This document shows positions 1 to 64,000 of a DNA stretch of 64,000 nt, piece by piece. Positions within the stretch are counted from its first letter, which is position 1; every line of letters begins with the position of its first letter. The notes below the pieces were generated by a model, which ran no database searches, had not been told where the DNA came from, and worked only from the letters and a program-made list of their open reading frames with translations. This DNA is from Rossellomorea aquimaris (GTDB taxonomy: Bacteria; Bacillota; Bacilli; Bacillales; Bacillaceae_B), in contig NZ_VTEX01000001.1 of assembly GCF_008180865.1 (NCBI RefSeq), forward strand, positions 1,265,809-1,329,808. Reading direction: 5' to 3'. Made by a program: the position numbers and the translations under genes.

Positions 1-113
1 ACTATGGCGAGAAAATTTCTGAAGCTTTGCATGAAGCTGGCTTTAAAGATATCACTCTTTCTTATTGGAATGTTAAACCCGCTTTAACGGTATGTGTGAA
101 GTGTGTGAAGTAG
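1..113 (+). CDS. C-terminal fragment of an unidentified protein
   Basis: An open frame enters from the left edge (first full codon at 3) and ends at TAG 111-113, giving about 36 residues (ending KPALTVCVKCVK). The segment SEALHEAGFKDITLSYWNVKP reads like the last helix and strand of a class I SAM-dependent methyltransferase, but this is too little to assign. A rho-independent terminator follows immediately, which supports a real gene end. Confidence 0.55.
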   Translation, partial: YGEKISEALHEAGFKDITLSYWNVKPALTVCVKCVK

Positions 114-130
114 ATTTGCAAAAACAAGCA

Positions 131-168
131 CCTCCTTAAGAAAATCAATTCTTACAGGAGGTTTTTCC
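131..168 (+). terminator. Intrinsic terminator of the gene at the left edge
   Basis: Stem CCTCCT..AAGAA / TTCTTA.AGGAGG with a single bulge, followed by TTTTTCCTTT. It lies 18 bp after the stop at 113. Confidence 0.8.
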
Positions 169-196
169 TTTACCGTTTAAATGTTCTTAATCCATT

Positions 197-562
197 TTAA
201 CCCGTACAAATCATCAATAAATTCCCGTTGACATCTCTAAAGTTAAAATAAGAAAAGTCGGGAAACGTGATGATCCCGGATTCAAATGTGACTTTCTTTT
301 CGTGAAAGTCTTCTCTTACTTTTTCAATTTGAGTGGTATGGAAATTGCACATTGGAACATTTGAAGCAGATGGAGTGAATCCTTTTTCCTCTTCTAAAGT
401 TAGTGATGTTTCCCCCATCTGAAAAGTATAAACGGGAAGCTCCTCAATCTCATTATACTGCACTGGATCGACTTCAAAACCCAGTACTTTTTCGTACCAA
501 TCCACAGAATCCTTTAGATTAAGAACGGGAATAAACACTGTATTCATTTTTCTTTGAATCAT
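197..562 (-). CDS. VOC (glyoxalase/bleomycin-resistance) superfamily protein
   Basis: A 121-residue protein with the usual single VOC domain: an N-terminal strand TVFIPVLNLKDSVDWYEKVLGF (beta-alpha entry of the fold) and a C-terminal NFRDVNGNLLMI strand, typical of the second half of a VOC metal/ligand site. Substrate unknown; such proteins include glyoxalases, dioxygenases and drug-binding resistance proteins. The ATG at 562 follows AGGAGGAGTTCAC. It is 15 bp downstream of the LD-carboxypeptidase stop, so the two are probably cotranscribed. Confidence 0.8.
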   Translation of the reverse strand: MIQRKMNTVFIPVLNLKDSVDWYEKVLGFEVDPVQYNEIEELPVYTFQMGETSLTLEEEKGFTPSASNVPMCNFHTTQIEKVREDFHEKKVTFESGIITFPDFSYFNFRDVNGNLLMICTG

Positions 563-577
563 GTGAACTCCTCCTTA

Positions 578-1582
578 TTATGTAGCCGGCTTTTCCACCA
601 GATGGAAATCAATTTGATTTTCGTGAACTTCAAGCCGGGCTTGGATTCCGTTTGGAAGGATAAACATAGGGTCAGTATGACCAAAATCCAGATCCGTAAC
701 GACTGGGATTTCATACTCCTCTGTGACACGGGATAAAATGCCGGCCGGTTGATTCTCTTTAAAGCCAACGTGATCATGAAAACGTCCAACGACTAGACCA
801 TTAATTTTCGAATATACACCCATGTGACTGAGTTGAGTTAAGTATCGATCAATTGACGACGGGGTTTCCTCTGGATCATCTTCAATACATAAAATGGAAC
901 CATCGAGATCTGGAAAGTATTCTGTACCTGCAAGAAGGAGCATGGTTCCCATATTGGCTGCAATGATTTTTCCTTCTGCTCTCCCTTCTTTGACTACATG
1001 AGGTCCCTTATTTACAATTTGTTCTCTTAATCGATTGTCTTCTTCGTCCCACCATAGATGTTCCATTACATAGGAAGAAGAGGCGGAGTAATCTACTCTT
1101 TCACCTTGAACGAGTGATTGGAAGAAGTGTTCCTTTGTGTATGTTTGCAGTCCTCCATATTCTCCAAACTGTGGCAGAACGGCAGGTCCAAGATATGTTG
1201 TGAGACCGGTCTTTTGATAAATGGCCAAGTGGAGAGCCGTTATGTCACTGTATCCGAGGAATATCTTTGGATGCTTTTGGATTAAAGAGAAATCCAGAAA
1301 ATCCAGTAGTTGATGAGAACAGGTTCCTCCAATGGTGGTGATGATGGCTTTTACATCTTTATCCCTGAAGAGATTATGTAGGTCCTCCACTCTTTCCTCG
1401 ATGGTACCAGCCATATACTCTTCAATTTTCAACGTGTTTGGCGCTACTTTCACGTTAAAGCCTAAATTCTTAAGCTCTTCAATCCCTCTTTTCAATCTCT
1501 TAGGGCAATGAGCAGCGACTGGGGAAGATGGGGAACAAATCCCGATTGTATCTCCTATTTTTAATCGATTTGGAATCGTCAT
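578..1582 (-). CDS. LD-carboxypeptidase, peptidase family S66
   Basis: A 334-residue S66 family serine peptidase (LdcA/MccF fold). Visible hallmarks: N-terminal GDTIGICSPSSPV, the nucleophile elbow FLGYSDIT (Ser about residue 112), a CIEDDPEE segment carrying the catalytic Glu, and FGHTDPMFILPNG near the C-terminus carrying the catalytic His. Known members cleave the L,D bond of muropeptides in cell-wall recycling or confer microcin C immunity; the sequence does not decide between them. Full length for the family. ATG follows GGAGAGGTCAAGCAG. First gene of a two-gene unit with the VOC protein. Confidence 0.9.
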   Translation of the reverse strand: MTIPNRLKIGDTIGICSPSSPVAAHCPKRLKRGIEELKNLGFNVKVAPNTLKIEEYMAGTIEERVEDLHNLFRDKDVKAIITTIGGTCSHQLLDFLDFSLIQKHPKIFLGYSDITALHLAIYQKTGLTTYLGPAVLPQFGEYGGLQTYTKEHFFQSLVQGERVDYSASSSYVMEHLWWDEEDNRLREQIVNKGPHVVKEGRAEGKIIAANMGTMLLLAGTEYFPDLDGSILCIEDDPEETPSSIDRYLTQLSHMGVYSKINGLVVGRFHDHVGFKENQPAGILSRVTEEYEIPVVTDLDFGHTDPMFILPNGIQARLEVHENQIDFHLVEKPAT

Positions 1583-1672
1583 CTGCTTGACCTCTCCATC
1601 AAATATGTCTTATAATGTCAGATTAATAGAAATAGTAGTACAATACAACCTTTATCTTCGCATTTCAGGTTC

Positions 1673-1710
1673 AAAAATAAAACAGCCAGCCCACTTAGGA
1701 CTGACTGTTA
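1673..1710 (-). terminator. Intrinsic terminator of the small lipoprotein gene
   Basis: On the minus strand AACAGTCAGTCC..GGGCTGGCTGTT (with G-U pairs) followed by a T-rich run, just after the stop at 1716. Confidence 0.7.
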
Positions 1711-1715
1711 CCATT

Positions 1716-1877
1716 TTATTCTTCTGTATTGTTTTCTTCAGTGTTGCTTTCTTCTTCCATGTTTTCTTCCGTTTCAGTACCTGTGTCTTCCTCTGTGTCT
1801 CCACTGCATCCGGCTGCAAATGTTACTACTGATAGAGCTGTCATTGACATTAATAACCACTTTTTCATACTTTTCAT
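1716..1877 (-). CDS. Small acidic lipoprotein, 53 residues
   Basis: Short gene starting MKSMKKWLLM. It has a positively charged N-terminus, a hydrophobic stretch and a lipobox FAAGC (Cys about residue 24), so it is a predicted lipoprotein signal peptide. The mature part is only about 30 residues, almost all Glu, Asp, Thr and Asn, with no domain. The start is supported by CAGGAGG 9 bases upstream of ATG 1877, and the gene ends in a good terminator. Function unknown; similar tiny acidic lipoproteins are common in Bacillaceae. It is separate from the trp operon downstream. Confidence 0.75.
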   Translation of the reverse strand: MKSMKKWLLMSMTALSVVTFAAGCSGDTEEDTGTETEENMEEESNTEENNTEE

Positions 1878-1940
1878 TTTTAATAGCCTCCTGTTATGAT
1901 GCTTTGTTCAACTACATCTCTATCATACTGATTTCAGGAG

Positions 1941-1963
1941 GAAAAAGAAGGTTATTTACCTTT
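1941..1963 (-). terminator. Weak candidate terminator after trpA
   Basis: Minus strand AAGGT-AAATA-ACCTT followed by CTTTTT. Short stem, but the only candidate between trpA and the lipoprotein gene. Confidence 0.4.
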
Positions 1964-2028
1964 ATTTAACATACATTTAGAATCTGTTAATCTAGGCGTT
2001 CATTTATTTACGAAGAATTCAGTAATCT

Positions 2029-2820
2029 TTACAATTTTAATTCTTTAGCCTTTGAAGCACTGATTAATTCTTTTATTTCATCAAATGATCCATGCTGAAT
2101 CAAATCGATTATTTTGCTTCCAACGACCACTCCATCACAGTATTTACTCATGGTACTCACATGTTCAGGAGTAGATATTCCAAACCCGGCAAGTACTGGG
2201 ACTTGACTGTTTTCTTTTAATTTATTCAGGTGATTTGAAATATTGTTTCCAAATCCTTCTCTCGTTCCAGTAATACCATTAATCGTAACAGCATAAAGGA
2301 ACCCTTCAGTGACGGAAGCCAATTCCTGAATTCTCTCTAACGGACTCGTAAGCGTTGCTAATTGAATAATGGCGATTCCATTTTCTTGAGATGGCTCCCT
2401 AACCAATTCATGATGTTCAAGTGGCAGATCAGGAATGATCACACCGTCCACCCCTGCATTCTTACATTCCTGAAAGAAACGCTCTACTCCATATTTGTAA
2501 ATGGGATTAATATACGTCATAAAGACTAACGGAATGCCAATTTCCTTTCTACTCTCATTAAGCACTTCAAACACCTTTTGCAGTGTCGTCCCGTTCTCCA
2601 GTGCCCGCTTCCCTGCCTCTTGGATGGTCGGGCCATCGGCAACGGGATCAGAGAACGGAATCCCGACTTCTATGGCCGTCGCCCCTCTTTCTTCGAGCAT
2701 TTTCAAGGTCGATATCAAGTTCTCTATACCCCCATCCCCTGCCATCACGTAAGGAATGAATAGTTTGTTTCCTTTATCCAGTTCAGCTTTATACGTATTC
2801 TCAAGAAATGATTTACCCAT
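2029..2820 (-). CDS. trpA: Tryptophan synthase alpha subunit
   Basis: 263 residues, normal length. Cleaves indole-3-glycerol phosphate to indole and glyceraldehyde 3-phosphate; indole is channelled to TrpB. The family motif [18 protein letters not shown] supplies the catalytic Glu (about residue 51) and Asp (about 62). VVVGSKII and AGFGIS near the C-terminus form the phosphate site. The ATG overlaps the last 8 bases of trpB, indicating translational coupling. Last gene of the trpEGDCFBA operon. Confidence 0.97.
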
Positions 2821-4015
2821 GTTGACTACCTCCCAGTAACTCTTTCACTTGTTCCACATCTTTATCCCCTCTGCCGGATAAACAAATCACTACTGACTCT
2901 TCTTTTCTCATTTTTCCTGCTAACTTCACCGCATAGGCGACTGCGTGTGAGCTTTCAAGTGCTGGTATGATTCCTTCTGTCTGGGACAGCTGCTTAAATG
3001 CATCTAATGCTTCCCGGTCTGAAATGGACGTATATTCCACTCTATCAATGTCTTTCAAGTAGCTATGCTCCGGCCCGACACCAGGGTAATCAAGGCCTGC
3101 TGAAACAGAGTGGGCTTCTTGAATCTGCCCTTCATCATTTTGCAGCAGGTACATCATGCTGCCATGAAGAATCCCGACGGACCCCTTTGTTAATGTGGCT
3201 GCATGTTTGTCGGTTTCAACCCCGCTTCCAGCCGCTTCCACACCGTATAAGTCAACTTCCCTATCATCAATGAACGGGTGAAACATTCCGATGGCATTGC
3301 TGCCGCCTCCAACACAAGCGACAATGGCCTTAGGGAGGCATTGTTCCTTTTCGAAGAACTGTCGCTTTGTTTCCTTACCGATCACACTTTGAAAATCCCG
3401 TACCATTTTAGGAAATGGGTGTGGCCCTAACACGGAACCGATAATATAGTGTGTGTCCTCTACATTTGCTACCCAGTAGCGCAGGGCTTCATTGACTGCA
3501 TCTTTTAATGTGGCACTTCCCTGGGTGACACTCACCACTTTCGCTCCCAGTAACTCCATTCTGAATACGTTGAGCTTCTGTCTGCGAATATCTTCCTCCC
3601 CCATAAAAATGACGCAATCCAGGTTTAAAAGGGCACATACGGTTGCCGTTGCGACACCATGCTGCCCTGCTCCTGTTTCCGCCACGATTTTTCTTTTGCC
3701 CATCCGTTCTGCAAGCAGTGCCTGACCGATTGTATTATTGATTTTGTGAGCACCCGTATGATTGAGATCCTCACGTTTTAAATAGATTTTCGCTCCACCT
3801 ACCTGTTTGCTTAGATTTTCAGCAAAGTAGAGTGGGTTTTCTCTTCCTACATAATCCTTTAAATAGTTTTGAAGTTTCTCTTGGAATCCTTCATCCTTAG
3901 AGGCTTCATCATAAGCCTTTTCCAATTCTTGAACTGCCTTCATCAATGATTCCGGAACGAACCTTCCCCCGAATTGCCCGAATAACCCTTTTTGATCTGG
4001 TTGTGCGTATATCAT
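2813..4015 (-). CDS. trpB: Tryptophan synthase beta subunit
   Basis: PLP enzyme joining indole and serine to make tryptophan. The PLP lysine is in [12 protein letters not shown] (about residue 91 from the chosen start), and the phosphate-binding loop GGGSNAIG and family signature [13 protein letters not shown] are intact. I chose ATG 4015 ([10 protein letters not shown]) because GGAGG lies 7 bases upstream and it gives the usual 400 residues; the frame stays open to 4045 with two earlier ATGs. Separated from trpF by 33 bp and overlapping trpA by 8 bp. Confidence 0.97.
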
Positions 4016-4048
4016 CTCAATTCCTCCATTCATTGATTTAATCAATCG

Positions 4049-4654
4049 TTATACCGACTTCGCCTCTCGAATAAATGATTCTATCTTCCTTCTATCCTTC
4101 TTTCCATCCGTCTCCACACCACTTGAAACATCCACCATATAGGGACGGACCTTTGTGATCGCCTGCCGAATATTATCCAGATTCAATCCACCGGCAAGGA
4201 TCAAGTGTTGAGGGATGTTTAGTGAATGGACATAATCCCAATTAAACGTTGTCCCATTCCCTCCACGATATGGCCCATTTCCACTGTCCACCAAAATCAT
4301 CTCTCCGCCAAAGTGTTCGATCCCATCTAAGTCTTCTTTTTCCTTTATCGAAACCGCCTTGATAAAAGGGAGATTGAGACTATCACAAAATTGGACTGAT
4401 TCATCGCCATGAAGCTGTAAGTAATCTAGATTTACCGTTCTGGATATTTCCTCCATCTTATCTTTAGCCTCATTTACAAACACGCCAATTTTTAATACAT
4501 TCGAAGGTAGTGAAGCACTTATTAGTGCCGCTGATTCTACGTCAATTTTTCTTTTACTATCAGCGAACACGAATCCTATCGCATCAGCTCCCGCTTCAAG
4601 TGCCCACTGCGCCTCTTCTTGTCTTCTTATTCCACACACCTTTACTCTGGTCAT
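4049..4654 (-). CDS. trpF: Phosphoribosylanthranilate isomerase
   Basis: 201 residues. Catalyses the Amadori rearrangement of phosphoribosylanthranilate to CdRP. The N-terminus VKVCGIRR holds the catalytic Cys (residue 7), and ILVDSGNG about residue 130 holds the catalytic Asp in a (beta/alpha)8 barrel, followed by ILAGGLNLDN and VDVSSGVET phosphate-binding loops. The ATG overlaps the trpC stop (ATGA), typical of translational coupling. Confidence 0.96.
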   Translation of the reverse strand: MTRVKVCGIRRQEEAQWALEAGADAIGFVFADSKRKIDVESAALISASLPSNVLKIGVFVNEAKDKMEEISRTVNLDYLQLHGDESVQFCDSLNLPFIKAVSIKEKEDLDGIEHFGGEMILVDSGNGPYRGGNGTTFNWDYVHSLNIPQHLILAGGLNLDNIRQAITKVRPYMVDVSSGVETDGKKDRRKIESFIREAKSV

Positions 4655-5439
4655 TTTACCACGCCTTTTCTCACTTGTAAGGAAGCAAGCTTAGTTGCAG
4701 GGTCATCACTTCTCATTAACGTCTCTCCGACGAGTACCCCATCCGCACCTGCGTTTACGACTCGGTGACAGTCATCTTCATTTCTTATACCGCTTTCACT
4801 TATGAACACGATATCTGTTCCATTTACCATGGAGCCGAGAGTTTCTGTAATCAGAAGATTTACTTCAAAGGTTTTCAGGTTACGATTATTCACACCAATA
4901 ATGGTTGCCCCTAATTCCAAAGCGACATTCATTTCTTCTTCATTATGAACCTCTACCAGAACTTCCAGGCCAAGCTTCGTTGCATAAGAATATAATTCTT
5001 GTAATCTATTATCATCCAGGGCAGCCACTATAAGAAGAATGACATTTGCCCCGGCATCTTTGGCACGATCAATCTGGATTTCATCGATAATAAAGTCTTT
5101 ACACAGAATAGGGAGGGAGACTGCTTTTCGAACATTTGCGAGATCTTCCATACTCCCTTTAAAGAAGGGAGCATCGGTTAATACCGATATGGCACATGCT
5201 CCCGCTTCTTCATACTTCTTGGCTTGAACCACGGGATTCACTCCTGTTCGGATATCTCCTTTTGATGGAGATGCCCTCTTAATTTCTGCAATTACCTGCA
5301 ATCTGGATGCTGATTTTAAAGCTTCATATAAGGAATGATCGGGAGCCCCCTTATAATTATAGGATTCATACCCTGCATTTTTTAACTCTTCCACTTCCAC
5401 TTTCTTTTTTTCAAGAATGGTTTGTAGTATGGTAGACAA
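4651..5439 (-). CDS. trpC: Indole-3-glycerol-phosphate synthase
   Basis: 262 residues. Closes the indole ring of CdRP. Signature VIAEIKRASPSKGDI near residues 50-65 contains the catalytic lysine; CKDFIID, GVNNRNLKTFEV and FISESGI supply the other catalytic and substrate residues. The start is TTG at 5439, preceded by AGGTG 6 bases upstream and immediately following the trpD stop, so translation is likely coupled. Confidence 0.96.
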   Translation of the reverse strand: MSTILQTILEKKKVEVEELKNAGYESYNYKGAPDHSLYEALKSASRLQVIAEIKRASPSKGDIRTGVNPVVQAKKYEEAGACAISVLTDAPFFKGSMEDLANVRKAVSLPILCKDFIIDEIQIDRAKDAGANVILLIVAALDDNRLQELYSYATKLGLEVLVEVHNEEEMNVALELGATIIGVNNRNLKTFEVNLLITETLGSMVNGTDIVFISESGIRNEDDCHRVVNAGADGVLVGETLMRSDDPATKLASLQVRKGVVK

Positions 5440-6465
5440 TTAAATCACCTGCTTTCGACGTTGTTGACTATAACGGACCAAGGAGTGGAGCTTTTCTTTA
5501 GCACGACCGCTTTCTATACTTTCCCTGGCAAGCTTTACACCTTCTAGAAAAGTGGCTGCTTTGCCATGAGCGTACAGACCGATTCCAGCATTGAATAAGA
5601 CCGTATCAGTGTAAGCTCCTTCCTTCCCACTTAATACTTGTTCTAAAATAATGGCATTGTCTCCCGCGTCCCCCCCACGTATCTCTTCGAGGGAATAATA
5701 TGGAAGGCCGACATCTTCTCCCTTTAATATAAGTGAAGTAATTTCCCCTTGATCCAGCAGAACGAGATGATTTTCTCCTGCTAATGAGGCTTCATCCATG
5801 TAATCAGCTCCATTAAGCACAATCGCTCGTTTTCTGCCTAATTCATGTAAAACATGCGCCATCGTTTCTAATTTATCTCTTCTATATACCCCTAGGAGCT
5901 GAGTTTCCAGATGAACCGGATTCGTTAATGGTCCAATAAGATTAAAGATGGTAGGAATCCTTAATTCTTTCCGGACCTTCATTACCTTTTTTAAACCTGA
6001 GTGGATATGGGGTGCAAATAGAAAAGCAATATTGGTTTCATCCAGTAAACTTTCCACCTCATGTGATTGAAAATCGAGGGCTACCCCTAAATGTTCTAAC
6101 ACATCAGCACTACCTGTTTTACTGGATATACTTCTGTTACCGTGTTTCGCGACCTTCACCCCGGCCCCGGCAAGAACAAATGCACTCGTTGTACTAATAT
6201 TAAAGCTTTGGGATCCGTCTCCACCTGTTCCGCAGTTATCCAATATTCCTGGGGCCGTGCTTTTAATCGGCATCGCTTTCTCCCTTAAAACTTCAACAAG
6301 GGCGGTAATTTCATCTACAGTTTCCCCCTTCATTTTTAACAAGGTCAGGAAACAGGCGATTTGACTATCCGTTGTTTCTTCATTGAACAATTTCTCTACT
6401 GCCTCTCTCATCTCTTCTCTCTCTAATGAATGCCCGTTAGATAGCTTCTGTAGATAGGGTTTCAC
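5440..6465 (-). CDS. trpD: Anthranilate phosphoribosyltransferase
   Basis: 341 residues. Transfers phosphoribosyl from PRPP to anthranilate. The glycine-rich PRPP loop NCGTGGDGSQSFNIST and the KHGNRSISSKTGSADVLE motif are intact. GTG start at 6465 with AGGAGA 6 bases upstream. Overlaps the end of trpG by 29 bp. Confidence 0.96.
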   Translation of the reverse strand: MKPYLQKLSNGHSLEREEMREAVEKLFNEETTDSQIACFLTLLKMKGETVDEITALVEVLREKAMPIKSTAPGILDNCGTGGDGSQSFNISTTSAFVLAGAGVKVAKHGNRSISSKTGSADVLEHLGVALDFQSHEVESLLDETNIAFLFAPHIHSGLKKVMKVRKELRIPTIFNLIGPLTNPVHLETQLLGVYRRDKLETMAHVLHELGRKRAIVLNGADYMDEASLAGENHLVLLDQGEITSLILKGEDVGLPYYSLEEIRGGDAGDNAIILEQVLSGKEGAYTDTVLFNAGIGLYAHGKAATFLEGVKLARESIESGRAKEKLHSLVRYSQQRRKQVI

Positions 6466-7048
6466 GGTTATTCTCCTTCCTCATCTGAACTAAAAAGTTT
6501 TGAATGATTTTCTTTCCTGTTTTCGTACCGATGGATTCCGGATGAAATTGAAGACCGTACATCGGATACTTCATATGCTTTATCGCCATGATTTCTCTAT
6601 CATCCATGGACAAAGCGACAGTCTCTAACTGCGTCGGAAGGGTCCCATTCTTAATCACCAGGGAATGATATCTCATCACCTCTAATGGCTGTGGAAGATA
6701 TTCGAATACTCCGCCGCCATCGTGTTTAATGAGGGATGTTTTTCCATGCATGACTTTCTCAGCCACTTCGATGGTTGCTCCGAATGCTGCCCCGATTGCC
6801 TGATGCCCTAAACAAACCCCTAAAATCGGCACACTAGCGTGAAGATTCTGTATTATCGAGATACAAATGCCCGCATTTTCCGGTTTCCCAGGACCAGGTG
6901 ATAGAATGATTCCCGAAGGATTCAATTCCTTGATTTCTTCTAATGAAATAGCATCATTCCGTTTCACGATTACTTCTTCACCGAGCTCTTCTATATACTG
7001 ATACAGGTTATACGTAAAGGAATCATAGTTATCAATAAGAAGGATCAT
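6437..7048 (-). CDS. trpG: Anthranilate synthase glutamine amidotransferase subunit
   Basis: 203-residue class I glutamine amidotransferase supplying ammonia to TrpE. The nucleophile elbow GVCLGHQAIG carries the catalytic Cys, and LQFHPES the His and Glu. In B. subtilis the corresponding subunit is encoded in the folate operon and shared with para-aminobenzoate synthase; here it sits inside the trp operon between trpE and trpD, so it is probably a dedicated TrpG. The ATG overlaps the trpE stop (ATGA). Confidence 0.94.
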   Translation of the reverse strand: MILLIDNYDSFTYNLYQYIEELGEEVIVKRNDAISLEEIKELNPSGIILSPGPGKPENAGICISIIQNLHASVPILGVCLGHQAIGAAFGATIEVAEKVMHGKTSLIKHDGGGVFEYLPQPLEVMRYHSLVIKNGTLPTQLETVALSMDDREIMAIKHMKYPMYGLQFHPESIGTKTGKKIIQNFLVQMRKENNRETLSTEAI

Positions 7049-8442
7049 CCTGTCACCTCCAATAATGATTTAGCTTTATTCATCGTTTCTTCATATTCAC
7101 TGGCTGGGTCTGAATCATAAACAATCCCGGCACCAGCTTGAACATATGCCGTTTTATCTTTAAGAACCATCGTCCGTATGGCAAGGGCAAAATCCAAATT
7201 CCCATTTACCCCGATATACCCGACAGCACCTGAGTACACGCCGCGCTTTGTGGTTTCAAGTTCATTGATGATTTGCATCGCCCTGATTTTCGGTGCTCCA
7301 CTGACGGTACCTGCCGGTAAGCAGTTTGATAATGCTTCCAGTGGTGCTACTTCTTCTTTTAATTCACCCTTTACTTCCGAAACGATGTGCATGACATATT
7401 TATATCTCTCAATTGTTAAATACTTTGAAAGGTAAATGGAGCCGATTTCACAGACTCTGCCTAAATCATTCCTGCCTAAGTCAACCAGCATTCGATGTTC
7501 AGCGATTTCTTTTTCATCTGTCAGTAATTCCTTCTCGAGCTCCCTGTCCAGATCATGTGTTTCTCCCCTTCTTCGCGTTCCTGCGATTGGATTCGTGGTG
7601 ATTTCCCTCCCTTGAACTTTCAGCAAGCTTTCTGGTGATGCACCCATTACGACATAATCCTCGAAATCAATGAAGAACATGTAAGGGGACGGATTGGATT
7701 TCCTCAAGCTTCTATAGAATGAAAAGGGATCTCCAGAAAAGGACGCCTTAAGTCTCTGAGAGAGCACGACTTGAAATATCTCACCTTCTCCTATGGATCG
7801 CTTTGCCCTTTCCACCTTTTCCATGAATTCATCTTTCGAGGTTTGAGCATGGAAGGACAGTCGATCCAGCTCCTTTTTATGAGTTTTCAAATACACATTG
7901 TTCAGCTCAGCCTCTACTTCCTTCACCTTTTTATCCAAATCTCCTATGTGATCCTCTGTCCACTCATTCATGACGACAATAAATACTTTGTGCTCCAGAT
8001 GATCAAACACAATGACTTTTTCATAAAACATGAGATGAATATCCGGCATTTCCAATTCATCTTGGGGAGTTATACCGATGTCTTCGTAGTGTCGAATAAC
8101 GTCATATCCCAGATATCCAATCCCCCCACCTGTAAAAGGAAAAGGCGCACCTTCTAATTGGTTGGAAGGTATGAGGCTTTGAATGATTTCAATGGGATTT
8201 CCCTCTATTTCATCAATTTCATTTACAGATGATTTTTTTAACTGTACGGCATTTCCGTATGCTTTACATTCTAAAAATGGATCACTCCCTACAAATGAAT
8301 ACCGACCGGATTGTTCATGCTTCAAAGAGCTCTCCAATAAATATTTTTTCTTACCTTTTAACGATTGAAAAAGTGAGATGGGTGTAAATATGTCTCCATT
8401 TAATTCTTTCACTACATAATCCAGTGCTTGCTGTTTCATCAT
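7045..8442 (-). CDS. trpE: Anthranilate synthase component I
   Basis: About 465 residues. Converts chorismate to anthranilate with TrpG. The C-terminal chorismate-binding domain shows DLGRNDLGRVC, PAGTVSGAPKIRAM and VQAGAGIVYDSDP. The N-terminal LLES..10..S motif (LLESSLKHEQSGRYS) is the known tryptophan feedback site, so allosteric inhibition is expected. The track frame opens at TTG 8460; I prefer ATG 8442 (or the adjacent ATG 8439) because GGAGG sits 6-9 bases upstream. First gene of the operon, directly after the T-box leaders. Confidence 0.96.
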   Translation of the reverse strand: MMKQQALDYVVKELNGDIFTPISLFQSLKGKKKYLLESSLKHEQSGRYSFVGSDPFLECKAYGNAVQLKKSSVNEIDEIEGNPIEIIQSLIPSNQLEGAPFPFTGGGIGYLGYDVIRHYEDIGITPQDELEMPDIHLMFYEKVIVFDHLEHKVFIVVMNEWTEDHIGDLDKKVKEVEAELNNVYLKTHKKELDRLSFHAQTSKDEFMEKVERAKRSIGEGEIFQVVLSQRLKASFSGDPFSFYRSLRKSNPSPYMFFIDFEDYVVMGASPESLLKVQGREITTNPIAGTRRRGETHDLDRELEKELLTDEKEIAEHRMLVDLGRNDLGRVCEIGSIYLSKYLTIERYKYVMHIVSEVKGELKEEVAPLEALSNCLPAGTVSGAPKIRAMQIINELETTKRGVYSGAVGYIGVNGNLDFALAIRTMVLKDKTAYVQAGAGIVYDSDPASEYEETMNKAKSLLEVTG

Positions 8443-8480
8443 TTCATGCCTCCAATTCAATGTTCCGCTTAAAATAAAAT

Positions 8481-8765
8481 AAAAAAGTCCCCTATGAACA
8501 GAAAGCTCTGTTCATAGAGGACGATGCTGACCGCGGTGCCACCTCTGATTGGGATACGCTGACGTATCCCCTCTTGCTTCAAGTACGGGGTCTATCACCC
8601 GATACTCTATCCTTTTAACGGTGGAATTCCGTACGATCCTACTTCCATTCAGATCATCTCTCATAAGTCCATTCCACACAAGCTATCATGCCAAGGTCTC
8701 ACCATCCTTAGCTCTCTGTCATGCATCACTTGAATGTACTCCTCTTACTCAACGATTTATCATTA
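8481..8765 (-). promoter_or_regulatory. Promoter-proximal-to-trpE T-box riboswitch (UGG specifier)
   Basis: Second of two tandem T-box leaders. On the minus strand: an AAGAGGAGTAC AG-bulge motif, Stem I with specifier context GGAATGGACTTATGAG (UGG at 8669-8671, Trp), the T-box AGAGGTGGCACCGCG around 8526-8540, and a terminator GTCCTCTATGAACAG..CTGTTCATAGGGGAC plus TTTTTT at 8481-8522. Uncharged tRNA-Trp should pair with the specifier and the T-box bulge to favour antitermination into trpE. Confidence 0.9.
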
Positions 8766-8774
8766 TTAAGTTAT

Positions 8775-9070
8775 AAAAAAAGGGCATCCCTATCCATTTA
8801 CATCATGTAAAGGACGAGATACCCGTGGTGCCACCTTTGTTGACTGCCTGAACAGTCCACTCAATCGTATCGAAGCGGTTTGCTTGAATACGCGTCTTTT
8901 GTAACGATAAGACATTCGCCAAAGCCTACTCCCTAAAAGTTTCGGTCTGGAGGCTCAGAAGTCCATTCCCAAAGATCGTTCACACTGGTTCTCACCAACC
9001 ACCAGCTCTCTTAAGTGTCGATCAGAGGTACTCCTCTTCGTCAAAGCCATTCGCTCATTTAATTAATTGT
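8775..9070 (-). promoter_or_regulatory. Promoter-distal T-box riboswitch (UGG specifier)
   Basis: First T-box leader after the trp promoter. On the minus strand: GACGAAGAGGAGTAC, Stem I with AGAGAGCTGGTGGTTGGTGAGAACC, specifier context GGGAATGGACTTCTGAGC (UGG at 8963-8965), T-box AAAGGTGGCACCACGG around 8823-8838, and terminator GGGTATC..GATGCCC followed by TTTTTTT at 8775-8824. Both T-boxes carry the same Trp codon, so transcription must pass two tRNA-Trp checkpoints in series. Confidence 0.9.
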
Positions 9071-9072
9071 TT

Positions 9073-9104
9073 ATTATACTAATAGCTTTCCTTCACAATG
9101 TCAA
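9073..9104 (-). promoter_or_regulatory. Probable sigma-A promoter of the trp operon
   Basis: Minus strand TTGACA at 9099-9104, then TAGTAT with a 17-bp spacer or TATAAT with a 20-bp spacer (9073-9081). It lies just upstream of the first T-box leader. Confidence 0.65.
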
Positions 9105-9144
9105 CTATTTATATAAAATAATATTCTGGTATGTATCAAAAGGT

Positions 9145-10002
9145 TCACACAATGGAAATCATCATTGAATCGCAAACGGGCTTATAGCCGATTTCCATAT
9201 AAATCTTGTTGGAGGTGGGATTATCCAAGTCCGTATAAAGGGAACAAAAGGAGTGGTCCTTCAACAAAAGACGGCTCAGTTCTGCTACAACAGAAGACGC
9301 GTACCCTTTTCTCCTGTATTCTGAAGGGGTGTATACAAAATTTACGGTAATGCCGTTTTCCGTTTTTCTTGCACCCCGTGCCATGGAAACAGGCTTCCCA
9401 TCCACTTCCCACAAAAACACATATGGTTCATTTTCAATCATATCCCTTGACCGATTCAATGCCTCTCCCTCAGTAAGAGCCAGTTCCCCGGTATCTTCTA
9501 CAAAACCTATCAACCATTGGGCAAGGAGCTCTTCATGTTCTTTACGCACAGCTATCATCTTCCCACCGCTTAACGGGATATCATTCACTTTACCCAGTTG
9601 ATATACACGCTGATTCATTTTCACATTGTATCTATCTCCCGTTAAATGACACCAAGCGTGTGTCAATTGAAGTGCGAGCTCCTTCTCTGCTAAAAAACCC
9701 GGGAAGTTGATACCCGTATTTCCACAAAACGAATGTAGCTCTTTGACTATCTCATGTACGCCTTCTTTCTCCACCTTAAGTGTACTGACAAGGTAATGAG
9801 GAGGGGTCATGATTAGAGATCCCATCACCGTCCCGACCTCATTTTCCACTAAAAGAAGAAGAGGATCTTTATATTTGTCACTCGTTTTCATCGTGTTCAA
9901 CAAACCCAAAGGCAGGTTATTCGCCGCTTCATCCTCCATTAAAAGGGAATGGACCTTTTCGTGGAAGACTGTCGGGTCTTTATACTGTATCAACTTGTAC
10001 AT
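9145..10002 (-). CDS. GNAT family N-acetyltransferase, two-part
   Basis: 285 residues. The C-terminal half (about 200-285) is a recognisable GNAT fold: YVFLWEVDGKPVSMARGARK, GITVNFVYTPSEYRRKGYASSVVAELSR with the acetyl-CoA pyrophosphate loop (Arg/Gly-x-Gly/Ala-like RRKGYA), and LYTDLDNPTSNKIYMEIGYKPV. The N-terminal half is a divergent GNAT-like or helper domain. Substrate unknown. 48 bp downstream of the carotenoid-desaturase-like gene and likely cotranscribed with it. Confidence 0.82.
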   Translation of the reverse strand: MYKLIQYKDPTVFHEKVHSLLMEDEAANNLPLGLLNTMKTSDKYKDPLLLLVENEVGTVMGSLIMTPPHYLVSTLKVEKEGVHEIVKELHSFCGNTGINFPGFLAEKELALQLTHAWCHLTGDRYNVKMNQRVYQLGKVNDIPLSGGKMIAVRKEHEELLAQWLIGFVEDTGELALTEGEALNRSRDMIENEPYVFLWEVDGKPVSMARGARKTENGITVNFVYTPSEYRRKGYASSVVAELSRLLLKDHSFCSLYTDLDNPTSNKIYMEIGYKPVCDSMMISIV

Positions 10003-10050
10003 ATTATCACCCCATTCCCAGAATTCGACATAAGTAGTCGAGGTTCCTTC

Positions 10051-11562
10051 TTACCTCTGAAGTTTTCTGCCTGTAATGGAGTGAAATACATGGTAAGCAC
10101 TTACAGATACACCGATGGTCCCTGCACCTGGAAAGACTGAATCTCCACATACCCATATATTTTTCAATGGAGTCCTGTGAGAGAGACTCTTGAAGAGAGC
10201 ATGGTCATTAGATTGAGGAAATCCACCGACTATGCCCCCGGGCCGCCCGGTAAATCGTTCCCATGCTTTAGGTGCCCCAGTGTAAATATCTACAATGCTA
10301 TCTCTTATAGTTGGAATGACTGATTCTATGGAATTGATCAATTTCTCCTTAAGATCCTCCTTGTATGTATCATATTTTTCTTTGGTTTTCCATTCTTCTA
10401 ATTTAGTATGTGTTGATACCGTTAAGGTACGGAATCCTTTCGGGGCACGCTTACGATCATTTGGATGGGATAGCGATAAGAAGAGATGGTCCCCTTCTGT
10501 CATATTTCCATTTGGGCTTGCACAAATTTGGGAAAACAACGGATAGGATTCCGGTAGTGATTCTTCTTTCAATAACATGTATAGGGACATGGTGCCCCAA
10601 ATTGCTTCATCCTCTTTTGCTTTTAGATAGGTATCAAGTTTGGGTGTATATTGTGGGGGAAGAAGATTTTTTAAGGATTGTACCGGAACGTTGCATACAA
10701 CATGATTTGCACGATATTCATTGCCTCTATGATCAAGGATTATCCATTCTTCACCAGAATGATCACGGTCGATGCAAACCACCTTTCTCCCTAAAGTCGC
10801 TTTAACCCCTATGGATTCTGAAAATCCGACAAGACTATGGGCTATTTCGAATAATCCACCATCCAGATAAAATGCTCCTTCATGATAAATATCCAAACCG
10901 AGGCATCCCAGCAATAAAGAGCATTGATCGCTGGTCACCTGCATGCTATCGATCAGTTGTCCATCGATAAAATGCTTAAAAGAAGAATGTTGGTGGATTC
11001 CGTGTTTTTCTAATAAATCGAGCATTGTTTTCTGGAAGGAAGGAATCAGTGTCAGAGTTCTGGGGTGTAAACTCATCGTTAGCTCCACCCAATCTTTTAG
11101 CGTTTTAGGAGGAAGTATCGGGAGCGCGACCATCAGCTTTCGAATTTCGTCGGCTATCCTGTACACTTCTTCATAAAAAGCGCTGAGCTTCGATGATACT
11201 TCGGGATATGCTTTCTTCAACTGATTCACATGTGTTTCCCTATTACGGTAGAATATCAGTGTTTTGTCAGGAAGATGAATGTCCATAACCTCATCAAGCA
11301 TGAAAGACACAGGGGGTTCTATCCCTAAATAGTCAAAAATACGCTGATGGATCCCTCCTTTTTCAAAACCCATTCCAAGAGTCGCCCCTACGGGAAATAA
11401 GGCTTTTCCTCTCTGGAATTTACCAGCGCATCCTCCCCATTCCCTGGAAGCCTCAAGAATCTGTACATTGTAATCAGCACTTCCAAGGAGTGAAGCTGCG
11501 GTCAGACCGCCGATTCCTCCACCTATTATAACAACAGAATTTTCCAAGATACTGCACCCCAT
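10051..11562 (-). CDS. FAD-dependent oxidoreductase, CrtI/CrtN (phytoene desaturase) superfamily
   Basis: 503 residues. The N-terminal Rossmann motif VVIIGGGIGGLTAASLL followed by EASREWGGCAGKF binds FAD; the C-terminal IWVCGDSVFPGAGTIGVSVSAYHVF is the conserved second FAD segment of carotene desaturases, isomerases and related enzymes. The substrate cannot be read off: it could be a carotenoid desaturase, oxidase or CrtISO-like enzyme, or a related amine-oxidase-like protein. Start is uncertain (ATG 11562, with a possible TTG ten codons in). It is 28 kb from the carotenoid operon at 39-43 kb and may act in the same pathway. Confidence 0.8.
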   Translation of the reverse strand: MGCSILENSVVIIGGGIGGLTAASLLGSADYNVQILEASREWGGCAGKFQRGKALFPVGATLGMGFEKGGIHQRIFDYLGIEPPVSFMLDEVMDIHLPDKTLIFYRNRETHVNQLKKAYPEVSSKLSAFYEEVYRIADEIRKLMVALPILPPKTLKDWVELTMSLHPRTLTLIPSFQKTMLDLLEKHGIHQHSSFKHFIDGQLIDSMQVTSDQCSLLLGCLGLDIYHEGAFYLDGGLFEIAHSLVGFSESIGVKATLGRKVVCIDRDHSGEEWIILDHRGNEYRANHVVCNVPVQSLKNLLPPQYTPKLDTYLKAKEDEAIWGTMSLYMLLKEESLPESYPLFSQICASPNGNMTEGDHLFLSLSHPNDRKRAPKGFRTLTVSTHTKLEEWKTKEKYDTYKEDLKEKLINSIESVIPTIRDSIVDIYTGAPKAWERFTGRPGGIVGGFPQSNDHALFKSLSHRTPLKNIWVCGDSVFPGAGTIGVSVSAYHVFHSITGRKLQR

Positions 11563-11604
11563 TCATTGATTCTTTTCTAAAATGTACGCTTTTCCCTTAT
11601 TAAA

Positions 11605-11635
11605 TACAAAAATGGATGGGTTAAACCCATCCATT
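11605..11635 (-). terminator. Terminator of yhdT-panF, enclosing the panF stop codon
   Basis: Perfect inverted repeat AATGGATGGGT-TTAA-ACCCATCCATT followed on the minus strand by TTTTGTATTT. The panF stop TAA (11621-11623) is in the loop. Confidence 0.75.
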
Positions 11636-13063
11636 CTGCCGATATTGTACTTGAGTAAAAAGGGAAACGACCACATACATGAAAAACGAAATGACAATTG
11701 GAAATATGACCGTGTGCATATCCAGATAATTAGGTGCGAAACTGTGAAATAAAATGTACGCTACCAGTCCTGAAATCATAGAAGCAAAGGCACCATGAGC
11801 ATTTCCTTTTTTCCAATATAAACCTAAAACGATTGGCCAGATAAATACAGCTTCAAGTCCTCCAAATGAAAATAAATTAAGCCAGATAATTAATTCAGGC
11901 GGACTCAGCGCCATAAGAAAAACGAGTATTCCCGTTATACTAGTCACCCAAAAGCTGATTTTTTTGACTTGTTTTTCCTTTGCATCCTTATTGATGAAAT
12001 TCATATACACATCTTTCACAATAGCCGAGGATACAATCAATAATAACGAATCCACTGTCGACATGATCGCGGCCATTGGAGCAGCCAGGACAATCCCGGC
12101 AAGCCATGGTGGAAGAACTTCTAATGCGAGAAGGGGCATGACTTTATCAGCCACTTCTATTCCCGGGACTACGACCCTTGCAAGCACACCAATCAAGTGC
12201 ATACCGAGCATAATGGACCCGACCACAATGGTTCCGATTATGAGCGCTCTGTGCAAGGATCTGGAATTCTTATAGCTCATGGCTCTAACTGCCACTTGAG
12301 GTAATCCGACAACACCCACACCCACTAAAATCCAGAAAGAAGAAATATAGCGGGCACTTAATTCTCCATCAGGACCATGTGGACTTAATAAGTCAGGGTT
12401 TTCCGCTTTCAATCCCATCATGATGTTCTCCATGCCACCTCCGGCTATGATAGTGGCAATCAACAGAATAATGGTCCCACCAAGCATGACCACACCTTGA
12501 ATGGCATCCGTGATGGCAACCGCACGAAAGCCCCCGATAATGACGTAAACAAGTACCGATACGGCAAACAGAAAAAGAGCACTCTCGTAAGATAAACCGG
12601 TTAAAGATTCAATGAGCCTTGCTCCCCCTACCCATTGAGCAATCATGGCTGAGAATAAAAAGATGATAATACTGATGGCCGATAGAATCGTGATCTTATT
12701 ACTGCCATATCTGCCTTGTAGATAGTCGATCAAAGTAACGGCCTTGTATTTCCGGGCCATAATCGCGAACTTTTTCCCAAGTATAAGGAGAACAAAGTAA
12801 CCTGTCACAACCTGTGACATGGCCAAAAGAACCCACGATAAACCATATGTATATGCTGCGCCCGGCCCTCCGATGAAACTACTGGCACTTCCATAGGTCG
12901 CAATCATGGTCATCGCCAAGATAAATCCGCCAAGCTGACGGCTTCCCAAGAAGTATTCCTGGACAAAGGAATCTGCTCTACTCACATTTCTGGCCGCATA
13001 AATTCCCACAATAAAAATCAAGATTAAAAAAGCGAATAAGGGAATCAATGCCATACTATTCAT
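11621..13063 (-). CDS. panF: Sodium/pantothenate symporter (SSS family)
   Basis: About 480 residues, with 12-13 predicted transmembrane helices. Member of the sodium:solute symporter family; the segments YFLGSRQLGGFILAMTMIATYGSASSF, GGFRAVAITDAIQGVVM and APMAAIMSTVDSLLL match PanF closely. Imports pantothenate with Na+. The preceding small gene is YhdT, the usual PanF partner, which strengthens the substrate call. I prefer ATG 13063 (GAGGGGG 6 bases upstream, overlapping the yhdT stop by 8 bases) over the frame's first ATG at 13084. Confidence 0.9.
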   Translation of the reverse strand: MNSMALIPLFAFLILIFIVGIYAARNVSRADSFVQEYFLGSRQLGGFILAMTMIATYGSASSFIGGPGAAYTYGLSWVLLAMSQVVTGYFVLLILGKKFAIMARKYKAVTLIDYLQGRYGSNKITILSAISIIIFLFSAMIAQWVGGARLIESLTGLSYESALFLFAVSVLVYVIIGGFRAVAITDAIQGVVMLGGTIILLIATIIAGGGMENIMMGLKAENPDLLSPHGPDGELSARYISSFWILVGVGVVGLPQVAVRAMSYKNSRSLHRALIIGTIVVGSIMLGMHLIGVLARVVVPGIEVADKVMPLLALEVLPPWLAGIVLAAPMAAIMSTVDSLLLIVSSAIVKDVYMNFINKDAKEKQVKKISFWVTSITGILVFLMALSPPELIIWLNLFSFGGLEAVFIWPIVLGLYWKKGNAHGAFASMISGLVAYILFHSFAPNYLDMHTVIFPIVISFFMYVVVSLFTQVQYRQNGWV

Positions 13064-13331
13064 GATCATCCCCCTCATCGTCAAAAGGAATGTCAGTAAG
13101 CATGTACTTTACGACGATAATCACTAACAATACCATAAGAAAAAAGCCAACGATGCAGCTGTAAAAAAACCATTCAGGCATCCCGAGGATCCAATCGTAA
13201 TCTGAAACCTGTTGACCACCTAAACCGAATGCAAAACCATACCACCATAAGAAATTTATAAGAACAAGTGCTATTCCTATCAGTGCCTCGTGACCAGCAA
13301 CCCTGAACCGTTTATCTTCATTATGATCCAC
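13056..13331 (-). CDS. yhdT: YhdT family small membrane protein
   Basis: 91 residues with two hydrophobic helices (about 17-37 and 52-72) separated by GGQQVSDYDWILGMPEWFF, the YhdT family pattern. YhdT proteins are found next to panF in many bacteria and are thought to assist or accompany pantothenate uptake; the exact role is not established. Acidic C-terminus DDEGDDHE. Overlaps the panF start by 8 bp. Confidence 0.88.
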   Translation of the reverse strand: MDHNEDKRFRVAGHEALIGIALVLINFLWWYGFAFGLGGQQVSDYDWILGMPEWFFYSCIVGFFLMVLLVIIVVKYMLTDIPFDDEGDDHE

Positions 13332-13400
13332 TTACTTTTACCCCTCCTTGAAATACACATCCTTTAACAATTTACGACAGGAAGAAATGAAATGCAATAT

Positions 13401-13442
13401 AAAAAGACAGACCGGAACCATATGCATCCGGTCTGTCTTTTT
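13401..13442. terminator. Orphan bidirectional terminator-like hairpin between divergent genes
   Basis: Arms AAAAAGACAGACCGGA (13401-13416) and TCCGGTCTGTCTTTTT (13427-13442), a 16-bp perfect stem with A/T tails on both sides. No gene ends here: yhdT starts at 13331 leftwards and the next gene starts at 13671 rightwards. On the minus strand it would lie in the yhdT-panF leader. Confidence 0.7.
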
Positions 13443-13511
13443 ATATTTAATAAAGGGGGTTTTTCATGAACCATTCTCTCTATTGAAAGAGGGGGAACTC
13501 TTTTGTTTAAA

Positions 13512-13532
13512 TGAGAATGATTTTCAATATCA
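13512..13532. promoter_or_regulatory. Candidate Fur box
   Basis: TGAGAAT-g-ATTTTCA matches the Fur 7-1-7 consensus TGATAAT-n-ATTATCA at 12 of 14 positions; a second overlapping 7-1-7 (TGATTTT-c-AATATCA) is offset by 6 bp, the arrangement known for Bacillus Fur boxes. Located 140 bp upstream of the membrane protein gene at 13671 and 180 bp upstream of yhdT. Confidence 0.45.
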
Positions 13533-13670
13533 TTTTAATCCCTCTAATAATAAATGTCAACATAAAACTTTTATTTATATAAGGAAATATTTGGTGCCTT
13601 AAAATGTGAATTATGATAAAATTCTAAATTGAGCTTATATTATAGAGATAGAGAATCGAGGGGGATATGT

Positions 13671-15221
13671 TTGAAAGAGAAATTCAAATCATTTGGAATA
13701 CCTTTAGTGTTAATCATCCTGTTTATAGGAGCATTATTTCTTCACCAGCTGTTACAAGTAAAAGAACAACCACAGCCTGATTGGAGTAGATCCATCCCAT
13801 TAAACTACACTTCTGAAGAACGCCCTGTTATCTTTAATGGAGATAAAGCACTCTTCTTGGCAAGTAACGGGAAAATTACAGGGTTTACTTTCGAGGGGGC
13901 ACTGGATTCAACCAGTGAAACAACGCTAGACACCAGCGTTACCCGGGGCCACCCTTTTTGGACAGACGGTACGAAGGTCATTCAGATCAAGGATGACAAG
14001 TTAATCTCTTCAGAGAATAATGAAGTAATGACGATTGCTGAGGAAGCAACAGGAACCAGTGCGGCAATGAACTTTGTGTATTTCTGGAATAAAGAGAACC
14101 TTTTTTCTCTTAATCCTACTGATTTATCAACGAAAGAGGTTTTCAGCTTTTCTAATGAAATCCTGGACGTCTATATTGGAAATAGTGGCAGTGCCGTAGT
14201 ACAGGTTAAAATAGATGACGGTCACTCTCACCTGTACTACATGGATGAGACGTTCCAAGTAGTGAAAAATCCATTTGCAATCGTAAACACAGCAACGAAT
14301 CACCACATTAATGGATTAACCTTTACCGCGGAAAATAATCAATTAACACTTCTATATAATGAAGAGATGAGAGCCCAGGGCACATTGTCATATAAGATTT
14401 TCAAGTTACAAACACCGATGGATGAAATAGGATCTTCTATTTTGAAGCCCACAAAAATCGATTTTATGAACGAAATGTCAGGGAGCAAACTTCAAAGTCC
14501 AAGAACCGCACAACTTCTTTCCATTAATGGAGAAAAATCCATTCTCTTCACATCTGAAGGTCATCGGGTTGGGGATGAAAATGCGATCAGTCTATATGTA
14601 GCACCCTTCAGTGACTCTAATCAATTAACAGCGGCACCGGTCAGTACAACAAAACATTTTACTTATTCTCCACTTCAGCTTACCAATAAGAATATTGCTT
14701 GGTTGGATTATGATGGAGATACGTATGAATTATTTGGTGCTTCACAAGATGCACAAGTTATCGCCGATAGCATAGAATGGTCGAAACGAAGTGTCAAAGA
14801 AGCCGTAAACAATTCCGTACTAATGATATTCAGCAGCTTAATCACGATCATGGTTTCATTTTATTGGGTACTGCCTTCCCTATTTCTTTTAATTCTGCTT
14901 TATATTTTTAAACCAAATATATTTGAGAAGGAAGAGATCAACTGGGTTGAATATGCCTCTATCATTATGTTTTTAGTAATGCCGATAACCTTCATCACTA
15001 AAGCGATGGGCGATTATTTCTACTTTGCTGCTCCGGAATACCTGATGTTTTCAGGAAGTGAATATATAGTATTACTCGTTATCAGCGCCATTACTTCACT
15101 ATTATGGAAAGTTGGGAGAGATCCTGACTGGGGTACTTTTGGTGGAGTATTCTATTTCATGGGTATTTATATTCTACTCTATGCCACTTTAATTGGACCG
15201 TATATTTTTAATTTATTTTAA
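13671..15221 (+). CDS. Unknown membrane protein with large extracytoplasmic domain
   Basis: 516 residues; I do not recognise the family. One N-terminal membrane helix (IPLVLIILFIGALFLHQLL), then about 350 residues rich in beta-strand-like segments with repeats of short hydrophobic strands ending in Asp/Asn turns (for example GHPFWTDGTKVIQIKDDKLI), suggestive of a beta-propeller, then four or five C-terminal helices (from about 395). Start chosen as TTG 13671, 6 bases after GAGGGGG; the frame is open from 13629. A candidate Fur box lies upstream. Function not assignable from sequence. Confidence 0.75.
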   Translation: MKEKFKSFGIPLVLIILFIGALFLHQLLQVKEQPQPDWSRSIPLNYTSEERPVIFNGDKALFLASNGKITGFTFEGALDSTSETTLDTSVTRGHPFWTDGTKVIQIKDDKLISSENNEVMTIAEEATGTSAAMNFVYFWNKENLFSLNPTDLSTKEVFSFSNEILDVYIGNSGSAVVQVKIDDGHSHLYYMDETFQVVKNPFAIVNTATNHHINGLTFTAENNQLTLLYNEEMRAQGTLSYKIFKLQTPMDEIGSSILKPTKIDFMNEMSGSKLQSPRTAQLLSINGEKSILFTSEGHRVGDENAISLYVAPFSDSNQLTAAPVSTTKHFTYSPLQLTNKNIAWLDYDGDTYELFGASQDAQVIADSIEWSKRSVKEAVNNSVLMIFSSLITIMVSFYWVLPSLFLLILLYIFKPNIFEKEEINWVEYASIIMFLVMPITFITKAMGDYFYFAAPEYLMFSGSEYIVLLVISAITSLLWKVGRDPDWGTFGGVFYFMGIYILLYATLIGPYIFNLF

Positions 15222-15231
15222 TGATAAATGG

Positions 15232-15268
15232 AAATAAGCGCTCAGAAGAATTTCTGTGCGCTTTATTT
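15232..15268. terminator. Bidirectional terminator
   Basis: AAATAAGCGCTCAGAA / TTCTGTGCGCTTTATTT between convergent genes ending at 15221 and 15273. A/T-rich tails on both strands. Confidence 0.75.
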
Positions 15269-15272
15269 CTAT

Positions 15273-15941
15273 TTAATTCTCTCTTTCTTTCCAATGTTTT
15301 CGTTTATGGAAGTAAGCATAAATGACGATACAAAGCGTCAACCATGCACCTCCCGCAGTGAAACCTCCAAGAATGTCACTTGGATAATGCACCCCTAAAT
15401 ACACTCTGCTAAGACCAATCAATAGCACTAGGAAGCTGACAGCAATGACACTTGCCCACTTATACCGTTTATGATCTAATGCCCGAAATAATATGAATGC
15501 AAGGGTCCCGTAGAATACAAAGGAACTCATGGAATGACCACTGGGAAAACTATAACCGCCTTGCTCGATCAGTGCTTCAATATCAGGTCTTTCCCGTTTG
15601 AAAATCCATTTTAGCAGCCAATTAAATCCTGCTCCTGTTGTGATGGTAATTCCTACAAACAGAGCAAGTGGATACTTCTTGAGAAACAAAAGTATGACCA
15701 CAACACAAATGGCAAATATTGTGATCCCTTCCACGCCACCCAAAAAGGTAATCGACGTCATAAAGGTCGTTAACCCCGGGGAAATGAACCCTCTTACAAT
15801 CTCAGAAACACCATTGTCAAATTGTGCGATTTCATTTTCTTTCCACTCCTCGACAATCGTCACGAATCCCCATGTAAATGCAATTAGACAAATGACTGAT
15901 AGGACAACAAATATTCCTTGTTTTATTTCTTTCTCCTCCAA
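15273..15941 (-). CDS. PAP2 family membrane phosphatase
   Basis: 222 residues and about six membrane helices. All three PAP2 motifs are present: KWIFKRERP, the central SFPSGHSMSS, and SRVYLGVHYPSDILGG. Such enzymes dephosphorylate lipid pyrophosphates or phosphatidate (YodM, BcrC, PgpB types). B. subtilis yodM lies in the yodJ-deoD-yodL-yozD segment; here that segment at 57-64 kb has no PAP2 gene, so this could be a relocated yodM-like gene, but that is inference. Starts 33 bp after the ku stop and could share its transcript. Confidence 0.9.
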   Translation of the reverse strand: MEEKEIKQGIFVVLSVICLIAFTWGFVTIVEEWKENEIAQFDNGVSEIVRGFISPGLTTFMTSITFLGGVEGITIFAICVVVILLFLKKYPLALFVGITITTGAGFNWLLKWIFKRERPDIEALIEQGGYSFPSGHSMSSFVFYGTLAFILFRALDHKRYKWASVIAVSFLVLLIGLSRVYLGVHYPSDILGGFTAGGAWLTLCIVIYAYFHKRKHWKEREN

Positions 15942-15974
15942 AACTTGTCCCTCTCTTTATTCACGACTTATATT

Positions 15975-16805
15975 TTATTGAGCTTTTTTCTTTGAAGTCG
16001 TTTTCTTTTTCGTTTGTTTTTTCGTCTTTTTAGGTTTGGATGAATCAATGGAGGCTTGAAGTGCCGCCATTAAATCTGTCACATTTTCTCTTGGCTCTTT
16101 TTCTTTCGTTGTGACTACCTTTTCCCCGGTTTGCTTTGATTCAATCAACTGACTCAAGCGTTCACGATACTGATCTTTATAATTCTCCGGTTGAAATTCA
16201 GTTGTAAGCTGATCAATCAACATCGTTGCTGTTTCCAGCTCTTTGTCCGTTATTTCATCTTCTTCTGGAACATTCGGTACATCACCCGTGCCTCTTACCT
16301 CATCTGGATAATGAATGGTTTCCATTACAAGCGTATTCTCATACACCCGAACGATGGAGAGTTGTTCCTTCGAACGCATCGTGATCTTGGCAATCCCAAC
16401 TTTCCCGGATTCCTGAAGAGCTTTTCGCAATAATGAATATGCTTTTTTCCCTCCATCATTAGGTGAAACGAAATAACTCCGATCAAAGAATATGGGGTCG
16501 ATTTCCTCCATTTTGATAAAGTCTACTATTTCCACTGCTTTATCCCCGTTTGCTTCCTTCAATTCCTTCAATTCCTCTTCTTCAAGAACGACAAATTTCC
16601 CCTTGGTCACTTCATAACCCTTAACGATGTCATCATGTTCGATTTCTTTTTCACAAGCTGGACATACTTTTTCATATTTAATTGGAGTATGACACTCTTT
16701 ATGAAGTGAACGAAGCTTTATATCACGATCTTCTGTAGCAGAATGAAGTTTAATGGGGATGTTCACCAGTCCAAAACTGATAGAGCCTTTCCAAATCGTA
16801 TGCAT
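15975..16805 (-). CDS. ku: Ku protein, non-homologous end joining
   Basis: 276 residues. Bacterial Ku homodimers bind DNA ends and recruit LigD. N-terminus MHTIWKGSISFGLVNIPIKL is the family signature, followed by LRSLHKECHTPIKYEKVCPACEKEI. The C-terminal tail is strongly basic (KKTKKQTKKKTTSKKK), as in Ku proteins that contact LigD and DNA. Divergent from ligD with a 137-bp shared upstream region, as in the B. subtilis ykoV/ykoU locus, where expression is in the forespore; no clear sigma-G promoter was visible to me here. Confidence 0.95.
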   Translation of the reverse strand: MHTIWKGSISFGLVNIPIKLHSATEDRDIKLRSLHKECHTPIKYEKVCPACEKEIEHDDIVKGYEVTKGKFVVLEEEELKELKEANGDKAVEIVDFIKMEEIDPIFFDRSYFVSPNDGGKKAYSLLRKALQESGKVGIAKITMRSKEQLSIVRVYENTLVMETIHYPDEVRGTGDVPNVPEEDEITDKELETATMLIDQLTTEFQPENYKDQYRERLSQLIESKQTGEKVVTTKEKEPRENVTDLMAALQASIDSSKPKKTKKQTKKKTTSKKKAQ

Positions 16806-16942
16806 ATATCAATACCCTCCTTCACATAAACTAATCCCTTATCATTATCATTTAGTTGATCGATACTCTTCATTCCCTTAAACATTTGGAAATAAATAAA
16901 CCCTCATTGGTCACACTAATACTAAAAATCAGGTGAATAGAT

Positions 16943-18805
16943 ATGAAACCGATGCTACCTACCTTATATGATGAACTCCCTGAAAATGAGGACTGGCTTT
17001 ATGAAGTGAAATATGATGGGTTTCGCGCAGTTCTCAACGTTCATTCTAAGAATCAGATAAGCCTTCAAAGTCGAAACGGGAAGGAATTGCTTCCTCACTT
17101 CCCGGAAATTGAAGAACAGATTAAAACTTTACTCAATAAAAAAAACTTAACCGTTCCTATCATTTTGGATGGGGAGATTGCCCTGTTACGTTCTCCCTAC
17201 AGCAGTGAATTCTTTGAATTGCAGGTAAGAGGCAGAATGCGCAATAAGCATAAAATTGATCATGCTGCAGCCGGGAGACCCGTTAAATTTCTGGCTTTCG
17301 ATTTACTCCAGTTTGGAAAGAAATCATTTGCCCCCGAACCCTACCTTACAAGAAAAGAAAAATTGAAAGAGGTTTTTACCTTTCTTCAATTGCCGTTAGA
17401 TCCGTCGCCTTCTCACCCATCTTCCCTTCAAATGGTTTCCTATTTCAAGGATCGGCAGGAAATATGGGAACTTGTAGAAAAAGAGGAAGGTGAGGGTGTT
17501 GTCGCCAAGAGGAAGCATAGTAAGTGGGAAGCGGGAAAACGAAGTACGAGCTGGGTGAAAACCAAGAATTGGAAACACTGTCACTGTTTCATCACTGCGC
17601 TTGATGAAACGAACGATTACTTTCACATTGGCATTTTCGATGACGAAAAGATTATTCCTATTGGCTTATTTCACTTTGGTCTTTCTCCTGAAGAGAAAAA
17701 AACATTAAAAGCAATGATTAAAAAGAATAGTACGAAGAATGAGCATTCCCTTCACTACATAGACCCGGCTATAACTGTGGAAATTTCATATTTGAATTGG
17801 TATGAGGGTCAACTGAGAGAACCACATTTTCATCGATTTCTATTCTCCATTTCTCCAAAATCCTGCACAATGGAGCAATTCAAGCTGGACGAAGCATCCA
17901 TTCCTCCTGGGGTTGAAATCACTCATCCTGATAAGGAATTGTTCCAGAAAGTCTCAATGACTAAGCTTGATTACGTTCGGTATCTTAGGAAGATGTCCGT
18001 CGCTATTTTGCCTTTCCTGCAGGATAGGCCATTGACTTGTATTCGTTTTCCACACGGGCTCTTTGGTGAATCATTTTATCAAAAAAATACGCCTGATTAC
18101 GCCCCTTCATTTATTGAAACGTACAAGGAGGACAACATCGACTATACGGTATGCAATAACTTGGAGACATTGATTTGGCTTGGAAATCAGCTTGCATTGG
18201 AATTTCACATTCCTTTCCAAAGGACAAAGGATTCATCGGTCACTGAAGTTGTCTTTGATTTAGATCCACCAGGCAGGGATCAATTCTCCCTGGCGGTTAA
18301 AGCGGCTTCCATTATGAAAGAACTATTCGACCGACTCAACCTGCATAGTTTTGTTAAAACGTCGGGGAATAAGGGACTGCAAGTGTATATTCCCATACCT
18401 CCGGGTTACTCATGGAAGGACACCGGCTTGTTTACTGAATTCATCGCACACTACCTTGTAACCAATTATCCTGAAGATTTTACGATCGAGCGGTTAAAAA
18501 AGAACCGAAAAGGCAGGTTATATGTGGACTACATTCAGCATGGAGAAGGAAAAACCATCATTGCGCCTTATTCCTTAAGGGGTAATGAAGATGCTTTAGT
18601 AGCAACTCCACTCTGGTGGTATGAAGTAAATGAGGACCTTCATCCAGAACATTTTACTATAGATGTTGTTCTGCAGAGGTTCCAGAAGATGGGATGTCCC
18701 TTTACTAGATTCGAATGGGTAAAAGACCTCCAGCCATTTGATAAGGTGATTCAATTTTTGAAACAGCAATCCAACAACAAAAAAAAGAGTGTCCCAAAAG
18801 CTTAG
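16943..18805 (+). CDS. ligD: ATP-dependent DNA ligase LigD (ligase plus polymerase domains)
   Basis: 620 residues. The N-terminal ATP-dependent ligase domain has the nucleotidyl-lysine motif EVKYDGFRA (about residue 27), LDGEIALL, and VVAKRKHSKW. The C-terminal half (about 320-610) is the primase-polymerase domain, with VVFDLDPPG (metal aspartates), VKTSGNKGLQVYIPI and RLYVDYIQH. There is no 3'-phosphoesterase domain, as in other Bacillus LigD proteins. Works with Ku in repair of double-strand breaks in spores. ATG follows AGGTG. Its last codons overlap the terminator used by dapF on the other strand. Confidence 0.95.
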   Translation: MKPMLPTLYDELPENEDWLYEVKYDGFRAVLNVHSKNQISLQSRNGKELLPHFPEIEEQIKTLLNKKNLTVPIILDGEIALLRSPYSSEFFELQVRGRMRNKHKIDHAAAGRPVKFLAFDLLQFGKKSFAPEPYLTRKEKLKEVFTFLQLPLDPSPSHPSSLQMVSYFKDRQEIWELVEKEEGEGVVAKRKHSKWEAGKRSTSWVKTKNWKHCHCFITALDETNDYFHIGIFDDEKIIPIGLFHFGLSPEEKKTLKAMIKKNSTKNEHSLHYIDPAITVEISYLNWYEGQLREPHFHRFLFSISPKSCTMEQFKLDEASIPPGVEITHPDKELFQKVSMTKLDYVRYLRKMSVAILPFLQDRPLTCIRFPHGLFGESFYQKNTPDYAPSFIETYKEDNIDYTVCNNLETLIWLGNQLALEFHIPFQRTKDSSVTEVVFDLDPPGRDQFSLAVKAASIMKELFDRLNLHSFVKTSGNKGLQVYIPIPPGYSWKDTGLFTEFIAHYLVTNYPEDFTIERLKKNRKGRLYVDYIQHGEGKTIIAPYSLRGNEDALVATPLWWYEVNEDLHPEHFTIDVVLQRFQKMGCPFTRFEWVKDLQPFDKVIQFLKQQSNNKKKSVPKA

Positions 18806-18820
18806 CTCTTTTGGACACTC
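18779..18820 (-). terminator. Terminator of dapF, overlapping the ligD 3' end
   Basis: GAGTGTCC..AAAAG / CTTTT.GGACACTC; the T-run (TTTTTTTT) follows on the minus strand only, so it serves dapF. The ligD stop (18803-18805) lies in the hairpin. Confidence 0.8.
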
Positions 18821-18855
18821 TCGTCTGAACTTGCACATCAGGTTCTTTTATTCGT

Positions 18856-19851
18856 TTAGGCGCTCATAAATACTTTACTATCGACAATTGATTTGGCATG
18901 ATTTTGAAGCAGTTCGTACGTTCCTTCTTCAGTGAAATCCTGTCTGGAAATCTCACGATAATCCTCAGGATGCGAGATAGACAATTCAAACTGGGCCTGG
19001 TAGAGATATGTTGCATTCCCGATCAACTCCATATTGTATTGCCCTTCACCTAATTGGTTCACCACGACACGTACTTTTCCCCCATTATTATATACATCTA
19101 TTTCCTTGCCGAATTCATTCTGATCGAGTAAGCATGTCACAAGACTGGAAGCAGACATAGCCGTTCCACAAGCATTTGTAAAGCCTACACCTCTTTCGAA
19201 TGTACGAACATAAATCGCACCTTTTTCTAATGGATGAACAAAACTTACATTGACTCCATCAGGAAAGAGATTATTGGGACCATTTACTGTTTCAGCAATC
19301 GTCTTCTGTTCATTCGAAAGAATATGTTCTGTGCTTACAACACTAATTAGATGAGGGTTGGGGACCGCAAGTGCAGTAAACGATAGCCGATCTGAAATTT
19401 CAGGAATCATCTCGTCCACTAACGCCTCACGATCCATATTCATCGGCAATTTATCCAATTCAAATAATACAGGAGAAATTTCAACATTATACGTCGGTAT
19501 ATTTTCATAGATAGCCTCTTGTGCTGAAACACGCAGATCAGCTTTCATCGTCTGAATCACAATCATCGTTTTGTCGAGAAGCTCACACACATAGCGACCT
19601 ACACAACGAAGTCCATTCCCGCACATGGATGCTTCAGATCCATCTGCATTGAATACCCTCATTTGTGCATCGCAATGTTCACTTGATAACACAAATAGGA
19701 TTCCATCCGCTCCAATACCCGACTTTCGATCACATAGCGCAAGGGCAAGATTTTGCCTTGCTTCTTCAGTGAATTCATAACCATTCGTCATTTCATCAAT
19801 TAGTAAAAAGTCATTTCCTGAGCCATGACATTTAATTAGATTCAAGTTCAT
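18856..19851 (-). CDS. dapF: Diaminopimelate epimerase
   Basis: 331 residues. Interconverts LL- and meso-diaminopimelate for lysine and peptidoglycan. Both catalytic cysteines are visible: MCGNGLRCVGR (about 75) and GFTNACGTAMSAS (about 220). N-terminus LIKCHGSGNDFLLID is typical. It is about 45 residues longer than the usual 280-290, due to a C-terminal extension after YLYQAQFEL. ATG 19851 is preferred (GGAGGG 9 bases upstream) over ATG 19866. Confidence 0.94.
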   Translation of the reverse strand: MNLNLIKCHGSGNDFLLIDEMTNGYEFTEEARQNLALALCDRKSGIGADGILFVLSSEHCDAQMRVFNADGSEASMCGNGLRCVGRYVCELLDKTMIVIQTMKADLRVSAQEAIYENIPTYNVEISPVLFELDKLPMNMDREALVDEMIPEISDRLSFTALAVPNPHLISVVSTEHILSNEQKTIAETVNGPNNLFPDGVNVSFVHPLEKGAIYVRTFERGVGFTNACGTAMSASSLVTCLLDQNEFGKEIDVYNNGGKVRVVVNQLGEGQYNMELIGNATYLYQAQFELSISHPEDYREISRQDFTEEGTYELLQNHAKSIVDSKVFMSA

Positions 19852-20029
19852 CGTGAATCCCTCCACGGTAATTTACTAGTAAACTATTCTTAATAGTCTT
19901 AGCTTGCCACAAACAAGCTCTTTTCGCAATCATCTCACCCGATATTATTTAAGATAATCCTCTTGGTGTGACTTGTAGAAAGGTAAAAGTTGAATTTCTT
20001 CGTCCATTTAGAGACAATGGGGATGGGTG

Positions 20030-20335
20030 ATGATGATCATGAAGGATGAGTATACTTTTCGGTTTCAAGTTCAAGAGGTAGAAGAAGCGGGTGACGAATA
20101 CCATTCCCGGGTAGTGACTGTATTGGCCCATATTCTGAATGACAAAAAAGACCTTTTACATGAAGGTCTCTTTCGTGTGCGTTTCAATCAAATCGGCATT
20201 TATCCTTTTCCTAAAGATGTAGCCCGACAAATATCTTCTAAGCACCTCCAGCGGTTACTTCTAGTTGAATTGAAGAGATATATAAAGCCTCAAAGAAAAT
20301 ATCTGACCCCAGGGGAATATAAACGTGTTTGGTAA
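20030..20335 (+). CDS. Small protein of unknown function, about 101 residues
   Basis: No family recognised. The protein is soluble and charged, with an N-terminal strand pattern (KDEYTFRFQVQEVEEAGDEYHSRVVTVLAHIL) and a basic C-terminus (KRYIKPQRKYLTPGEYKRVW). Several starts are possible (GTG 20027, ATG 20030, 20033 or 20039); GGGGATGGGTG precedes them. It ends exactly one base before the EAL-HDOD gene on the opposite strand. Coding character (codon pattern, ribosome site) is reasonable. Confidence 0.65.
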   Translation: MMIMKDEYTFRFQVQEVEEAGDEYHSRVVTVLAHILNDKKDLLHEGLFRVRFNQIGIYPFPKDVARQISSKHLQRLLLVELKRYIKPQRKYLTPGEYKRVW

Positions 20336-21583
20336 CTAACTGATCTCTGCTATTTCATCTTGTAAGAGGTCTCGTGCCCATTTACATGATGTTTGATAGC
20401 ATTCCATCACATCTCCTTTGTTCAACTTCAGTTCGGCCATTTTTGTTTCGATTGCTGTCCAGTCAGCTTTTTCAAACAAAATAACCAGCTCCAGAATGTC
20501 TTTGAACTCGTTTGAGGTACCCGTTAGTGCATCACAGATTTCGTCATTCAATGGTAATTCATTCAGGATTACTTCAATTGGCATAGATAATATCGTTTCC
20601 ATTAATGAAAACATACCCGTAAGGAAATAGCTCGACTTCATTGAACCGCGATTGTGCTTCTCTGCCAGCAGCTCACACATTTTTGCCCTTGTTAAAGATA
20701 ATGTAATAACTTCGTTTTCTAATTGCTTCCTTTTACCAACCTGCTCCCTAACCGCTAAAACATAAATCCACCGTTTAATTTCCAGAAGACCCAATAGAAC
20801 AATAGCCTGTCGAATAGAATGAATTTTATGTTTAGGTCGGTAAGAAGGTGAATTAATTAATTTTAAAAGTTTATAGGACAAAGAAAGATCCTGTTCAATC
20901 AATCGACTAATCACATCAATGCTAGGTTCCGTCATTTCCAGACTTTGAATAATCGAATAATAGGAATGAAAATAGGTAGGTACGTCATGGGTAGAAATGA
21001 TTTTTGGTTTACTAAAGAAATACCCTTGAAAGAAATGGTAACCGTTTTTCCTTGCTTCTTCATATTGTTCCACTGTCTCCACTTTTTCTGCCAGGAGCTT
21101 GTACCCCAGTAAATTAGCGAAAACTTCAATCGTTCCCCGGTTAGTGTCTGTGGTATGTAGAAAATCAACCTTCACATAATCCGCAATTTTCATTAATTTT
21201 AAGTAGTTAGGATCCGATTCATTAAAGACAAAATCGTCTAATGCGATTTTATAACCCAGCTCCTTTAACTCTAAGCAAACCTTCAGGATTTCAGGACTTG
21301 GAATTACATTTTCCAAAATCTCCACGACAATTTCCTTGGGTTTGAAGTAGGTAGGCACTTTATCCCTTAAAAGATTTTCTGTGAAATTGATGAAGCATGG
21401 CTTACCAGCGGACAAGCTTTCAAGACCAATATTTAAATAGCTGTTAATAATGACATCGGCCGTGGCCTGGTCTCCATCTATATTTGGAAACATATTCAAT
21501 TCATTGTTTCGGTAAAGAAGCTCATAAGCTACGGTTTCTCCATTCCGATCAAAAATTGGCTGTCTCGCTACAAACACTTCCAT
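20336..21583 (-). CDS. EAL-HDOD protein, YuxH/PdeH-like
   Basis: 415 residues. The N-terminal EAL-type domain (about 1-200) has FVARQPIFDRNGETVAYELLYR, where the canonical EAL triplet is replaced by ELL, then VEILENV, IALDDFVF, VKVDFLHT, AEKVET and GYHFFQGYFFSKP. An HDOD domain follows (about 205-400; LSYKLLKLINSP). This layout matches B. subtilis YuxH (PdeH), a c-di-GMP phosphodiesterase; E, DD, K and E/Q positions look largely retained. ATG 21583 has AGGGG 8 bases upstream. Monocistronic and convergent with the small gene at 20030. Confidence 0.85.
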   Translation of the reverse strand: MEVFVARQPIFDRNGETVAYELLYRNNELNMFPNIDGDQATADVIINSYLNIGLESLSAGKPCFINFTENLLRDKVPTYFKPKEIVVEILENVIPSPEILKVCLELKELGYKIALDDFVFNESDPNYLKLMKIADYVKVDFLHTTDTNRGTIEVFANLLGYKLLAEKVETVEQYEEARKNGYHFFQGYFFSKPKIISTHDVPTYFHSYYSIIQSLEMTEPSIDVISRLIEQDLSLSYKLLKLINSPSYRPKHKIHSIRQAIVLLGLLEIKRWIYVLAVREQVGKRKQLENEVITLSLTRAKMCELLAEKHNRGSMKSSYFLTGMFSLMETILSMPIEVILNELPLNDEICDALTGTSNEFKDILELVILFEKADWTAIETKMAELKLNKGDVMECYQTSCKWARDLLQDEIAEIS

Positions 21584-21705
21584 TACACTCACCCCTGCTG
21601 GTTTCCTGATATATGCATAAAAATAGTCCTAAAGTTTCATTAATCCCTATAATAATACCAAGAAATATGTGGAAAGTCCACGGAATTTGGAAGTAGCTGT
21701 AAGGA

Positions 21706-21775
21706 CAAAAAAACTCAAGCAGACAGCTCATAACTACGATTTTAATCGTAATGATGAGCAAATCCACTTGAGTTC
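21706..21775 (-). terminator. Long-stem terminator of the purine permease gene
   Basis: AACTCAAG..GCTCAT / ATGAGC..CTTGAGTT with an internal ACGATT..AATCGT stem, then TTTTTTT on the minus strand, directly after the stop at 21785. Confidence 0.7.
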
Positions 21776-21784
21776 TTTACCGCT

Positions 21785-23074
21785 TTAATGAATCGAATGA
21801 ACAAAAAAGTTCATAAGGAACAATGCAGCAATGATATATAGAGGAATGGATACTTCTCTCGCTTTACCTGTAGCCAATTTTAAAATTGGATACAGAATAA
21901 AACCGATGGCAATTCCATCTGCGATACTGTACGTAAATGGAATCATTGCAATGATAAAAATGGCTGGAAATGCCTCTGTTAAATCACGAAGATCCATATG
22001 TCGTATATTTTGAATCATTAAGCCGCCAATGATAATGAGGATTGGGGCGATAGCATGATCTGGAATCCACTTTAAATACGGAATAAACAACACAGATCCC
22101 AAGAATAATACTCCAGTAGTCAAACTCGTTAATCCCGTACGACCACCCGCTGTCATGGCTGCAGCACTTTCAACAGTAGAAACCGTCGGACTCGTTCCGA
22201 AGAATCCTGATGTAAAGGCAGAAAATGCATTAGCCTGGAACGCTTTAGAGTATTTATGAGGTTGATCGATCATATCCGTATGTCCATGAACGAGACCGAT
22301 GTTTTCAAATACCAGCACCATCGTGACAGAAAAAACCGCAATCCAAAACGGAATCTCCAAAATGGCACTAAAGGATATTTGACCGAAAACCTGACTGTAT
22401 TCACTTAATTGGAAAGAACTGGACTGAATCGACGGTTCGATTCCAAAGATGAATCCCAGCAAGGTTCCAAAAGCAATACTCCATAAAAATTGACCTTTTA
22501 CATTTCGAACAAACAAAAATATCGTCACCAGGAAAGTCAGCACAGTGGCCAACACCTTTAATTCCCCAAAATCACCAATCATGATGAGTGCGCTCTCTCC
22601 TCTTTGGATGAGACCGCCTTTTTCAAGACCGATAAACATTAAAAACATCCCTAATCCTACAGTGATGGCTTCTTTTAATGTTTTGGGTATGGCTTCTGAT
22701 AATACTTTTGAAAGCTTTGTAAATGCAATGATCATAAAGAGTATTCCTGAAATCACTACGACAGCTAAAGCTTCCTGCCACGTTAAGCCCGATGATTTTA
22801 CGAGTGTAAAAGTAAACATCGCATTAATACCCATGCCTGGAACCAGAAGTATTGGTGCATTAGCCCAAAAGGCCATCACCAAACACCCAACGAAGGAGGC
22901 TAGAATGGTTGCCATAACCGCTCCTTCAAATGGAATTCCAGCTTCAGAAAGAATTAAAGCATTCACAGCGATGATGTACACAATCGTGAAATAACCGATT
23001 GCTCCAGCCATCATCTCCTGCTTCATCGTGGTACCGTGATTCTTTAACTGAAAAATACCTCCACGTGCTTTCAT
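21785..23074 (-). CDS. NCS2 (AzgA-type) purine permease
   Basis: 429 residues and about 12-13 membrane segments. Family features: N-terminal EMMAGAIGYFTIVYIIAVNALILSEAGIP, VPGMGINAMFTF, and the NCS2 signature VESAAAMTAGGRTGLTS. Closest in character to B. subtilis PbuG/PbuO hypoxanthine-guanine/adenine transporters; exact substrate is inferred. No purine riboswitch was seen in the leader, unlike B. subtilis pbuG, which leans towards a PbuO-like identity. GGAAG 9 bases before ATG. Confidence 0.88.
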   Translation of the reverse strand: MKARGGIFQLKNHGTTMKQEMMAGAIGYFTIVYIIAVNALILSEAGIPFEGAVMATILASFVGCLVMAFWANAPILLVPGMGINAMFTFTLVKSSGLTWQEALAVVVISGILFMIIAFTKLSKVLSEAIPKTLKEAITVGLGMFLMFIGLEKGGLIQRGESALIMIGDFGELKVLATVLTFLVTIFLFVRNVKGQFLWSIAFGTLLGFIFGIEPSIQSSSFQLSEYSQVFGQISFSAILEIPFWIAVFSVTMVLVFENIGLVHGHTDMIDQPHKYSKAFQANAFSAFTSGFFGTSPTVSTVESAAAMTAGGRTGLTSLTTGVLFLGSVLFIPYLKWIPDHAIAPILIIIGGLMIQNIRHMDLRDLTEAFPAIFIIAMIPFTYSIADGIAIGFILYPILKLATGKAREVSIPLYIIAALFLMNFFVHSIH

Positions 23075-23145
23075 ATAATAATCTTCCTATAAAACTGCCC
23101 TCTCCCTACCCGCTCCTCCCATAATAAGGGGAGCCACAAAATACT

Positions 23146-23174
23146 ATTCTAGCAAAAGGTCTGACGTTTGCCAA
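23146..23174 (-). promoter_or_regulatory. Sigma-A promoter of the purine permease gene
   Basis: Minus strand TTGGCA (23169-23174), 17-bp spacer, TAGAAT (23146-23151). About 70 bp upstream of the ATG; a GGCTCCCC..GGGAGGAGC hairpin lies in the leader. Confidence 0.65.
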
Positions 23175-23303
23175 TATGTATTTTGATGGGTACAGGTTGT
23201 TTCTCCATCAGGAATACCGACGAAAAGTGAAATACTCCAGAGGCTTTTGTGGTAAATCGAGCCATTTTACAAATTTATCCACACACCCCAGGTCCGTCCC
23301 TCG

Positions 23304-23340
23304 TAAAAAGCCAAGCCTCCCAAAAAGGAGGCTTGGCTTA
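23304..23340 (-). terminator. Terminator of the rib operon
   Basis: GCCAAGCCTCC-TTTTTG-GGAGGCTTGGC followed by TTTTT on the minus strand, 12 bp after the ribH stop. Confidence 0.9.
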
Positions 23341-23351
23341 GTTGAAAAATT

Positions 23352-23822
23352 TTACTTATCAATCTCACGAATCAAATTGGCCATTTCAATGGCTGATACA
23401 GCTGCTTCCCATCCTTTGTTTCCTGCTTTTGTGCCGGCTCTTTCGATGGCCTGCTCGATTGTATCTGTCGTCAAGACTCCAAAGATGACGGGTACCTCTT
23501 CCTGTAGGCTTAGATTGGCCACTCCTTTTGCAACCTCTCCGCTTACATATTCAAAATGAGCGGTTGCTCCACGGATGACCGTTCCCAGGGTAACAACGGC
23601 ATCATATTTCCCTGAGCGAGCAAGTTTTTTGGCAATCATAGGTATTTCGAATGCACCTGGAACCCAAGTGACAGAAACATTTCCTTCTTCAACGCCGTGG
23701 CGCTTTAATGCATCTTCCGCCCCACCCAGAAGTTTTGATGTGATGAACTCATTGAAACGTGAAACAACAATGGCAACCCTTAATCCTGATCCGACTAAAT
23801 TACCTTCATAAATTGTTTTCAT
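23352..23822 (-). CDS. ribH: 6,7-dimethyl-8-ribityllumazine synthase
   Basis: 156 residues. Condenses the ribitylaminouracil and dihydroxybutanone phosphate to lumazine; forms icosahedral shells. Signature segments [33 protein letters not shown] (catalytic His) and [17 protein letters not shown] are intact. Last gene of ribDEBAH, 12 bp after ribBA, followed by the operon terminator. Confidence 0.97.
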
Positions 23823-23834
23823 TGTATTTTCCTC

Positions 23835-25028
23835 CTAAAATTTAAGTAAATGTCCCAGCTTAGCATGCTTTGTTTTTAAATATTTCTCATTTTCGAATTT
23901 CGCCGGCATCTGGATCGGTACTCGATCTGCGATTTCTAATCCGTAACCGTTGATTCCGGCAATTTTTCTAGGATTATTGGTCAGTAGACGCATCTTTGTT
24001 ATGCCTAAATCTCTCAGTATCTGTGCTCCGATTCCATATTCCCTCAAGTCATCACCAAAGCCCAGTTTTTGATTAGCTTCAACTGTGTCATAGCCTTCTT
24101 CCTGGAGCTTATAGGCCTTCAATTTATTGATTAAACCAATCCCACGGCCTTCTTGTCTCATATAAAGCAGTACACCTTTTCCATGCTCTTCAATTTGAGT
24201 CAGTGCTGTGGCAAGCTGCGGTCCACAATCACAGCGATTGGAACCGAATACATCTCCCGTCAGGCATTCAGAGTGAACACGGACCAGTACATCTTCATCC
24301 TCGGACCACTCTCCTTTCACAAGTGCGATATGCTCTTTACCTGTAAGGTTTTCTGTGTAAGCAACCGCCTTGAAGTTTCCGAATTCGGTTGGAAGTTCAA
24401 TTTCCACTTCTCTCGTCACAAGCTTTTCTTTTTTGCGTCTGTACCTGATCAGATCTTCAATGGAGATGATCTTAAGGTCCCATTTATCAGCCAGTTTCAT
24501 TAATTCAGGTACTCTTGCCATCGTGCCGTCTTCATTCATGATTTCACAAATGACGCCTGATGGTTGTCCCCCTGACAGAATAGCCAAATCGATGGCGGCT
24601 TCTGTGTGTCCTGCCCGTTTTAGTACTCCGCCTTTTTTGGCGACAAGGGGAAATACATGACCGGGTCTTTTAAAGTCCTCGGGCATTGAGACCGGGTTCA
24701 ATAATTCCTGTATTGTGGTCGATCTCTCAAATGCACTAATCCCAGTAGTTGCGGATTTATGATCGACAGAAATCGTAAAGGCTGTTCCATGAGGATCCGT
24801 ATTTGACATCGTCATGGGTGCAAGCTTTAGTTTGTGTGCAATCTCCTCTGTTATCGGGGCACAAATTAACCCTCTTCCTTCTTTAGCCATAAAATTTATG
24901 ACTTCTGGAGTCGCTTTATCTGCAAGTGCAATAAAGTCTCCCTCATTCTCACGGTTTTCATCATCTACTACGATAACGACTTTACCTGCCTGTAAATCTT
25001 CAAGAGCTTCTTCGATCTTATTAAACAT
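23835..25028 (-). CDS. ribBA: Bifunctional DHBP synthase / GTP cyclohydrolase II
   Basis: 397 residues. The N-terminal RibB domain (about 1-200; [30 protein letters not shown]) makes 3,4-dihydroxy-2-butanone 4-phosphate. The C-terminal RibA domain (about 205-397) has the zinc site [18 protein letters not shown] and the [13 protein letters not shown]-binding segment. It therefore supplies both riboflavin precursors. Order and spacing match the B. subtilis rib operon. Confidence 0.97.
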
Positions 25029-25045
25029 GGGGCAACCCCTTCCTA

Positions 25046-25702
25046 TTAGTCAGCGAAACCATTTTGACTTAAAAAATCATAGCTGATGCGGCTTGAATTA
25101 CTCTTAGACTGTTCCTTTGCTTCATAGAAGCGATGAAAATATTTAGCCATTACATCACATTCAATATTGACACGATCCCCTACTTTTTTTTCACCAAGAA
25201 CCGTGTCCCCTCTCGTTTGCGGGATCAACGAAATCGTAATGGCATTACTTTTCACACCAAAAACAGTAAGGGAAGTGCCGTCTATTGCGACAGAGCCCTT
25301 CATGATAAACAAGTGGCTCTGATTTTCCGGAATGGAAATGTCCATATACCAGGCATTTTCAACTTTCTCTATTCTAACGATCGTTCCTACTCCATCGACA
25401 TGCCCATTAACGAAATGCCCGCCGAAACGACCGTTAGCAGCCATTGCCCTCTCCAAGTTCACTTTAGAACCATGGGACAGGTTTCTGAGCGTTGTGCCTT
25501 CAAAGGTTTCTGGCATCACGTCCACTTGGAATTGCCTGGAACTGAATGAAGTGACGGTTAAACAGACACCATTCACACTGATGCTATCTCCAATATGAAC
25601 ATCTTCGAGAACGCGGCCTGCTGTTATCGTCAGTTCCATGGATGAGGAGGACTTTTGCATGCGTTCAATTGAGCCGATTTCTTCAATGATTCCAGTAAAC
25701 AT
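25046..25702 (-). CDS. ribE: Riboflavin synthase alpha subunit
   Basis: 218 residues with two homologous lumazine-binding repeats: [12 protein letters not shown].. (1-97) and [12 protein letters not shown].. (98-200), including [12 protein letters not shown] and [13 protein letters not shown]. Dismutates two lumazines to riboflavin. The C-terminal tail has the Ser/Asn-rich [20 protein letters not shown]. Start follows AGGAGG. Confidence 0.96.
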
Positions 25703-25726
25703 CCCTTTCTCCTCCTTTCAAAAAGG

Positions 25727-26812
25727 CTATCCCTTAGGTAAGGCAATTATTTTAATGTCCTTTCCTACTCGTTCTATGCTCTTAATCTCCATTTCAAGAC
25801 CTTCTGCAATGGTCGGGAATCCATCCCCTCCAAAACTGGTGAAGGCAGAGCTTCCGCCTACAAGCTTGGGAGACATGTACAGAACCAATTCCTGAAAGGC
25901 TCTTCCCTTTAAAAAGGAAGAATGAATGGTAGATCCACCTTCTACATAAAGGGATCCTATATTCCGGTCACCCAGTTCTTTTAATACTGTGTGAATGTCC
26001 ATCCATTCCTCTGAAAGGGTGATGATTTCACAGCCTGATTCCATATAGGGCAGCTTCTGTTCTTCATTGACAGAACTGCCTGTAAAGATGAGGGTCCTGC
26101 TTTCCGAGTCTTTCACTACATGAGAGTGGAGAGGTGTTCGTAAAAAGGTATCTAATATGATTCGAATGGGGTTTTTTCCACCTTGGGGCAAACGGGTGGT
26201 AAGGTGTGGGTTATCCTGAATAACGGTATTGACTCCTACTAATATCGCGTCATGCCGGTGACGATCATAGTGGACATCTGTGCGGGATGCTTCTGACGTA
26301 ATCCATTTGCTATCTCCTGAAGCTGAAGCTGTTTTCCCGTCTAATGTGACAGCTGTCTTAAGTGTTACATAAGGTGTACCGTATTGAATGAAATGGAAAA
26401 AATGCTTGTTTAGTTCGAGTGCTTCTTCTTCAAGCTCTCCGACCATTACTTCTATGCCTGCATCCTTCAACTGTTGAATTCCTCTTCCCGCTACAAGGGG
26501 ATTTGGATCAGTGCTGGCAATATGGACCCGCCTCACTCCGCTTGAAATCAGCAGCTGTGAACAGGGAGGTGTTTTCCCATAATGAGAGCATGGTTCCAGC
26601 GTCACATAGACGTCACTCCCCTGTGCTTTGTCTCCCGCCATCTTTATGGCATGAACCTCTGCGTGACCTTCTCCTGCTTTGAGGTGCGCACCCATTCCAA
26701 CGACTTCTCCATTTTTCACCACAACCGCTCCTACGGCAGGATTGGGTGAAGTTTGACCTTGGGTGGTCTTGGCCATAGTGAGGGCAAGCTTCATATATTG
26801 TGAATCGTCCAA
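25727..26812 (-). CDS. ribD: Bifunctional riboflavin deaminase-reductase
   Basis: 361 residues. The N-terminal deaminase domain (1-145) carries the zinc motif GHAEVHA..EPCSHYGKTPPC; the reductase domain follows (TLKTAVTLDGKTAS, DAILVGVNTV, YVEGGSTIHSSF). Two consecutive steps after GTP cyclohydrolase II. Starts with TTG 26812, 8 bases after GGGAGG. First gene of the operon, behind the FMN riboswitch. Confidence 0.96.
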   Translation of the reverse strand: MDDSQYMKLALTMAKTTQGQTSPNPAVGAVVVKNGEVVGMGAHLKAGEGHAEVHAIKMAGDKAQGSDVYVTLEPCSHYGKTPPCSQLLISSGVRRVHIASTDPNPLVAGRGIQQLKDAGIEVMVGELEEEALELNKHFFHFIQYGTPYVTLKTAVTLDGKTASASGDSKWITSEASRTDVHYDRHRHDAILVGVNTVIQDNPHLTTRLPQGGKNPIRIILDTFLRTPLHSHVVKDSESRTLIFTGSSVNEEQKLPYMESGCEIITLSEEWMDIHTVLKELGDRNIGSLYVEGGSTIHSSFLKGRAFQELVLYMSPKLVGGSSAFTSFGGDGFPTIAEGLEMEIKSIERVGKDIKIIALPKG

Positions 26813-26846
26813 TCGTTTTACCTCCCTTCTTTTATCACTATTATTC

Positions 26847-26884
26847 TAAAATAAATAAACCCCAAGTAAGTTTTTACTTGGGGG
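26847..26884 (-). terminator. Riboswitch-controlled terminator ahead of ribD
   Basis: CCCCAAGTAA-AAAC-TTACTTGGGG followed by TTTATTTATTTT on the minus strand, between the FMN aptamer and ribD. The expected off-switch when FMN is bound. Confidence 0.85.
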
Positions 26885-26980
26885 AAGTTGGCATGACTGA
26901 ATAAAGCATTTACATGATTACTTTTTTTGGAAACAAAATCCTCAAAAAGATAGACTTCTTGCGTCTGCATCAAGTAAATA

Positions 26981-27125
26981 CCGCCGTTCCTTCTCCCATC
27001 CAGACTATCACTGTCGGCTTTGGAATTTCACCAAATCCACCGTCTAATTTTCATTAGCCGGGTCACGGACTAAGAGCATGCGCTCATCACCGCCGGTAGG
27101 GAATTTCACCCTGCCCCGAAGGAAA
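26981..27125 (-). promoter_or_regulatory. FMN riboswitch (RFN element)
   Basis: The minus strand shows the conserved aptamer blocks in order: TTCGGGGCAGGGTGAAATTC, CCTACCGGCGGTGATGAGC, AGTCCGTGACCCG, GACGGTGGATTTGGTGAAA, CCGACAGTGATAGTCTGGA and TGGGAGAAGGAACGGCGG. FMN binding should favour the downstream terminator and reduce ribDEBAH transcription. Confidence 0.97.
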
Positions 27126-27271
27126 CCTATTCGATTAACATTATTCTATCATAGTTTCATAAATGAAATCATGTAAGGAGCACTAAAATTATATTTTTGT
27201 ACTATTTTTTGAATATATATTAGAAACCTCTCTCTATTTCTAATTGTAAGCACTAAGAAATTGCTGCAAGA

Positions 27272-27307
27272 ATAAAAAAGAATGCCTCCACTAAATAGAA
27301 GCATCTC
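27272..27307 (-). terminator. Terminator of the copper-protein gene
   Basis: Minus strand ATGCTTC..GAGGCAT followed by TCTTTTTTATT, directly after the stop at 27316. Confidence 0.65.
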
Positions 27308-27315
27308 TTCATTTA

Positions 27316-27636
27316 TTATGCTAATAGCTTCCTGCATTCTTCCGCACATTCAAAACAGGCTTCAGCGCAGTCCTTACAATGCTGTTGGTCATGAGAATTA
27401 CATTCTATACCACAAGCATCACAGATTTCTGCGCAAAGGACCAGAATTTGTTGAACAAATTTACTGCTTCGTTGCAAGACATTAATGGCATAGGAACAAA
27501 TATCCGCACATTCCCGGTCCAGTTCAATGCACATCATCATTGCTTTTTCTTCCTTAAGGGATGCATGATAGCAAACATTACATGCTTCCAGACATCGGTG
27601 CAAAGCCGTTAAGCATGGTTTATAATCAGCATTCAT
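27316..27636 (-). CDS. Four-helix-bundle copper-binding (Csp-like, DUF326) protein
   Basis: 106 residues with more than a dozen Cys spaced on helix faces (C..CLEACNVC, C..ECADIC, C..ICDACGIEC, CKDCAEACFECAEEC). This is the pattern of the Csp/YhjQ family, which stores Cu(I) inside a four-helix bundle. No signal peptide, so likely a cytosolic Csp3-type store. Start ATG 27636 follows GGAGGTGAGATT. The frame is open upstream to 27675. Confidence 0.85.
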   Translation of the reverse strand: MNADYKPCLTALHRCLEACNVCYHASLKEEKAMMMCIELDRECADICSYAINVLQRSSKFVQQILVLCAEICDACGIECNSHDQQHCKDCAEACFECAEECRKLLA

Positions 27637-27692
27637 AATCTCACCTCCACAAATGTTCCTTTTTAGCGTACCCAAATGAAAAAAAAGGATTA

Positions 27693-28388
27693 CTATGAGG
27701 TAAGAAAATAATCACTGTCTACATACCATAGGAAAACAAGGAGCCAATCCAGTTCTTCGCTATATGTTTCATAAAAAGAAATATAACTATGGTGATAGTC
27801 GAAGAGCTTTTGAACAGTTTGAGGAAGATATCCTTTTTGTAAGGATAAATAATTTTTTTTATTATAATTCAAGATCCATCGTTTGTTTCCTTTATAAATG
27901 ATAATCGTGTCACCTTCATCACTGCGCCATTCAATAGCAGTAGAGCTCTGGTACTTCAAGTGAAAAACCCTTCCTGCTCCGCCCTTATCGATTTTCATGG
28001 ACCTGCTCCATTTTAAGAATGTCAGTGGTTGCTTATGTTTTCGGTGGAGCATATAATATTTCGGGTTATTGATCAAGGACGTCCTTTGAATAAAGTATTC
28101 TGACCATCCATTCGTTTTTAAGTAATAGGAACCTTCTTTCGTCTGAACTCCGACTAATGAATGCCGGGATTCAGGTATTGTTTCATAAAATAATCGGTTC
28201 GCTTTCCTTATCTCCTTCTTCATACTAAAACTGAGATATAAATTTGAGCACGCAGGTATAAAAATTAACAGTGGAAAATAAAATAACTGTTTGGTCACAA
28301 TCAGCATTCCTACACCTATGAGAAAATACATAATACTGCGATAAAGCAACGTATATTGTTCATTTTTGTAGATTTGATAGAGGTTCAT
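27693..28388 (-). CDS. Unknown membrane-anchored protein, 231 residues
   Basis: Not recognised. Two N-terminal hydrophobic segments (about 15-50: SIMYFLIGVGMLIVTKQLFYFPLLIFIPACSNLYLSF) are followed by a soluble domain rich in aromatic and basic residues, with alternating strand-like segments (SYYLKTNGWSEYFI, TIIIYKGNKRWILNYN). No catalytic motif seen. Starts 57 bp after the copper-protein ATG region and may be cotranscribed upstream of it. Confidence 0.65.
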   Translation of the reverse strand: MNLYQIYKNEQYTLLYRSIMYFLIGVGMLIVTKQLFYFPLLIFIPACSNLYLSFSMKKEIRKANRLFYETIPESRHSLVGVQTKEGSYYLKTNGWSEYFIQRTSLINNPKYYMLHRKHKQPLTFLKWSRSMKIDKGGAGRVFHLKYQSSTAIEWRSDEGDTIIIYKGNKRWILNYNKKNYLSLQKGYLPQTVQKLFDYHHSYISFYETYSEELDWLLVFLWYVDSDYFLTS

Positions 28389-28461
28389 GAAATGCTCGTC
28401 CTTTCAAGGAATCTCTATCATATGTATGAAAAAATCCCTTAAATAGACCATTTAAATAGAA

Positions 28462-28526
28462 AGAGCCAACGCTTGCAGAATCCTCAATAAAGAGATGGGA
28501 AGACTTTTCTGCCCTTCGTTGGCTTA
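28462..28526 (-). terminator. Terminator of the patatin gene
   Basis: AGCCAACG..GCAGAA / TTCTGC..CGTTGGCT, then a T-rich CTTTCTATTT tail on the minus strand. Confidence 0.7.
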
Positions 28527-28530
28527 TATG

Positions 28531-29406
28531 TTATGAGTGCACTGGAGTGACTGTGCGATTCCATTCCATTATTTTTTTATCCTTTGCCTCTGCATCATGA
28601 TAGCCTTGCCAGTACAATTCGTCCAGCTTTTGTGGATTTTTTTCAATACGGCTCACTTTTAGAGGATGTTGGGGTTGAATGATCAGGACATCCCCATTCT
28701 TTTCTCTCGTTTCTAATTCCTTGATTGTTTGATTGTAACGCAAGTAACGGTTATACATCGTTTTATGTAATTCAGGATATTGAGGGTACTTTTTTTTCAC
28801 AAGGAAAGAAAATCGTGAAGGCTTTTTATAATAGCCTCTGTTTCTAGTTAATATGACTACATTTTTCTTAAACCCGTCCTGCTCAGCTTTTTCGATGGGA
28901 ACAGGGTCACTTATTCCTCCATCTAGAAGATGCCGGGATCCAAATTCGACGATCGGAGCCACAAATGGCAGGGAACTTGACGCACGGATAATCGTAAGGA
29001 GCTCCTCACCATAGTCTCTTCTTGAGAAATACGCCGGTTTTCCTGTATGACAATCTGTGGTGCCGACAATAAATTCCGTTGAATTAGAGTGAAAAGCTTC
29101 ATAATCGAAAGGGACCAGCTTATTTGGAATTTCATCAAACACGTAATCCATCCCAAATAACTCTCCTGTTTTCCAATAGTTTCGCCAAGATAAATATTTC
29201 GGATCACGGATAAAGTCTACATTCACCTTCTTATTGCGTCCATTTTGCTTAGACAAATAGGATGCGGCATTACATGCACCCGCAGAGACTCCGACAACAT
29301 AAGGAAACTCAATGCCTCTTTCAAGGAAGTATTCCAATGCTCCCGCCGTGTATATCCCCCTCATACCTCCACCTTCGAGAACGAGGCCTGTGTTTTCAAT
29401 CATCAT
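28531..29406 (-). CDS. Patatin-like phospholipase
   Basis: 291 residues. Patatin family features: oxyanion loop GLVLEGGGMRGIYTAGAL (about 7-24), nucleophile elbow GVSAGACNA (Ser about 43), and DGGISDPVP with the catalytic Asp of the Ser-Asp dyad. The C-terminal region matches the DUF6363-type tail of RssA/YlbK-like enzymes. Expected to hydrolyse acyl lipids. ATG 29406 is chosen by GGGAGG 11 bases upstream and by the family N-terminus; the open frame begins 43 codons earlier. Confidence 0.88.
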   Translation of the reverse strand: MMIENTGLVLEGGGMRGIYTAGALEYFLERGIEFPYVVGVSAGACNAASYLSKQNGRNKKVNVDFIRDPKYLSWRNYWKTGELFGMDYVFDEIPNKLVPFDYEAFHSNSTEFIVGTTDCHTGKPAYFSRRDYGEELLTIIRASSSLPFVAPIVEFGSRHLLDGGISDPVPIEKAEQDGFKKNVVILTRNRGYYKKPSRFSFLVKKKYPQYPELHKTMYNRYLRYNQTIKELETREKNGDVLIIQPQHPLKVSRIEKNPQKLDELYWQGYHDAEAKDKKIMEWNRTVTPVHS

Positions 29407-29541
29407 CTTCTTGTCTACCTCCCTAATGATGCAAGAATTTACGTCACCGGTATTGAATAAACGATAATATCTTCCCACAAAATAGTGAGAATGTGTACTA
29501 ATTTGCTCACTGTTCAAGCCACTTATTGATTTCATTCTCGA

Positions 29542-30438
29542 TTATTCCGACTCGATCTCACATTCATCGTTCTCCACAGGAATAAGCTTAGCGTTACACT
29601 CTTTTTCATAAAATTCGATGGGGCCTGCTTCCTTTAATACGGCGTACATATACCCTTTCTCTTGCATGCAATGTAATGCATTATATAGGAGTCCTTTTCC
29701 CACTCCTTTATGACGGGTGTGTGGCAGTACCCCCATCGGTCCGTAAATCCCTTTTTTATTTTTATACACATCAAATGCTGCGAATCCAATAAATTCACCT
29801 TTTTCTTCCGCTTTGATAATCGGGATGAATTCTTCTGATGATTGAAAGGCCTGTATCAATGTTTTTGACCATGATTCTCCAAAATGCTCCTCGACCCATT
29901 TCAATAGTTCTTTTTCATCTTCAGCCTGTACGGGGCAAATTTGGAATTCAGGGTCCACTTCATATCTCCAATCTTTGTTCAATAAATATACCGTCAAATC
30001 CCGGGCCTTAGTAACGGATCGGATAATCCTTTCATGAGGCATAGAACTAAGTTCTTTTTGCAGCTGTGGGTGTTCTGGTAGATGGGCGTAAAACGCTTTG
30101 ATAATATGACCTTCGTTTAAAAACGTTTGGTTGTATCTTTTCATGACTTCAATCGACTTGTTCCATACCTTTCTTGCGTGTGTGGATAATGGAATCGAAA
30201 AGCGATCAATTCGTTCTGTATCAGAAGTCTCTGCAGGAATGATATTAGATATGTTTTCTATCTGTTTCATATAGGGCTCCATAAGGTGATACATCTCCCT
30301 TAAAGTACCTTCTTTTACGTGAGCGGCTCCTAAATATAGATCCATGCTTTGAACGCTTTTATGATGATTCCTTTCGGCAATCATATTAGCGTTTTGAATC
30401 AACTTGTTTACTTTGTTGGTGTATTGAAGTTCTATCAT
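29542..30438 (-). CDS. Clp_N-like repeat domain fused to a GNAT acetyltransferase
   Basis: 298 residues. The N-terminal 150 residues carry two helical repeats resembling the ClpA/ClpC N-domain: LIQNANMIAERNHHKSVQSMDLYLGAAHV and ARKVWNKSIEVMKRYNQTFLNEGHIIKAFY (compare A.....A......L...HLL). The C-terminal half (about 165-290) is a GNAT domain: GEFIGFAAFDV, YGPMGVLPHTRHKGVGKGLLYNAL (R/Q-x-x-G-x-G acetyl-CoA loop) and YMYAVLKEAGPIEFYEK. The combination suggests an acetyltransferase with an adaptor/substrate-binding module. Function otherwise unknown. Confidence 0.78.
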   Translation of the reverse strand: MIELQYTNKVNKLIQNANMIAERNHHKSVQSMDLYLGAAHVKEGTLREMYHLMEPYMKQIENISNIIPAETSDTERIDRFSIPLSTHARKVWNKSIEVMKRYNQTFLNEGHIIKAFYAHLPEHPQLQKELSSMPHERIIRSVTKARDLTVYLLNKDWRYEVDPEFQICPVQAEDEKELLKWVEEHFGESWSKTLIQAFQSSEEFIPIIKAEEKGEFIGFAAFDVYKNKKGIYGPMGVLPHTRHKGVGKGLLYNALHCMQEKGYMYAVLKEAGPIEFYEKECNAKLIPVENDECEIESE

Positions 30439-30536
30439 CCTGCCACCTCCCTTCTATTACCATTATTCGACAAACAATAAGGTAATCCTTTTACTATTTA
30501 ATGAGGTCCGTCCCTCAAAAAAGGCAGCAGACCTGG

Positions 30537-31313
30537 TCAGATCAAATCTTTTTTCTTGTAGAGTGGTGGAGCTATGAGCAGGATAGCCAGGCAAAGGGTG
30601 GTGGTAAGGATAATTGTCCCTGTCAGGTGATCCGGCCACGTGCTGTGAAGAATGATTTCATTTACATAGTTGGTTAGCTGACTTGGGGACCACTTAAAGG
30701 TTCTGGTCATGAATCCTGACACAAAGGTTAATAGTATGGCGATCCCGATCGTACAGAATGCTGCAAGGCCCGACGTTTTTACTAAACTACTAAAGAAGAC
30801 GACCATTGTTAAGATAAAGGTAAGCCACAAGCCATAGACGAGGAATCCCTGCACGAATGGTGTAAAACCAATCCCGTTGAATAATACATGAATATAATAC
30901 CAACTGGATAGCATCCCAAGGCCATAGGAGACCCACACCAAAACAAATGCGGCCATCCATTTGGAATAAATATAAGCTGCGTATGAGACGGGCTTAACCA
31001 ATACCATTACAGCATTTCCACTCTTTCTCTCTCCCGCAATCATTCCCATGAATCCTAATACGATGATGAGGACGCCAAAGGTACTAAATTGGCTGATAGT
31101 CGACAATAATACTTCTTCAGATGAAGGCGTGGGAATGCTGATGACCGTTCCTTCCGGCAGATCTCCTACTGAATTAAGAATGTCTGGTAAATAAAATGCC
31201 GTCAATGGTTCCGTTAATCCAAATAATATGAATACGAAAGGCATCCAAATCATTTTATAATTTCGTGTTAGTTCCAGTATTTCTTTTCTGAATAGTATCC
31301 AGCATGTTTTCAT
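30537..31313 (-). CDS. ABC-2 type transporter permease (YxlG-like)
   Basis: 258 residues with six predicted membrane helices, the layout of ABC-2 permeases. N-terminal WILFRKEILELTRNYKMIWMPFVFILFG and MIAGERKSGNAVMVLVKPVSYAAYIYSKW are typical of the YxlG/NosY group. Overlaps the ATP-binding subunit gene by 4 bp; the third gene encodes a YxlE-like protein, so this is a YxlEFG module. Substrate unknown. Confidence 0.85.
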   Translation of the reverse strand: MKTCWILFRKEILELTRNYKMIWMPFVFILFGLTEPLTAFYLPDILNSVGDLPEGTVISIPTPSSEEVLLSTISQFSTFGVLIIVLGFMGMIAGERKSGNAVMVLVKPVSYAAYIYSKWMAAFVLVWVSYGLGMLSSWYYIHVLFNGIGFTPFVQGFLVYGLWLTFILTMVVFFSSLVKTSGLAAFCTIGIAILLTFVSGFMTRTFKWSPSQLTNYVNEIILHSTWPDHLTGTIILTTTLCLAILLIAPPLYKKKDLI

Positions 31314-32212
31314 TTTTTTATCACCTCCATGAATAGTTCTTCAAGGCTCTGTTCACTTGTTTCCAATCTAGTCACTCCCCAATGCTTTTCTGAAATCATT
31401 GAAAAGATTCTCGCTCTATCTCTGTCCAGTTCACTAACTTCGAAAGAGAGCCGATTTCCTTCTGCTACAAGATGATGAACCCAATCTTTTTGCAGCAGAT
31501 AGGGTTTATACTTTTCGCTATCTTCGTTAAAGTACAGGTTCAATCTCGGTGTCTGGTGCCTTTCCTTTACTTCTACAAGTGGACCTTCTTCAATCAGCTC
31601 TCCACCGTGCAAGAACAGCACGTCCTCACAAACCTGTTCTGCATCATTCAAAATATGTGTAGAAAAAAGGATCGTCGTTTCCTTCTTTAACTTTTTTAAC
31701 AGCTCCAGCACTTCTCTTCTCCCGAAAGGATCTAAGGCAGATACAGGTTCATCAAGGATTAAAAGCTTCGGTTGATGAATAAGAGCCTGAGCTATCCCTA
31801 ATCGCTGCTTCATTCCACCAGAATACTGACCAATTCTTCGATTCTTTCCTTCCAACAAACCTACCAACTCTAAAAGTTCTTCACATCGATTTTGAGATGT
31901 TTTCCTGGTTAATCCTGCGATTTCACCGGAAAAGGTGAGAAATTCTTTTCCTGACATCCATTCAAAAAAGGAAGGATATTGAGGCAGGTAGCCTATCAAT
32001 TGCCGTATATCTTTAGAGGCACCGCTTGAGGAAATTGATCCATTAGTAGGTGTAATCAACCCTGCAAGCATATTTAAAGTAGTGGTCTTCCCTGCACCAT
32101 TAGGACCCAGCAGAGCTGTACAACGACCTTGTTTTAATTGAAAGGAAACGTTTTTTACGGCAAGCTTTTCCCTATACTTCTTTTCTAAAGAAGATACTTC
32201 TAATACGTTCAT
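31310..32212 (-). CDS. ABC transporter ATP-binding protein (YxlF-like)
   Basis: 300 residues. Walker A LLGPNGAGKTTTL (about 35-47), Q-loop GYLPQYP, signature YSGGMKQRLGIAQAL, Walker B LLILDEPVSALD, and the switch His in FSTHIL. Powers the ABC-2 permease encoded immediately downstream. It overlaps YxlE-like and permease genes by 4 bp each, indicating one operon. In B. subtilis yxlCDEFG follows sigY and keeps the sigma-Y activity low; no sigma factor gene is present here. Confidence 0.92.
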   Translation of the reverse strand: MNVLEVSSLEKKYREKLAVKNVSFQLKQGRCTALLGPNGAGKTTTLNMLAGLITPTNGSISSSGASKDIRQLIGYLPQYPSFFEWMSGKEFLTFSGEIAGLTRKTSQNRCEELLELVGLLEGKNRRIGQYSGGMKQRLGIAQALIHQPKLLILDEPVSALDPFGRREVLELLKKLKKETTILFSTHILNDAEQVCEDVLFLHGGELIEEGPLVEVKERHQTPRLNLYFNEDSEKYKPYLLQKDWVHHLVAEGNRLSFEVSELDRDRARIFSMISEKHWGVTRLETSEQSLEELFMEVIKK

Positions 32213-32424
32213 CCATCATGTCTCCTTCCAAAAATGAAATACACAACCGGTCCAACGATATTGATAAACAGGATAATGAGAACCCACAGCCATTTTGGTC
32301 CATTCGTTGATTTAATCCGGATCAAATCACTCACTGCAACCACCATGAGTATGAATTGAATAAGGATGACAGGAGCAATAAGCCCCCAATTTATTGACTG
32401 AAACGCTTCTTGTAATTCATTCAT
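32209..32424 (-). CDS. PLDc_N domain membrane protein (YxlE-like)
   Basis: 71 residues with two membrane helices (WGLIAPVILIQFILMVVAVSDLIRI and WLWVLIILFINIVGPVVYFIFGRR). The pattern PKWLWVLIILFINIVGPVVYFIFGR is the phospholipase-D-nuclease N-terminal (PLDc_N) motif found in YxlE. ATG 32424 follows AAAGGAGG; the longer open frame to 32529 is not needed. Confidence 0.82.
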   Translation of the reverse strand: MNELQEAFQSINWGLIAPVILIQFILMVVAVSDLIRIKSTNGPKWLWVLIILFINIVGPVVYFIFGRRHDG

Positions 32425-32509
32425 CTCCGATTCCTCCTTTTGTTTACAAATATAAGACGGAGGAAAAAGAAAATCGTTCATTTTTCTTTTAAATAAATTT
32501 CTAAAACAA

Positions 32510-32548
32510 TAAAAAGCACTGAGCCCCATGCAATGAGGTTCAGTGCTT
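32510..32548 (-). terminator. Terminator of the WYL regulator gene
   Basis: GAAGCACTGAACC..GG.CTCAGTGCTTTTTATT on the minus strand, 2 bp after the stop at 32551. Confidence 0.85.
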
Positions 32549-32550
32549 CA

Positions 32551-33543
32551 TTATTGATGATATAAGGGATACAGCTTAGTCACTTCCGTTTTAACGGTGT
32601 CCACCAGGGAAGGAGGAGTTACGACTCTCGCCTGACTTCCAAAATTTAAGATCCAGTTTACTAGTCCATTACTGACACGGGCTTTTGTTGTTAGAATAAA
32701 ATGGTCTTCACCATCTCTTTGAATGTTAACATCCTTTCCGAACTTATCGATGATCACATTGATGAGGTGGTTTTTAAATGAAACTTTAATCCATTCTTCA
32801 TCACCTGCAAACATATGAAAGGTGGATTGTACATACTTAGATACATCAAAGGGTTCGTATGGAAAGGTTTCAGAAAGGGGTTCTACATTCCTTAATCGAT
32901 CCACACGGTAGTGGCGGATTTCATCTGCTTCAAAATAATAGGCGATGAGATAGTAGAAATCATTTGCCCATGCAAGGGCATAGGGCTTCACTTTATAAAG
33001 CTTTCCTTCATGGCTCAAGTTAAACTGTTTCTTCACATCGTAACGACCGTATTGGAACGTAATCATTTTACGTTCTGCTATTGCTTCATGAATATCATGG
33101 ATAGCGAGGCGAATATAGGGACTTTCACTTTTAATGGAGGAATCGATTTGAATTTCATTATGCAGCTTTTTCCCTTGATGAAGACTTGTGAGCCGCTTTA
33201 TTTTTCCAGTCAGCTGCCTCGTTTCCTTCTTTGATATGAATTTGGCAGAAACGACTGCATCGATGAGCATGCGAAGTTCATATAGCTCGAACAAGCGATA
33301 TTGATGACTATAATATTTAGGCAGCCCTTCTTTTTCCTGGTTTATGGTGACATCGAAATTATTTCTGATGAGATGCTCAAGGTCATCTTTTAATGAATTC
33401 TTATTCAATTTCACGTCAGGGCCAAACATCTGCTTAAAACGCAGAATAATATCATCCAAACTCAACTCATGTTCCTCATCCGTCTCTTCACTCAAAATAC
33501 CCATCAACCTAAGCACTCTCTCTTTATTATCCACCCTCGTCAT
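32551..33543 (-). CDS. WYL domain transcriptional regulator
   Basis: 330 residues. The N-terminal about 75 residues form a DeoR-like winged helix (ERVLRLMGILSEE..ILRFKQMF..SLKDDLEHLI). The WYL domain (about 145-225) shows ITFQYGRYDVK..YKVKPYALAWANDFYYLIAYY..RHYRVDRL. The C-terminal WCX part follows. Such proteins sense ligands (sometimes nucleic acid) and regulate nearby genes; targets are unknown. Own terminator, so transcribed separately from YxlEFG. Confidence 0.87.
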   Translation of the reverse strand: MTRVDNKERVLRLMGILSEETDEEHELSLDDIILRFKQMFGPDVKLNKNSLKDDLEHLIRNNFDVTINQEKEGLPKYYSHQYRLFELYELRMLIDAVVSAKFISKKETRQLTGKIKRLTSLHQGKKLHNEIQIDSSIKSESPYIRLAIHDIHEAIAERKMITFQYGRYDVKKQFNLSHEGKLYKVKPYALAWANDFYYLIAYYFEADEIRHYRVDRLRNVEPLSETFPYEPFDVSKYVQSTFHMFAGDEEWIKVSFKNHLINVIIDKFGKDVNIQRDGEDHFILTTKARVSNGLVNWILNFGSQARVVTPPSLVDTVKTEVTKLYPLYHQ

Positions 33544-33657
33544 TTTGACATGCTCCTTTCGGGGACAAACCTAAAACAGTAAGATATTTTTATTAAACTA
33601 TCAATATTCCGATATTTTTGTCAACACTTTATTTCTAAAATGATTATTAATGCATCA

Positions 33658-33689
33658 GAAAAAAGAACCCATGAATGCTCATGGGTTCC
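33658..33689 (-). terminator. Terminator of the DUF4870 gene
   Basis: GGAACCCATGAG..CATGGGTTC followed by TTTTTTC on the minus strand. Confidence 0.85.
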
Positions 33690-33695
33690 CAGCTG

Positions 33696-34019
33696 CTATT
33701 TAAGTAATCGAAAGACCGTTGGAATTCTATAATGCTCTCCCTCATAGGCTCTGATCGCTCCCAATATTGTAAAGATCAAGGCCAGGACCCCCACTACAGG
33801 AGCCAGAACAAACCCAATCAGCACCACCATCAAAATGGTGCTTACCAAACCATAAACGGCATATGAAATAAGAAAGTTGAAGTATTCCTTCCCATGAAAG
33901 TCCACGAACTCTGATTCATCCTTTTTAATAAGCCAGATGATCAATGGTCCAATGAATGCTGTGAAGAAGCTTAATATATAAATAAGAGCAGCCATCATTC
34001 TTTCATCTTTTGTCGGCAT
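33696..34019 (-). CDS. DUF4870 (Tic20-like) membrane protein
   Basis: 107 residues with three to four membrane helices: ALIYILSFFTAFIGPLIIWLIKKDES, FVDFHGKEYFNFLISYAVYGL and GVLALIFTILGAIRAYEGEHYRIP are the DUF4870 pattern. Function not known. ATG 34019 follows AAAGGAGG; a sigma-W-like promoter lies 75 bp upstream, which suggests an envelope-stress role. Confidence 0.85.
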   Translation of the reverse strand: MPTKDERMMAALIYILSFFTAFIGPLIIWLIKKDESEFVDFHGKEYFNFLISYAVYGLVSTILMVVLIGFVLAPVVGVLALIFTILGAIRAYEGEHYRIPTVFRLLK

Positions 34020-34092
34020 ATTGAAATTCCTCCTTTTCATTGCTCACCCTAAATTAGAGTAAACAGAAAGTTTGATTCTATCCTCCTCTATA

Positions 34093-34120
34093 TTTACGTG
34101 CATTCAGTCAGAAAGTTTCA
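34093..34120 (-). promoter_or_regulatory. Sigma-W-type (ECF) promoter of the DUF4870 gene
   Basis: Minus strand TGAAAC (34115-34120), exactly 16 bp, CGTAAA (34093-34098). This matches the Bacillus ECF consensus TGAAAC-N16-CGTA fully. Confidence 0.65.
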
Positions 34121-34209
34121 TCCAATCATGCATTTTTTTGAGAACACTTGAAGAGAGAAATTCATCAAACTTCAGGACAGTCCTCATGAAATCTGAAAGG
34201 GTGGAATAT

Positions 34210-34272
34210 ATGTTAAAAAAGAGGAGTTTGTCCTTAGTGGACTTGCAGAAAGGTAGTGGTGGATTTGAATAA
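34210..34272 (+). CDS. Candidate 20-residue leader peptide overlapping the uppP start
   Basis: ATG 34210 with AAAGGGTGG 5 bases upstream opens a 20-codon frame (MLKKRSLSLVDLQKGSGGFE) that ends at TAA 34272, 14 bases inside uppP in another frame. The ribosome site here is better than that of uppP, so translational coupling or leader control is possible. No peptide homologue is known to me. Confidence 0.4.
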   Translation: MLKKRSLSLVDLQKGSGGFE

Positions 34273-35044
34273 ATTTGAAGCCTTCATTCTGGGGATCATC
34301 CAAGGTTTAACAGAGTTCCTTCCAATCTCAAGCACAGGTCACCTTTATCTGGGGAGGCTTAGCTTTGGATTGGAGGAAGCTGGACTTTTCTTGGATACGA
34401 TGCTTCATATCGGAACATTGATCGCTGTTCTCGTTGTGTATCAAAAGGAACTTCTCTATATGCTGAGGCACCCCTTTAGTAAATTATCGTGGATTCTCAT
34501 CATTGGAACCATCCCGGCTGTAATCGTTGGTTTTTTGTTCGAAGATTTCTTCGACTCAATCTCAAAGTCGGGTTCCACCATCGGATGGGAGTTTCTTGCA
34601 ACGGGATGTATTATGTATGTTGCAGACGGAGTGAAAAATGGCTATAAAAAACTGGATGATCTTTCTTACACAGATGCAGTGGTGATCGGAAGCTTTCAAG
34701 CAGCAGCCATCTTCCCGGCATTATCAAGGTCAGGATTAACGATTGCGGCAGGTTTATTCAGAAAACTGGACAGGGAAACCGCGGCTTATTTTTCCTTTCT
34801 TCTCTCTACCCCTGCCATACTCGGAGGGATCGTGCTTCAAGGGAAGGAAATGATAGGAGGAACTGTTGAAGCGATCTCTTTTTCAAGTTTAGCCATCGGA
34901 ACAGTAAGTGCCGCAGTATTCGGATACTTCGCCATCCTTACGATGGTTAATTTTTTGAAAAAGCACTCCCTTAAAGTTTTCTCCTACTATGTGTGGGCAC
35001 TGGGGCTCTTGATTCTCTTTCTTCAATACTCTGGGATTATGTAG
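34259..35044 (+). CDS. uppP: Undecaprenyl-diphosphatase (UppP/BacA)
   Basis: About 261 residues, eight or so membrane helices. The two UppP signatures are present: FILGIIQGLTEFLPISSTGHL (about 7-27, with the catalytic Glu and Ser/His) and PALSRSGLTIAAGL (about 157-170). Dephosphorylates undecaprenyl pyrophosphate for carrier recycling and gives bacitracin tolerance. The start is a GTG (34256 or 34259) or TTG 34265; none has a strong ribosome site. Followed 10 bp later by dedA. Confidence 0.93.
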   Translation: MDLNKFEAFILGIIQGLTEFLPISSTGHLYLGRLSFGLEEAGLFLDTMLHIGTLIAVLVVYQKELLYMLRHPFSKLSWILIIGTIPAVIVGFLFEDFFDSISKSGSTIGWEFLATGCIMYVADGVKNGYKKLDDLSYTDAVVIGSFQAAAIFPALSRSGLTIAAGLFRKLDRETAAYFSFLLSTPAILGGIVLQGKEMIGGTVEAISFSSLAIGTVSAAVFGYFAILTMVNFLKKHSLKVFSYYVWALGLLILFLQYSGIM

Positions 35045-35054
35045 GAGGAACACG

Positions 35055-35654
35055 ATGAACCATGAATCGATTGTACAAATCCTGACACAATTAACTGATT
35101 TGGGTTACGCAGGAATCGCACTTGCACTCATGATAGAAGTGATTCCAAGCGAGCTTGTATTAAGCTATGCAGGCTTTATGGTGAATGCCGGTAAACTCTC
35201 CTTCATTGGAGCGTTCCTTAGTGGGGTCATCGGTGGCACACTTGCACAACTATTTCTCTATTGGCTTGGCTACTATGGTGGCCGACCCTTCTTCGAGAAA
35301 TATGGAAGGTATCTACTTATTCAGCAAAAGCATTTGACGGCTGCTGAAACGTGGTTTGATAAGCATGGTACCATCGTCATTTTCACCGCTCGATTTATTC
35401 CGATCGTCCGTCACGCCATCAGTATTCCGGCTGGCATCACCCGGATGCCTCTTTCTACTTTTACTCTTTATACCTTTGCAGCCATGCTTCCCTGGACATT
35501 ATTGTTTATGGTCATCGGGATGGAGCTGGGTACTCACTGGGAGCACATTGAAGTAATCGGAGTACGCTATATTAAGCCTTTGAGTTTCATTGCAATTGTT
35601 GGAACATTTGTCTATCTATTTTATTCCTATTGGAGAAACAAAAGGAAGGATTAA
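35055..35654 (+). CDS. DedA family membrane protein
   Basis: 199 residues. DedA/SNARE-associated family: IEVIPSELVLSYAGFMVNAG near the N-terminus (acidic residue in a re-entrant helix) and TARFIPIVRHAISIPAGITRM with the conserved arginines. Some DedA proteins (UptA) translocate undecaprenyl phosphate, others lipids. Directly downstream of uppP with AGGAGG ahead of ATG, so the two probably act together in carrier lipid recycling (inference). Confidence 0.9.
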   Translation: MNHESIVQILTQLTDLGYAGIALALMIEVIPSELVLSYAGFMVNAGKLSFIGAFLSGVIGGTLAQLFLYWLGYYGGRPFFEKYGRYLLIQQKHLTAAETWFDKHGTIVIFTARFIPIVRHAISIPAGITRMPLSTFTLYTFAAMLPWTLLFMVIGMELGTHWEHIEVIGVRYIKPLSFIAIVGTFVYLFYSYWRNKRKD

Positions 35655-35717
35655 CTTCTTTTTTTCCATGAAATTGTTTAAAATAAGAAAGAAACAAGAC
35701 CCACGAAAGGATTACCT

Positions 35718-36848
35718 ATGAATTCGATACTATTAAAGAACGCAACTATATACCCCATCACATCAAAGCCCATACAAAACGGCTCTGTACTCATAAAAGA
35801 CGGAAAAATCAAACAGATATACTCAACTAGCGTAGAATCATCCCGAGAAGTTTCAGTGTATGATTGCCAGGGGAAATTTCTTTTCCCCGGTTTCATCGAC
35901 TCCCATACCCACCTGGGATTATACGACGAAGGTACAGGGTGGGCAGGTAATGATGCCAATGAAACCATCGAGCCCATGACTCCTCATATCCGTGCATTCG
36001 ATGGCGTTTATCCATTGGATCCAGGTTTTAAAGATGCCCTGAAGTACGGTGTCACAACGGTGAATGTCATGCCGGGGAGCGCAAATGTCATCGGTGGTAC
36101 GACTTCTGTGATCAAAACCTATGGCTCAACGATTCGTACGATGCTCATCAAAGAAACCTCGGGATTGAAAATTGCCCTGGGGGAGAACCCGAAGCGGATT
36201 CACAGTACCGGCAACAATGATTCCATTACAAGAATGGGCATAATGGGTATGCTTAGAGAAGCATTTTTCTCTGCTAAATATTGCGATCAACCTGAAGATC
36301 TCAGGGTTGCACCTTTAGTATCTGCATTAAAACGTGAAATCCCGGTTCGGATACATGCTCACCGTGCAGATGATATCTTGTCTGCCGTCCGGTTTGCCGA
36401 GGAATTCAATTTGGATTTTCGTATTGAGCATTGTACGGAAGGACATCTCATTTCCGAGGAATTTCATGGTAAGAATGTAAAGGTTTCTGTAGGGCCGACC
36501 TTTACGAGAAGATCGAAAGTGGAACTAAAAAACAAAAGCTGGATCACGTATCAAAAACTGACGGAAGCTGGTGTCGAAGTATCGATCACGACAGATCACC
36601 CGTACACCCCCATTCAATACTTGAATATGTGTGCGGCCATTGCTGTTCGTGAAGGGTTGGCAGAACAAAAAGCTCTTGAGGGCATCACCATCCTGCCCGC
36701 CAGAAACCTTGGTGTATCAGAACGGATCGGTAGTATTGAGGTGAACAAGGACGCCGATTTAGTCCTTTGGAGCCACCACCCTTTTCATTTTATGGCAAAG
36801 CCCATCATTACGATGGTGAATGGAGAAATCGCTTATCAAAACGTGTAG
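35718..36848 (+). CDS. Metal-dependent amidohydrolase
   Basis: 376 residues, amidohydrolase superfamily (beta-alpha barrel). The metal ligands are visible in order: FIDSHTHLGL (HxH), RIHAHRADD and IEHCTEGH (two His), and SITTDHP (Asp). Flanking beta-sandwich segments GSVLIKDGKIKQI and LVLWSHHPFHFMAKPIITMVNGEIAY are typical of imidazolonepropionase-like/dihydroorotase-like enzymes. Substrate not assignable. 63 bp after dedA; it could belong to that transcript. Confidence 0.87.
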   Translation: MNSILLKNATIYPITSKPIQNGSVLIKDGKIKQIYSTSVESSREVSVYDCQGKFLFPGFIDSHTHLGLYDEGTGWAGNDANETIEPMTPHIRAFDGVYPLDPGFKDALKYGVTTVNVMPGSANVIGGTTSVIKTYGSTIRTMLIKETSGLKIALGENPKRIHSTGNNDSITRMGIMGMLREAFFSAKYCDQPEDLRVAPLVSALKREIPVRIHAHRADDILSAVRFAEEFNLDFRIEHCTEGHLISEEFHGKNVKVSVGPTFTRRSKVELKNKSWITYQKLTEAGVEVSITTDHPYTPIQYLNMCAAIAVREGLAEQKALEGITILPARNLGVSERIGSIEVNKDADLVLWSHHPFHFMAKPIITMVNGEIAYQNV

Positions 36849-36947
36849 AAATTTGTTAAAAATTTTCATCAAAATTTAGCATTTTACCTATTTCCTTTTT
36901 GTTATATTTCGTATATGATACAAATGGATATTATATTTCCGATTACA

Positions 36948-36977
36948 TTGTTCTAACGAGATTTATTTTTATATAGA
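36948..36977 (+). promoter_or_regulatory. Candidate promoter of the GNAT leader transcript
   Basis: TTGTTC (36948-36953), 18-bp spacer, TATAGA (36972-36977). Transcription would start near 36984, right before the structured leader. Confidence 0.45.
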
Positions 36978-36983
36978 GTGATT

Positions 36984-37130
36984 GTAATGAAGGGAAGGCA
37001 AAAGGTGCGCCACCAGTTTCTTGACTGGTCTTAGTGGGTTCGATTCCCACCCCGAAATTTTTTAGTTACCATTTAAAAATTTCGAGGGTGGGATCGTACG
37101 CAAGTAGACTGCCCTCAAGGAGGGTCTACT
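36984..37130 (+). promoter_or_regulatory. Structured leader RNA with tRNA T-arm mimic and SD-sequestering hairpin
   Basis: Successive hairpins: GGTG-CGC-CACC (37004-37014); ACCAGT/ACTGGT (37012-37029), like an anticodon arm with an 8-base loop; GTGGG-TTCGATT-CCCAC (37034-37050), identical to a canonical tRNA T-arm; a competing long inverted repeat pairing 37041-37062 with 37075-37096; and CCCTC-AAG-GAGGG flanked by GTAGA/TCTAC (37104-37129) that buries the ribosome site of the downstream gene. No matching acceptor or D-arm, so not a tRNA gene. Function inferred to be regulatory. Confidence 0.6.
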
Positions 37131-37688
37131 ATGATCAAGAAACGTGAATTACATGAGTGTCATGAGCTCTATGACCTGATGGTGCACCCGGATGTCTTCC
37201 CTTTTGTGCGTCAAAAAGCTCAATCCTATGAGGAGCTCCTATTCTTAACGAAACAAACGATTGAAGCTGAGGAACGTGGAGAACTCATTTCACGAACAAT
37301 TTTGGACGAATGGGGCAACCCGATCGGAACGATAAACTTATTTGATATTCAAGAAAATGCTGGATTCCTGGGAACCTGGATCGGCAAGCCCTATCATGGA
37401 AAGGGATACAATCAGCCAGCCAAAGATGCATTCTTCGCAGAGCTATTCTTTGAATTGGGTATGGAAACCATCTTCATGAGAATCCGCAAAGTGAATACCC
37501 GCTCCCAAAAAGCAGCAGAAAAACTTCCATATGTTTTAAAAGCGAATGAAACAAGGAAATCTCTTTACGAACAATTAAATGCTCAAGAAGAAGTATATGA
37601 TTTATATGAAATCCCTAAAGACTTATATACACTTTATCTATATCAGCATCAACAATCCCAAGACGAAGAGCAAGCTTTGGAAGCTTAG
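37131..37688 (+). CDS. GNAT acetyltransferase, RimJ/RimL type
   Basis: 185 residues. RimL-like GNAT: RTILDEWGNPIGTINLFDI, AGFLGTWIGKPYHGKGYNQPAKDAFF (acetyl-CoA loop, slightly altered), and IFMRIRKVNTRSQKAAEKL. Acetylates an unknown amine, perhaps a protein N-terminus or small molecule. The ATG follows AAGGAGGG, which lies inside the leader hairpin. The C-terminal 50 residues are an extension of mixed helix with an acidic end. Confidence 0.83.
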   Translation: MIKKRELHECHELYDLMVHPDVFPFVRQKAQSYEELLFLTKQTIEAEERGELISRTILDEWGNPIGTINLFDIQENAGFLGTWIGKPYHGKGYNQPAKDAFFAELFFELGMETIFMRIRKVNTRSQKAAEKLPYVLKANETRKSLYEQLNAQEEVYDLYEIPKDLYTLYLYQHQQSQDEEQALEA

Positions 37689-37692
37689 GATA

Positions 37693-37727
37693 AAAACCCG
37701 ATTTCCATATGAGGAAATCGGGTTTTT
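37693..37727 (+). terminator. Terminator of the GNAT gene
   Basis: AACCCGATTTCC-ATATGA-GGAAATCGGGTTTTT. Confidence 0.9.
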
Positions 37728-37811
37728 GTTTAAAACAATATAGAAGACCTTTCCTCACACAGATTCAGCGGGAAAACGAATGATATGATCTCAAGAAATC
37801 AGTATAGCTCA

Positions 37812-37888
37812 CAAAAAAAGGGAACTGCTGATAGTTGACGTCTTATCTCTCTTTCAAAAGAATGACACTAACTACAGGCAGCACCCTA
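37812..37888 (-). terminator. Probable terminator of the YflJ-like gene
   Basis: Minus strand AGGG.GCTG..TAGTT / AACTA..CAGC..CCCT with TTTTTTT tail, beginning 3 bp after the stop at 37891. The loop is long. Confidence 0.5.
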
Positions 37889-37890
37889 TT

Positions 37891-38040
37891 TTATTTCTTT
37901 TTCGCTACTTTCTCGAAATACAAATTTCTAACGACAAAGGTTTTATAATTCTCCAATTTTCTTTTTTCCAGCGGATGATAATTGATTCCCGCCTTTTTAA
38001 GCTCTTGAAGGTACCACCCTTTGGAAAATTGATAAGCCAT
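37891..38040 (-). CDS. DUF2639 (YflJ-like) small basic protein
   Basis: 49 residues, starting MAYQFSKGWYLQELKKAGIN and continuing HPLEKRKLENYKTFVVRNLYFEK. This closely follows the B. subtilis YflJ pattern (KGWYv.ELKK.GI..HPiEkRKLElYKTyivRNLY). Function unknown. ATG 38040 follows GGGGAGAGG. Confidence 0.82.
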   Translation of the reverse strand: MAYQFSKGWYLQELKKAGINYHPLEKRKLENYKTFVVRNLYFEKVAKKK

Positions 38041-38100
38041 TGTACCTCTCCCCTTCAACCATTTATATACTATATGCTTAAAGGAGAGTACAATGACTTT

Positions 38101-39171
38101 TTATCGTGACATAGATGAAAGTTCCTTATACATGTCTTGAATAGTATAAGCTTTTTGACCCTTTTCCATGTTGTGGATATAGGTATCTCGATTTTCTTTT
38201 AACTCCTTGACTTTCACGAGGAAGCTCGTTTCGGTCAGCTCTTCTTCTTCCAGCTTTAATGCATATCCATGCTTTACGAAGCTGTTAGCGTTAAGGATCT
38301 GATCTCCCCGGCTCGCTTCCCTTGAAAGGGGGATCAGTAACATTGGTTTTTTCAACGCAAGAAATTCAAAGATCGAATTAGACCCCGCACGCGATATCAC
38401 ATAGTCTGTCATCGCTAAATAGTGAGGAAGCTCACCTTTTATGAATTCATATTGTCGATAGCCCTTTTGGGTATAAGTTTCATCGATATTCCCTTTCCCG
38501 CATATGTGTATGATTTGAAAATGGGATATCAGGTCATCCAGATTCCCTCTTACCGCTTCGTTAATTTTTCTGGCTCCAAGACTCCCACCCATAATCATCA
38601 ATACAGGCTTATCTTCATAATACCCTGTCAATCGTTTTCCTTCCCTCGCATCTCCTGTAAACAACTCTTCACGTATTATCGCTCCTGCACATAATGATTT
38701 ATCACTTGGAAGAGATTGAACCGTTTCAGGAAAAGTAGTGAAGATTCTGGTGGCGAATGGAACCGCTAATTTGTTAGCGAGTCCCGGTGTTACATCTGAT
38801 TCATGAATCGCTACTGGAATCTTTGCAATCTTGGCAGCCATGACGACGGGAACGGAAACAAATCCCCCTTTTGAAAAGATGATGTCAGGTTTCGTCTTTC
38901 GTATGACAGCTAATGCATCGAACACGCCCTTCATCACCCGGAATGGATCCGAAAAGTTTTTCCATGAAAAATATCGTCTGAGTTTTCCACTTGAAATACT
39001 TTCGTACGGAATATGAGGAAACTGTTCAGTTATGATTTCCTTTTCGATTCCGTCTTCCGATCCAATATACGTTATCTCCCAGCCTTCTTTTTCAAAGTGT
39101 GGGATCAGTGCCGTGTTTACCGTAACGTGACCTGCTGATCCACCACCTGTAAATAAAATACGATTACTCAT
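38101..39171 (-). CDS. MurG family glycosyltransferase
   Basis: 356 residues, GT-B fold. LFTGGGSAGHVTVNTALIPHF (N-terminal Gly-rich loop), HESDVTPGLANKLA, MIMGGSLGARKINEAV and the C-terminal ISRAGSNSIFEFLALKKPMLLIPL match UDP-GlcNAc:lipid I transferases. MurG converts lipid I to lipid II. Placement outside a dcw cluster and the GSAGHVTVN variant suggest a second MurG, as in the B. cereus group; alone I cannot say whether it is the main enzyme. Monocistronic. Confidence 0.85.
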   Translation of the reverse strand: MSNRILFTGGGSAGHVTVNTALIPHFEKEGWEITYIGSEDGIEKEIITEQFPHIPYESISSGKLRRYFSWKNFSDPFRVMKGVFDALAVIRKTKPDIIFSKGGFVSVPVVMAAKIAKIPVAIHESDVTPGLANKLAVPFATRIFTTFPETVQSLPSDKSLCAGAIIREELFTGDAREGKRLTGYYEDKPVLMIMGGSLGARKINEAVRGNLDDLISHFQIIHICGKGNIDETYTQKGYRQYEFIKGELPHYLAMTDYVISRAGSNSIFEFLALKKPMLLIPLSREASRGDQILNANSFVKHGYALKLEEEELTETSFLVKVKELKENRDTYIHNMEKGQKAYTIQDMYKELSSMSR

Positions 39172-39269
39172 ATGTATAAACTCCTAACTCGATTTTCTAA
39201 TAGCTTTCTCATTCATCATTATACACTTTACCAAAAATGCAGGTGGTATAGAACTAAGAAAATTTGACA

Positions 39270-39308
39270 AAACGAAAAGGTTCCTCCTGTCATGATCAAT
39301 AGGAACCC
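39270..39308 (-). terminator. Terminator of the carotenoid operon
   Basis: GGTTCCT..AGGAACC followed by TTTTCGTTTT on the minus strand. Confidence 0.75.
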
Positions 39309-39356
39309 TTTTGAATCTCTCGCGAAGCACCCATAGGAACATGTCATGAAGGCTTC

Positions 39357-40832
39357 CTAAAACATTGCTTTATTATCTCGCTTCAGTATGTAGTTCGCTA
39401 CATTTCTTCCGCTTATTGTGACCATCGGGGAGCCACCACCCGGATGAGTCGTACCCCCGACATAGAAGAGGTGCTCAATGTCCTTGCTGACGTTGGAAGG
39501 GCGAAGGAACGCTTCTGTCATCCGGTGGGAAGCAAGACCATATAGAGAGCCTTTATAGGCGGAGAATTTTTGTTTGATTGTATTCGGGGTATATACTCTC
39601 TCTACTTCCAATGATTCACGTATTGGTAGACCTTTAGCTTCTAATTTCTGATAGATCTTCTCCTTATACGCATCTGCTTGCTCGTAGGACAGAGGAGCGG
39701 CTGGAGCATTCACAAGGATGAACAAATTGCTTCCCTTTGTAATACGGGAATCTGTAGCAGCTGAATGACTGATATAAATCGTAGGATCACTTGGCAGCTC
39801 TTGCTTCATAAAAATCTCCGAGAACTCCTTTTGATAATCTTCCGTGAAATACACTTGGTGATGATGAACGGAATCCTGATAGGTCCGTAACCCTGCCAGA
39901 ATGACAAATGCGGAAATGGACGGTTCATAGGCATCCAATTTCCTATCAGGATGGCTTGGTCTATCTTTCTCTTCAATAAGATTCTTCGTAGCACTGATAA
40001 AATCTCCATTCACAATCACATCATAAGCAGAGATCGTATCGCCGTCTTCAGTTACAACACCCACTGCTCTCTTGTCCTTGACTACGATCTCTTTAATTCT
40101 TTTTCCCAGGTGGACAGTCCCCCCCTGTTCTTTAAAGAATTGATAGAAACCCTTAGCTATCTCAGTGTTTCCACCAATCGTATAATACACCCCTTCTTTC
40201 ATCTCGAGGTGGCCGATCAACGAAAAGGTCGCAGGACACGCGTACGGTGATGATCCAATATATGTTGCATATCGATTGAACACCTTCAACACATCCTCAT
40301 CCTGAAAGAACCTTCGATGAAAATGATCCATCTTTTCAAAGGGACGGACCTTCATAAAGCTATAAGATAGCTGCGGGGAGAGATAATCCCGCCATGAACC
40401 GAAAACCCGGTAGAAAAACCCCCGCTCGGCTAATGTATATAACTTTTCCACTTCCCTTAAGTACTCTTTGTAATGAGATGCCCCGTACGGATCCAGCTTT
40501 TCAAGTTCCGCAATCATTTCCTCCGGGTCCGCTGATTGATATAGAATTCTCCCATTGTGAAAGACATTTTTCGTATGTTTTACAAGCCTTTTAAACTGAA
40601 AATAATGAGTAGAGTCTCCCCCTGCATCATTGATCACCGATTGAAACACTTCAGGCATGGTAATGGTATTCGGACCAAAATCAAAGGAATATCCATCCAT
40701 TTCAACAGGCAGCATTTTCCCTCCCGGATGATGGTTCTCTTCTATGATCGTTACATTGTAGCCTTTGCTTTGGAGAGAAATTCCTGCGGACAATCCCCCT
40801 AATCCTCCTCCGATAATGACGATATCCTTCAT
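39357..40832 (-). CDS. Carotenoid desaturase/oxidase (CrtN/CrtP family)
   Basis: 491 residues. FAD-binding VIIGGGLGGLSAGISLQSKGYNV, then EENHHPGGKML and GYSFDFGPNTITMPEV, and the C-terminal HLFYVGGTTHPGGGSPMVTISGRNVA, which is the bacterial phytoene desaturase signature. Similar to Staphylococcus/Bacillus CrtN and CrtP proteins that desaturate or oxidise C30 carotenoids. ATG 40832 follows GGGGAGGACTTATTC; the frame runs on to 40946. Last gene of an operon with a glycosyltransferase, acyltransferase and CruF-like gene (4-bp overlap). Confidence 0.9.
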   Translation of the reverse strand: MKDIVIIGGGLGGLSAGISLQSKGYNVTIIEENHHPGGKMLPVEMDGYSFDFGPNTITMPEVFQSVINDAGGDSTHYFQFKRLVKHTKNVFHNGRILYQSADPEEMIAELEKLDPYGASHYKEYLREVEKLYTLAERGFFYRVFGSWRDYLSPQLSYSFMKVRPFEKMDHFHRRFFQDEDVLKVFNRYATYIGSSPYACPATFSLIGHLEMKEGVYYTIGGNTEIAKGFYQFFKEQGGTVHLGKRIKEIVVKDKRAVGVVTEDGDTISAYDVIVNGDFISATKNLIEEKDRPSHPDRKLDAYEPSISAFVILAGLRTYQDSVHHHQVYFTEDYQKEFSEIFMKQELPSDPTIYISHSAATDSRITKGSNLFILVNAPAAPLSYEQADAYKEKIYQKLEAKGLPIRESLEVERVYTPNTIKQKFSAYKGSLYGLASHRMTEAFLRPSNVSKDIEHLFYVGGTTHPGGGSPMVTISGRNVANYILKRDNKAMF

Positions 40833-41923
40833 GAATAAGTCCTCCCCTTCCAAGCGTATCCCTGTTTCTTCATTCCTCTCAGCATCGAAGCCCACATTAT
40901 GATGATAAAGCTTATAGAAGCAACCGGCATGATAAGAAAATGCCATCTGGATTGATTGGAAGTAATATCAATCAAGAGGGTTTGTACCCATATCGCAACC
41001 AACGGAACACAATAGCTCCCTTCCCCTGCCATTAATCCATATAGGAACAGAGGAAGGGGCAATATGTAAAATACGAAGTAAAAAAGGGAAAGGAGAAAAA
41101 CGGAAATTGGATTTCTCCCTAATCCTATATAAATATTTTTCAAGAACCCCTCCCATACTTCCCTATTGGTATCATACATATGACATGTCACGTCATATGT
41201 ATTGTTGACGATTGTTACCTTCCAACCCTTTTCTTTCACTTTCCTCGCAATATGCACATCTTCTAATAAAGACGATTTCACCGCTTCATGCCCCCCGCAG
41301 TCTTCATACGCTTCCTTTTTAAAAAACATAAAAGCCCCGTGTGCAGCCGTAAATGCTTTATTCGTCGTATGATTGGCAACTCCAATGGGTAAATGAAAAT
41401 ATACCAGGAAGTGTTGAAACGGAACCAGCATCTTACTGAGTAAAGTAGGGATGGGAAATTGCGGAAATCCCGTCACAAGCCCTGCGTTGTAGTGTTTCAT
41501 CTGGAACAATACTTTCTCAATGATCGATGGGGACACCCGTACATCAGCATCAAGGAATAAATAATACGTTCCGCCTGCATGTTTGCTAAGTTCCTTGCAT
41601 GCATGGACCTTTCCTACCCAGCCTTTTGGGAGAGGCTTCCCATTGACTACCTTGAAACGGGAATCCCCTGTCGTAAGTTGATATAGGAGCTCTTTCGTAC
41701 GATCCGTCGATCCATCATCTAAAATGATAAATTCAACATGTGAATGGGTAATCTTCTTTATATTTGCAATTAATCCCCTCACATTCCTTTCTTCATTTCT
41801 CATTGGCACCAGGACAGAAACAAGGTCATTAGAAGATAACTTACTGGAAAGCTTCGGCAAAAAGAGGAGATTGATGAATGTGACCAGTACAAATATGAGC
41901 GTGATAAGGATATAATAATTCAT
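40829..41923 (-). CDS. Family 2 glycosyltransferase, probable carotenoid glycosyltransferase
   Basis: 364 residues. GT-A family 2: VLVPMRNEERNVRGLI, FIILDDGSTDRTKELL, LFLDADVRVSP (DxD) and SLLEDVHIARKVKEKGWKV, with an N-terminal anchor and several C-terminal membrane helices. Resembles CrtQ/GtfA that glycosylates a terminal carotenoid carboxyl or hydroxyl group. Role inferred from the neighbours. Overlaps the desaturase gene by 4 bp. Confidence 0.85.
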   Translation of the reverse strand: MNYYILITLIFVLVTFINLLFLPKLSSKLSSNDLVSVLVPMRNEERNVRGLIANIKKITHSHVEFIILDDGSTDRTKELLYQLTTGDSRFKVVNGKPLPKGWVGKVHACKELSKHAGGTYYLFLDADVRVSPSIIEKVLFQMKHYNAGLVTGFPQFPIPTLLSKMLVPFQHFLVYFHLPIGVANHTTNKAFTAAHGAFMFFKKEAYEDCGGHEAVKSSLLEDVHIARKVKEKGWKVTIVNNTYDVTCHMYDTNREVWEGFLKNIYIGLGRNPISVFLLSLFYFVFYILPLPLFLYGLMAGEGSYCVPLVAIWVQTLLIDITSNQSRWHFLIMPVASISFIIIMWASMLRGMKKQGYAWKGRTYS

Positions 41924-41930
41924 TGTCTAT

Positions 41931-42650
41931 TCACCTCTGATTCCTTCTTTTCCAGAAACTCAACCATTCACTATTTGTAGGGAATCCTTTGAGTAATAAT
42001 TGAAAACTTGACAGGTCTTCCTGAATGATATCGGTTTTTAGAGAATCGAGCCTTATTTCCATAATCGTCCTTAAACTGTCTGTAAGTTCTTTTCTTGATT
42101 GATTTGTATGATCTCCATTCTCTTCACAGATCCGGATAAATAATTCAGGCCTTTGATCATGACGAAATGTGTAATAGAACGTGACAAACGTAACCTTTAC
42201 CCCTGGGTTACGTTCAATTAAGAAGCCCGGACCAGTCATAAATGAAAGAGGTCTCATCTCAAGATGCTCTTCCTTCCCCTGTGGAAAGATCCAGACGGTT
42301 TTTTTCTGTTGCAGGCATTTTTCAGCAAACTTTAAAGAAGAGACTAGGTCTTTGGGTGAATCAGGGTTCACAGAGAATGCTCCGATTTTACGAAAAAAAG
42401 AATAATCCTCCATCCCTTTCTGACTCATCATCGCATAGCTGTCTTCTTTTATAACATGATGATTTAAGTAAAAGACCATCAACCCGTCCCACCAGCTCGA
42501 GTGATTCGAGAGTATCAAGTGTCCTGAAGGTGATTTCGTTCCCTCCCTCTGGTCATCGATCCATACACGATAAAAATGTTTTTTCAGCTGAAAAGTAAGG
42601 TAGTTGGCCAAGATGCGTTGAAATCCCGGACTTTTCTTCGGTTCGATCAT
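41931..42650 (-). CDS. PlsC-like acyltransferase, carotenoid tailoring
   Basis: 239 residues. Acyltransferase motif I NHSSWWDGLM (NHxxxxD), motif III WIFPQGKEE and a later GPGFLIERNPGVKVTFVTF. Glycerolipid acyltransferase fold, but in this operon it probably esterifies the sugar of a glycosyl-carotenoid, as CrtO or AGPAT does in staphyloxanthin-like and Planococcus pathways. Start overlaps the upstream gene's stop by 4 bp. Confidence 0.82.
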   Translation of the reverse strand: MIEPKKSPGFQRILANYLTFQLKKHFYRVWIDDQREGTKSPSGHLILSNHSSWWDGLMVFYLNHHVIKEDSYAMMSQKGMEDYSFFRKIGAFSVNPDSPKDLVSSLKFAEKCLQQKKTVWIFPQGKEEHLEMRPLSFMTGPGFLIERNPGVKVTFVTFYYTFRHDQRPELFIRICEENGDHTNQSRKELTDSLRTIMEIRLDSLKTDIIQEDLSSFQLLLKGFPTNSEWLSFWKRRNQR

Positions 42651-43414
42651 ACTACCTTCTCCAATCGTTTTCTAAGTAAGAGAGACACACCGTAAAATGC
42701 CAACGTAACCCAAACAGCCAGCCACAGGCCTTCTACGATCGCTGTCACGATAAACATAAAGATCACGAGGAAATACAAACGTCTCATCCGCGAGCTCCAA
42801 TGTGAAGAAACTCCCTCGAGTTTTATCCAATAGTAAAGGACAAATTGTATGAAGAAAGAAACAAAAAACCAGCCCAAGAAATTTTGAGTTGGAATGTCAT
42901 AATACATCCCATCCTCATCCCATACCCAATACTCCCGGCCTTTAAAAGCAACCGGATCAATAATCAGGTCCATCGTCACCGCTAAAATGGACGTGACTGT
43001 GCTATAGATAAACGCTCCCATTACAGTCTTTCTTTGATATAGCAGAAATTCATAGTGTGCCATACTCGTAAATATCACCATGACCCAGGCAAAGCCTATG
43101 GTGATTGGTACGCCAACCAGTTGAAAGCCAAAGTCTTTCTCATAATGATAAGAACCGAATATCAGACCATAATGAACGCCTAAAGACTCCGCGAAAATCG
43201 TAAGCAGCATAATACCCAAAGCGATGATGGCCCCGATTTGTCCTCCGAATTTCTTCATTGCATAAAGAATAGCCAAAATACCGGCCAAATATAAGAAAAC
43301 GGCATTCGCCCATTGAAGGGATGGAGGAAGCCAATCAAGAGAAACGAGAATGATCCCCACTCCGTACCATATTAAAAACACAATCCAAATCCAGTCCTGC
43401 CATTGTTTAATCAT
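42647..43414 (-). CDS. Carotenoid biosynthesis protein, CruF/DUF422 family
   Basis: 255 residues and seven or eight membrane helices. Family pattern: GVHYGLIFGSYHYEKDFGFQLVGVPITIGFAWVM, MDLIIDPVAFKGREYWVWDEDGMYYDIPTQNFLGWFF. CruF homologues hydrate the end of acyclic carotenoids (1,2-hydratase) in cyanobacteria and haloarchaea. First gene of the operon. ATG 43414 chosen for GGGAGG 7 bases upstream; the longer frame to 43498 is not supported. Confidence 0.85.
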   Translation of the reverse strand: MIKQWQDWIWIVFLIWYGVGIILVSLDWLPPSLQWANAVFLYLAGILAILYAMKKFGGQIGAIIALGIMLLTIFAESLGVHYGLIFGSYHYEKDFGFQLVGVPITIGFAWVMVIFTSMAHYEFLLYQRKTVMGAFIYSTVTSILAVTMDLIIDPVAFKGREYWVWDEDGMYYDIPTQNFLGWFFVSFFIQFVLYYWIKLEGVSSHWSSRMRRLYFLVIFMFIVTAIVEGLWLAVWVTLAFYGVSLLLRKRLEKVV

Positions 43415-43483
43415 TCTCTGCCTCCCTGACGACTTAATCTTTTCAACACCCATTATATAAGAGTGATCCGATAAAATGCATAT

Positions 43484-43511
43484 TTGACTCTCTATCACTT
43501 GAAAATATGAT
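43484..43511 (+). promoter_or_regulatory. Probable promoter of the MATE gene
   Basis: TTGACT (43484-43489), 16-bp spacer, TATGAT (43506-43511), 60 bp upstream of the ATG. Confidence 0.5.
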
Positions 43512-43570
43512 ACAGTATGATAGTGAATTTATCATATGTTCAAGGGACGTTTAGTAAAGGAGCTCATTCT

Positions 43571-44938
43571 ATGAGAGAAACACACACTATTAAAGATAAA
43601 ATCAAACAATTTTCCCTTATTCTCATTCCCATTCTGGTCACCCAGCTTGGTATGTTTGCGATGAATTTCTTTGACACCATCATGTCAGGGAAGTATTCTC
43701 CCATCGACCTGGCAGGTGTCGCCATAGGTTCCTCCCTTTGGGTACCGGTATTTACGGGGTTAAGTGGCATCCTTCTCGCGGTTACCCCAATCGTCGCTCA
43801 ATTAATAGGAAGAGGAAATAAGAAAGGTGTTCCTCACACTGTGCTTCAAGGCGTATATGCTGCCATTGCTCTATCACTTTTCGTGATGATTGTCGGTGCA
43901 TTCGTTCTTAATCCAATTCTGAATGGAATGAACATAGAAACACAAGTCCGTACTGTAGCCAAGGATTACCTTATCGGACTTTCGTTTGGAATGATTCCAT
44001 TGTTCATCTACAATGTTCTGAGATCGTTTATTGATGCATTAGGCATGACAAGGGTCACCATGTTTATTACATTGCTTTCTCTTCCGATCAATGTGGTATT
44101 TAATTATATTCTGATTTTCGGAAAACTCGGTTTTCCTGCATTAGGAGGAGTTGGTGCGGGTTATGCATCAGCCATCACCTATTGGGTCATCACTCTCATT
44201 GCCTTTTGGGTCGTGCATACAAAAAGTCCTTTTAGTCAATTTTTTGTCTTTAAAACCCTTCATAAGCCAAACCTACTTAAGTGGAAAGAGCTCTTTCAAA
44301 TCGGTGTGCCCATCGGTTTATCGATTTTCTTTGAAGTAAGCATTTTTTCTGCCGTTACTTTGTTAATGAGCAACTATGATACCGTTGTTATTGCAGCTCA
44401 TCAGGCAGCGATCAATTTTGCATCTTTTCTCTATATGATCCCTCTGAGTATATCCATGGCATTAACTATTGTTGTAGGGTTTGAGGTAGGGGCGAAAAGG
44501 CTCCGGGATGCAAAAATCTACAGCTGGATGGGGGTAAGCTTTGCATTACTATTGGCAATCATATATGGCGTGATCTTGCTCGTGTTCCGTTCAGAAATCT
44601 CGCACCTTTATTCAGATGATGCATATGTATTGGAATTAACAGCTCATTTCTTATTGTATGCCGTATTCTTTCAGCTATCAGATGCCATTCAGGCTCCGGT
44701 ACAAGGGGCACTCAGAGGATACAAGGATGTTAATATCACCTTTATAATGGCACTCATATCCTATTGGGTGATTGGATTACCTCTGGGTTATCTACTGGCA
44801 AACTACACTGACTTCGGGCCATACGGATTTTGGCTCGGTCTGACATCCGGATTAACGGCAGGTGCCATAACATTGTCAGCCAGACTATTATTCATACAAA
44901 AAAAATATCGAAAACAATATAGCATTAAAAGTGAATAA
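43571..44938 (+). CDS. MATE family multidrug efflux transporter
   Basis: 455 residues and twelve membrane helices. MATE features: QLGMFAMNFFDTIMSGKYSPIDLAGVAIGSSLW, LSGILLAVTPIVAQLIGRG, and the second-half equivalents EVSIFSAVTLLMSNYDTVVIAAHQAAINFAS. Exports cations or drugs with Na+ or H+. ATG 43571 follows AAAGGAG; the open frame upstream to 43517 is spurious. Divergent from the carotenoid operon with 157 bp between starts. Confidence 0.9.
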   Translation: MRETHTIKDKIKQFSLILIPILVTQLGMFAMNFFDTIMSGKYSPIDLAGVAIGSSLWVPVFTGLSGILLAVTPIVAQLIGRGNKKGVPHTVLQGVYAAIALSLFVMIVGAFVLNPILNGMNIETQVRTVAKDYLIGLSFGMIPLFIYNVLRSFIDALGMTRVTMFITLLSLPINVVFNYILIFGKLGFPALGGVGAGYASAITYWVITLIAFWVVHTKSPFSQFFVFKTLHKPNLLKWKELFQIGVPIGLSIFFEVSIFSAVTLLMSNYDTVVIAAHQAAINFASFLYMIPLSISMALTIVVGFEVGAKRLRDAKIYSWMGVSFALLLAIIYGVILLVFRSEISHLYSDDAYVLELTAHFLLYAVFFQLSDAIQAPVQGALRGYKDVNITFIMALISYWVIGLPLGYLLANYTDFGPYGFWLGLTSGLTAGAITLSARLLFIQKKYRKQYSIKSE

Positions 44939-44956
44939 ACCCATAAATGAAATCAA

Positions 44957-44990
44957 TAGACACGGCAGATTCATTTTTCTGCCGTGTCTA
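44957..44990. terminator. Bidirectional terminator between MATE and SDR genes
   Basis: GACACGGCAGA..TCTGCCGTGTC, with a TTCTTTCC tail on the plus strand, between convergent genes. Confidence 0.75.
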
Positions 44991-44999
44991 TTCTTTCCT

Positions 45000-45773
45000 T
45001 CACTGACGAAATACCTTTCCCAGGACATCCTTGCCCCCTGTAACGGGAATGATGGAGCCGGTAATAAAATCAGATTCCTCTTTACAAAGAAAAGAAATGA
45101 TCCTCGAAAGGTCTTCCCCTGTTCCTGGTCGCCCTACCGGTGTCCCCGGATCATGAAATTGTTTAGCTTTAAAGATCTCCTCTTCTTTCCATTCGCCTAC
45201 GATATCTCCAGGGCAGATCATATTGGCGGTTATTCCATTACAAGCTTCTTCTATTGATATCGTTTTCGTAAAGGAAGCAAGTCCCGCTTTTGCTGCCGCA
45301 AACGCGGAACGGTAGATCCAACCTGGTGCTGTTTCAACTCGATCATAACCAAAAGTAATGATTCTTCCCCAGTTCTTTTCACGCATTCTTGGAATGATCA
45401 GCCTGGATAAATAAAAAACGCTATTTAAATTTCCATTTACTATGTAATTCCATTCTTCCGGGGAATAATCTGCAAATGACTTCCTCTCTTTCACGTAAGG
45501 ACCTGCATTATGGATTAAGATATCGATACTTTCGACTTCATTCCATATCTCTGTTACCATTCGTTCACATTCTTCCGGTACAGAAATATCACCTTTGATC
45601 GCTATTATTACATTATTAAATTTCCCCTTCAAGTGGGAAACAAGATCCTTAACAAATTGATCGTTTTGCCTATAGTTAATAATAACGGTATAGCCTTGTT
45701 TCGAGAATTCCTCTACCGTTCGCCGGCCGATTCCCTTCGACCCTCCCGTTATAAGCACAACTTTTTCTTTCAT
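45000..45773 (-). CDS. SDR family protein with altered catalytic residues
   Basis: 257 residues. NAD(P)-binding VLITGGSKGIGRRT (TGxxxGIG), HNAGP, and a C-terminal TGSIIPVTGG as in FabG-like enzymes. At the active site the usual Ser is not visible (ITFGYDRV) and the YxxxK tyrosine reads Phe (RSAFAAAKAGL; lysine kept). So it may be inactive, or use another residue. Codons for the Phe position are TTT on the minus strand. One TGTCGAA sequence (45822-45828), a possible Spo0A half-box, lies 50 bp upstream. Confidence 0.8.
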   Translation of the reverse strand: MKEKVVLITGGSKGIGRRTVEEFSKQGYTVIINYRQNDQFVKDLVSHLKGKFNNVIIAIKGDISVPEECERMVTEIWNEVESIDILIHNAGPYVKERKSFADYSPEEWNYIVNGNLNSVFYLSRLIIPRMREKNWGRIITFGYDRVETAPGWIYRSAFAAAKAGLASFTKTISIEEACNGITANMICPGDIVGEWKEEEIFKAKQFHDPGTPVGRPGTGEDLSRIISFLCKEESDFITGSIIPVTGGKDVLGKVFRQ

Positions 45774-45940
45774 CCAAGCTCACTCCACGTACTCGTTATA
45801 CTTCAATAGTAAGAATGATTATGTCGAATTGCAAATGTAAGCTCTTAAATAATGCATTCATGTTCGATAAGAGTACTATTTCTTGCATATTTTCATTAGG
45901 TGAGAAAAGACTAACTTAAACACTTCATCCGTTTTTAAAC

Positions 45941-45972
45941 AAAAAAAACAACCTCTCCAAAAGAGAGGCTGC
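45941..45972 (-). terminator. Terminator of the CAP-domain gene
   Basis: CAGCCTCTC-TTTTG-GAGAGGTTG then TTTTTTTT on the minus strand. Confidence 0.85.
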
Positions 45973-45990
45973 TTTCATGATTGTGTTATA

Positions 45991-46824
45991 TTATTTACCA
46001 ATGAACTGTTGAGTCCAGTAGTTACCGTTTTCTACATGTCCTACACCGATATGAGTGTAGTTTGAGCTTAAGATATTTTTACGGTGACCATCACTGTCCA
46101 TCCATGCTTGTACTACTTCTTCCGGAGTAGGTTGACCCATAGCGATGTTTTCACCGGCAGAGCTGTATTCAATGCCGAACTGCTTCATCATGTCGAATGG
46201 TGAACCGTACGTCGGGCTATCATGGGAGAAGTAGTTATTCGCTTGCATATCACGAGACTTTTCACGTGCAACTTTGCTTAGCTCAGTATCTACTTTAAGA
46301 GCTGGAAGACCTTGCTTTGCACGCTCTTGATTTGTCAATTCAACCACTTTTTGCTCATATTGGCTTAATTGACCAGTTTCTTCACTAGCTTGTTGTTCTG
46401 GTTGTTGTTGCTGTTCGTTTGCTGCAGGAGCTGGTGCTGGTGCTGGTGCTTCTTCTTTTGGTGCTTCTTCTTTAGGAGCCGGTGCTGGCGCCTCTGCTTT
46501 TGGTGCTTCTTCTTTAGGAGCCGGTGCTGGCGCTTCTGCTTTTGGTGCTTCCTTAGCAGGCGCTGGTGCTGCCTGAGCTTTAGGAGTTTGTCCATTTAAC
46601 AGCTCTTGTACATTAATATTCTTACCCTCGATTTGGTATTTTGCTAGAGTATCTTGTACAAATTTATTTAAATCTTCTTGATTACCACTATATTTAAATG
46701 CGTTCACTTGTTGTGCAACCTTATCTGTCGGACATGGTGCTGCAGCGTCAGCTTTACCTGCCGCGAATGGTGCTGCTAATAAAGTGAATGCTGTTGCAGT
46801 TGAAATCATCATTTTCTTATTCAT
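45991..46824 (-). CDS. Secreted CAP (SCP-like) domain protein, YkwD type
   Basis: 277 residues. Signal peptide (MNKKMMISTATAFTLLAAPFAAGKADA, cleavage about 27), a short conserved domain (about 28-75), a Pro/Ala/Glu/Lys linker of 14-residue repeats (about 80-140), and a C-terminal CAP domain (about 155-277): VVELTNQERAKQGLP, YFSHDSPTYGSPFDMM, AGENIAMGQ, and SDGHRKNILSSNYTHIGVG with the CAP His/Glu pattern. Homologues occur on spores and in cell walls. Function of bacterial CAP domains is not settled. Confidence 0.92.
   Translation of the reverse strand: MNKKMMISTATAFTLLAAPFAAGKADAAAPCPTDKVAQQVNAFKYSGNQEDLNKFVQDTLAKYQIEGKNINVQELLNGQTPKAQAAPAPAKEAPKAEAPAPAPKEEAPKAEAPAPAPKEEAPKEEAPAPAPAPAANEQQQQPEQQASEETGQLSQYEQKVVELTNQERAKQGLPALKVDTELSKVAREKSRDMQANNYFSHDSPTYGSPFDMMKQFGIEYSSAGENIAMGQPTPEEVVQAWMDSDGHRKNILSSNYTHIGVGHVENGNYWTQQFIGK
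46440..46575 (-). repeat. 42-bp coding minisatellite in the CAP gene
   Basis: About three copies of a 42-bp unit encoding KAEAPAPAPKEEAP. The first two copies are almost identical in DNA, suggesting recent expansion. Confidence 0.75.
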
Positions 46825-47144
46825 AAAAATGAATTCCTCCTTAGTGAATGTGTTTTTCTTTGCTGCACATTCATCATACCACCCTGTTTTTGTTACATTT
46901 ACGGGAGAACTTGGTAACTAGGAATCAATTGTTCTATTTTGAAAGACAATTACTCTATAGTAGTATAGTAATCACTGATTCTAGTAGGGAGAAATGTATT
47001 TCTGAAATGATTTACTTACATTTCCAATGATTGTATTATTTAGTCCTGAAGACTAATAATTACCTGTATATCAATATTGACAGCTTTTTAAAGGACCTAT
47101 CATTGTAACGGATGTTACAGTAACATTTCACATAACATGCAATT
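46825..47144. other. Intergenic region with hairpin and palindromes, no gene seen
   Basis: 320 bp. Contains a hairpin ATTATTTAGTC..GACTAATAAT (about 47034-47060), perhaps the rhodanese gene terminator on the minus strand, and overlapping palindromes TGTAAC-GGAT-GTTACA (47104-47119) and TGTTAC-A-GTAACA (47113-47125). No reading frame with a ribosome site. Confidence 0.5.
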
Positions 47145-47504
47145 TCACCCTAAAGATAGGTATTCATTACATTTTTTGTCAGAATCAATGATGATATATC
47201 CTTCTACTGGAAAGCCAAGACGTTTTAGTTGTCTAACCCCTACATTGCATTCAATGGGATTACTCCCCAATACCACGATAGAACCATCTGGGATGTCGCG
47301 GGAATGCCTTCTTATATATCCACAGGGGATTGCTATAATGTTATCGCAATCCCCTTTTGAAGAATCTTGATAATCCCGGACATCTACCACCACATGTCGG
47401 GAAGTTAGCTCAAGAGAAGACCACTGTTTTGTTCTGACAGGGAAATATCGATAGTACATCATATAAGAAAGTACACTAAATAGAAGGAAACTTATTACTA
47501 GCAT
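47145..47504 (-). CDS. Membrane-anchored rhodanese-like protein lacking the active-site Cys
   Basis: 119 residues. N-terminal hydrophobic helix (MLVISFLLFSVLSYMMYY), then a rhodanese-like fold: HVVVDVRDYQDSSKGD, IAIPCGYI and IVVLGSNPIECNVGVRQLKRLGFPVEGY. The active-site loop normally begins with Cys (C-x5-R); here the position reads Gly, and a Cys comes six residues later. Sulfurtransferase activity is therefore doubtful. Preceded by a CsoR/CstR-like palindrome that overlaps its likely promoter. Confidence 0.7.
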   Translation of the reverse strand: MLVISFLLFSVLSYMMYYRYFPVRTKQWSSLELTSRHVVVDVRDYQDSSKGDCDNIIAIPCGYIRRHSRDIPDGSIVVLGSNPIECNVGVRQLKRLGFPVEGYIIIDSDKKCNEYLSLG

Positions 47505-47539
47505 ACTGGCATCATCCTTTTTAAAATTATCTAATCACC

Positions 47540-47565
47540 ATTATATACCTATGCGGGTATATAAT
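47540..47565 (-). promoter_or_regulatory. CsoR/CstR-like operator upstream of the rhodanese-like gene
   Basis: Perfect 10-bp inverted repeat ATTATATACC-TATGCG-GGTATATAAT, 36 bp before the rhodanese ATG. Resembles the TACC..GGTA cores of CsoR/CstR-family operators. The right arm contains a TATAAT that could be the -10 element. Confidence 0.5.
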
Positions 47566-47676
47566 GAAGGGAAATGCTCAGAATGAGATGTTTTGAATAT
47601 TTTTTTATATTCCATCATTTATGGATACGCAAGGTCCACCCTCACTCAGTTATGCCTGTAAAACATTTAAATATCT

Positions 47677-47958
47677 TTATGTATCTCTATTCAATTGTGA
47701 GACCATTTCAAGATGTACCTTTATTAATGATACTTGCTCTTCACTCGTCAGGTCCGATTCAATAATTCTCTTGGTAGCTGAGAGGTATTTTTCTTCTTTT
47801 GATTTACGCACTCTTGGATGACTATTGCCGTCCAATAATTCACGTTTAATGGTTTCCTTCAGGATCTTTTCTGAAGAAGTACCCTCACTTATTAATAATC
47901 TGTTTTTCCATATCTGTCTGTACGCCTCTAATAATGCATCGAATGATTCTAATCTCAT
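47677..47958 (-). CDS. Small helical protein of unknown function
   Basis: 93 residues from ATG 47958 (a TTG at 47964 is the alternative). Predicted mostly helical and charged (FDALLEAYRQIWKNRLLISEGTSSEKILKETIKREL..SEEQVSLIKVHLEMVSQL). AAGGA lies about 10 bases upstream. No family recognised. Confidence 0.6.
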   Translation of the reverse strand: MRLESFDALLEAYRQIWKNRLLISEGTSSEKILKETIKRELLDGNSHPRVRKSKEEKYLSATKRIIESDLTSEEQVSLIKVHLEMVSQLNRDT

Positions 47959-48029
47959 GTTCAATCAATCCTTACATAATAAGTTTATTTATAATGCATA
48001 CTAGAAAAAAACAAAGAAAGGTGATGTAC

Positions 48030-48275
48030 ATGACTACACCCTATCGCTGTCCCAGCTGTAAAACGAATCGCACCCGGTTTAATATTATACAACAAGTATC
48101 TCAGAGTGTGAAACTCGATCCTTCCTCTGGAGAAGTTGTACAAAGTTATGAAGAAGGTCAGATCGAGCCTTTTCATCTTGCATACAATGGACCGGACTTA
48201 AAAGTACAATGTGCCGCTTGCGGTTTAGTAGAGGATGAGATGACGTTTAAGAAATTTGGAGAAAGTACGATGTAA
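48030..48275 (+). CDS. Small zinc-ribbon-like protein
   Basis: 81 residues. CPSCKTNRTRFN at the N-terminus and CAACGLVEDE near the C-terminus make a CxxC..CxxC zinc ribbon with a strand-rich middle (SQSVKLDPSSGEVVQSYEEGQIEPFHL). ATG 48030 follows GAAAGGTGATG; the frame upstream is not used. Function unknown. Confidence 0.75.
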   Translation: MTTPYRCPSCKTNRTRFNIIQQVSQSVKLDPSSGEVVQSYEEGQIEPFHLAYNGPDLKVQCAACGLVEDEMTFKKFGESTM

Positions 48276-48293
48276 TTCTTCTTAAAAAGGGGT

Positions 48294-48345
48294 AACTGGT
48301 TGGCACTGTGTTTGAATACAGATCCACCCGGTTACCCCTTTTCTT
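48294..48345. terminator. Terminator between the zinc-ribbon gene and the MFS exporter gene
   Basis: GGGGTAAC.GG..CC.GGTTACCCC with A-run before and TTTTCTT after; serves convergent genes. Confidence 0.8.
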
Positions 48346-48363
48346 ATTTAGAACTGGAGCCAA

Positions 48364-49983
48364 TCAATGATTGGAAGCTTCTTTAAGCTTTGTTTCTTTC
48401 TCTTCTTCAGTTACATCTTTATTCGACATACGTAAAGGGATTTCGTTCATAAAGAACGTTAATACAAAACCAACAAGCAGTATGATAGCACCAATAAAGA
48501 AGACATTCGTTAAAGCGAAACTTAACGACTCTCTCACTCCTTCGAGAATGGTTGCGTAAATCCCTTGGAATTCTTCAGGTAATGTTGATTGTAATTCTTT
48601 TAATTTCTCACCATTCATTATGTTTTGCGGATCCTGAAGCTGCTTCAACACTCCTGATGTTTCAGGATTTGTAAGAAGTGGTGAGTCTTTCACTTCTGAC
48701 ATTTTCTCGGTCATCTTTGAAGACATGGAAGTATTCATCACGGTACCCATGATGGCTACACCAATCGTACCGCCGATTTGTCTGAATAATTGGGTGGCAG
48801 CGGTAGCCACACCAAGGAACTTATGCTGAACAGCGTTCTGAACCGTTAAAGTGAACACAGGGAAGCTCAGCCCAAGACCTGTTCCTACTATAATAATATT
48901 GATTAGAGCCGTTGTATTGGTTGTGTTCGTATCCATAAAGGATAGAAGAATCATTCCTGTACTCATGACGAACAAACCGATTAGGGCAAGAAATTTATAT
49001 CTGCCTGTCTTCGTGATGATCTGCCCACCAACCGTACTTGCGATCACCATACTCAATGTCATCGGCATCATCACCAAGCCGGACTTAGTGGCAGATGTCC
49101 CCATGACCCCTTGAATAAAGAACGGCATATACATAATGGCTCCAAACATCCCGGCACCCAGGATAAATCCAATGATATTGGATAAAGTGAAGATTTTATT
49201 CTTGAACAATTGAAGTGGAAGAACGGGATTACTTGCTTTCTTTTCCGTAATGATAAATAAGACAAAGAATATCACCGTTGCCGACAGTAACCCTATGATC
49301 GGAAGGGAAACCCATTCATAATCATTTCCACCCCATGTAAAGGCCAATAATAATGGAATAATCGTCAGAGTAAGCATAACAGAGCCCAAATAATCCACTT
49401 TCAGTCCTCTATTTGGTTTTTGTGAAGGAAACATTTTATAAATCATCCCAAAGGCGATGAAACCTACTGGCAGGAAGACCCAGAATACCCAATGCCAATC
49501 TGCATTATCAACGATCCAGCCTCCTAATGTAGGACCGAACACACTTGCAAGACCAAATACACTACTCATTAAACCTTGCCATTTCCCTCTTTCCCGAGGC
49601 GAAAACAAGTCTCCTACAGCCGTAAACGCAGTAGACATGATCATCCCGGCTCCAAAGCCTTGAACCCCCCGGAAGATGATTAATTGAATGATTGAGGAAG
49701 AAAGTCCATTTAAGAATGACCCAATCATAAAGACTCCAATACCAAGGAGGATGAATGGCTTTCTTCCATACATATCCGATAATTTCCCTACTAATATGGC
49801 TGTTACCGAACTGGTTAACATAAAGATTGTAAATACCCAGCTATAGTAGTCAATTCCACCAATCTCAGAAATGATCCTTGGTAAAGCCGTTCCTACTATC
49901 GTTTGATTCAATGCTGCGAATAACATGGCTGACATGATGGCTATCATGATCATTACTTTTTTACGATGTTCTAAGTGTTCCAT
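48364..49983 (-). CDS. DHA2 family MFS drug exporter (YusP/LmrB-like)
   Basis: 539 residues and 14 membrane helices. DHA2 features: NQTIVGTALPRII near residue 26, GKLSDMYGRKPFILLG (motif A), RGVQGFGAGMIMST and GLASVFGPTLGGWIVD (motif C). Long soluble loop after helix 12-13 (about 440-490). H+-coupled export of lipophilic drugs. Transcribed downstream of a MarR gene, the yusO-yusP arrangement. A palindrome TTACTTAAGTAA lies 41 bp before the ATG. Confidence 0.9.
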   Translation of the reverse strand: MEHLEHRKKVMIMIAIMSAMLFAALNQTIVGTALPRIISEIGGIDYYSWVFTIFMLTSSVTAILVGKLSDMYGRKPFILLGIGVFMIGSFLNGLSSSIIQLIIFRGVQGFGAGMIMSTAFTAVGDLFSPRERGKWQGLMSSVFGLASVFGPTLGGWIVDNADWHWVFWVFLPVGFIAFGMIYKMFPSQKPNRGLKVDYLGSVMLTLTIIPLLLAFTWGGNDYEWVSLPIIGLLSATVIFFVLFIITEKKASNPVLPLQLFKNKIFTLSNIIGFILGAGMFGAIMYMPFFIQGVMGTSATKSGLVMMPMTLSMVIASTVGGQIITKTGRYKFLALIGLFVMSTGMILLSFMDTNTTNTTALINIIIVGTGLGLSFPVFTLTVQNAVQHKFLGVATAATQLFRQIGGTIGVAIMGTVMNTSMSSKMTEKMSEVKDSPLLTNPETSGVLKQLQDPQNIMNGEKLKELQSTLPEEFQGIYATILEGVRESLSFALTNVFFIGAIILLVGFVLTFFMNEIPLRMSNKDVTEEEKETKLKEASNH

Positions 49984-50023
49984 TTTTAAGTCTCCCTTAA
50001 TATTTATAATAATAATAATTCAC

Positions 50024-50035
50024 TTACTTAAGTAA
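50024..50035. promoter_or_regulatory. Palindromic operator candidate before the MFS gene
   Basis: Perfect 12-bp palindrome TTACTTAAGTAA in the 114-bp gap between marR-like and MFS genes. Related to the operator upstream of the regulator. Confidence 0.4.
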
Positions 50036-50097
50036 TTAAGCATAATAGAAGGGATGACCCATTCCGGTCAACCCTTGCTCTCTCATGCTTACACTTA

Positions 50098-50508
50098 TTA
50101 CTTGCGATTCGATGCTAATAATTTTTCAAACAGTTCGATCAGGTGGTTTATTTCTTCTTTATCAAATTTCACAAATAGTTCCTGAAAGTATTGAGTCTTT
50201 TTTTCTTCACATTGAGAAAGCATCTCTTCGCCCTGAGGTGTCAGAGCTAACTCTACTACTCTACGATCTTCGTTAGACCGCATTCTTGTGATATAGCCTT
50301 TTTCTACTAATGTATCTGTAATGGAAGTGATGTGACTTGCCGATACTTCCATACGTTTGGATATTTCCGACGATTTCAATGCCCCATTCTCGCTAATGAG
50401 CTGAAGTACGCGAAATTCTCCATTGGAAATGAACTCACCAAAGATGGTTCGGATATCTGATTTCATCATTCTAAAAACGGATCTGAATAATCCCTCTAAC
50501 TCGTACAT
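50098..50508 (-). CDS. MarR family transcriptional regulator (YusO-like)
   Basis: About 136 residues from ATG 50508. Winged helix visible: FRVLQLISENGALKSSEISKRMEVSASHITSITDTLVEKGYITRMRSNEDRRVVELALTPQG, with the wing DRR. Probably represses itself and the DHA2 exporter. Start not firm: TTG/GTG codons with AAAGG exist at about 50526-50523. The operator 50558-50576 supports a start downstream of it. Confidence 0.9.
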   Translation of the reverse strand: MYELEGLFRSVFRMMKSDIRTIFGEFISNGEFRVLQLISENGALKSSEISKRMEVSASHITSITDTLVEKGYITRMRSNEDRRVVELALTPQGEEMLSQCEEKKTQYFQELFVKFDKEEINHLIELFEKLLASNRK

Positions 50509-50557
50509 TTCTTTTCCCACTAACAATCGACCTTTCTCACTTCTTGCACTAAATAAA

Positions 50558-50576
50558 TAGTTCACTAAGTTAACTA
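50558..50576. promoter_or_regulatory. MarR-type operator
   Basis: TAGTTCACT-A-AGTTAACTA: 9-bp arms with one mismatch about a central base, adjacent to a TATAAT -10 on the minus strand. Confidence 0.6.
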
Positions 50577-50612
50577 TTATAGTTTAAACATTTTCTTATG
50601 ATCTGTCAATGG

Positions 50613-50975
50613 TCATGAACCAGTCAAGACCATGACGGTTCTGACTCCCATCTTGGAGAATAGAATGATACTGATTGATAGTCCGATCCCACATAGAAAT
50701 CCGGTCAGCAACCGTAACGTATTCGTACTAGTTCTCCACTTCCACTTCTGGGTGTATGCATCTGCCAGTAGGGGGGATATGAGCATCCCCACATAAAGCA
50801 AATGAACGAATGATAGCAAAGGAAAATACAACCAAACGAACGGGATCCCGATTAGAATGCCCATGAGAATACCCATACAGCGGAAACATACGGGAAATTG
50901 TTTCCCCCTGACGACGAGTGAACGTTCTCGTATTCTGTGACAGGGCATAAAGGATAATGTAAGGATGCCTTTCAC
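50613..50975 (-). CDS. DUF2085 membrane protein
   Basis: 120 residues and three membrane helices. The DUF2085 signature PCHRIRERSLVVRGKQFPVCFRCMGIL is intact, with paired Cys/His. GTG start at 50975 preceded by GGAGGGAATAGA. Function unknown; last gene of a COG0523-Cys-rich-DUF2085 set, with the upstream gene ending 11 bp away. Confidence 0.85.
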   Translation of the reverse strand: MKGILTLSFMPCHRIRERSLVVRGKQFPVCFRCMGILMGILIGIPFVWLYFPLLSFVHLLYVGMLISPLLADAYTQKWKWRTSTNTLRLLTGFLCGIGLSISIILFSKMGVRTVMVLTGS

Positions 50976-50986
50976 TCTATTCCCTC

Positions 50987-51280
50987 CTATGGACTGCAGT
51001 CCGGAGTACAATCACAGTCCGGTGAATCACAGTCAAACTTCTTTCCCCGTGGAAAAGGAAGACAGTCAGGTGAATAGATTGCACAGTCCCAACAATCATT
51101 GGTCCTTTCCCTTTTATGTTTTTTTCGCTGATAATACACGATCGTTGAAATAAACATGATGACACTTAGTACGATGAGGCCAGTAAAGATGATGAACTGC
51201 AGAGTGGTCTCATGTATACTCAACCCGTATAATCCACCGATAAATAAGATTAGTTCTACACTAAACAATAGAAACACCAT
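50987..51280 (-). CDS. Small membrane protein with Cys-rich C-terminal tail
   Basis: 97 residues from ATG 51280 (or GTG 51295). Two membrane helices (FLLFSVELILFIGGLYGLSIH, FIIFTGLIVLSVIMFISTIVYY), a basic stretch KKHKRER, then a cytosolic-side or surface tail with eight Cys in pairs (CWDC, DCDSPDCDC, DCSP). The spacing suggests soft-metal binding. No family recognised. Lies between the COG0523 GTPase and DUF2085 genes. Confidence 0.75.
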   Translation of the reverse strand: MVFLLFSVELILFIGGLYGLSIHETTLQFIIFTGLIVLSVIMFISTIVYYQRKKHKRERTNDCWDCAIYSPDCLPFPRGKKFDCDSPDCDCTPDCSP

Positions 51281-51303
51281 GAATTGTTTCTCCACCCCTT
51301 AGG

Positions 51304-52224
51304 TTATTCAGTTATATCTATCTCCTGCAATGAACGTATTACTTCTGATTTATGTAAATTTTCTCCAATTATGACGAAATTGGTAGGATATTTCATGTCA
51401 CCCGGCATGAATAAGGGCATACCATATGAATATTGAAACAAGGTTGGATTTTTTCGACCCTGTAAAGGAACATACCCCTTCATTCTATAAATGCTGTCAG
51501 GTTGATTTTTCACCCATTCTTCAAACGCTTCTCCATTGACTGATCCATTGAATGTATACACGATTGCTTGTAAGGTTAAATGCTCGCCAATGGATGCTTT
51601 CTCATAGGAACCGTTTCGGTTATCCGCTTTTAAAGAGAATAGATCTGTCATAGAGACCTTTGAATAGTTCGTTAAGTACACTTTAGCATTTGGGTTGATT
51701 TGCTGAAGCTCATACGAGAATGTTCCCTGCTCCATCTCTGTAAGCAAATCCATCTTATTCGCCACAATATACTCCGCATGGCGAATTTGTTCCCTCATCA
51801 AATGTAAGACGGCCGGACTGAATTCACCCCTATTTCGCCACTGTAGTCCATCCACAACAGTAACAATCCCCCTAAATTCAAACTGATTTGCAAACAGTGG
51901 GGATAAGATGGAATCGACAACCTCAACGGGATGGGCTGCTCCTGTTGTTTCGATTACCAGTACATCGAAATTTTCGTTAAGCAGTAATTCCTGAAGCTGT
52001 GACTCCAGCTTTTCTGCTATGGTGCAGCATATACACCCATCAAGCAACTCCCGCAAAGCCGTATCTTTTTCAACTTCATCACTATCGATGGATACACTTC
52101 CTAATTCATTCATTAATACAGCCGGTTTTTTATTCTGGTCCTTTAAGGCTTGAAGTAAATCTTTTAATAACGTCGTTTTTCCACTGCCAAGGAATCCGGA
52201 TAGTATATAAACATCTTTCTTCAT
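51304..52224 (-). CDS. COG0523 (CobW/ZagA family) GTPase
   Basis: 306 residues. P-loop SGFLGSGKT (9-17), metal motif GCICC (Cys about 64, 66, 67) and the guanine-specificity NKMD about 160, then the C-terminal CobW_C domain (MKGYVPLQG). These G3E GTPases deliver metals, often zinc, to target proteins. No His-rich tail. No Zur box was seen upstream. Lead gene of a three-gene set. Confidence 0.9.
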   Translation of the reverse strand: MKKDVYILSGFLGSGKTTLLKDLLQALKDQNKKPAVLMNELGSVSIDSDEVEKDTALRELLDGCICCTIAEKLESQLQELLLNENFDVLVIETTGAAHPVEVVDSILSPLFANQFEFRGIVTVVDGLQWRNRGEFSPAVLHLMREQIRHAEYIVANKMDLLTEMEQGTFSYELQQINPNAKVYLTNYSKVSMTDLFSLKADNRNGSYEKASIGEHLTLQAIVYTFNGSVNGEAFEEWVKNQPDSIYRMKGYVPLQGRKNPTLFQYSYGMPLFMPGDMKYPTNFVIIGENLHKSEVIRSLQEIDITE

Positions 52225-52299
52225 TTAATCTTCCTCTCTTTAGATCTTATACATATTCTATTAGAAAGCGCTTGTGAACACAATGAAGGTATTTTGTAA

Positions 52300-52580
52300 G
52301 GCTCTATTTACAAAGTTTGTGGCTCTCCTAGACATGAAATAAGGAGTTGATTTACGGGGAATTGCGGTGAGTTTTCGTGGTTTCACCCTCTGGATCAGTA
52401 TAACCCCTAAAAAAGTGAATTTTTCATGAGTTTGTAGTTTAAAACATGGACCGTTCCTTTCCGCTCCAGGCATAAGATTCCCCGGGGAGGAAGTCAAGCC
52501 TCCTCGGGCTTTGCCCTGCGGGGTCTCGACCTTTCCTCTATCTCCCGCAGGAGTCAAGTGCCTTCCGCTACAATCCACTC
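52300..52580 (-). repeat. Bacillus-type extragenic repeat, copy A
   Basis: Contains GACTCCTGCGGGAG, GTCGAGACCCCGC, CCCGAGGAGGC and CTGGAGCGGAAAGG blocks on the minus strand, ending at a GGCTCT..AAAGTTTGT edge. I recognise these as blocks of a repeat found many times in Bacillus genomes. Frames across it are not genes. Confidence 0.7.
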
Positions 52581-52860
52581 TGTGCTACTACATTCTTACT
52601 GCTAATGAGTATAGATAAACAAAACACAAAATAGTTCCTATTGTATATCCATGTATGGAGCCCCAAGGCATTTGGAACCAAATGTTTATCGCCATGATTG
52701 CCTATATCCTTTCCTAGATGACTAAAAAAGAACGATTAACAATCTTATCAGTAGAAAGTGTTTTTTCTCCCACCGTAGATAACCTCTTGTAAATAGAGCA
52801 GTGTTTGTTTTCTATTAATGGTTTTTCAGATTTAAGCTCTGTCAGGTAGTTTTCTTATAG
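52581..52860. other. 280-bp spacer between the two inverted repeats, no gene seen
   Basis: AT-rich, no ribosome site or frame of use; I see nothing coding or clearly regulatory in it. Confidence 0.5.
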
Positions 52861-53049
52861 ATGGTGAGGGGAACTGCGTGGACTCCTGCGGAAGTACGGA
52901 CGTGCCGAGACCCCGTCCGGCTAGCTGAAGAGGCTCGGCCGAACGCTAGCTGCAAGCGGAGCGGTTCCCTTCACCATCCAGCACTCACTAATGGACAGAG
53001 CAAAAGCAGACCTTATGTTAAAAAACAACAAACTTTTAGAAAAGAGCCA
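52861..53049 (+). repeat. Bacillus-type extragenic repeat, copy B (inverted)
   Basis: Same blocks on the plus strand: GACTCCTGCGGAAG, GCCGAGACCCCG, GAGGCTCGGCC, GCGGAGCGG, then AAACTTTTAGAAAAGAGCC, the complement-oriented edge of copy A. The two copies are in opposite orientation. Confidence 0.65.
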
Positions 53050-53220
53050 TTGTAAAAAAGGGTTTTATTGTCTTTCTACGCATAGGATGAAATAACCAGG
53101 AATCGAGTCAACTTAGATAGGTTATGGATGTTATTTATTTCTTTATTTTATCATTATAAAAGACTGTTCCATTACGGCAGGATTAATAAACATGTGAGTA
53201 CTATAAAGGTGGGGTTGTCA

Positions 53221-53946
53221 TTGTATTATGAGAAGATTGTTCCGCTTAAGTTAAGAGACTTTTTGAAGAATCCTTCTCATGAGACATTGAAGGATCTGTT
53301 GCTTCATAATACGGGTGAAACGGATTACGTGGATTTCAAATCAGATTGGATTGAATTCACAAAAATGGCGAAGCATATTCTGGCTATCTCCAATACAGGA
53401 GGCGGATGCATCATTATTGGAGTGATGCAATATGATGATGGATCGTTAGATTTAAAGGGATTGTCGGATGAGGAATTTTTAGATAAAGCAGATGTTGATA
53501 ATAAACTACAGCATCTGCTTCCAAAATACTTACGTTATCGAACCGAGGATTTCATTTTCCCAAAAGGTATTCACCCTTTGTTGAGCTTAAAACGGTTCCA
53601 GGTTCTCATCATTGACTATGATCCGCGATACGTTCCATACACCTCTATTGTGACAAGAGGTGAATTACGGTATGGGGCCATTTATGCCAGACAAGGGACG
53701 AAGACAATCGAAGCAAGCCACGAAAAATTGGTGGACGTAATTCTCCGTAAAGTCCAGTCCGGTGGGTCGGATAGTGATGAGCGTACATTAAGAGAACATC
53801 TGGAGCACCTTAAAATTCTGCATTTGGAACATGATCAAGCTGAAGACATGAAGTACAAAAAATACCTGCATGATTTGATTGTAAGAAAGATGAAGAAAAT
53901 AGAATCTTTCCTGGACCTGGATTCATCCGAATTTCATTCTTGGTAA
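53221..53946 (+). CDS. AlbA_2 (Schlafen-like) domain protein
   Basis: 241 residues. N-terminal AlbA_2 domain: TDYVDFKSDWIEFTKMAKHILAISNTGGGCIIIGV, the usual divergent AAA-like/RNA-binding segment, followed by GAIYARQGTKTIEAS and a helical C-terminus. Members are linked to transcription regulation or defence; no specific role here. TTG 53221 sits 6 bases after AAAGGTGGGG; upstream frame to 53128 lacks support. Ends one base before the LCP gene on the other strand. Confidence 0.8.
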   Translation: MYYEKIVPLKLRDFLKNPSHETLKDLLLHNTGETDYVDFKSDWIEFTKMAKHILAISNTGGGCIIIGVMQYDDGSLDLKGLSDEEFLDKADVDNKLQHLLPKYLRYRTEDFIFPKGIHPLLSLKRFQVLIIDYDPRYVPYTSIVTRGELRYGAIYARQGTKTIEASHEKLVDVILRKVQSGGSDSDERTLREHLEHLKILHLEHDQAEDMKYKKYLHDLIVRKMKKIESFLDLDSSEFHSW

Positions 53947-53947
53947 A

Positions 53948-54883
53948 TCACTCACCCGTTTTCAGAAATTCACTGATAGCTTCTAGATTTCTCTGTTCAT
54001 CCATGTCTAATACCTGGCCAGCATTCACAGTAGTAAGATCCGAATAGCTCCCTTCTATTGGCACTCGAAGTGTATCCACCCGGTCCACTGGATTTAGCAT
54101 TAATGACATTCCATACTTTATTACTTCACTCATTGGTGTAGAGGTTTCTACGTTTTTTAAACCTTCTCTCATAATGGAAACGACAGTTGAAATTCCTTCG
54201 CCGGACTGCATCTGCTCCATAAGACTCTTTTCTGCTAACGTCATGATTTCCTGCTGTCTCTCCACTCGTCCAAAATCGCTTTTTATGTCTCCCCTAAACC
54301 TTACATATTGTAAGATTTCTTCTCCTTTTAACACTTGCTTCCCGGGATCCTTTGACCATTTCCAATACTTGATCATCGGTTCTGACACTGTAACCCCGAC
54401 CCCTTCTGGAAAAACGAGATCCATCACGTTTATAAAATCATTAAAATCCACTTTCACGGTATGGTGAACATCTATGTTGAAATTATTTTTTATCGTTTCA
54501 GCCAGTAGTTCTTCTCCACCCCACGTATACGCATGATTAATTTTGCTCTTTTCATATCCAGGGATGTTTACAAATGTATCCCTCATGATGGAAACAATCT
54601 TGATGGATGTAGATTGTGGAGTATATTGAGCAACCATCAATACATCTGCACGGGCAGATTCGTTCTTTCGTTGATCTGAACCAATTAGAAGTACATTAAC
54701 AGGAGATTTTTTATCCTGAAGGACTAAAGGAAAAATCGATTCATCCTTTTCAACTAAGGAATGCTTTTGCGATTGAACTTCTTCTTTGGGTGCGGGTTGT
54801 TCTCTCTCACCCCAGAAAGGCGAACAACTTACAACAATGAATACAGAAAATAATAAAGTCAGCAGTAAAGCTGATTTTTTCAT
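53948..54883 (-). CDS. LytR-CpsA-Psr (LCP) family protein with lipoprotein signal
   Basis: 311 residues. LCP domain: LLIGSDQRKNESARADVLMVAQY (family D and R residues), IVSIMRDTFVNIPG, KINHAYTWGG, and QYVRFRGDIKSDFGRVERQQE (conserved Arg cluster). LCP enzymes ligate polymers such as teichoic acid to peptidoglycan from undecaprenyl carriers. Unusually the N-terminus MKKSALLLTLLFSVFIVVSC ends in a lipobox rather than a plain membrane anchor, so it is probably lipid-anchored. Confidence 0.88.
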   Translation of the reverse strand: MKKSALLLTLLFSVFIVVSCSPFWGEREQPAPKEEVQSQKHSLVEKDESIFPLVLQDKKSPVNVLLIGSDQRKNESARADVLMVAQYTPQSTSIKIVSIMRDTFVNIPGYEKSKINHAYTWGGEELLAETIKNNFNIDVHHTVKVDFNDFINVMDLVFPEGVGVTVSEPMIKYWKWSKDPGKQVLKGEEILQYVRFRGDIKSDFGRVERQQEIMTLAEKSLMEQMQSGEGISTVVSIMREGLKNVETSTPMSEVIKYGMSLMLNPVDRVDTLRVPIEGSYSDLTTVNAGQVLDMDEQRNLEAISEFLKTGE

Positions 54884-54957
54884 AAGATCACCTCATATAT
54901 ACTCTCATTGTTGGTACATCTCATATATTCTATACGAGTAAGAAGAAACCAATAGCC

Positions 54958-54994
54958 AAAAAAAAAAGATCTCAGGTACTTCACCTGAGATCTT
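54958..54994 (-). terminator. Terminator of ctpB
   Basis: GATCTCAGG-TGAAGTA-CCTGAGATC followed by TTTTTTTTTT on the minus strand. Confidence 0.9.
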
Positions 54995-54998
54995 CCAC

Positions 54999-56459
54999 TT
55001 AATTATTTTTGTTTAATTCTTCGATCGCTTTTTTCACTTGCGGATCGTTTTCTTTTAGTTTATCTCGAAGATTGGACATAAGCTTAACCGTCGTTTCAGC
55101 ATTTAACGTTCCAGTTACCTCTAGTTCATTCTTTTCCTGGAACTGCTTAACCGCTTTTGTCGTATCTTCATCGTAATATCCATCAACGTTTCCTGGATTC
55201 AAGTCCAGTGCATTCAGCATTTGCTCTGCTGTTTTCACCTGATCGGATAGGTCTGATTCCTTTAGTTCCTTTTCAGGATTGATGTATGGAAGCTGCGCAT
55301 ATTCCGGCATCTTCACTTCAATATCGGGAGTGATCCCCTTTTCATGAATCCAATTGCCATCCGGCGTTAACCATTTAGCAGTTGTAAACTTCATGTTTGA
55401 TCCATCTTGGAAGGTTTCGGCTGTTTGGACCGTTCCCTTACCAAAGGTTTTCGTTCCAACAAGAGGTAAATCGTTTGACTCACTTACAGCAGCTGCTAAG
55501 ATTTCGGCAGCACTTGCGCTTCCACCATCAACAAGAACAGCAGTTGGCACATCTACCTTCTGCCCTGATTCGGAAACATACTTCTCCACTTTACCGTTGC
55601 TGTCTTCTACTTGGAATAAAACTTCACCTTCAGGAACAAACAAGTTAGAGATTTTCACAGCTTGATCAAGTAATCCACCGGGATTTTGTCTTAAATCAAG
55701 AACAAGTTTTTTCATCCCTTTATCGTTCATGTCATTTAAAGCTTCCGTTAATTCTTTATACGTACTCTCCGAAAAGCTCGTAATTTGAATTTCAGCTACA
55801 CCATTTTCTTTCATTTCTGCATAAACCGTTTCAATTGGAATTTCATCCCTAGTAATGGTTACTTGCATTGGCTTATCCTGACCTGGTCGCTGAATGGTCA
55901 ATGTAACCTTTGTCCCTTTTTCACCTCGGATGAGTAGAACCGCATCGGTGACAGACATTCCTTGTATACTTTTGTCATCCACTTTCGTGATTGTATCGTT
56001 CGGCTGTAATCCGGCTTTCTCTGCCGGAGAACCTTTTATGGGAGAAACGATGGAAATGTATCCTTCTTTCTCTTGTATTTCTGCACCGATTCCTTCGAAA
56101 GAAGAAGAGATGCTTTCCTGGAATTTTTCAGCTTCTTCTACATTCATATAATCAGAATAAGGATCTCCCACACTGTCAAGCATCCCATTAATAGCACCGT
56201 TTACTAAGGTGTCCTGATCAAGGTCTTTAAAGTAATTTTCATTTAACTTATCATACGCTTCATAAAGTTTTTGAAACTCTGAACGTTCGGTTACTCCTAC
56301 ATTTACTGCCTTCTCGTCTCCAAACGCCAGTGCAAATGTTGTAATTCCTGCAGTTGCAAATACAAGGAAAAACAAGAGCATTACAAATTTAAACTTCTTC
56401 ATTTTTATAAAACTTGAATGGGTTTCTTGTTGTGATTGATCTGTCTTATCTTGTTCCAA
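54999..56459 (-). CDS. ctpB: C-terminal processing peptidase CtpB (S41)
   Basis: 486 residues: membrane anchor (FKFVMLLFFLVFATAGITTFALAF, about 24-47), cap/N-helix region, PDZ domain (about 115-190, FEGIGAEIQEKEGYISIVSPI), S41 protease with catalytic Ser in VDGGSASAAEIL and Lys in GTKTFGKGTVQT, and a C-terminal peptidoglycan-binding-1 domain (MLNALDLNPGNVDGYYDEDT). This layout matches B. subtilis CtpB, which triggers SpoIVFB signalling in sporulation. The adjacent YitT-family gene mirrors yvjA beside ctpB, supporting the call. Confidence 0.9.
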   Translation of the reverse strand: MEQDKTDQSQQETHSSFIKMKKFKFVMLLFFLVFATAGITTFALAFGDEKAVNVGVTERSEFQKLYEAYDKLNENYFKDLDQDTLVNGAINGMLDSVGDPYSDYMNVEEAEKFQESISSSFEGIGAEIQEKEGYISIVSPIKGSPAEKAGLQPNDTITKVDDKSIQGMSVTDAVLLIRGEKGTKVTLTIQRPGQDKPMQVTITRDEIPIETVYAEMKENGVAEIQITSFSESTYKELTEALNDMNDKGMKKLVLDLRQNPGGLLDQAVKISNLFVPEGEVLFQVEDSNGKVEKYVSESGQKVDVPTAVLVDGGSASAAEILAAAVSESNDLPLVGTKTFGKGTVQTAETFQDGSNMKFTTAKWLTPDGNWIHEKGITPDIEVKMPEYAQLPYINPEKELKESDLSDQVKTAEQMLNALDLNPGNVDGYYDEDTTKAVKQFQEKNELEVTGTLNAETTVKLMSNLRDKLKENDPQVKKAIEELNKNN

Positions 56460-56579
56460 AGCTTTCCACCACTTTCGTTGCTATGTATCTTGTGTGAATT
56501 TACCGACTACACTATCACGAAACAGCTATATGAGCAATCTTCCAACTCATAGCTTCTTTATTCTATCAGCTTTTCAATA

Positions 56580-57176
56580 TTAACGAAAGGAAAATCCATT
56601 GTCATGATTATGATGTGTCAAAATCGTTGTAAAAAACCCTACTGTACTGACAGCAAATAAAGAATATAAGAAAGACTCCGTACCGATGATCGGCCAGCCA
56701 ACCACTAGCACGATGCTATCAAAAGCAAAAATTAATTTCCCTACATTCATTTGAAAGCTTTTTCCAATCAGTTGAGCCAATAAATCAGACCCTCCCGTGG
56801 CGGAGTTCCCTTTTAACATAAGGCCGATCCCAATACCAACAAATGTCCCTCCTAAGAATGCGCTCATAAGCGGGGGAAGAGTGAGAATATTCTTCCAATG
56901 ATGAAAAAAATCTATCATTAACGAGGATAACCAGAGACCGTGAATACTATTATAAAAAAGTTTTCTGTCCACAAAAAAAGCCAGCATATATAACGGCACA
57001 CTCAGTAAGATAATCGTGAGACCCGGCTTAAAACCAAACCAGTAATGAGCAATAAGGCCAATCCCGATCATACCCCCGTCCAGGAAATGATGCGGCACGA
57101 AAAAAAGATTGATGCCGATCCCTACAAACACACTTCCTATGATAATAATGCTAAAAGTCCTCAACATACGTTTCAC
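56580..57176 (-). CDS. YitT family membrane protein (YvjA-like), short form
   Basis: 198 residues and five or six membrane helices. YitT pattern: FFVPHHFLDGGMIGIGLIAHYWFGFKPGLTIILLSVPLYML and GGTFVGIGIGLMLKGNSATGGSDLLAQLI. Lacks the C-terminal DUF2179 domain present in longer family members; the C-terminus ends after a His-rich HHNHDNGF. Next to ctpB, as yvjA is in B. subtilis. Confidence 0.83.
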   Translation of the reverse strand: MKRMLRTFSIIIIGSVFVGIGINLFFVPHHFLDGGMIGIGLIAHYWFGFKPGLTIILLSVPLYMLAFFVDRKLFYNSIHGLWLSSLMIDFFHHWKNILTLPPLMSAFLGGTFVGIGIGLMLKGNSATGGSDLLAQLIGKSFQMNVGKLIFAFDSIVLVVGWPIIGTESFLYSLFAVSTVGFFTTILTHHNHDNGFSFR

Positions 57177-57293
57177 CCGCTCACCTCAAACTGGGACAGC
57201 CCCTATTATTGTTGTATGTGAACTCTTGAGAAAACAGAACAACCCAGGGCGTAATGATCGAATAACAGACACCATTATATATCACATTTCACA

Positions 57294-57329
57294 AAGAAAA
57301 GGGTCAGGAGCCAAAAGCCCCTAACCCTT
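57294..57329 (-). terminator. Terminator of the D,D-carboxypeptidase gene
   Basis: AGGGTTAGGGGC-TTTT-GGCTCCTGACCC then TTTTCTTTG on the minus strand. Confidence 0.75.
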
Positions 57330-57338
57330 GAAAAACCA

Positions 57339-58196
57339 TTATATCTTTTTCACATTATTGAAATATTCCTCTAAAGACCAATCGTTTTCATGAATGACTT
57401 TAGCTGCATCCTTACCAACATACCTGAAATGCCAGGGCTCATACTGGTAGTGTGTAATTGAGACCTTATCTTCTGGATAACGAAGGATGAACCCATATTT
57501 ATAGGCGTTTTCAGCAAGCCATTTCCCTTCCTTCGTATCGGCAAATTCAATATTTACCTGGAAGTTATTACTTTGGCTTGAAATATCCATGGCTAATCCG
57601 GATTGATGCTCACTTTGTCCTGGAGGTGCCACGGCCATAACGGCTTTTTCTTCTCCGAATTGAGCAATTTCTCTTTCCAGCAGCATTTTTTGATATTCAT
57701 ATGAACGATAACCTGAAATAGCCGTTAGTAAAATCCCTTGTGATTTGGCGTCAGCGAACATTTCCTCCAACTGTACTGCCGCTTCTTTACGAAGATACGC
57801 CTTTTCAAGTTCTTGATCACCAAATACAAATGGAACATTTGGGCGAACCAAATCAGTTGGTTTATATTCATCTAATGCGTATTCCTTATTTACAAGCGCT
57901 AAAAGGTTGGAGGGATTTTGAATCACTTGTTTTCCATCCACTACTTTCACATCATTAAAGTATTGAGACTCTAATTGTAGTTCAGGGGGAACCGCTTCTT
58001 CCTCTGAAGTGGGAGTCTGTTCTTGTTCCGACTGTTCATCCTGCTCAGGTTGATTTCCTGGAGTTTGCTGCTTAGGTTCTTCTTCTTTCGTTTCTTGTTT
58101 GTTCTGGCCAAATAAATTCTCTGACCAATCTTGTACTTGTGAACACCCCGATAACATAATCAAGGAAGCAGCCGTTACGAAGATGATCTTTTTCAT
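57339..58196 (-). CDS. yodJ: M15 family D-alanyl-D-alanine carboxypeptidase, lipoprotein (YodJ-like)
   Basis: 285 residues. Lipobox LSGC (Cys about 18) then a Gln/Glu-rich linker, then the VanY domain (about 105-275): AISGYRSYEYQ, PGQSEHQSGLAMDISS (zinc His and Asp) and HYQYEPWHFRYVG (Glu and His). Trims D-Ala from peptidoglycan stems. ATG 58196 follows AGGTGAAAGT; the open frame beyond is not used. Downstream of deoD, as in B. subtilis. Confidence 0.9.
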   Translation of the reverse strand: MKKIIFVTAASLIMLSGCSQVQDWSENLFGQNKQETKEEEPKQQTPGNQPEQDEQSEQEQTPTSEEEAVPPELQLESQYFNDVKVVDGKQVIQNPSNLLALVNKEYALDEYKPTDLVRPNVPFVFGDQELEKAYLRKEAAVQLEEMFADAKSQGILLTAISGYRSYEYQKMLLEREIAQFGEEKAVMAVAPPGQSEHQSGLAMDISSQSNNFQVNIEFADTKEGKWLAENAYKYGFILRYPEDKVSITHYQYEPWHFRYVGKDAAKVIHENDWSLEEYFNNVKKI

Positions 58197-58282
58197 ACTT
58201 TCACCTAGTTTCTCTAAAATGTTTCCATCCAACATCTTATCATGTAATAAGATTTCTGTAAGCAGGATATACTTCACAAAAT

Positions 58283-58325
58283 GAAAAACTGCCTATAAAC
58301 CCGGAAGTGGGAATGTAAGCAGTTT
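58283..58325 (-). terminator. Terminator of deoD
   Basis: AAACTGC..GCAGTTT stem with long loop, then TTTTCATTTT on the minus strand. Confidence 0.6.
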
Positions 58326-58344
58326 CTTTTGATCGTAAATGGAT

Positions 58345-59049
58345 CTACTCTTGAATAGCGGCTTCCAATGCAACTTCGATCATTTCATTAAAAGTTGTTT
58401 GACGCTCATCTGCTGTCGTTTCTTCACCTGTTAATATATGATCACTGACTGTAAGTACAGATAGTGCATTGCGTCCATATTTTGAAGCTAATGTATATAG
58501 AGCTGACGTTTCCATTTCAATTGCCAGAATGCCGTATTGAGCCCATTTTTCGTGCTCTGCATTGTCATTGTAGAACATGTCTGCAGTAAATACATTTCCG
58601 ACCTTTAAGTTAAGGCCTTTTTCCACGCCGGCATCATAAGCCCTTTTAAGTAAATCAAAGTTAGCTGTGGGTGCATAGTCAATCCCGTTAAACGTTAATC
58701 GGTTCATTTGAGAATCGGTTGATGAAGTCATAGCCAGAATGACGTCTCGAACCTTAACATCCTTTTGGATAGCACCGCAAGTACCTACACGGATCAGGTT
58801 TTGTACGTTATAGCTTTGCATCAATTCGTTGATATAAATGGAAATGGATGGTACGCCCATGCCTGTCCCTTGAACTGAAATTCTTTTCCCTTTATATGTC
58901 CCAGTGTATCCAAACATATTACGTACTTCATTATAACATGTTGGGTTTTCCAGAAATGTTTCTGCAATGTACTTTGCTCTTAGTGGATCTCCTGGTAATA
59001 AAACCGTTTCTGCTATTTCATTTTCTTTTGCATTAATATGTATACTCAA
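58345..59049 (-). CDS. deoD: Purine-nucleoside phosphorylase (DeoD type)
   Basis: 234 residues from TTG 59049, the length and N-terminus ([34 protein letters not shown]) of B. subtilis DeoD. Phosphorolysis of purine nucleosides. [31 protein letters not shown] and the catalytic Asp in [11 protein letters not shown] are intact. TTG has GGAGG 9 bases upstream; ATG 59055 is the alternative (only 3 bases from GGAGG). Confidence 0.94.
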
Positions 59050-59179
59050 TTTCATTTTCCTCCTAACAAGTCTGTTGAAACACCATTGTAATCCTTTTTT
59101 ATTTCTTATGCAACGCTTGAAAATGGAAGGATAGAATGCAGTGTATGGGGTCAAACTAACGACAGAAGGAGGGATTCAC

Positions 59180-59302
59180 ATGGCTAAAGAAAAAATGAGT
59201 AAAAAGCTGAAGCAAGCAGTTCAGCATGCAAATGAAACAAACCCTTCTACCCGTACAGGGACACAACCTAACTCTTCAAGAACTGAAAGACTTAAATCAT
59301 AA
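59180..59302 (+). CDS. Tiny basic protein, 40 residues
   Basis: MAKEKMSKKLKQAVQHANET start, then NPSTRTGTQPNSSRTERLKS. Hydrophilic and basic, no hydrophobic segment. AGGAGG 7 bases before ATG. Style of minor small acid-soluble spore proteins, but I do not match it to a named one. Followed 17 bp later by another of this kind. Confidence 0.65.
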   Translation: MAKEKMSKKLKQAVQHANETNPSTRTGTQPNSSRTERLKS

Positions 59303-59319
59303 CGGGGAGGATGATTTCT

Positions 59320-59463
59320 ATGGGAAAAAAACACCGAAACAGAATCAATGCTCCTAAGAAAAATAACCATATCCCAAAAGAAGCACTGGATGCAGAGCAC
59401 AATGCACATGCAAAGGAAAATTCAGCTCAGAACCGGAAAAACGGTCCGGGTAATCACATATAG
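59320..59463 (+). CDS. Tiny basic Asn/Lys-rich protein, 47 residues
   Basis: Starts MGKKHRNRINAPKKNNHIPK and ends AQNRKNGPGNHI. GGGGAGG 8 bases before ATG. Rich in Asn, Lys and His, no hydrophobic core, as in minor spore proteins. Unnamed. A terminator follows. Confidence 0.65.
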   Translation: MGKKHRNRINAPKKNNHIPKEALDAEHNAHAKENSAQNRKNGPGNHI

Positions 59464-59480
59464 ATATTGCCAATAAAATA

Positions 59481-59526
59481 AAGGAAAGAATCTATCTTAA
59501 CTCGATGAAAGATTCTTTCCTTTTTT
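59481..59526 (+). terminator. Terminator of the two tiny basic genes
   Basis: GGAAAGAATC..GATTCTTTCC then TTTTTTCC. Confidence 0.85.
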
Positions 59527-59540
59527 CCGTTGTTTCATAT

Positions 59541-59861
59541 TTAATGAATCAAGATCCTGTTCACTCTTTTCCATCCATTCGGCTGAAGGCGATAATAATA
59601 ATGACCCCTCCGCCCCTCGTCAATAAAGATAATATCACGTGTAGCAATGTATCTGCCCTGATAATCCTTAGGAACCAAATCAGGTACGTTAAATGTTCTG
59701 AACGCTTTATACAGGGCTTCTTCATGATTATTTGCTTCAACCGAGATTCGATACACCTTTTCATAGCCTTTATCCTCTCCATACTTTGGAGTTTGGAAAA
59801 TGGTCATGTCATAGTTCGATCTCAAAAGCTTGGGACGAATGATTTTTTCAAGTAAAGGCAT
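59541..59861 (-). CDS. yodL: YodL domain protein
   Basis: 106 residues. Pattern NYDMTIFQTPKYGEDKGYEKVYRISVEANNHEEALYKAFRTFNVPDLVP..YQGRYIATRDIIFID matches B. subtilis YodL. There YodL is produced under Spo0A control and affects MreB-dependent cell shape. ATG 59861 follows GGAGGGGTGCTC. Two perfect Spo0A boxes lie upstream, so the same control is likely. Next to deoD as in B. subtilis. Confidence 0.85.
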   Translation of the reverse strand: MPLLEKIIRPKLLRSNYDMTIFQTPKYGEDKGYEKVYRISVEANNHEEALYKAFRTFNVPDLVPKDYQGRYIATRDIIFIDEGRRGHYYYRLQPNGWKRVNRILIH

Positions 59862-59890
59862 GAGCACCCCTCCGTCATTATGTTGTACTC

Positions 59891-59949
59891 ATACTATTAC
59901 ACAAAGACGTTGTCGAATCCTTCATGGAAACATAGGAATCTTTGTCGAA
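59891..59949 (-). promoter_or_regulatory. yodL promoter with two Spo0A boxes
   Basis: Plus-strand TGTCGAA at 59911-59917 and 59943-59949 (TTCGACA on the minus strand), 32 bp apart. The nearer one overlaps the -35 position of a promoter with TAGTAT at 59891-59896. Matches the 0A-box core and the geometry of Spo0A-activated sigma-A promoters. Confidence 0.7.
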
Positions 59950-59957
59950 TCGAGCCA

Positions 59958-60728
59958 TTAAGCGAATTTATTTATCACATCTTTCAGTTTAGATGAGAGA
60001 TGGGGAATATCTGACGTTCTTATTGTCAGTTTGACCATGGATTCGTCCATTTCAAGAGCTTCTGCTAAAAACCCACCTAACCCTCTTGCCCGTCGATCCA
60101 CTTCCATGAGCAAATCCACCTGTTCTTCCGATTGATTCAGGAACATCACTTCAAGTTCATCTAATTTTCGCTGATATGGACCATCAACCGGTACGAATTC
60201 GAATTCCTGTATGAATGGGTAGCGGCCTCTGTAACGGCGTGGTGCCTGCTCGCATTCAACCTTACGAATCCTGAAGCCCAGTTCCTGAACTGATGTGAGC
60301 ACCGCATTCGTCAATTCATTCGGTATGATTTCTATATAATCTTTGTCTTTAGGGTCAACTGCATTTTTAATATCCAAGCCGGTAGCTACCCACACCCTTG
60401 TATTCCCATACGTGATTGGGGTTTCAAATGGCAAGGTAAAAGTAAAAGGAAACTCTTTCTTTTCATTTTCGCCGATGGTAAAAGGATCGGATATTTGCAC
60501 TTTTTGAATGGGTGCATAGTCAGTATACTTTTTGTCATCTGATTCACGAATATATGTAGTAAAGAGAGTTAAATAGATAGAATCGATGTTTTGATCTGCG
60601 CTCCCTCCTGTAATTTCTACTATACCCTTTGCTGTTTCACCTGCTTGATAGCTTGATTTTTCTAATTTTGTATCTACTGTAGCTGCTCCGATTCCAATTG
60701 AAGCAAACACTTTGTTAAAAAAAGACAT
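59958..60728 (-). CDS. spo0M: Sporulation-control protein Spo0M
   Basis: 256 residues of arrestin-like fold. MSFFNKVFASIGIGAATVDTKLEKSSYQAGETAKGIVEITGG and KEFPFTFTLPFETPITYG match the Spo0M family. The C-terminal part (RYPFIQEFEFVPVDGPYQRKLDELEVMF..RRARGLGGFLAEAL) is also conserved. Overproduction affects sporulation in B. subtilis. Lies 18 bp after a Ser/Thr kinase gene, in one operon. Confidence 0.93.
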   Translation of the reverse strand: MSFFNKVFASIGIGAATVDTKLEKSSYQAGETAKGIVEITGGSADQNIDSIYLTLFTTYIRESDDKKYTDYAPIQKVQISDPFTIGENEKKEFPFTFTLPFETPITYGNTRVWVATGLDIKNAVDPKDKDYIEIIPNELTNAVLTSVQELGFRIRKVECEQAPRRYRGRYPFIQEFEFVPVDGPYQRKLDELEVMFLNQSEEQVDLLMEVDRRARGLGGFLAEALEMDESMVKLTIRTSDIPHLSSKLKDVINKFA

Positions 60729-60745
60729 ATGATTTTCCTCCTCGA

Positions 60746-61549
60746 TTATCTTTCTTGTCGTGTATCAATCACTCGGGATAATTCCTCCAGAATCTCCTCA
60801 GCGTCCGTAAACCCGGAATCAATCTGCAGAAGTCTTCTGATCACCATCCTCGTATCATGATGAATGGTAAGTTCTTCTTCCCAGCTTCTTTCCTTTTTCA
60901 TCGTCGGTTCATACGAAGAATACAATAAAAATAACAGAAAATGCCCGATTGCGTAGAAATCACTCTTCTTCGATTTATCCCTCATATAATCCTTATGTTT
61001 CCCTGGGCCAGTTTCTGATGTTGCATTCATTTCACAAGCAAGACCAAAGTCTACTATTTGAAGCGTTCCATGATCAAGTAGAATATTAGGGATCCTTAAG
61101 TCTCGATGAACGTATCCATTTTCATGGATCCATTGAACCAAGATGACCAATTGTACACCTAACTTTAGTGATTCTCCCTCCGAGTATGTTATTCCTTCCT
61201 TGAAAATTAACTCTTCAAATGTTTGACCGTGCATTTTTTCCATTACGAAATAAGGGATCTTCCTATACTCACCTGTTGTATAAACGGATGGAAACCGGGG
61301 ATGAGATAAAGTTTGTAGTGCATTAATTTCATTTTGAACATATTGGACGTGATTAGAAAATAACTTTTTGTAAGGGCGAATTCTTTTTAATATGGCTTCT
61401 TTTCCACTTGAGTGGTCGATGACCGAGTAAGTTGTACCATAGCTTCCTTTTCCAACTAATCTATTGATATGGTAGCCATTGATGTTTTCTCCAGGGTTCC
61501 ACGGCTGCTCAAAGCCATCGATCAGTCTGCGAAAAAGCGTGTGTAGCAT
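60746..61549 (-). CDS. Serine/threonine protein kinase (YbdM-like)
   Basis: 267 residues, a single Hanks-type kinase domain. Gly loop VGKGSYGTTYSV, ATP lysine in AILKRI, catalytic loop VHRDLRIPNILL, DFG in IVDFGLA, and a truncated C-lobe. No transmembrane segment. In B. subtilis YbdM is a similar soluble kinase. ATG 61549 with GAGG upstream. Upstream neighbour is a 54-residue His/Lys-rich peptide and downstream is spo0M. Confidence 0.88.
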   Translation of the reverse strand: MLHTLFRRLIDGFEQPWNPGENINGYHINRLVGKGSYGTTYSVIDHSSGKEAILKRIRPYKKLFSNHVQYVQNEINALQTLSHPRFPSVYTTGEYRKIPYFVMEKMHGQTFEELIFKEGITYSEGESLKLGVQLVILVQWIHENGYVHRDLRIPNILLDHGTLQIVDFGLACEMNATSETGPGKHKDYMRDKSKKSDFYAIGHFLLFLLYSSYEPTMKKERSWEEELTIHHDTRMVIRRLLQIDSGFTDAEEILEELSRVIDTRQER

Positions 61550-61570
61550 AACCCGTTTCCTCTCACTCAA

Positions 61571-61735
61571 TCAACTGCTAAAAAAGCTGGAAAAAAAGCT
61601 TTTACTCTTATGCTTCTTATAATGCTGATGTCCAAAATGTTTATGTTTAGGTGATTTATACTTTTTCCACGCATCACTGGAGCTGTATCGATGATGTTTC
61701 GAACCTAACAGACTTTTGATTATTTTCCTTAACAT
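61571..61735 (-). CDS. Small His/Lys-rich protein, 54 residues
   Basis: Starts MLRKIIKSLLGSKHHRYSSS, then DAWKKYKSPKHKHFGHQHYK and a KKHKSKSFFSSFFSS end. Very basic; seven His in 40 residues. ATG 61735 follows GGGAGG. No family known. First gene of the kinase-spo0M operon, with a sigma-W-like promoter upstream. Confidence 0.7.
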   Translation of the reverse strand: MLRKIIKSLLGSKHHRYSSSDAWKKYKSPKHKHFGHQHYKKHKSKSFFSSFFSS

Positions 61736-61777
61736 AAGCAAACCTCCCAAAATGTTACTTATCCACTTGTATTACTA

Positions 61778-61805
61778 TATACGTTTCATTTAGAAATTAG
61801 TTTCA
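61778..61805 (-). promoter_or_regulatory. Sigma-W-type (ECF) promoter of the small protein-kinase-spo0M operon
   Basis: Minus strand TGAAAC (61800-61805), exactly 16 bp, CGTATA (61778-61783): a full match to the TGAAAC-N16-CGTA consensus. About 43 bp before the ATG of the first gene. Confidence 0.7.
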
Positions 61806-61839
61806 AACATAAAAAAATATCTTGGTGGAGCGTGATCCC

Positions 61840-62931
61840 TTGACCTTTTCACCGTTTCAGAAGTTTTTAAACCTTATTAAGACCGGAAACAATGACCATA
61901 CGCGGCCACTTCTTAAAGAGAAATCTATTTGCGAACTTTATAACATAGCCATCCAAGAGCCTGCTCCGATTGTTAATTTCCCTCAGGATCTTGAACTGTA
62001 CGAACGTATTATGATGAAAGTAAAGGATGCTAATCTCAATAACGTTACAAGAACTGCATGTTACATTGATTTTTTCAAGAAGCACCCTGAAATCCACTGG
62101 TCGTTTCTTGCTCATATGGTATCCAGGAATGCCGGCTATCATATGACTGACCTTCGAAATAATCTGCTTTCACACGTCTTGTCCAAAAAAGGGCAAAATG
62201 CGTTTTTCTCATTCCTCGAGTTGTGTAACGCAGCCATATTTCAAGATGCGTATCCTCAACTATTACTATATGAACAGTGGAAAAGAACGGGGCATGCTTC
62301 TTTTCATCTTCTCAAAAAATTCAACGTTTCCATTTTCATGAAAAGTATATGGAATGATTATCTCACAACGGGTAATGAACAAGTTTTAACCATAGGGCTC
62401 ATCATGAATGAACAGCATATGATTCAAAAGAGAATATTAACGGGTATGAAGAAATCAATTGGAGTGGAAGAATGGCTTTTCCTATTGCAGGATCGATTAG
62501 AATTTGCTTCTATTCTCTTCCCGTATGGAAAACATTCCCCCTTCTCTCTTGCCGGGCTTTCTCTATCCCACTTTGAACAGGTTAATCGCAGAATTCTGTT
62601 TGGCAAGAAGTTATACGGAATTTTATTTCATCGCTCTGTCTTCCCTTCCTCATACTCATATGCGACTCACCATTCCCACAGCGGCTCGAGAGCAGATTAC
62701 TGGCCACACATATATTCCAAAGAAGATAAAAAAACTCGTCTATATAGTCCCACTCTATCTTCTGCTTGGGATAACATGCCTTCTTTCACAATCTCTCCGT
62801 CTGACTGGTTTGCTGACCAGCCGATCGAAGTGATGGCACCTCTAATGACGATGGTGATACCTGATCGCTTTTCTATGACAAAAAAGTGGAAAGGGTTGAC
62901 CTCAATTCTTGTGAATCTAAAGAGGGATTAA
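61840..62931 (+). CDS. yppC: DUF2515 (YppC-like) protein
   Basis: 363 residues from TTG 61840 (GGTGGAG 9 bases upstream; TTG 61822 and GTG 61825 also possible). DUF2515 features: NVTRTACYIDFFKKHPEIHWSFLAHMVSRNAGYHMTDL, FFSFLELCNAAIFQDAYPQLLLYEQWK and YGKHSPFSLAGLSLSHFEQVNRRI. Function unknown in B. subtilis too. Confidence 0.85.
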   Translation: MTFSPFQKFLNLIKTGNNDHTRPLLKEKSICELYNIAIQEPAPIVNFPQDLELYERIMMKVKDANLNNVTRTACYIDFFKKHPEIHWSFLAHMVSRNAGYHMTDLRNNLLSHVLSKKGQNAFFSFLELCNAAIFQDAYPQLLLYEQWKRTGHASFHLLKKFNVSIFMKSIWNDYLTTGNEQVLTIGLIMNEQHMIQKRILTGMKKSIGVEEWLFLLQDRLEFASILFPYGKHSPFSLAGLSLSHFEQVNRRILFGKKLYGILFHRSVFPSSYSYATHHSHSGSRADYWPHIYSKEDKKTRLYSPTLSSAWDNMPSFTISPSDWFADQPIEVMAPLMTMVIPDRFSMTKKWKGLTSILVNLKRD

Positions 62932-62940
62932 CTCAAAATA

Positions 62941-62987
62941 AAGTGCCTTCATGTTTTTCTGTAACCCGAAAAACATGACAGGCACTT
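62941..62987 (-). terminator. Terminator hairpin, better suited to the minus strand
   Basis: AAGTGCCT.CATGTTTTTC..GAAAAACATG.AGGCACTT, with TTTATTTTGAG on the minus strand, 72 bp after the yozD stop; the plus strand has no T-run after it. Confidence 0.65.
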
Positions 62988-63058
62988 AAGAGTTAATCCC
63001 CATTATGTGAAAGGACATTCCTTACGATGTGATTTCCAATTCGATGGTTGAAAAGATT

Positions 63059-63235
63059 CTATACATCTTCTTCCCATTCTTCATCAATGATACATTTGGC
63101 AATCAGATACTCGAATGTGATATCCGCTATTTCTTCAAGCTCATCTTCTGACGGTACATATCCTCTTTGAACGAGTTCTTTCATGAAGAACTCGGCAATT
63201 TCTTCGGTGTCGATAAAGACTTCTATCTCCCGCAT
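63059..63235 (-). CDS. yozD: YozD family protein
   Basis: 58 residues: MREIEVFIDTEEIAEFFMKELVQRGYVPSEDELEEIADITFEYLI matches YozD. Acidic, cytosolic, function unknown. ATG 63235 follows AAGGGGGCGATCAC. Near yodL as in B. subtilis. Confidence 0.82.
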   Translation of the reverse strand: MREIEVFIDTEEIAEFFMKELVQRGYVPSEDELEEIADITFEYLIAKCIIDEEWEEDV

Positions 63236-63358
63236 GTGATCGCCCCCTTTGATTCTCAATTTATGACAGAACTCTTCCAGTTATGCTATGAGAAAAAAGT
63301 TTTCATAAGACTTAAGAGACAAGCATAGACTTTATCATCAAAGATAAGGAGCGATTCG

Positions 63359-63529
63359 ATGTTAAGCACATTTACTCAAAAAACGAAAACGATATTAAAA
63401 GATTTAGAAAATGGTGAGGGAATGATTGTTTCAGGAATGCAGTGGATTCTTCGGGTTGTATTGCTTTCATTTTTAATTATAAGCGTTCCGGTTTTTCTGT
63501 ATATCATGTGGCTTATTCCTTCTCTTTAA
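63359..63529 (+). CDS. Small single-span membrane protein, 56 residues
   Basis: MLSTFTQKTKTILKDLENGE then one membrane helix (QWILRVVLLSFLIISVPVFLYIMWLI). ATG 63359 follows AAGGAGCGATTCG. No family recognised. Its last 17 bp overlap the gene ending at 63513 on the opposite strand. Confidence 0.7.
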   Translation: MLSTFTQKTKTILKDLENGEGMIVSGMQWILRVVLLSFLIISVPVFLYIMWLIPSL

Positions 63530-64000
63530 CAATAGATTGTGAGTTTGTATGAGTTCTCAATTGTTCTAGCACATAGTCCATCTTATTCTTATATTTAGTA
63601 TCTTCAAAGAGAAGATACAGTGCTTTGTAATCATTATAATGATCCAGAAGCTGATCAATCCAACTCGGCTTTGGGTGAGCAGGTGAACGAAGCGATTTTA
63701 TTTTGCCTTCTTTTTTCTGCGGAAATACGAATCCGTATTTCTTAATAAAGGCTTCTGCTTGCTCTTCATCTGCAACTAAGGTGATTTCATCTTCGTCTGC
63801 TTCTAACCACTCTCCATCTGTAATTCTCATTAACTCATAAATGACGTCTTCCCAGGCATCGTCCTTATAACGCCATATTTCTGTCCTGAAGCCAACCACT
63901 TTAAAGAGATCCTCTTCATACCCCTTAACGATAACAAGATCTCCGAATAGAAATTTATATTCAATATCGATCTGTTCCTGTTCAAAAATGTATCCATCAT
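63513..64000 (-). CDS. YodN-like protein, 5' end beyond the window
   Basis: The frame is open on the minus strand from 64000 (first full codon at 63998) to 63513, about 162 residues seen. Reads GDLVIVKGYEEDLFKVVGFRTEIWRYKDDAWEDVIYELMRITDGEWLEA, a small beta-barrel-like N-terminal segment, then charged helices. Its position after yozD suggests yodN, but the identity rests on gene order. The GTG at 63899 is an internal codon, not the start. Confidence 0.7.
   Translation of the reverse strand, partial: DGYIFEQEQIDIEYKFLFGDLVIVKGYEEDLFKVVGFRTEIWRYKDDAWEDVIYELMRITDGEWLEADEDEITLVADEEQAEAFIKKYGFVFPQKKEGKIKSLRSPAHPKPSWIDQLLDHYNDYKALYLLFEDTKYKNKMDYVLEQLRTHTNSQSIVKEKE

Follow-up and report, generated by a model that had tools for sequence, protein, structure and literature searches.

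tRNA-like elements in bacterial mRNA leaders

The closest described relative in design to the leader reported here is the yjdF riboswitch (RF01764). As far as the accessible text of PMC9142559 goes, this RNA adopts a tRNA-like fold, the formation of which switches on translation, to which the fold as such also contributes. Its aptamer displays equivalents of the D-loop and the T-loop as well as an adenine-rich junction, J1/2, and its third arm is not essential for folding (PMC9142559). In the part of a further yjdF study that was available, no acetyltransferase is named (PMC4793209).

Two other RNA families share features with the leader. The T-box (RF00230) is likewise a Firmicute leader built on tRNA logic, but T-boxes bind a tRNA whereas the leader described here imitates one. 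tmRNA (RF00023) has a similar 17-base T-arm, and this likeness is weak (12.8 bits at this locus and 15.5 bits in five of 15 leader loci). Furthermore, the Gd4v element stands before GNAT acetyltransferase genes and is also an orphan leader element associated with GNAT; in contrast, the available text describes it as a guanidine-IV variant that was tested for transcription termination (PMC9788692).

Here, a 139-base leader directly 5' of a GNAT gene of Rossellomorea aquimaris is described, which starts with a conserved tRNA-like core. It was analysed within a window, i.e., the whole stretch of 64,000 nucleotides under study. No family of Rfam 15 fits the leader, only its T-arm resembles tmRNA, and miRNA-type matches are taken as long-hairpin noise since they lie far below the gathering scores. 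The original prediction that the element resembles no riboswitch class has to be corrected, since yjdF is a published tRNA-like translational switch according to the text available (PMC9142559).

Membership in the yjdF family was rejected. A search with RF01764 was negative for 36850-37200 (E up to 10) and for 15 leader loci (E up to 1); it also gave no hit in the genome of the window, while six of 81 genomes were positive. Vice versa, the leader model R1 did not match any of six yjdF loci with the E limit set to 10. The two RNAs differ in sequence by reading and precede different genes. What they have in common is a tRNA-like fold with a D-loop GG and a T-loop, seen here at the level of secondary structure and conserved loops. 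The platforms differ as well, since in yjdF, as far as described in the accessible text, the T-loop side itself pairs with the Shine-Dalgarno sequence, whereas the leader presented here uses a separate exchange of four strands.

The T-box was rejected because Rfam places RF00230 at 8514-9053 of the window and not at the leader. This region harbors two tandem T-box leaders on the minus strand (128.1 and 128.8 bits). The window also contains an FMN riboswitch at 26984-27127 on the minus strand (116.3 bits). tmRNA was rejected since nothing beyond the T-arm matches and the leader is not a gene of its own. No guanidine-class Rfam match was found at the leader or in the 15 loci. Also a tRNA gene is not present, as ARAGORN called none in the window, and instead of a complete cloverleaf with a 7-bp acceptor and an anticodon loop of seven bases the leader has a 3-bp acceptor and a loop of variable length.

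A prior description of the element was not found in the open-licence PubMed Central papers searched, and an earlier description elsewhere is possible. The main texts of PMC8632094, PMC6429828 and PMC2864571 do not contain the words 'acetyltransferase', 'GNAT' or 'tRNA-like'.

Architecture of the leader

The following features were assigned, all on the plus strand:

36992-37053, +, tRNA-like core, putative sensor domain (covariance model, alignments, direct reading)
36992-36994 with 37051-37053, +, acceptor stem of 3 bp, GGG with CCC, near-invariant among relatives
36995-36996, +, linker AA between acceptor stem and D-arm
36997-37011, +, D-arm GGC-AAAAGGTGC-GCC, near-invariant among relatives
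37012, +, unpaired A between D-arm and anticodon-like arm
37013-37028, +, anticodon-like arm CCAGT-TTCTTG-ACTGG (direct reading), loop length free among relatives
37029-37033, +, variable loop TCTTA (direct reading)
37034-37050, +, canonical T-arm GTGGG-TTCGATT-CCCAC, the long hairpin making use of its 3' strand (strand 2) as well
37054-37083, +, A+T-rich hairpin that fits both states and abuts the acceptor stem; seven of eight pairs with two-sided changes
37046-37064, +, left arm of the OFF hairpin (strand 2 and A/T stem)
37075-37092, +, right arm of the OFF hairpin, including strand 3 (37084-37092, GAGGGTGGG)
37109-37116, +, strand 4, CTGCCCTC, anti-Shine-Dalgarno (OFF) or partner of strand 3 (ON), from alternative-fold computations
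37119-37124, +, Shine-Dalgarno sequence GGAGGG (strand 5; direct reading), six bases before the ATG at 37131
37131-37688, +, regulated gene, GNAT acetyltransferase of 185 amino acids (Acetyltransf_3, RimJ/RimL/SpeG-like fold)

The T-arm mimic and the anticodon-like arm of the original prediction were recovered. Its statement that an acceptor and a D-arm are lacking has to be revised, since both are present and near-invariant in relatives. Mutually exclusive pairings had also been proposed, and indeed the inverted repeat 37046-37064/37075-37092 uses the 3' strand of the T-arm; in the minimum-energy fold it is carried a few bases into the T-loop, near 37041-37062/37075-37096. The Shine-Dalgarno hairpin, likewise foreseen, is found at 37106-37127 by direct reading. 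A fourth helix, between strand 3 and the anti-Shine-Dalgarno strand at 37109-37116, completes the switch.

The region 36948-37130 reaches a minimum free energy of -61.4 kcal/mol versus a mean of -44.1 kcal/mol for 200 dinucleotide shuffles (z -4.35), none of which is as stable. Direct reading revealed no T-run after the hairpins, as had been stated, and a terminator scan of 36840-37780 gave no site, a silence that weighs little since the scan also missed a likely terminator hairpin at about 37692 after the gene. An intrinsic terminator was rejected, and the preference for translational control over termination is supported.

Conservation and linkage to the GNAT gene

In 61 related genomes, 56 match the protein at E 0.001 and 54 of these are close orthologs. 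The core precedes all 54, and the T-loop is present in every one of these leaders, although they were selected by the GNAT alone. A DNA search gave 18 matches from other families, 15 of which begin at query base 49-53; 17 are 75-88% identical, one short match reaches 91%, and no alignment extends into their surroundings.

A covariance model built from 23 leaders was used for the genome scans. Strong matches were obtained in 304 of the 397 genomes of the order, every one with a GNAT; 19 of the 323 genomes with any match had weak ones (E 5e-5 to 1e-3), lack the GNAT and were left out of the 304. The GNAT itself was found in 308 of 397 genomes at E 1e-25, the two lists being compared by reading with the match-less genomes listed in part. 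Four genomes (G063, G105, G182 and G261) possess a GNAT, 46-57% identical, without the element. Scanning 398 genomes of the class at E 1e-5 adds seven genomes, belonging to one family outside the order, and a scan of 279 genomes of the phylum gave four matches, all within the order or the same extra family; absence elsewhere applies at the sensitivity of the scans and to the sampled genomes.

A pattern scan of named genomes matched at least 120 stretches. Among the 80 matches listed are Rossellomorea, Priestia, Oceanobacillus, Psychrobacillus, Parageobacillus and similar genera, as well as one record labelled Paenibacillus and one Bacillota MAG. The GNAT lies directly downstream in 78 of these 80, and the remaining two loci end too early. 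A GNAT directly downstream was also seen at all 56 best-scoring loci of the model searches, 55 of which show the T-loop within the inspected stretch, the single miss supposedly being due to a shift at a contig end. A second GNAT search revealed the element at 18 of 23 inspected loci (missing at L142, L153, L155, L156 and L159).

The genome of the window harbors a single copy of the element. Some genomes deviate in copy number or gene integrity. Of the two close GNAT copies of G214, L163 has the leader and L142 lacks it, whereas G106 has two copies that both carry it (L144, L164). G137 (L158) retains the leader, but its GNAT match falls into two pieces, the second of which contains stops. One leader is located on a 690-kb replicon of Cytobacillus spongiae from a plasmid collection (NZ_CP089998.1, 647297-647451), next to a GNAT 98.1% identical to that of the window.

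Judged by these sequence comparisons, the leader is almost certainly a conserved structured RNA tied to the GNAT gene, and it appears as a widespread cis-acting tRNA-like leader that is kept in hundreds of Bacillus-like species.

Covariation and invariant positions

The covariance search foreseen with the original prediction was carried out, and the stems display compensatory changes. In 94 distinct rows, aligned by fitting to the model, 97.9% of the cells of the ON structure are paired and 13 of 24 pairs show two-sided changes; none of 500 shuffles is as high, and slid partners pair to at most 67.4%. Very similar values were obtained from a 23-row MAFFT alignment that was not fitted to the model (97.8% paired, seven of 24 pairs two-sided, 0/500 shuffles). 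The latter contains 23 of 30 distinct cores, leaving out six near-duplicates and L078, which has a long insert. The model-aligned set comprises 100 rows. Of these, 77 stem from the 80 listed loci of the pattern scan, 22 are loci of other origin and one is L003, and the 77 were found by a pattern that itself fixes the D-stem, the GG and the T-loop.

Within the core, the parts behave differently. Three of the five T-stem pairs change on both sides, as seen in GTAGG:CCTAC, ATGGG:CCCAT and GCGGG:CCCGC. The anticodon-like stem covaries and its loop length is free. The D-stem is invariant in 94 of 94 distinct rows, and since it and the acceptor stem hardly vary, both are supported by conservation rather than covariation. 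The D-loop GG and the AA linker are invariant in all 100 rows, including the 77 chosen by a pattern that fixes D-stem and GG. Nearly invariant single-stranded parts are the AA linker, the D-loop AAWTGGTGM, the TA before the T-stem and the T-loop TTCGATT, the last being fixed by the search pattern itself in the pattern-found rows. In the 54 leaders selected by the GNAT, base 59 of the T-loop is always T, whereas 54 tRNA genes from three clusters of the window's genome have A in 23, T in 19, G in 10 and C in two cases.

Also the competing helix is conserved. In the same 94 model-fitted rows, 92.8% of the OFF-helix cells are paired and none of 500 shuffles is as high. The outer pairs are the weakest, being unpaired in 16-19 of 94 rows, the GTAGG leaders among them.

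Computed strand exchange and access to the Shine-Dalgarno sequence

Four strands compete with one another around the Shine-Dalgarno sequence. The T-arm (1:2) together with helix 3:4 leaves it free, while the hairpin 2:3 together with helix 4:5 hides it. Here, strand 2 (CCCACCCC) pairs either with the 5' strands of T-arm and acceptor or with strand 3 (GAGGGTGG), and strand 4 pairs either with strand 3 or with the Shine-Dalgarno sequence.

These alternatives were computed for non-redundant leaders. The switch tests, like the promoter match, the distances and the reading-frame counts given below, started from 272 GNAT reading frames, from which 184 distinct leaders were kept by an expression fixing the D-stem, the D-loop GG and TTCGATT, with duplicates and others dropped. 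In 65 non-redundant leaders, the unpaired probability of the Shine-Dalgarno sequence is 0.47 with the tRNA-like fold forced versus 0.19 with the T-arm forbidden. By more than 0.1, it rises with the tRNA-like fold in 43 leaders and falls in four, whereas leaders with shuffled linkers gave 12 up and one down of 60 (Mann-Whitney p 1e-6 against the real ones, a value that overstates and is not a true probability because the tested leaders are related). The median ON/OFF energy difference is 0.9 kcal/mol and lies within 5 kcal/mol in 51 of 65 leaders, on nearest-neighbour energies that ignore D-loop/T-loop contacts. For 41 non-redundant leaders of the pattern-scan loci, 26 went up, three down and 12 were neutral. 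A first, looser test of all 184 leaders plus 30 coding bases gave 60 up, 17 down and 107 within 0.05, and five of six own-genus leaders listed showed equal openness in both folds; this set was redundant, with many leaders from one genus, whereas in the later, non-redundant tests the whole core was forced.

With the ON fold forced, 57 of 65 leaders form a helix of 4 bp or more between strand 3 and the segment preceding the Shine-Dalgarno sequence, some of them with a partner other than the expected strand 4, and in the other eight no 3:4 helix reaches 4 bp. In 59 of 65 leaders, strand 3 can pair within the 25 bases preceding the Shine-Dalgarno sequence with an energy of -4 kcal/mol or lower. 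Divergent 3:4 pairs are kept as well, such as GGACAGTC:GGCTGTCC in L139 and GGGTGGCG:CGCTACCC in L078. In the Oceanobacillus oncorhynchi leader L229, all four strands are changed (strand 1 GCGGG, strand 2 CCCGC, strand 3 GAGGGCGGGT, strand 4 ACCCGCC) and by reading the pairings 1:2, 2:3 and 3:4 are preserved, which argues, from this single leader, that both alternative folds may be under selection.

Comparison and computation together support the conservation, the gene linkage, the stems and the competition of the strands. A conserved sensor with a mutually exclusive expression platform, as in a riboswitch, is present as far as computed. Three leaders of one family (L152, L154, L157) and one of Pullulanibacillus (L213) retain the core and use another sequence as downstream platform, which would fit a sensor attached to exchangeable outputs.

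The GNAT gene and its putative promoter

Two further elements precede the leader:

36887-36901, +, CTATTTCYTTTT-type box, about 26 bases before the candidate -10 box, preceding many leaders
36914-36921, +, TATGATAC, candidate -10 box for transcription of the leader; the best match is similar in 43 of 65 non-redundant leaders

Both boxes were assigned without a chance control, and the -10 count refers to an A+T-rich stretch. Since a scan for the sigma-70 consensus around the leader found nothing, the promoter is a putative one. The CTATTTCYTTTT-type box is unlike a normal -35 and could thus be a regulator site.

The protein has a GNAT fold of the SpeG/RimL/RimJ type, which matches enzymes acting on small molecules and on protein N-termini. 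All 57 orthologs examined are acidic proteins (pI 4.35-6.23). The profile of the GNAT gave no match to PDB sequences at 1e-6, and a separate search gave two weak ones (E 0.0019 and 0.0069). NCBIfam and the gene neighbors provided no lead to its function. The gene usually stands alone, a same-strand gene following within 60 bases at eight of 124 loci. Upstream, the commonest neighbor family occurs at 67 of 134 loci and resembles the window's amidohydrolase by sequence.

Proposed mechanism

According to these data, the leader is likely to be a cis-acting translational ON switch that uses a tRNA-like domain as its sensor and operates in the manner of yjdF. The sensor would be the tRNA-like domain with its short acceptor stem, D-arm, free anticodon-like arm and canonical T-arm. 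In tRNA, the GG of the D-loop docks onto the T-loop, and the D-loop GG and the T-loop TTCGATT of the leader are positioned such that they may dock like a tRNA elbow. In the ON state, the folded domain would capture strand 2, strand 3 would pair with strand 4, and the Shine-Dalgarno sequence would be free. In the OFF state the domain would be unfolded, strand 2 would join strand 3 in the long hairpin, and strand 4 would cover the Shine-Dalgarno sequence. Since the computed energies of the two states differ little, more GNAT would be made in the presence of an effector that stabilizes the tRNA-like fold. We infer that the leader switches in the cell, that the elbow docks and that binding leads to the ON state.

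At a guess, the most likely effector would be a small molecule connected with the substrate of the GNAT. Polyamine sensing, suggested by the SpeG-like fold, is only a guess because the scores for SpeG tie with those for RimL and FdhC. By analogy, one may guess that the effector sits in the near-invariant junction of AA linker, D-loop and TYCTA, as is thought for azaaromatics in J1/2 of yjdF.

Alternative explanations

Instead of a small molecule, a protein might control the leader, and the original prediction had considered one that binds T-arms. Here, the GNAT itself or a tRNA enzyme or modifier that binds the elbow, such as TruB, TrmFO, RNase P and the like, would bind the domain and set translation, as ThrRS does at its own mRNA in E. 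coli. This is possible, if rather unlikely. The invariant face, consisting of elbow and junction and not of the anticodon-like arm, would suit such a protein, as would the fixed T at base 59 and the usually solitary GNAT gene, but the acidity of all 57 orthologs makes direct RNA binding by the GNAT less likely, and its fold points to small molecules and protein N-termini. A related and equally tentative idea is that the leader, the T-loop of which is fully canonical, represents a further tRNA-fold riboregulator class independent of the first, and that its state would report on tRNA biology and not on a metabolite. Elbow binding or modification, e.g., by the m5U54 or pseudouridine 55 enzymes, or the ribosome, would then be sensed, and the GNAT substrate would be linked to tRNA or the ribosome.

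It is improbable that the fold acts as a constitutive enhancer, boosting translation by ribosome contact without any effector. tRNAs placed before a Shine-Dalgarno sequence did raise in vitro translation 2- to 6.3-fold, according to the accessible text of PMC9142559, but such an enhancer needs neither a conserved competing hairpin nor the helices 3:4 and 4:5 nor an invariant junction.

A leader peptide was rejected as the main reading and kept as a minor, highly improbable rival. In this case, translation of a short frame that starts ahead of the core and stops at a TAG in the variable loop would set the fold. The window has such an open frame of 15 codons (36988-37035), beginning with an ATG ahead of the core. 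Among 65 leaders, 16 from several families have the frame with both a start (ATG, GTG or TTG) and the TAG stop, and this frame is opened somewhat oftener than the other two (30 versus 18 and 23). However, the opened and closed frame is missing in 49 of 65 leaders, and the distance from D-stem to T-stem takes all values modulo 3 (31, 19 and 15 of 65).

A decayed tRNA gene, in the sense of the tRNA gene remnant of the original prediction, or an attachment-site remnant has next to no probability and was discarded, since, even though the T-arm is one base off the T-arms of tRNA-Trp and tRNA-His of the same genome and the D-arm/T-loop pattern recurs in two phage tRNA genes, the same gene adjoins in 304 of 397 genomes, changes are compensatory, the 3-bp acceptor is retained, the anticodon-like loop varies freely, a complete tRNA was called neither at the locus nor elsewhere in the window, and the genome holds a single copy. 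The two phage genes, on IMG/VR contigs, are a tRNA-Met (L296, 1616-1690) and a tRNA-Pro (L297, 4240-4316) with the D-arm pattern GGCAANNGGTGAGCC and the T-loop of the core, and no GNAT match was found there. Real tRNAs thus use this combination, and an ancient origin of the leader core from a tRNA is possible.

Significance

A translational switch is the preferred reading of this leader, a conserved regulatory RNA without a match in Rfam 15 that occurs in a large group of Bacillus-like bacteria and presents an unusually legible switch. If this is true, the tRNA fold would have been adopted as a sensor for gene control at least twice, here and in yjdF, and how a tRNA fold can be made to sense would become directly testable. 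The effector, in turn, would give a hint at what an uncharacterised acetyltransferase does.
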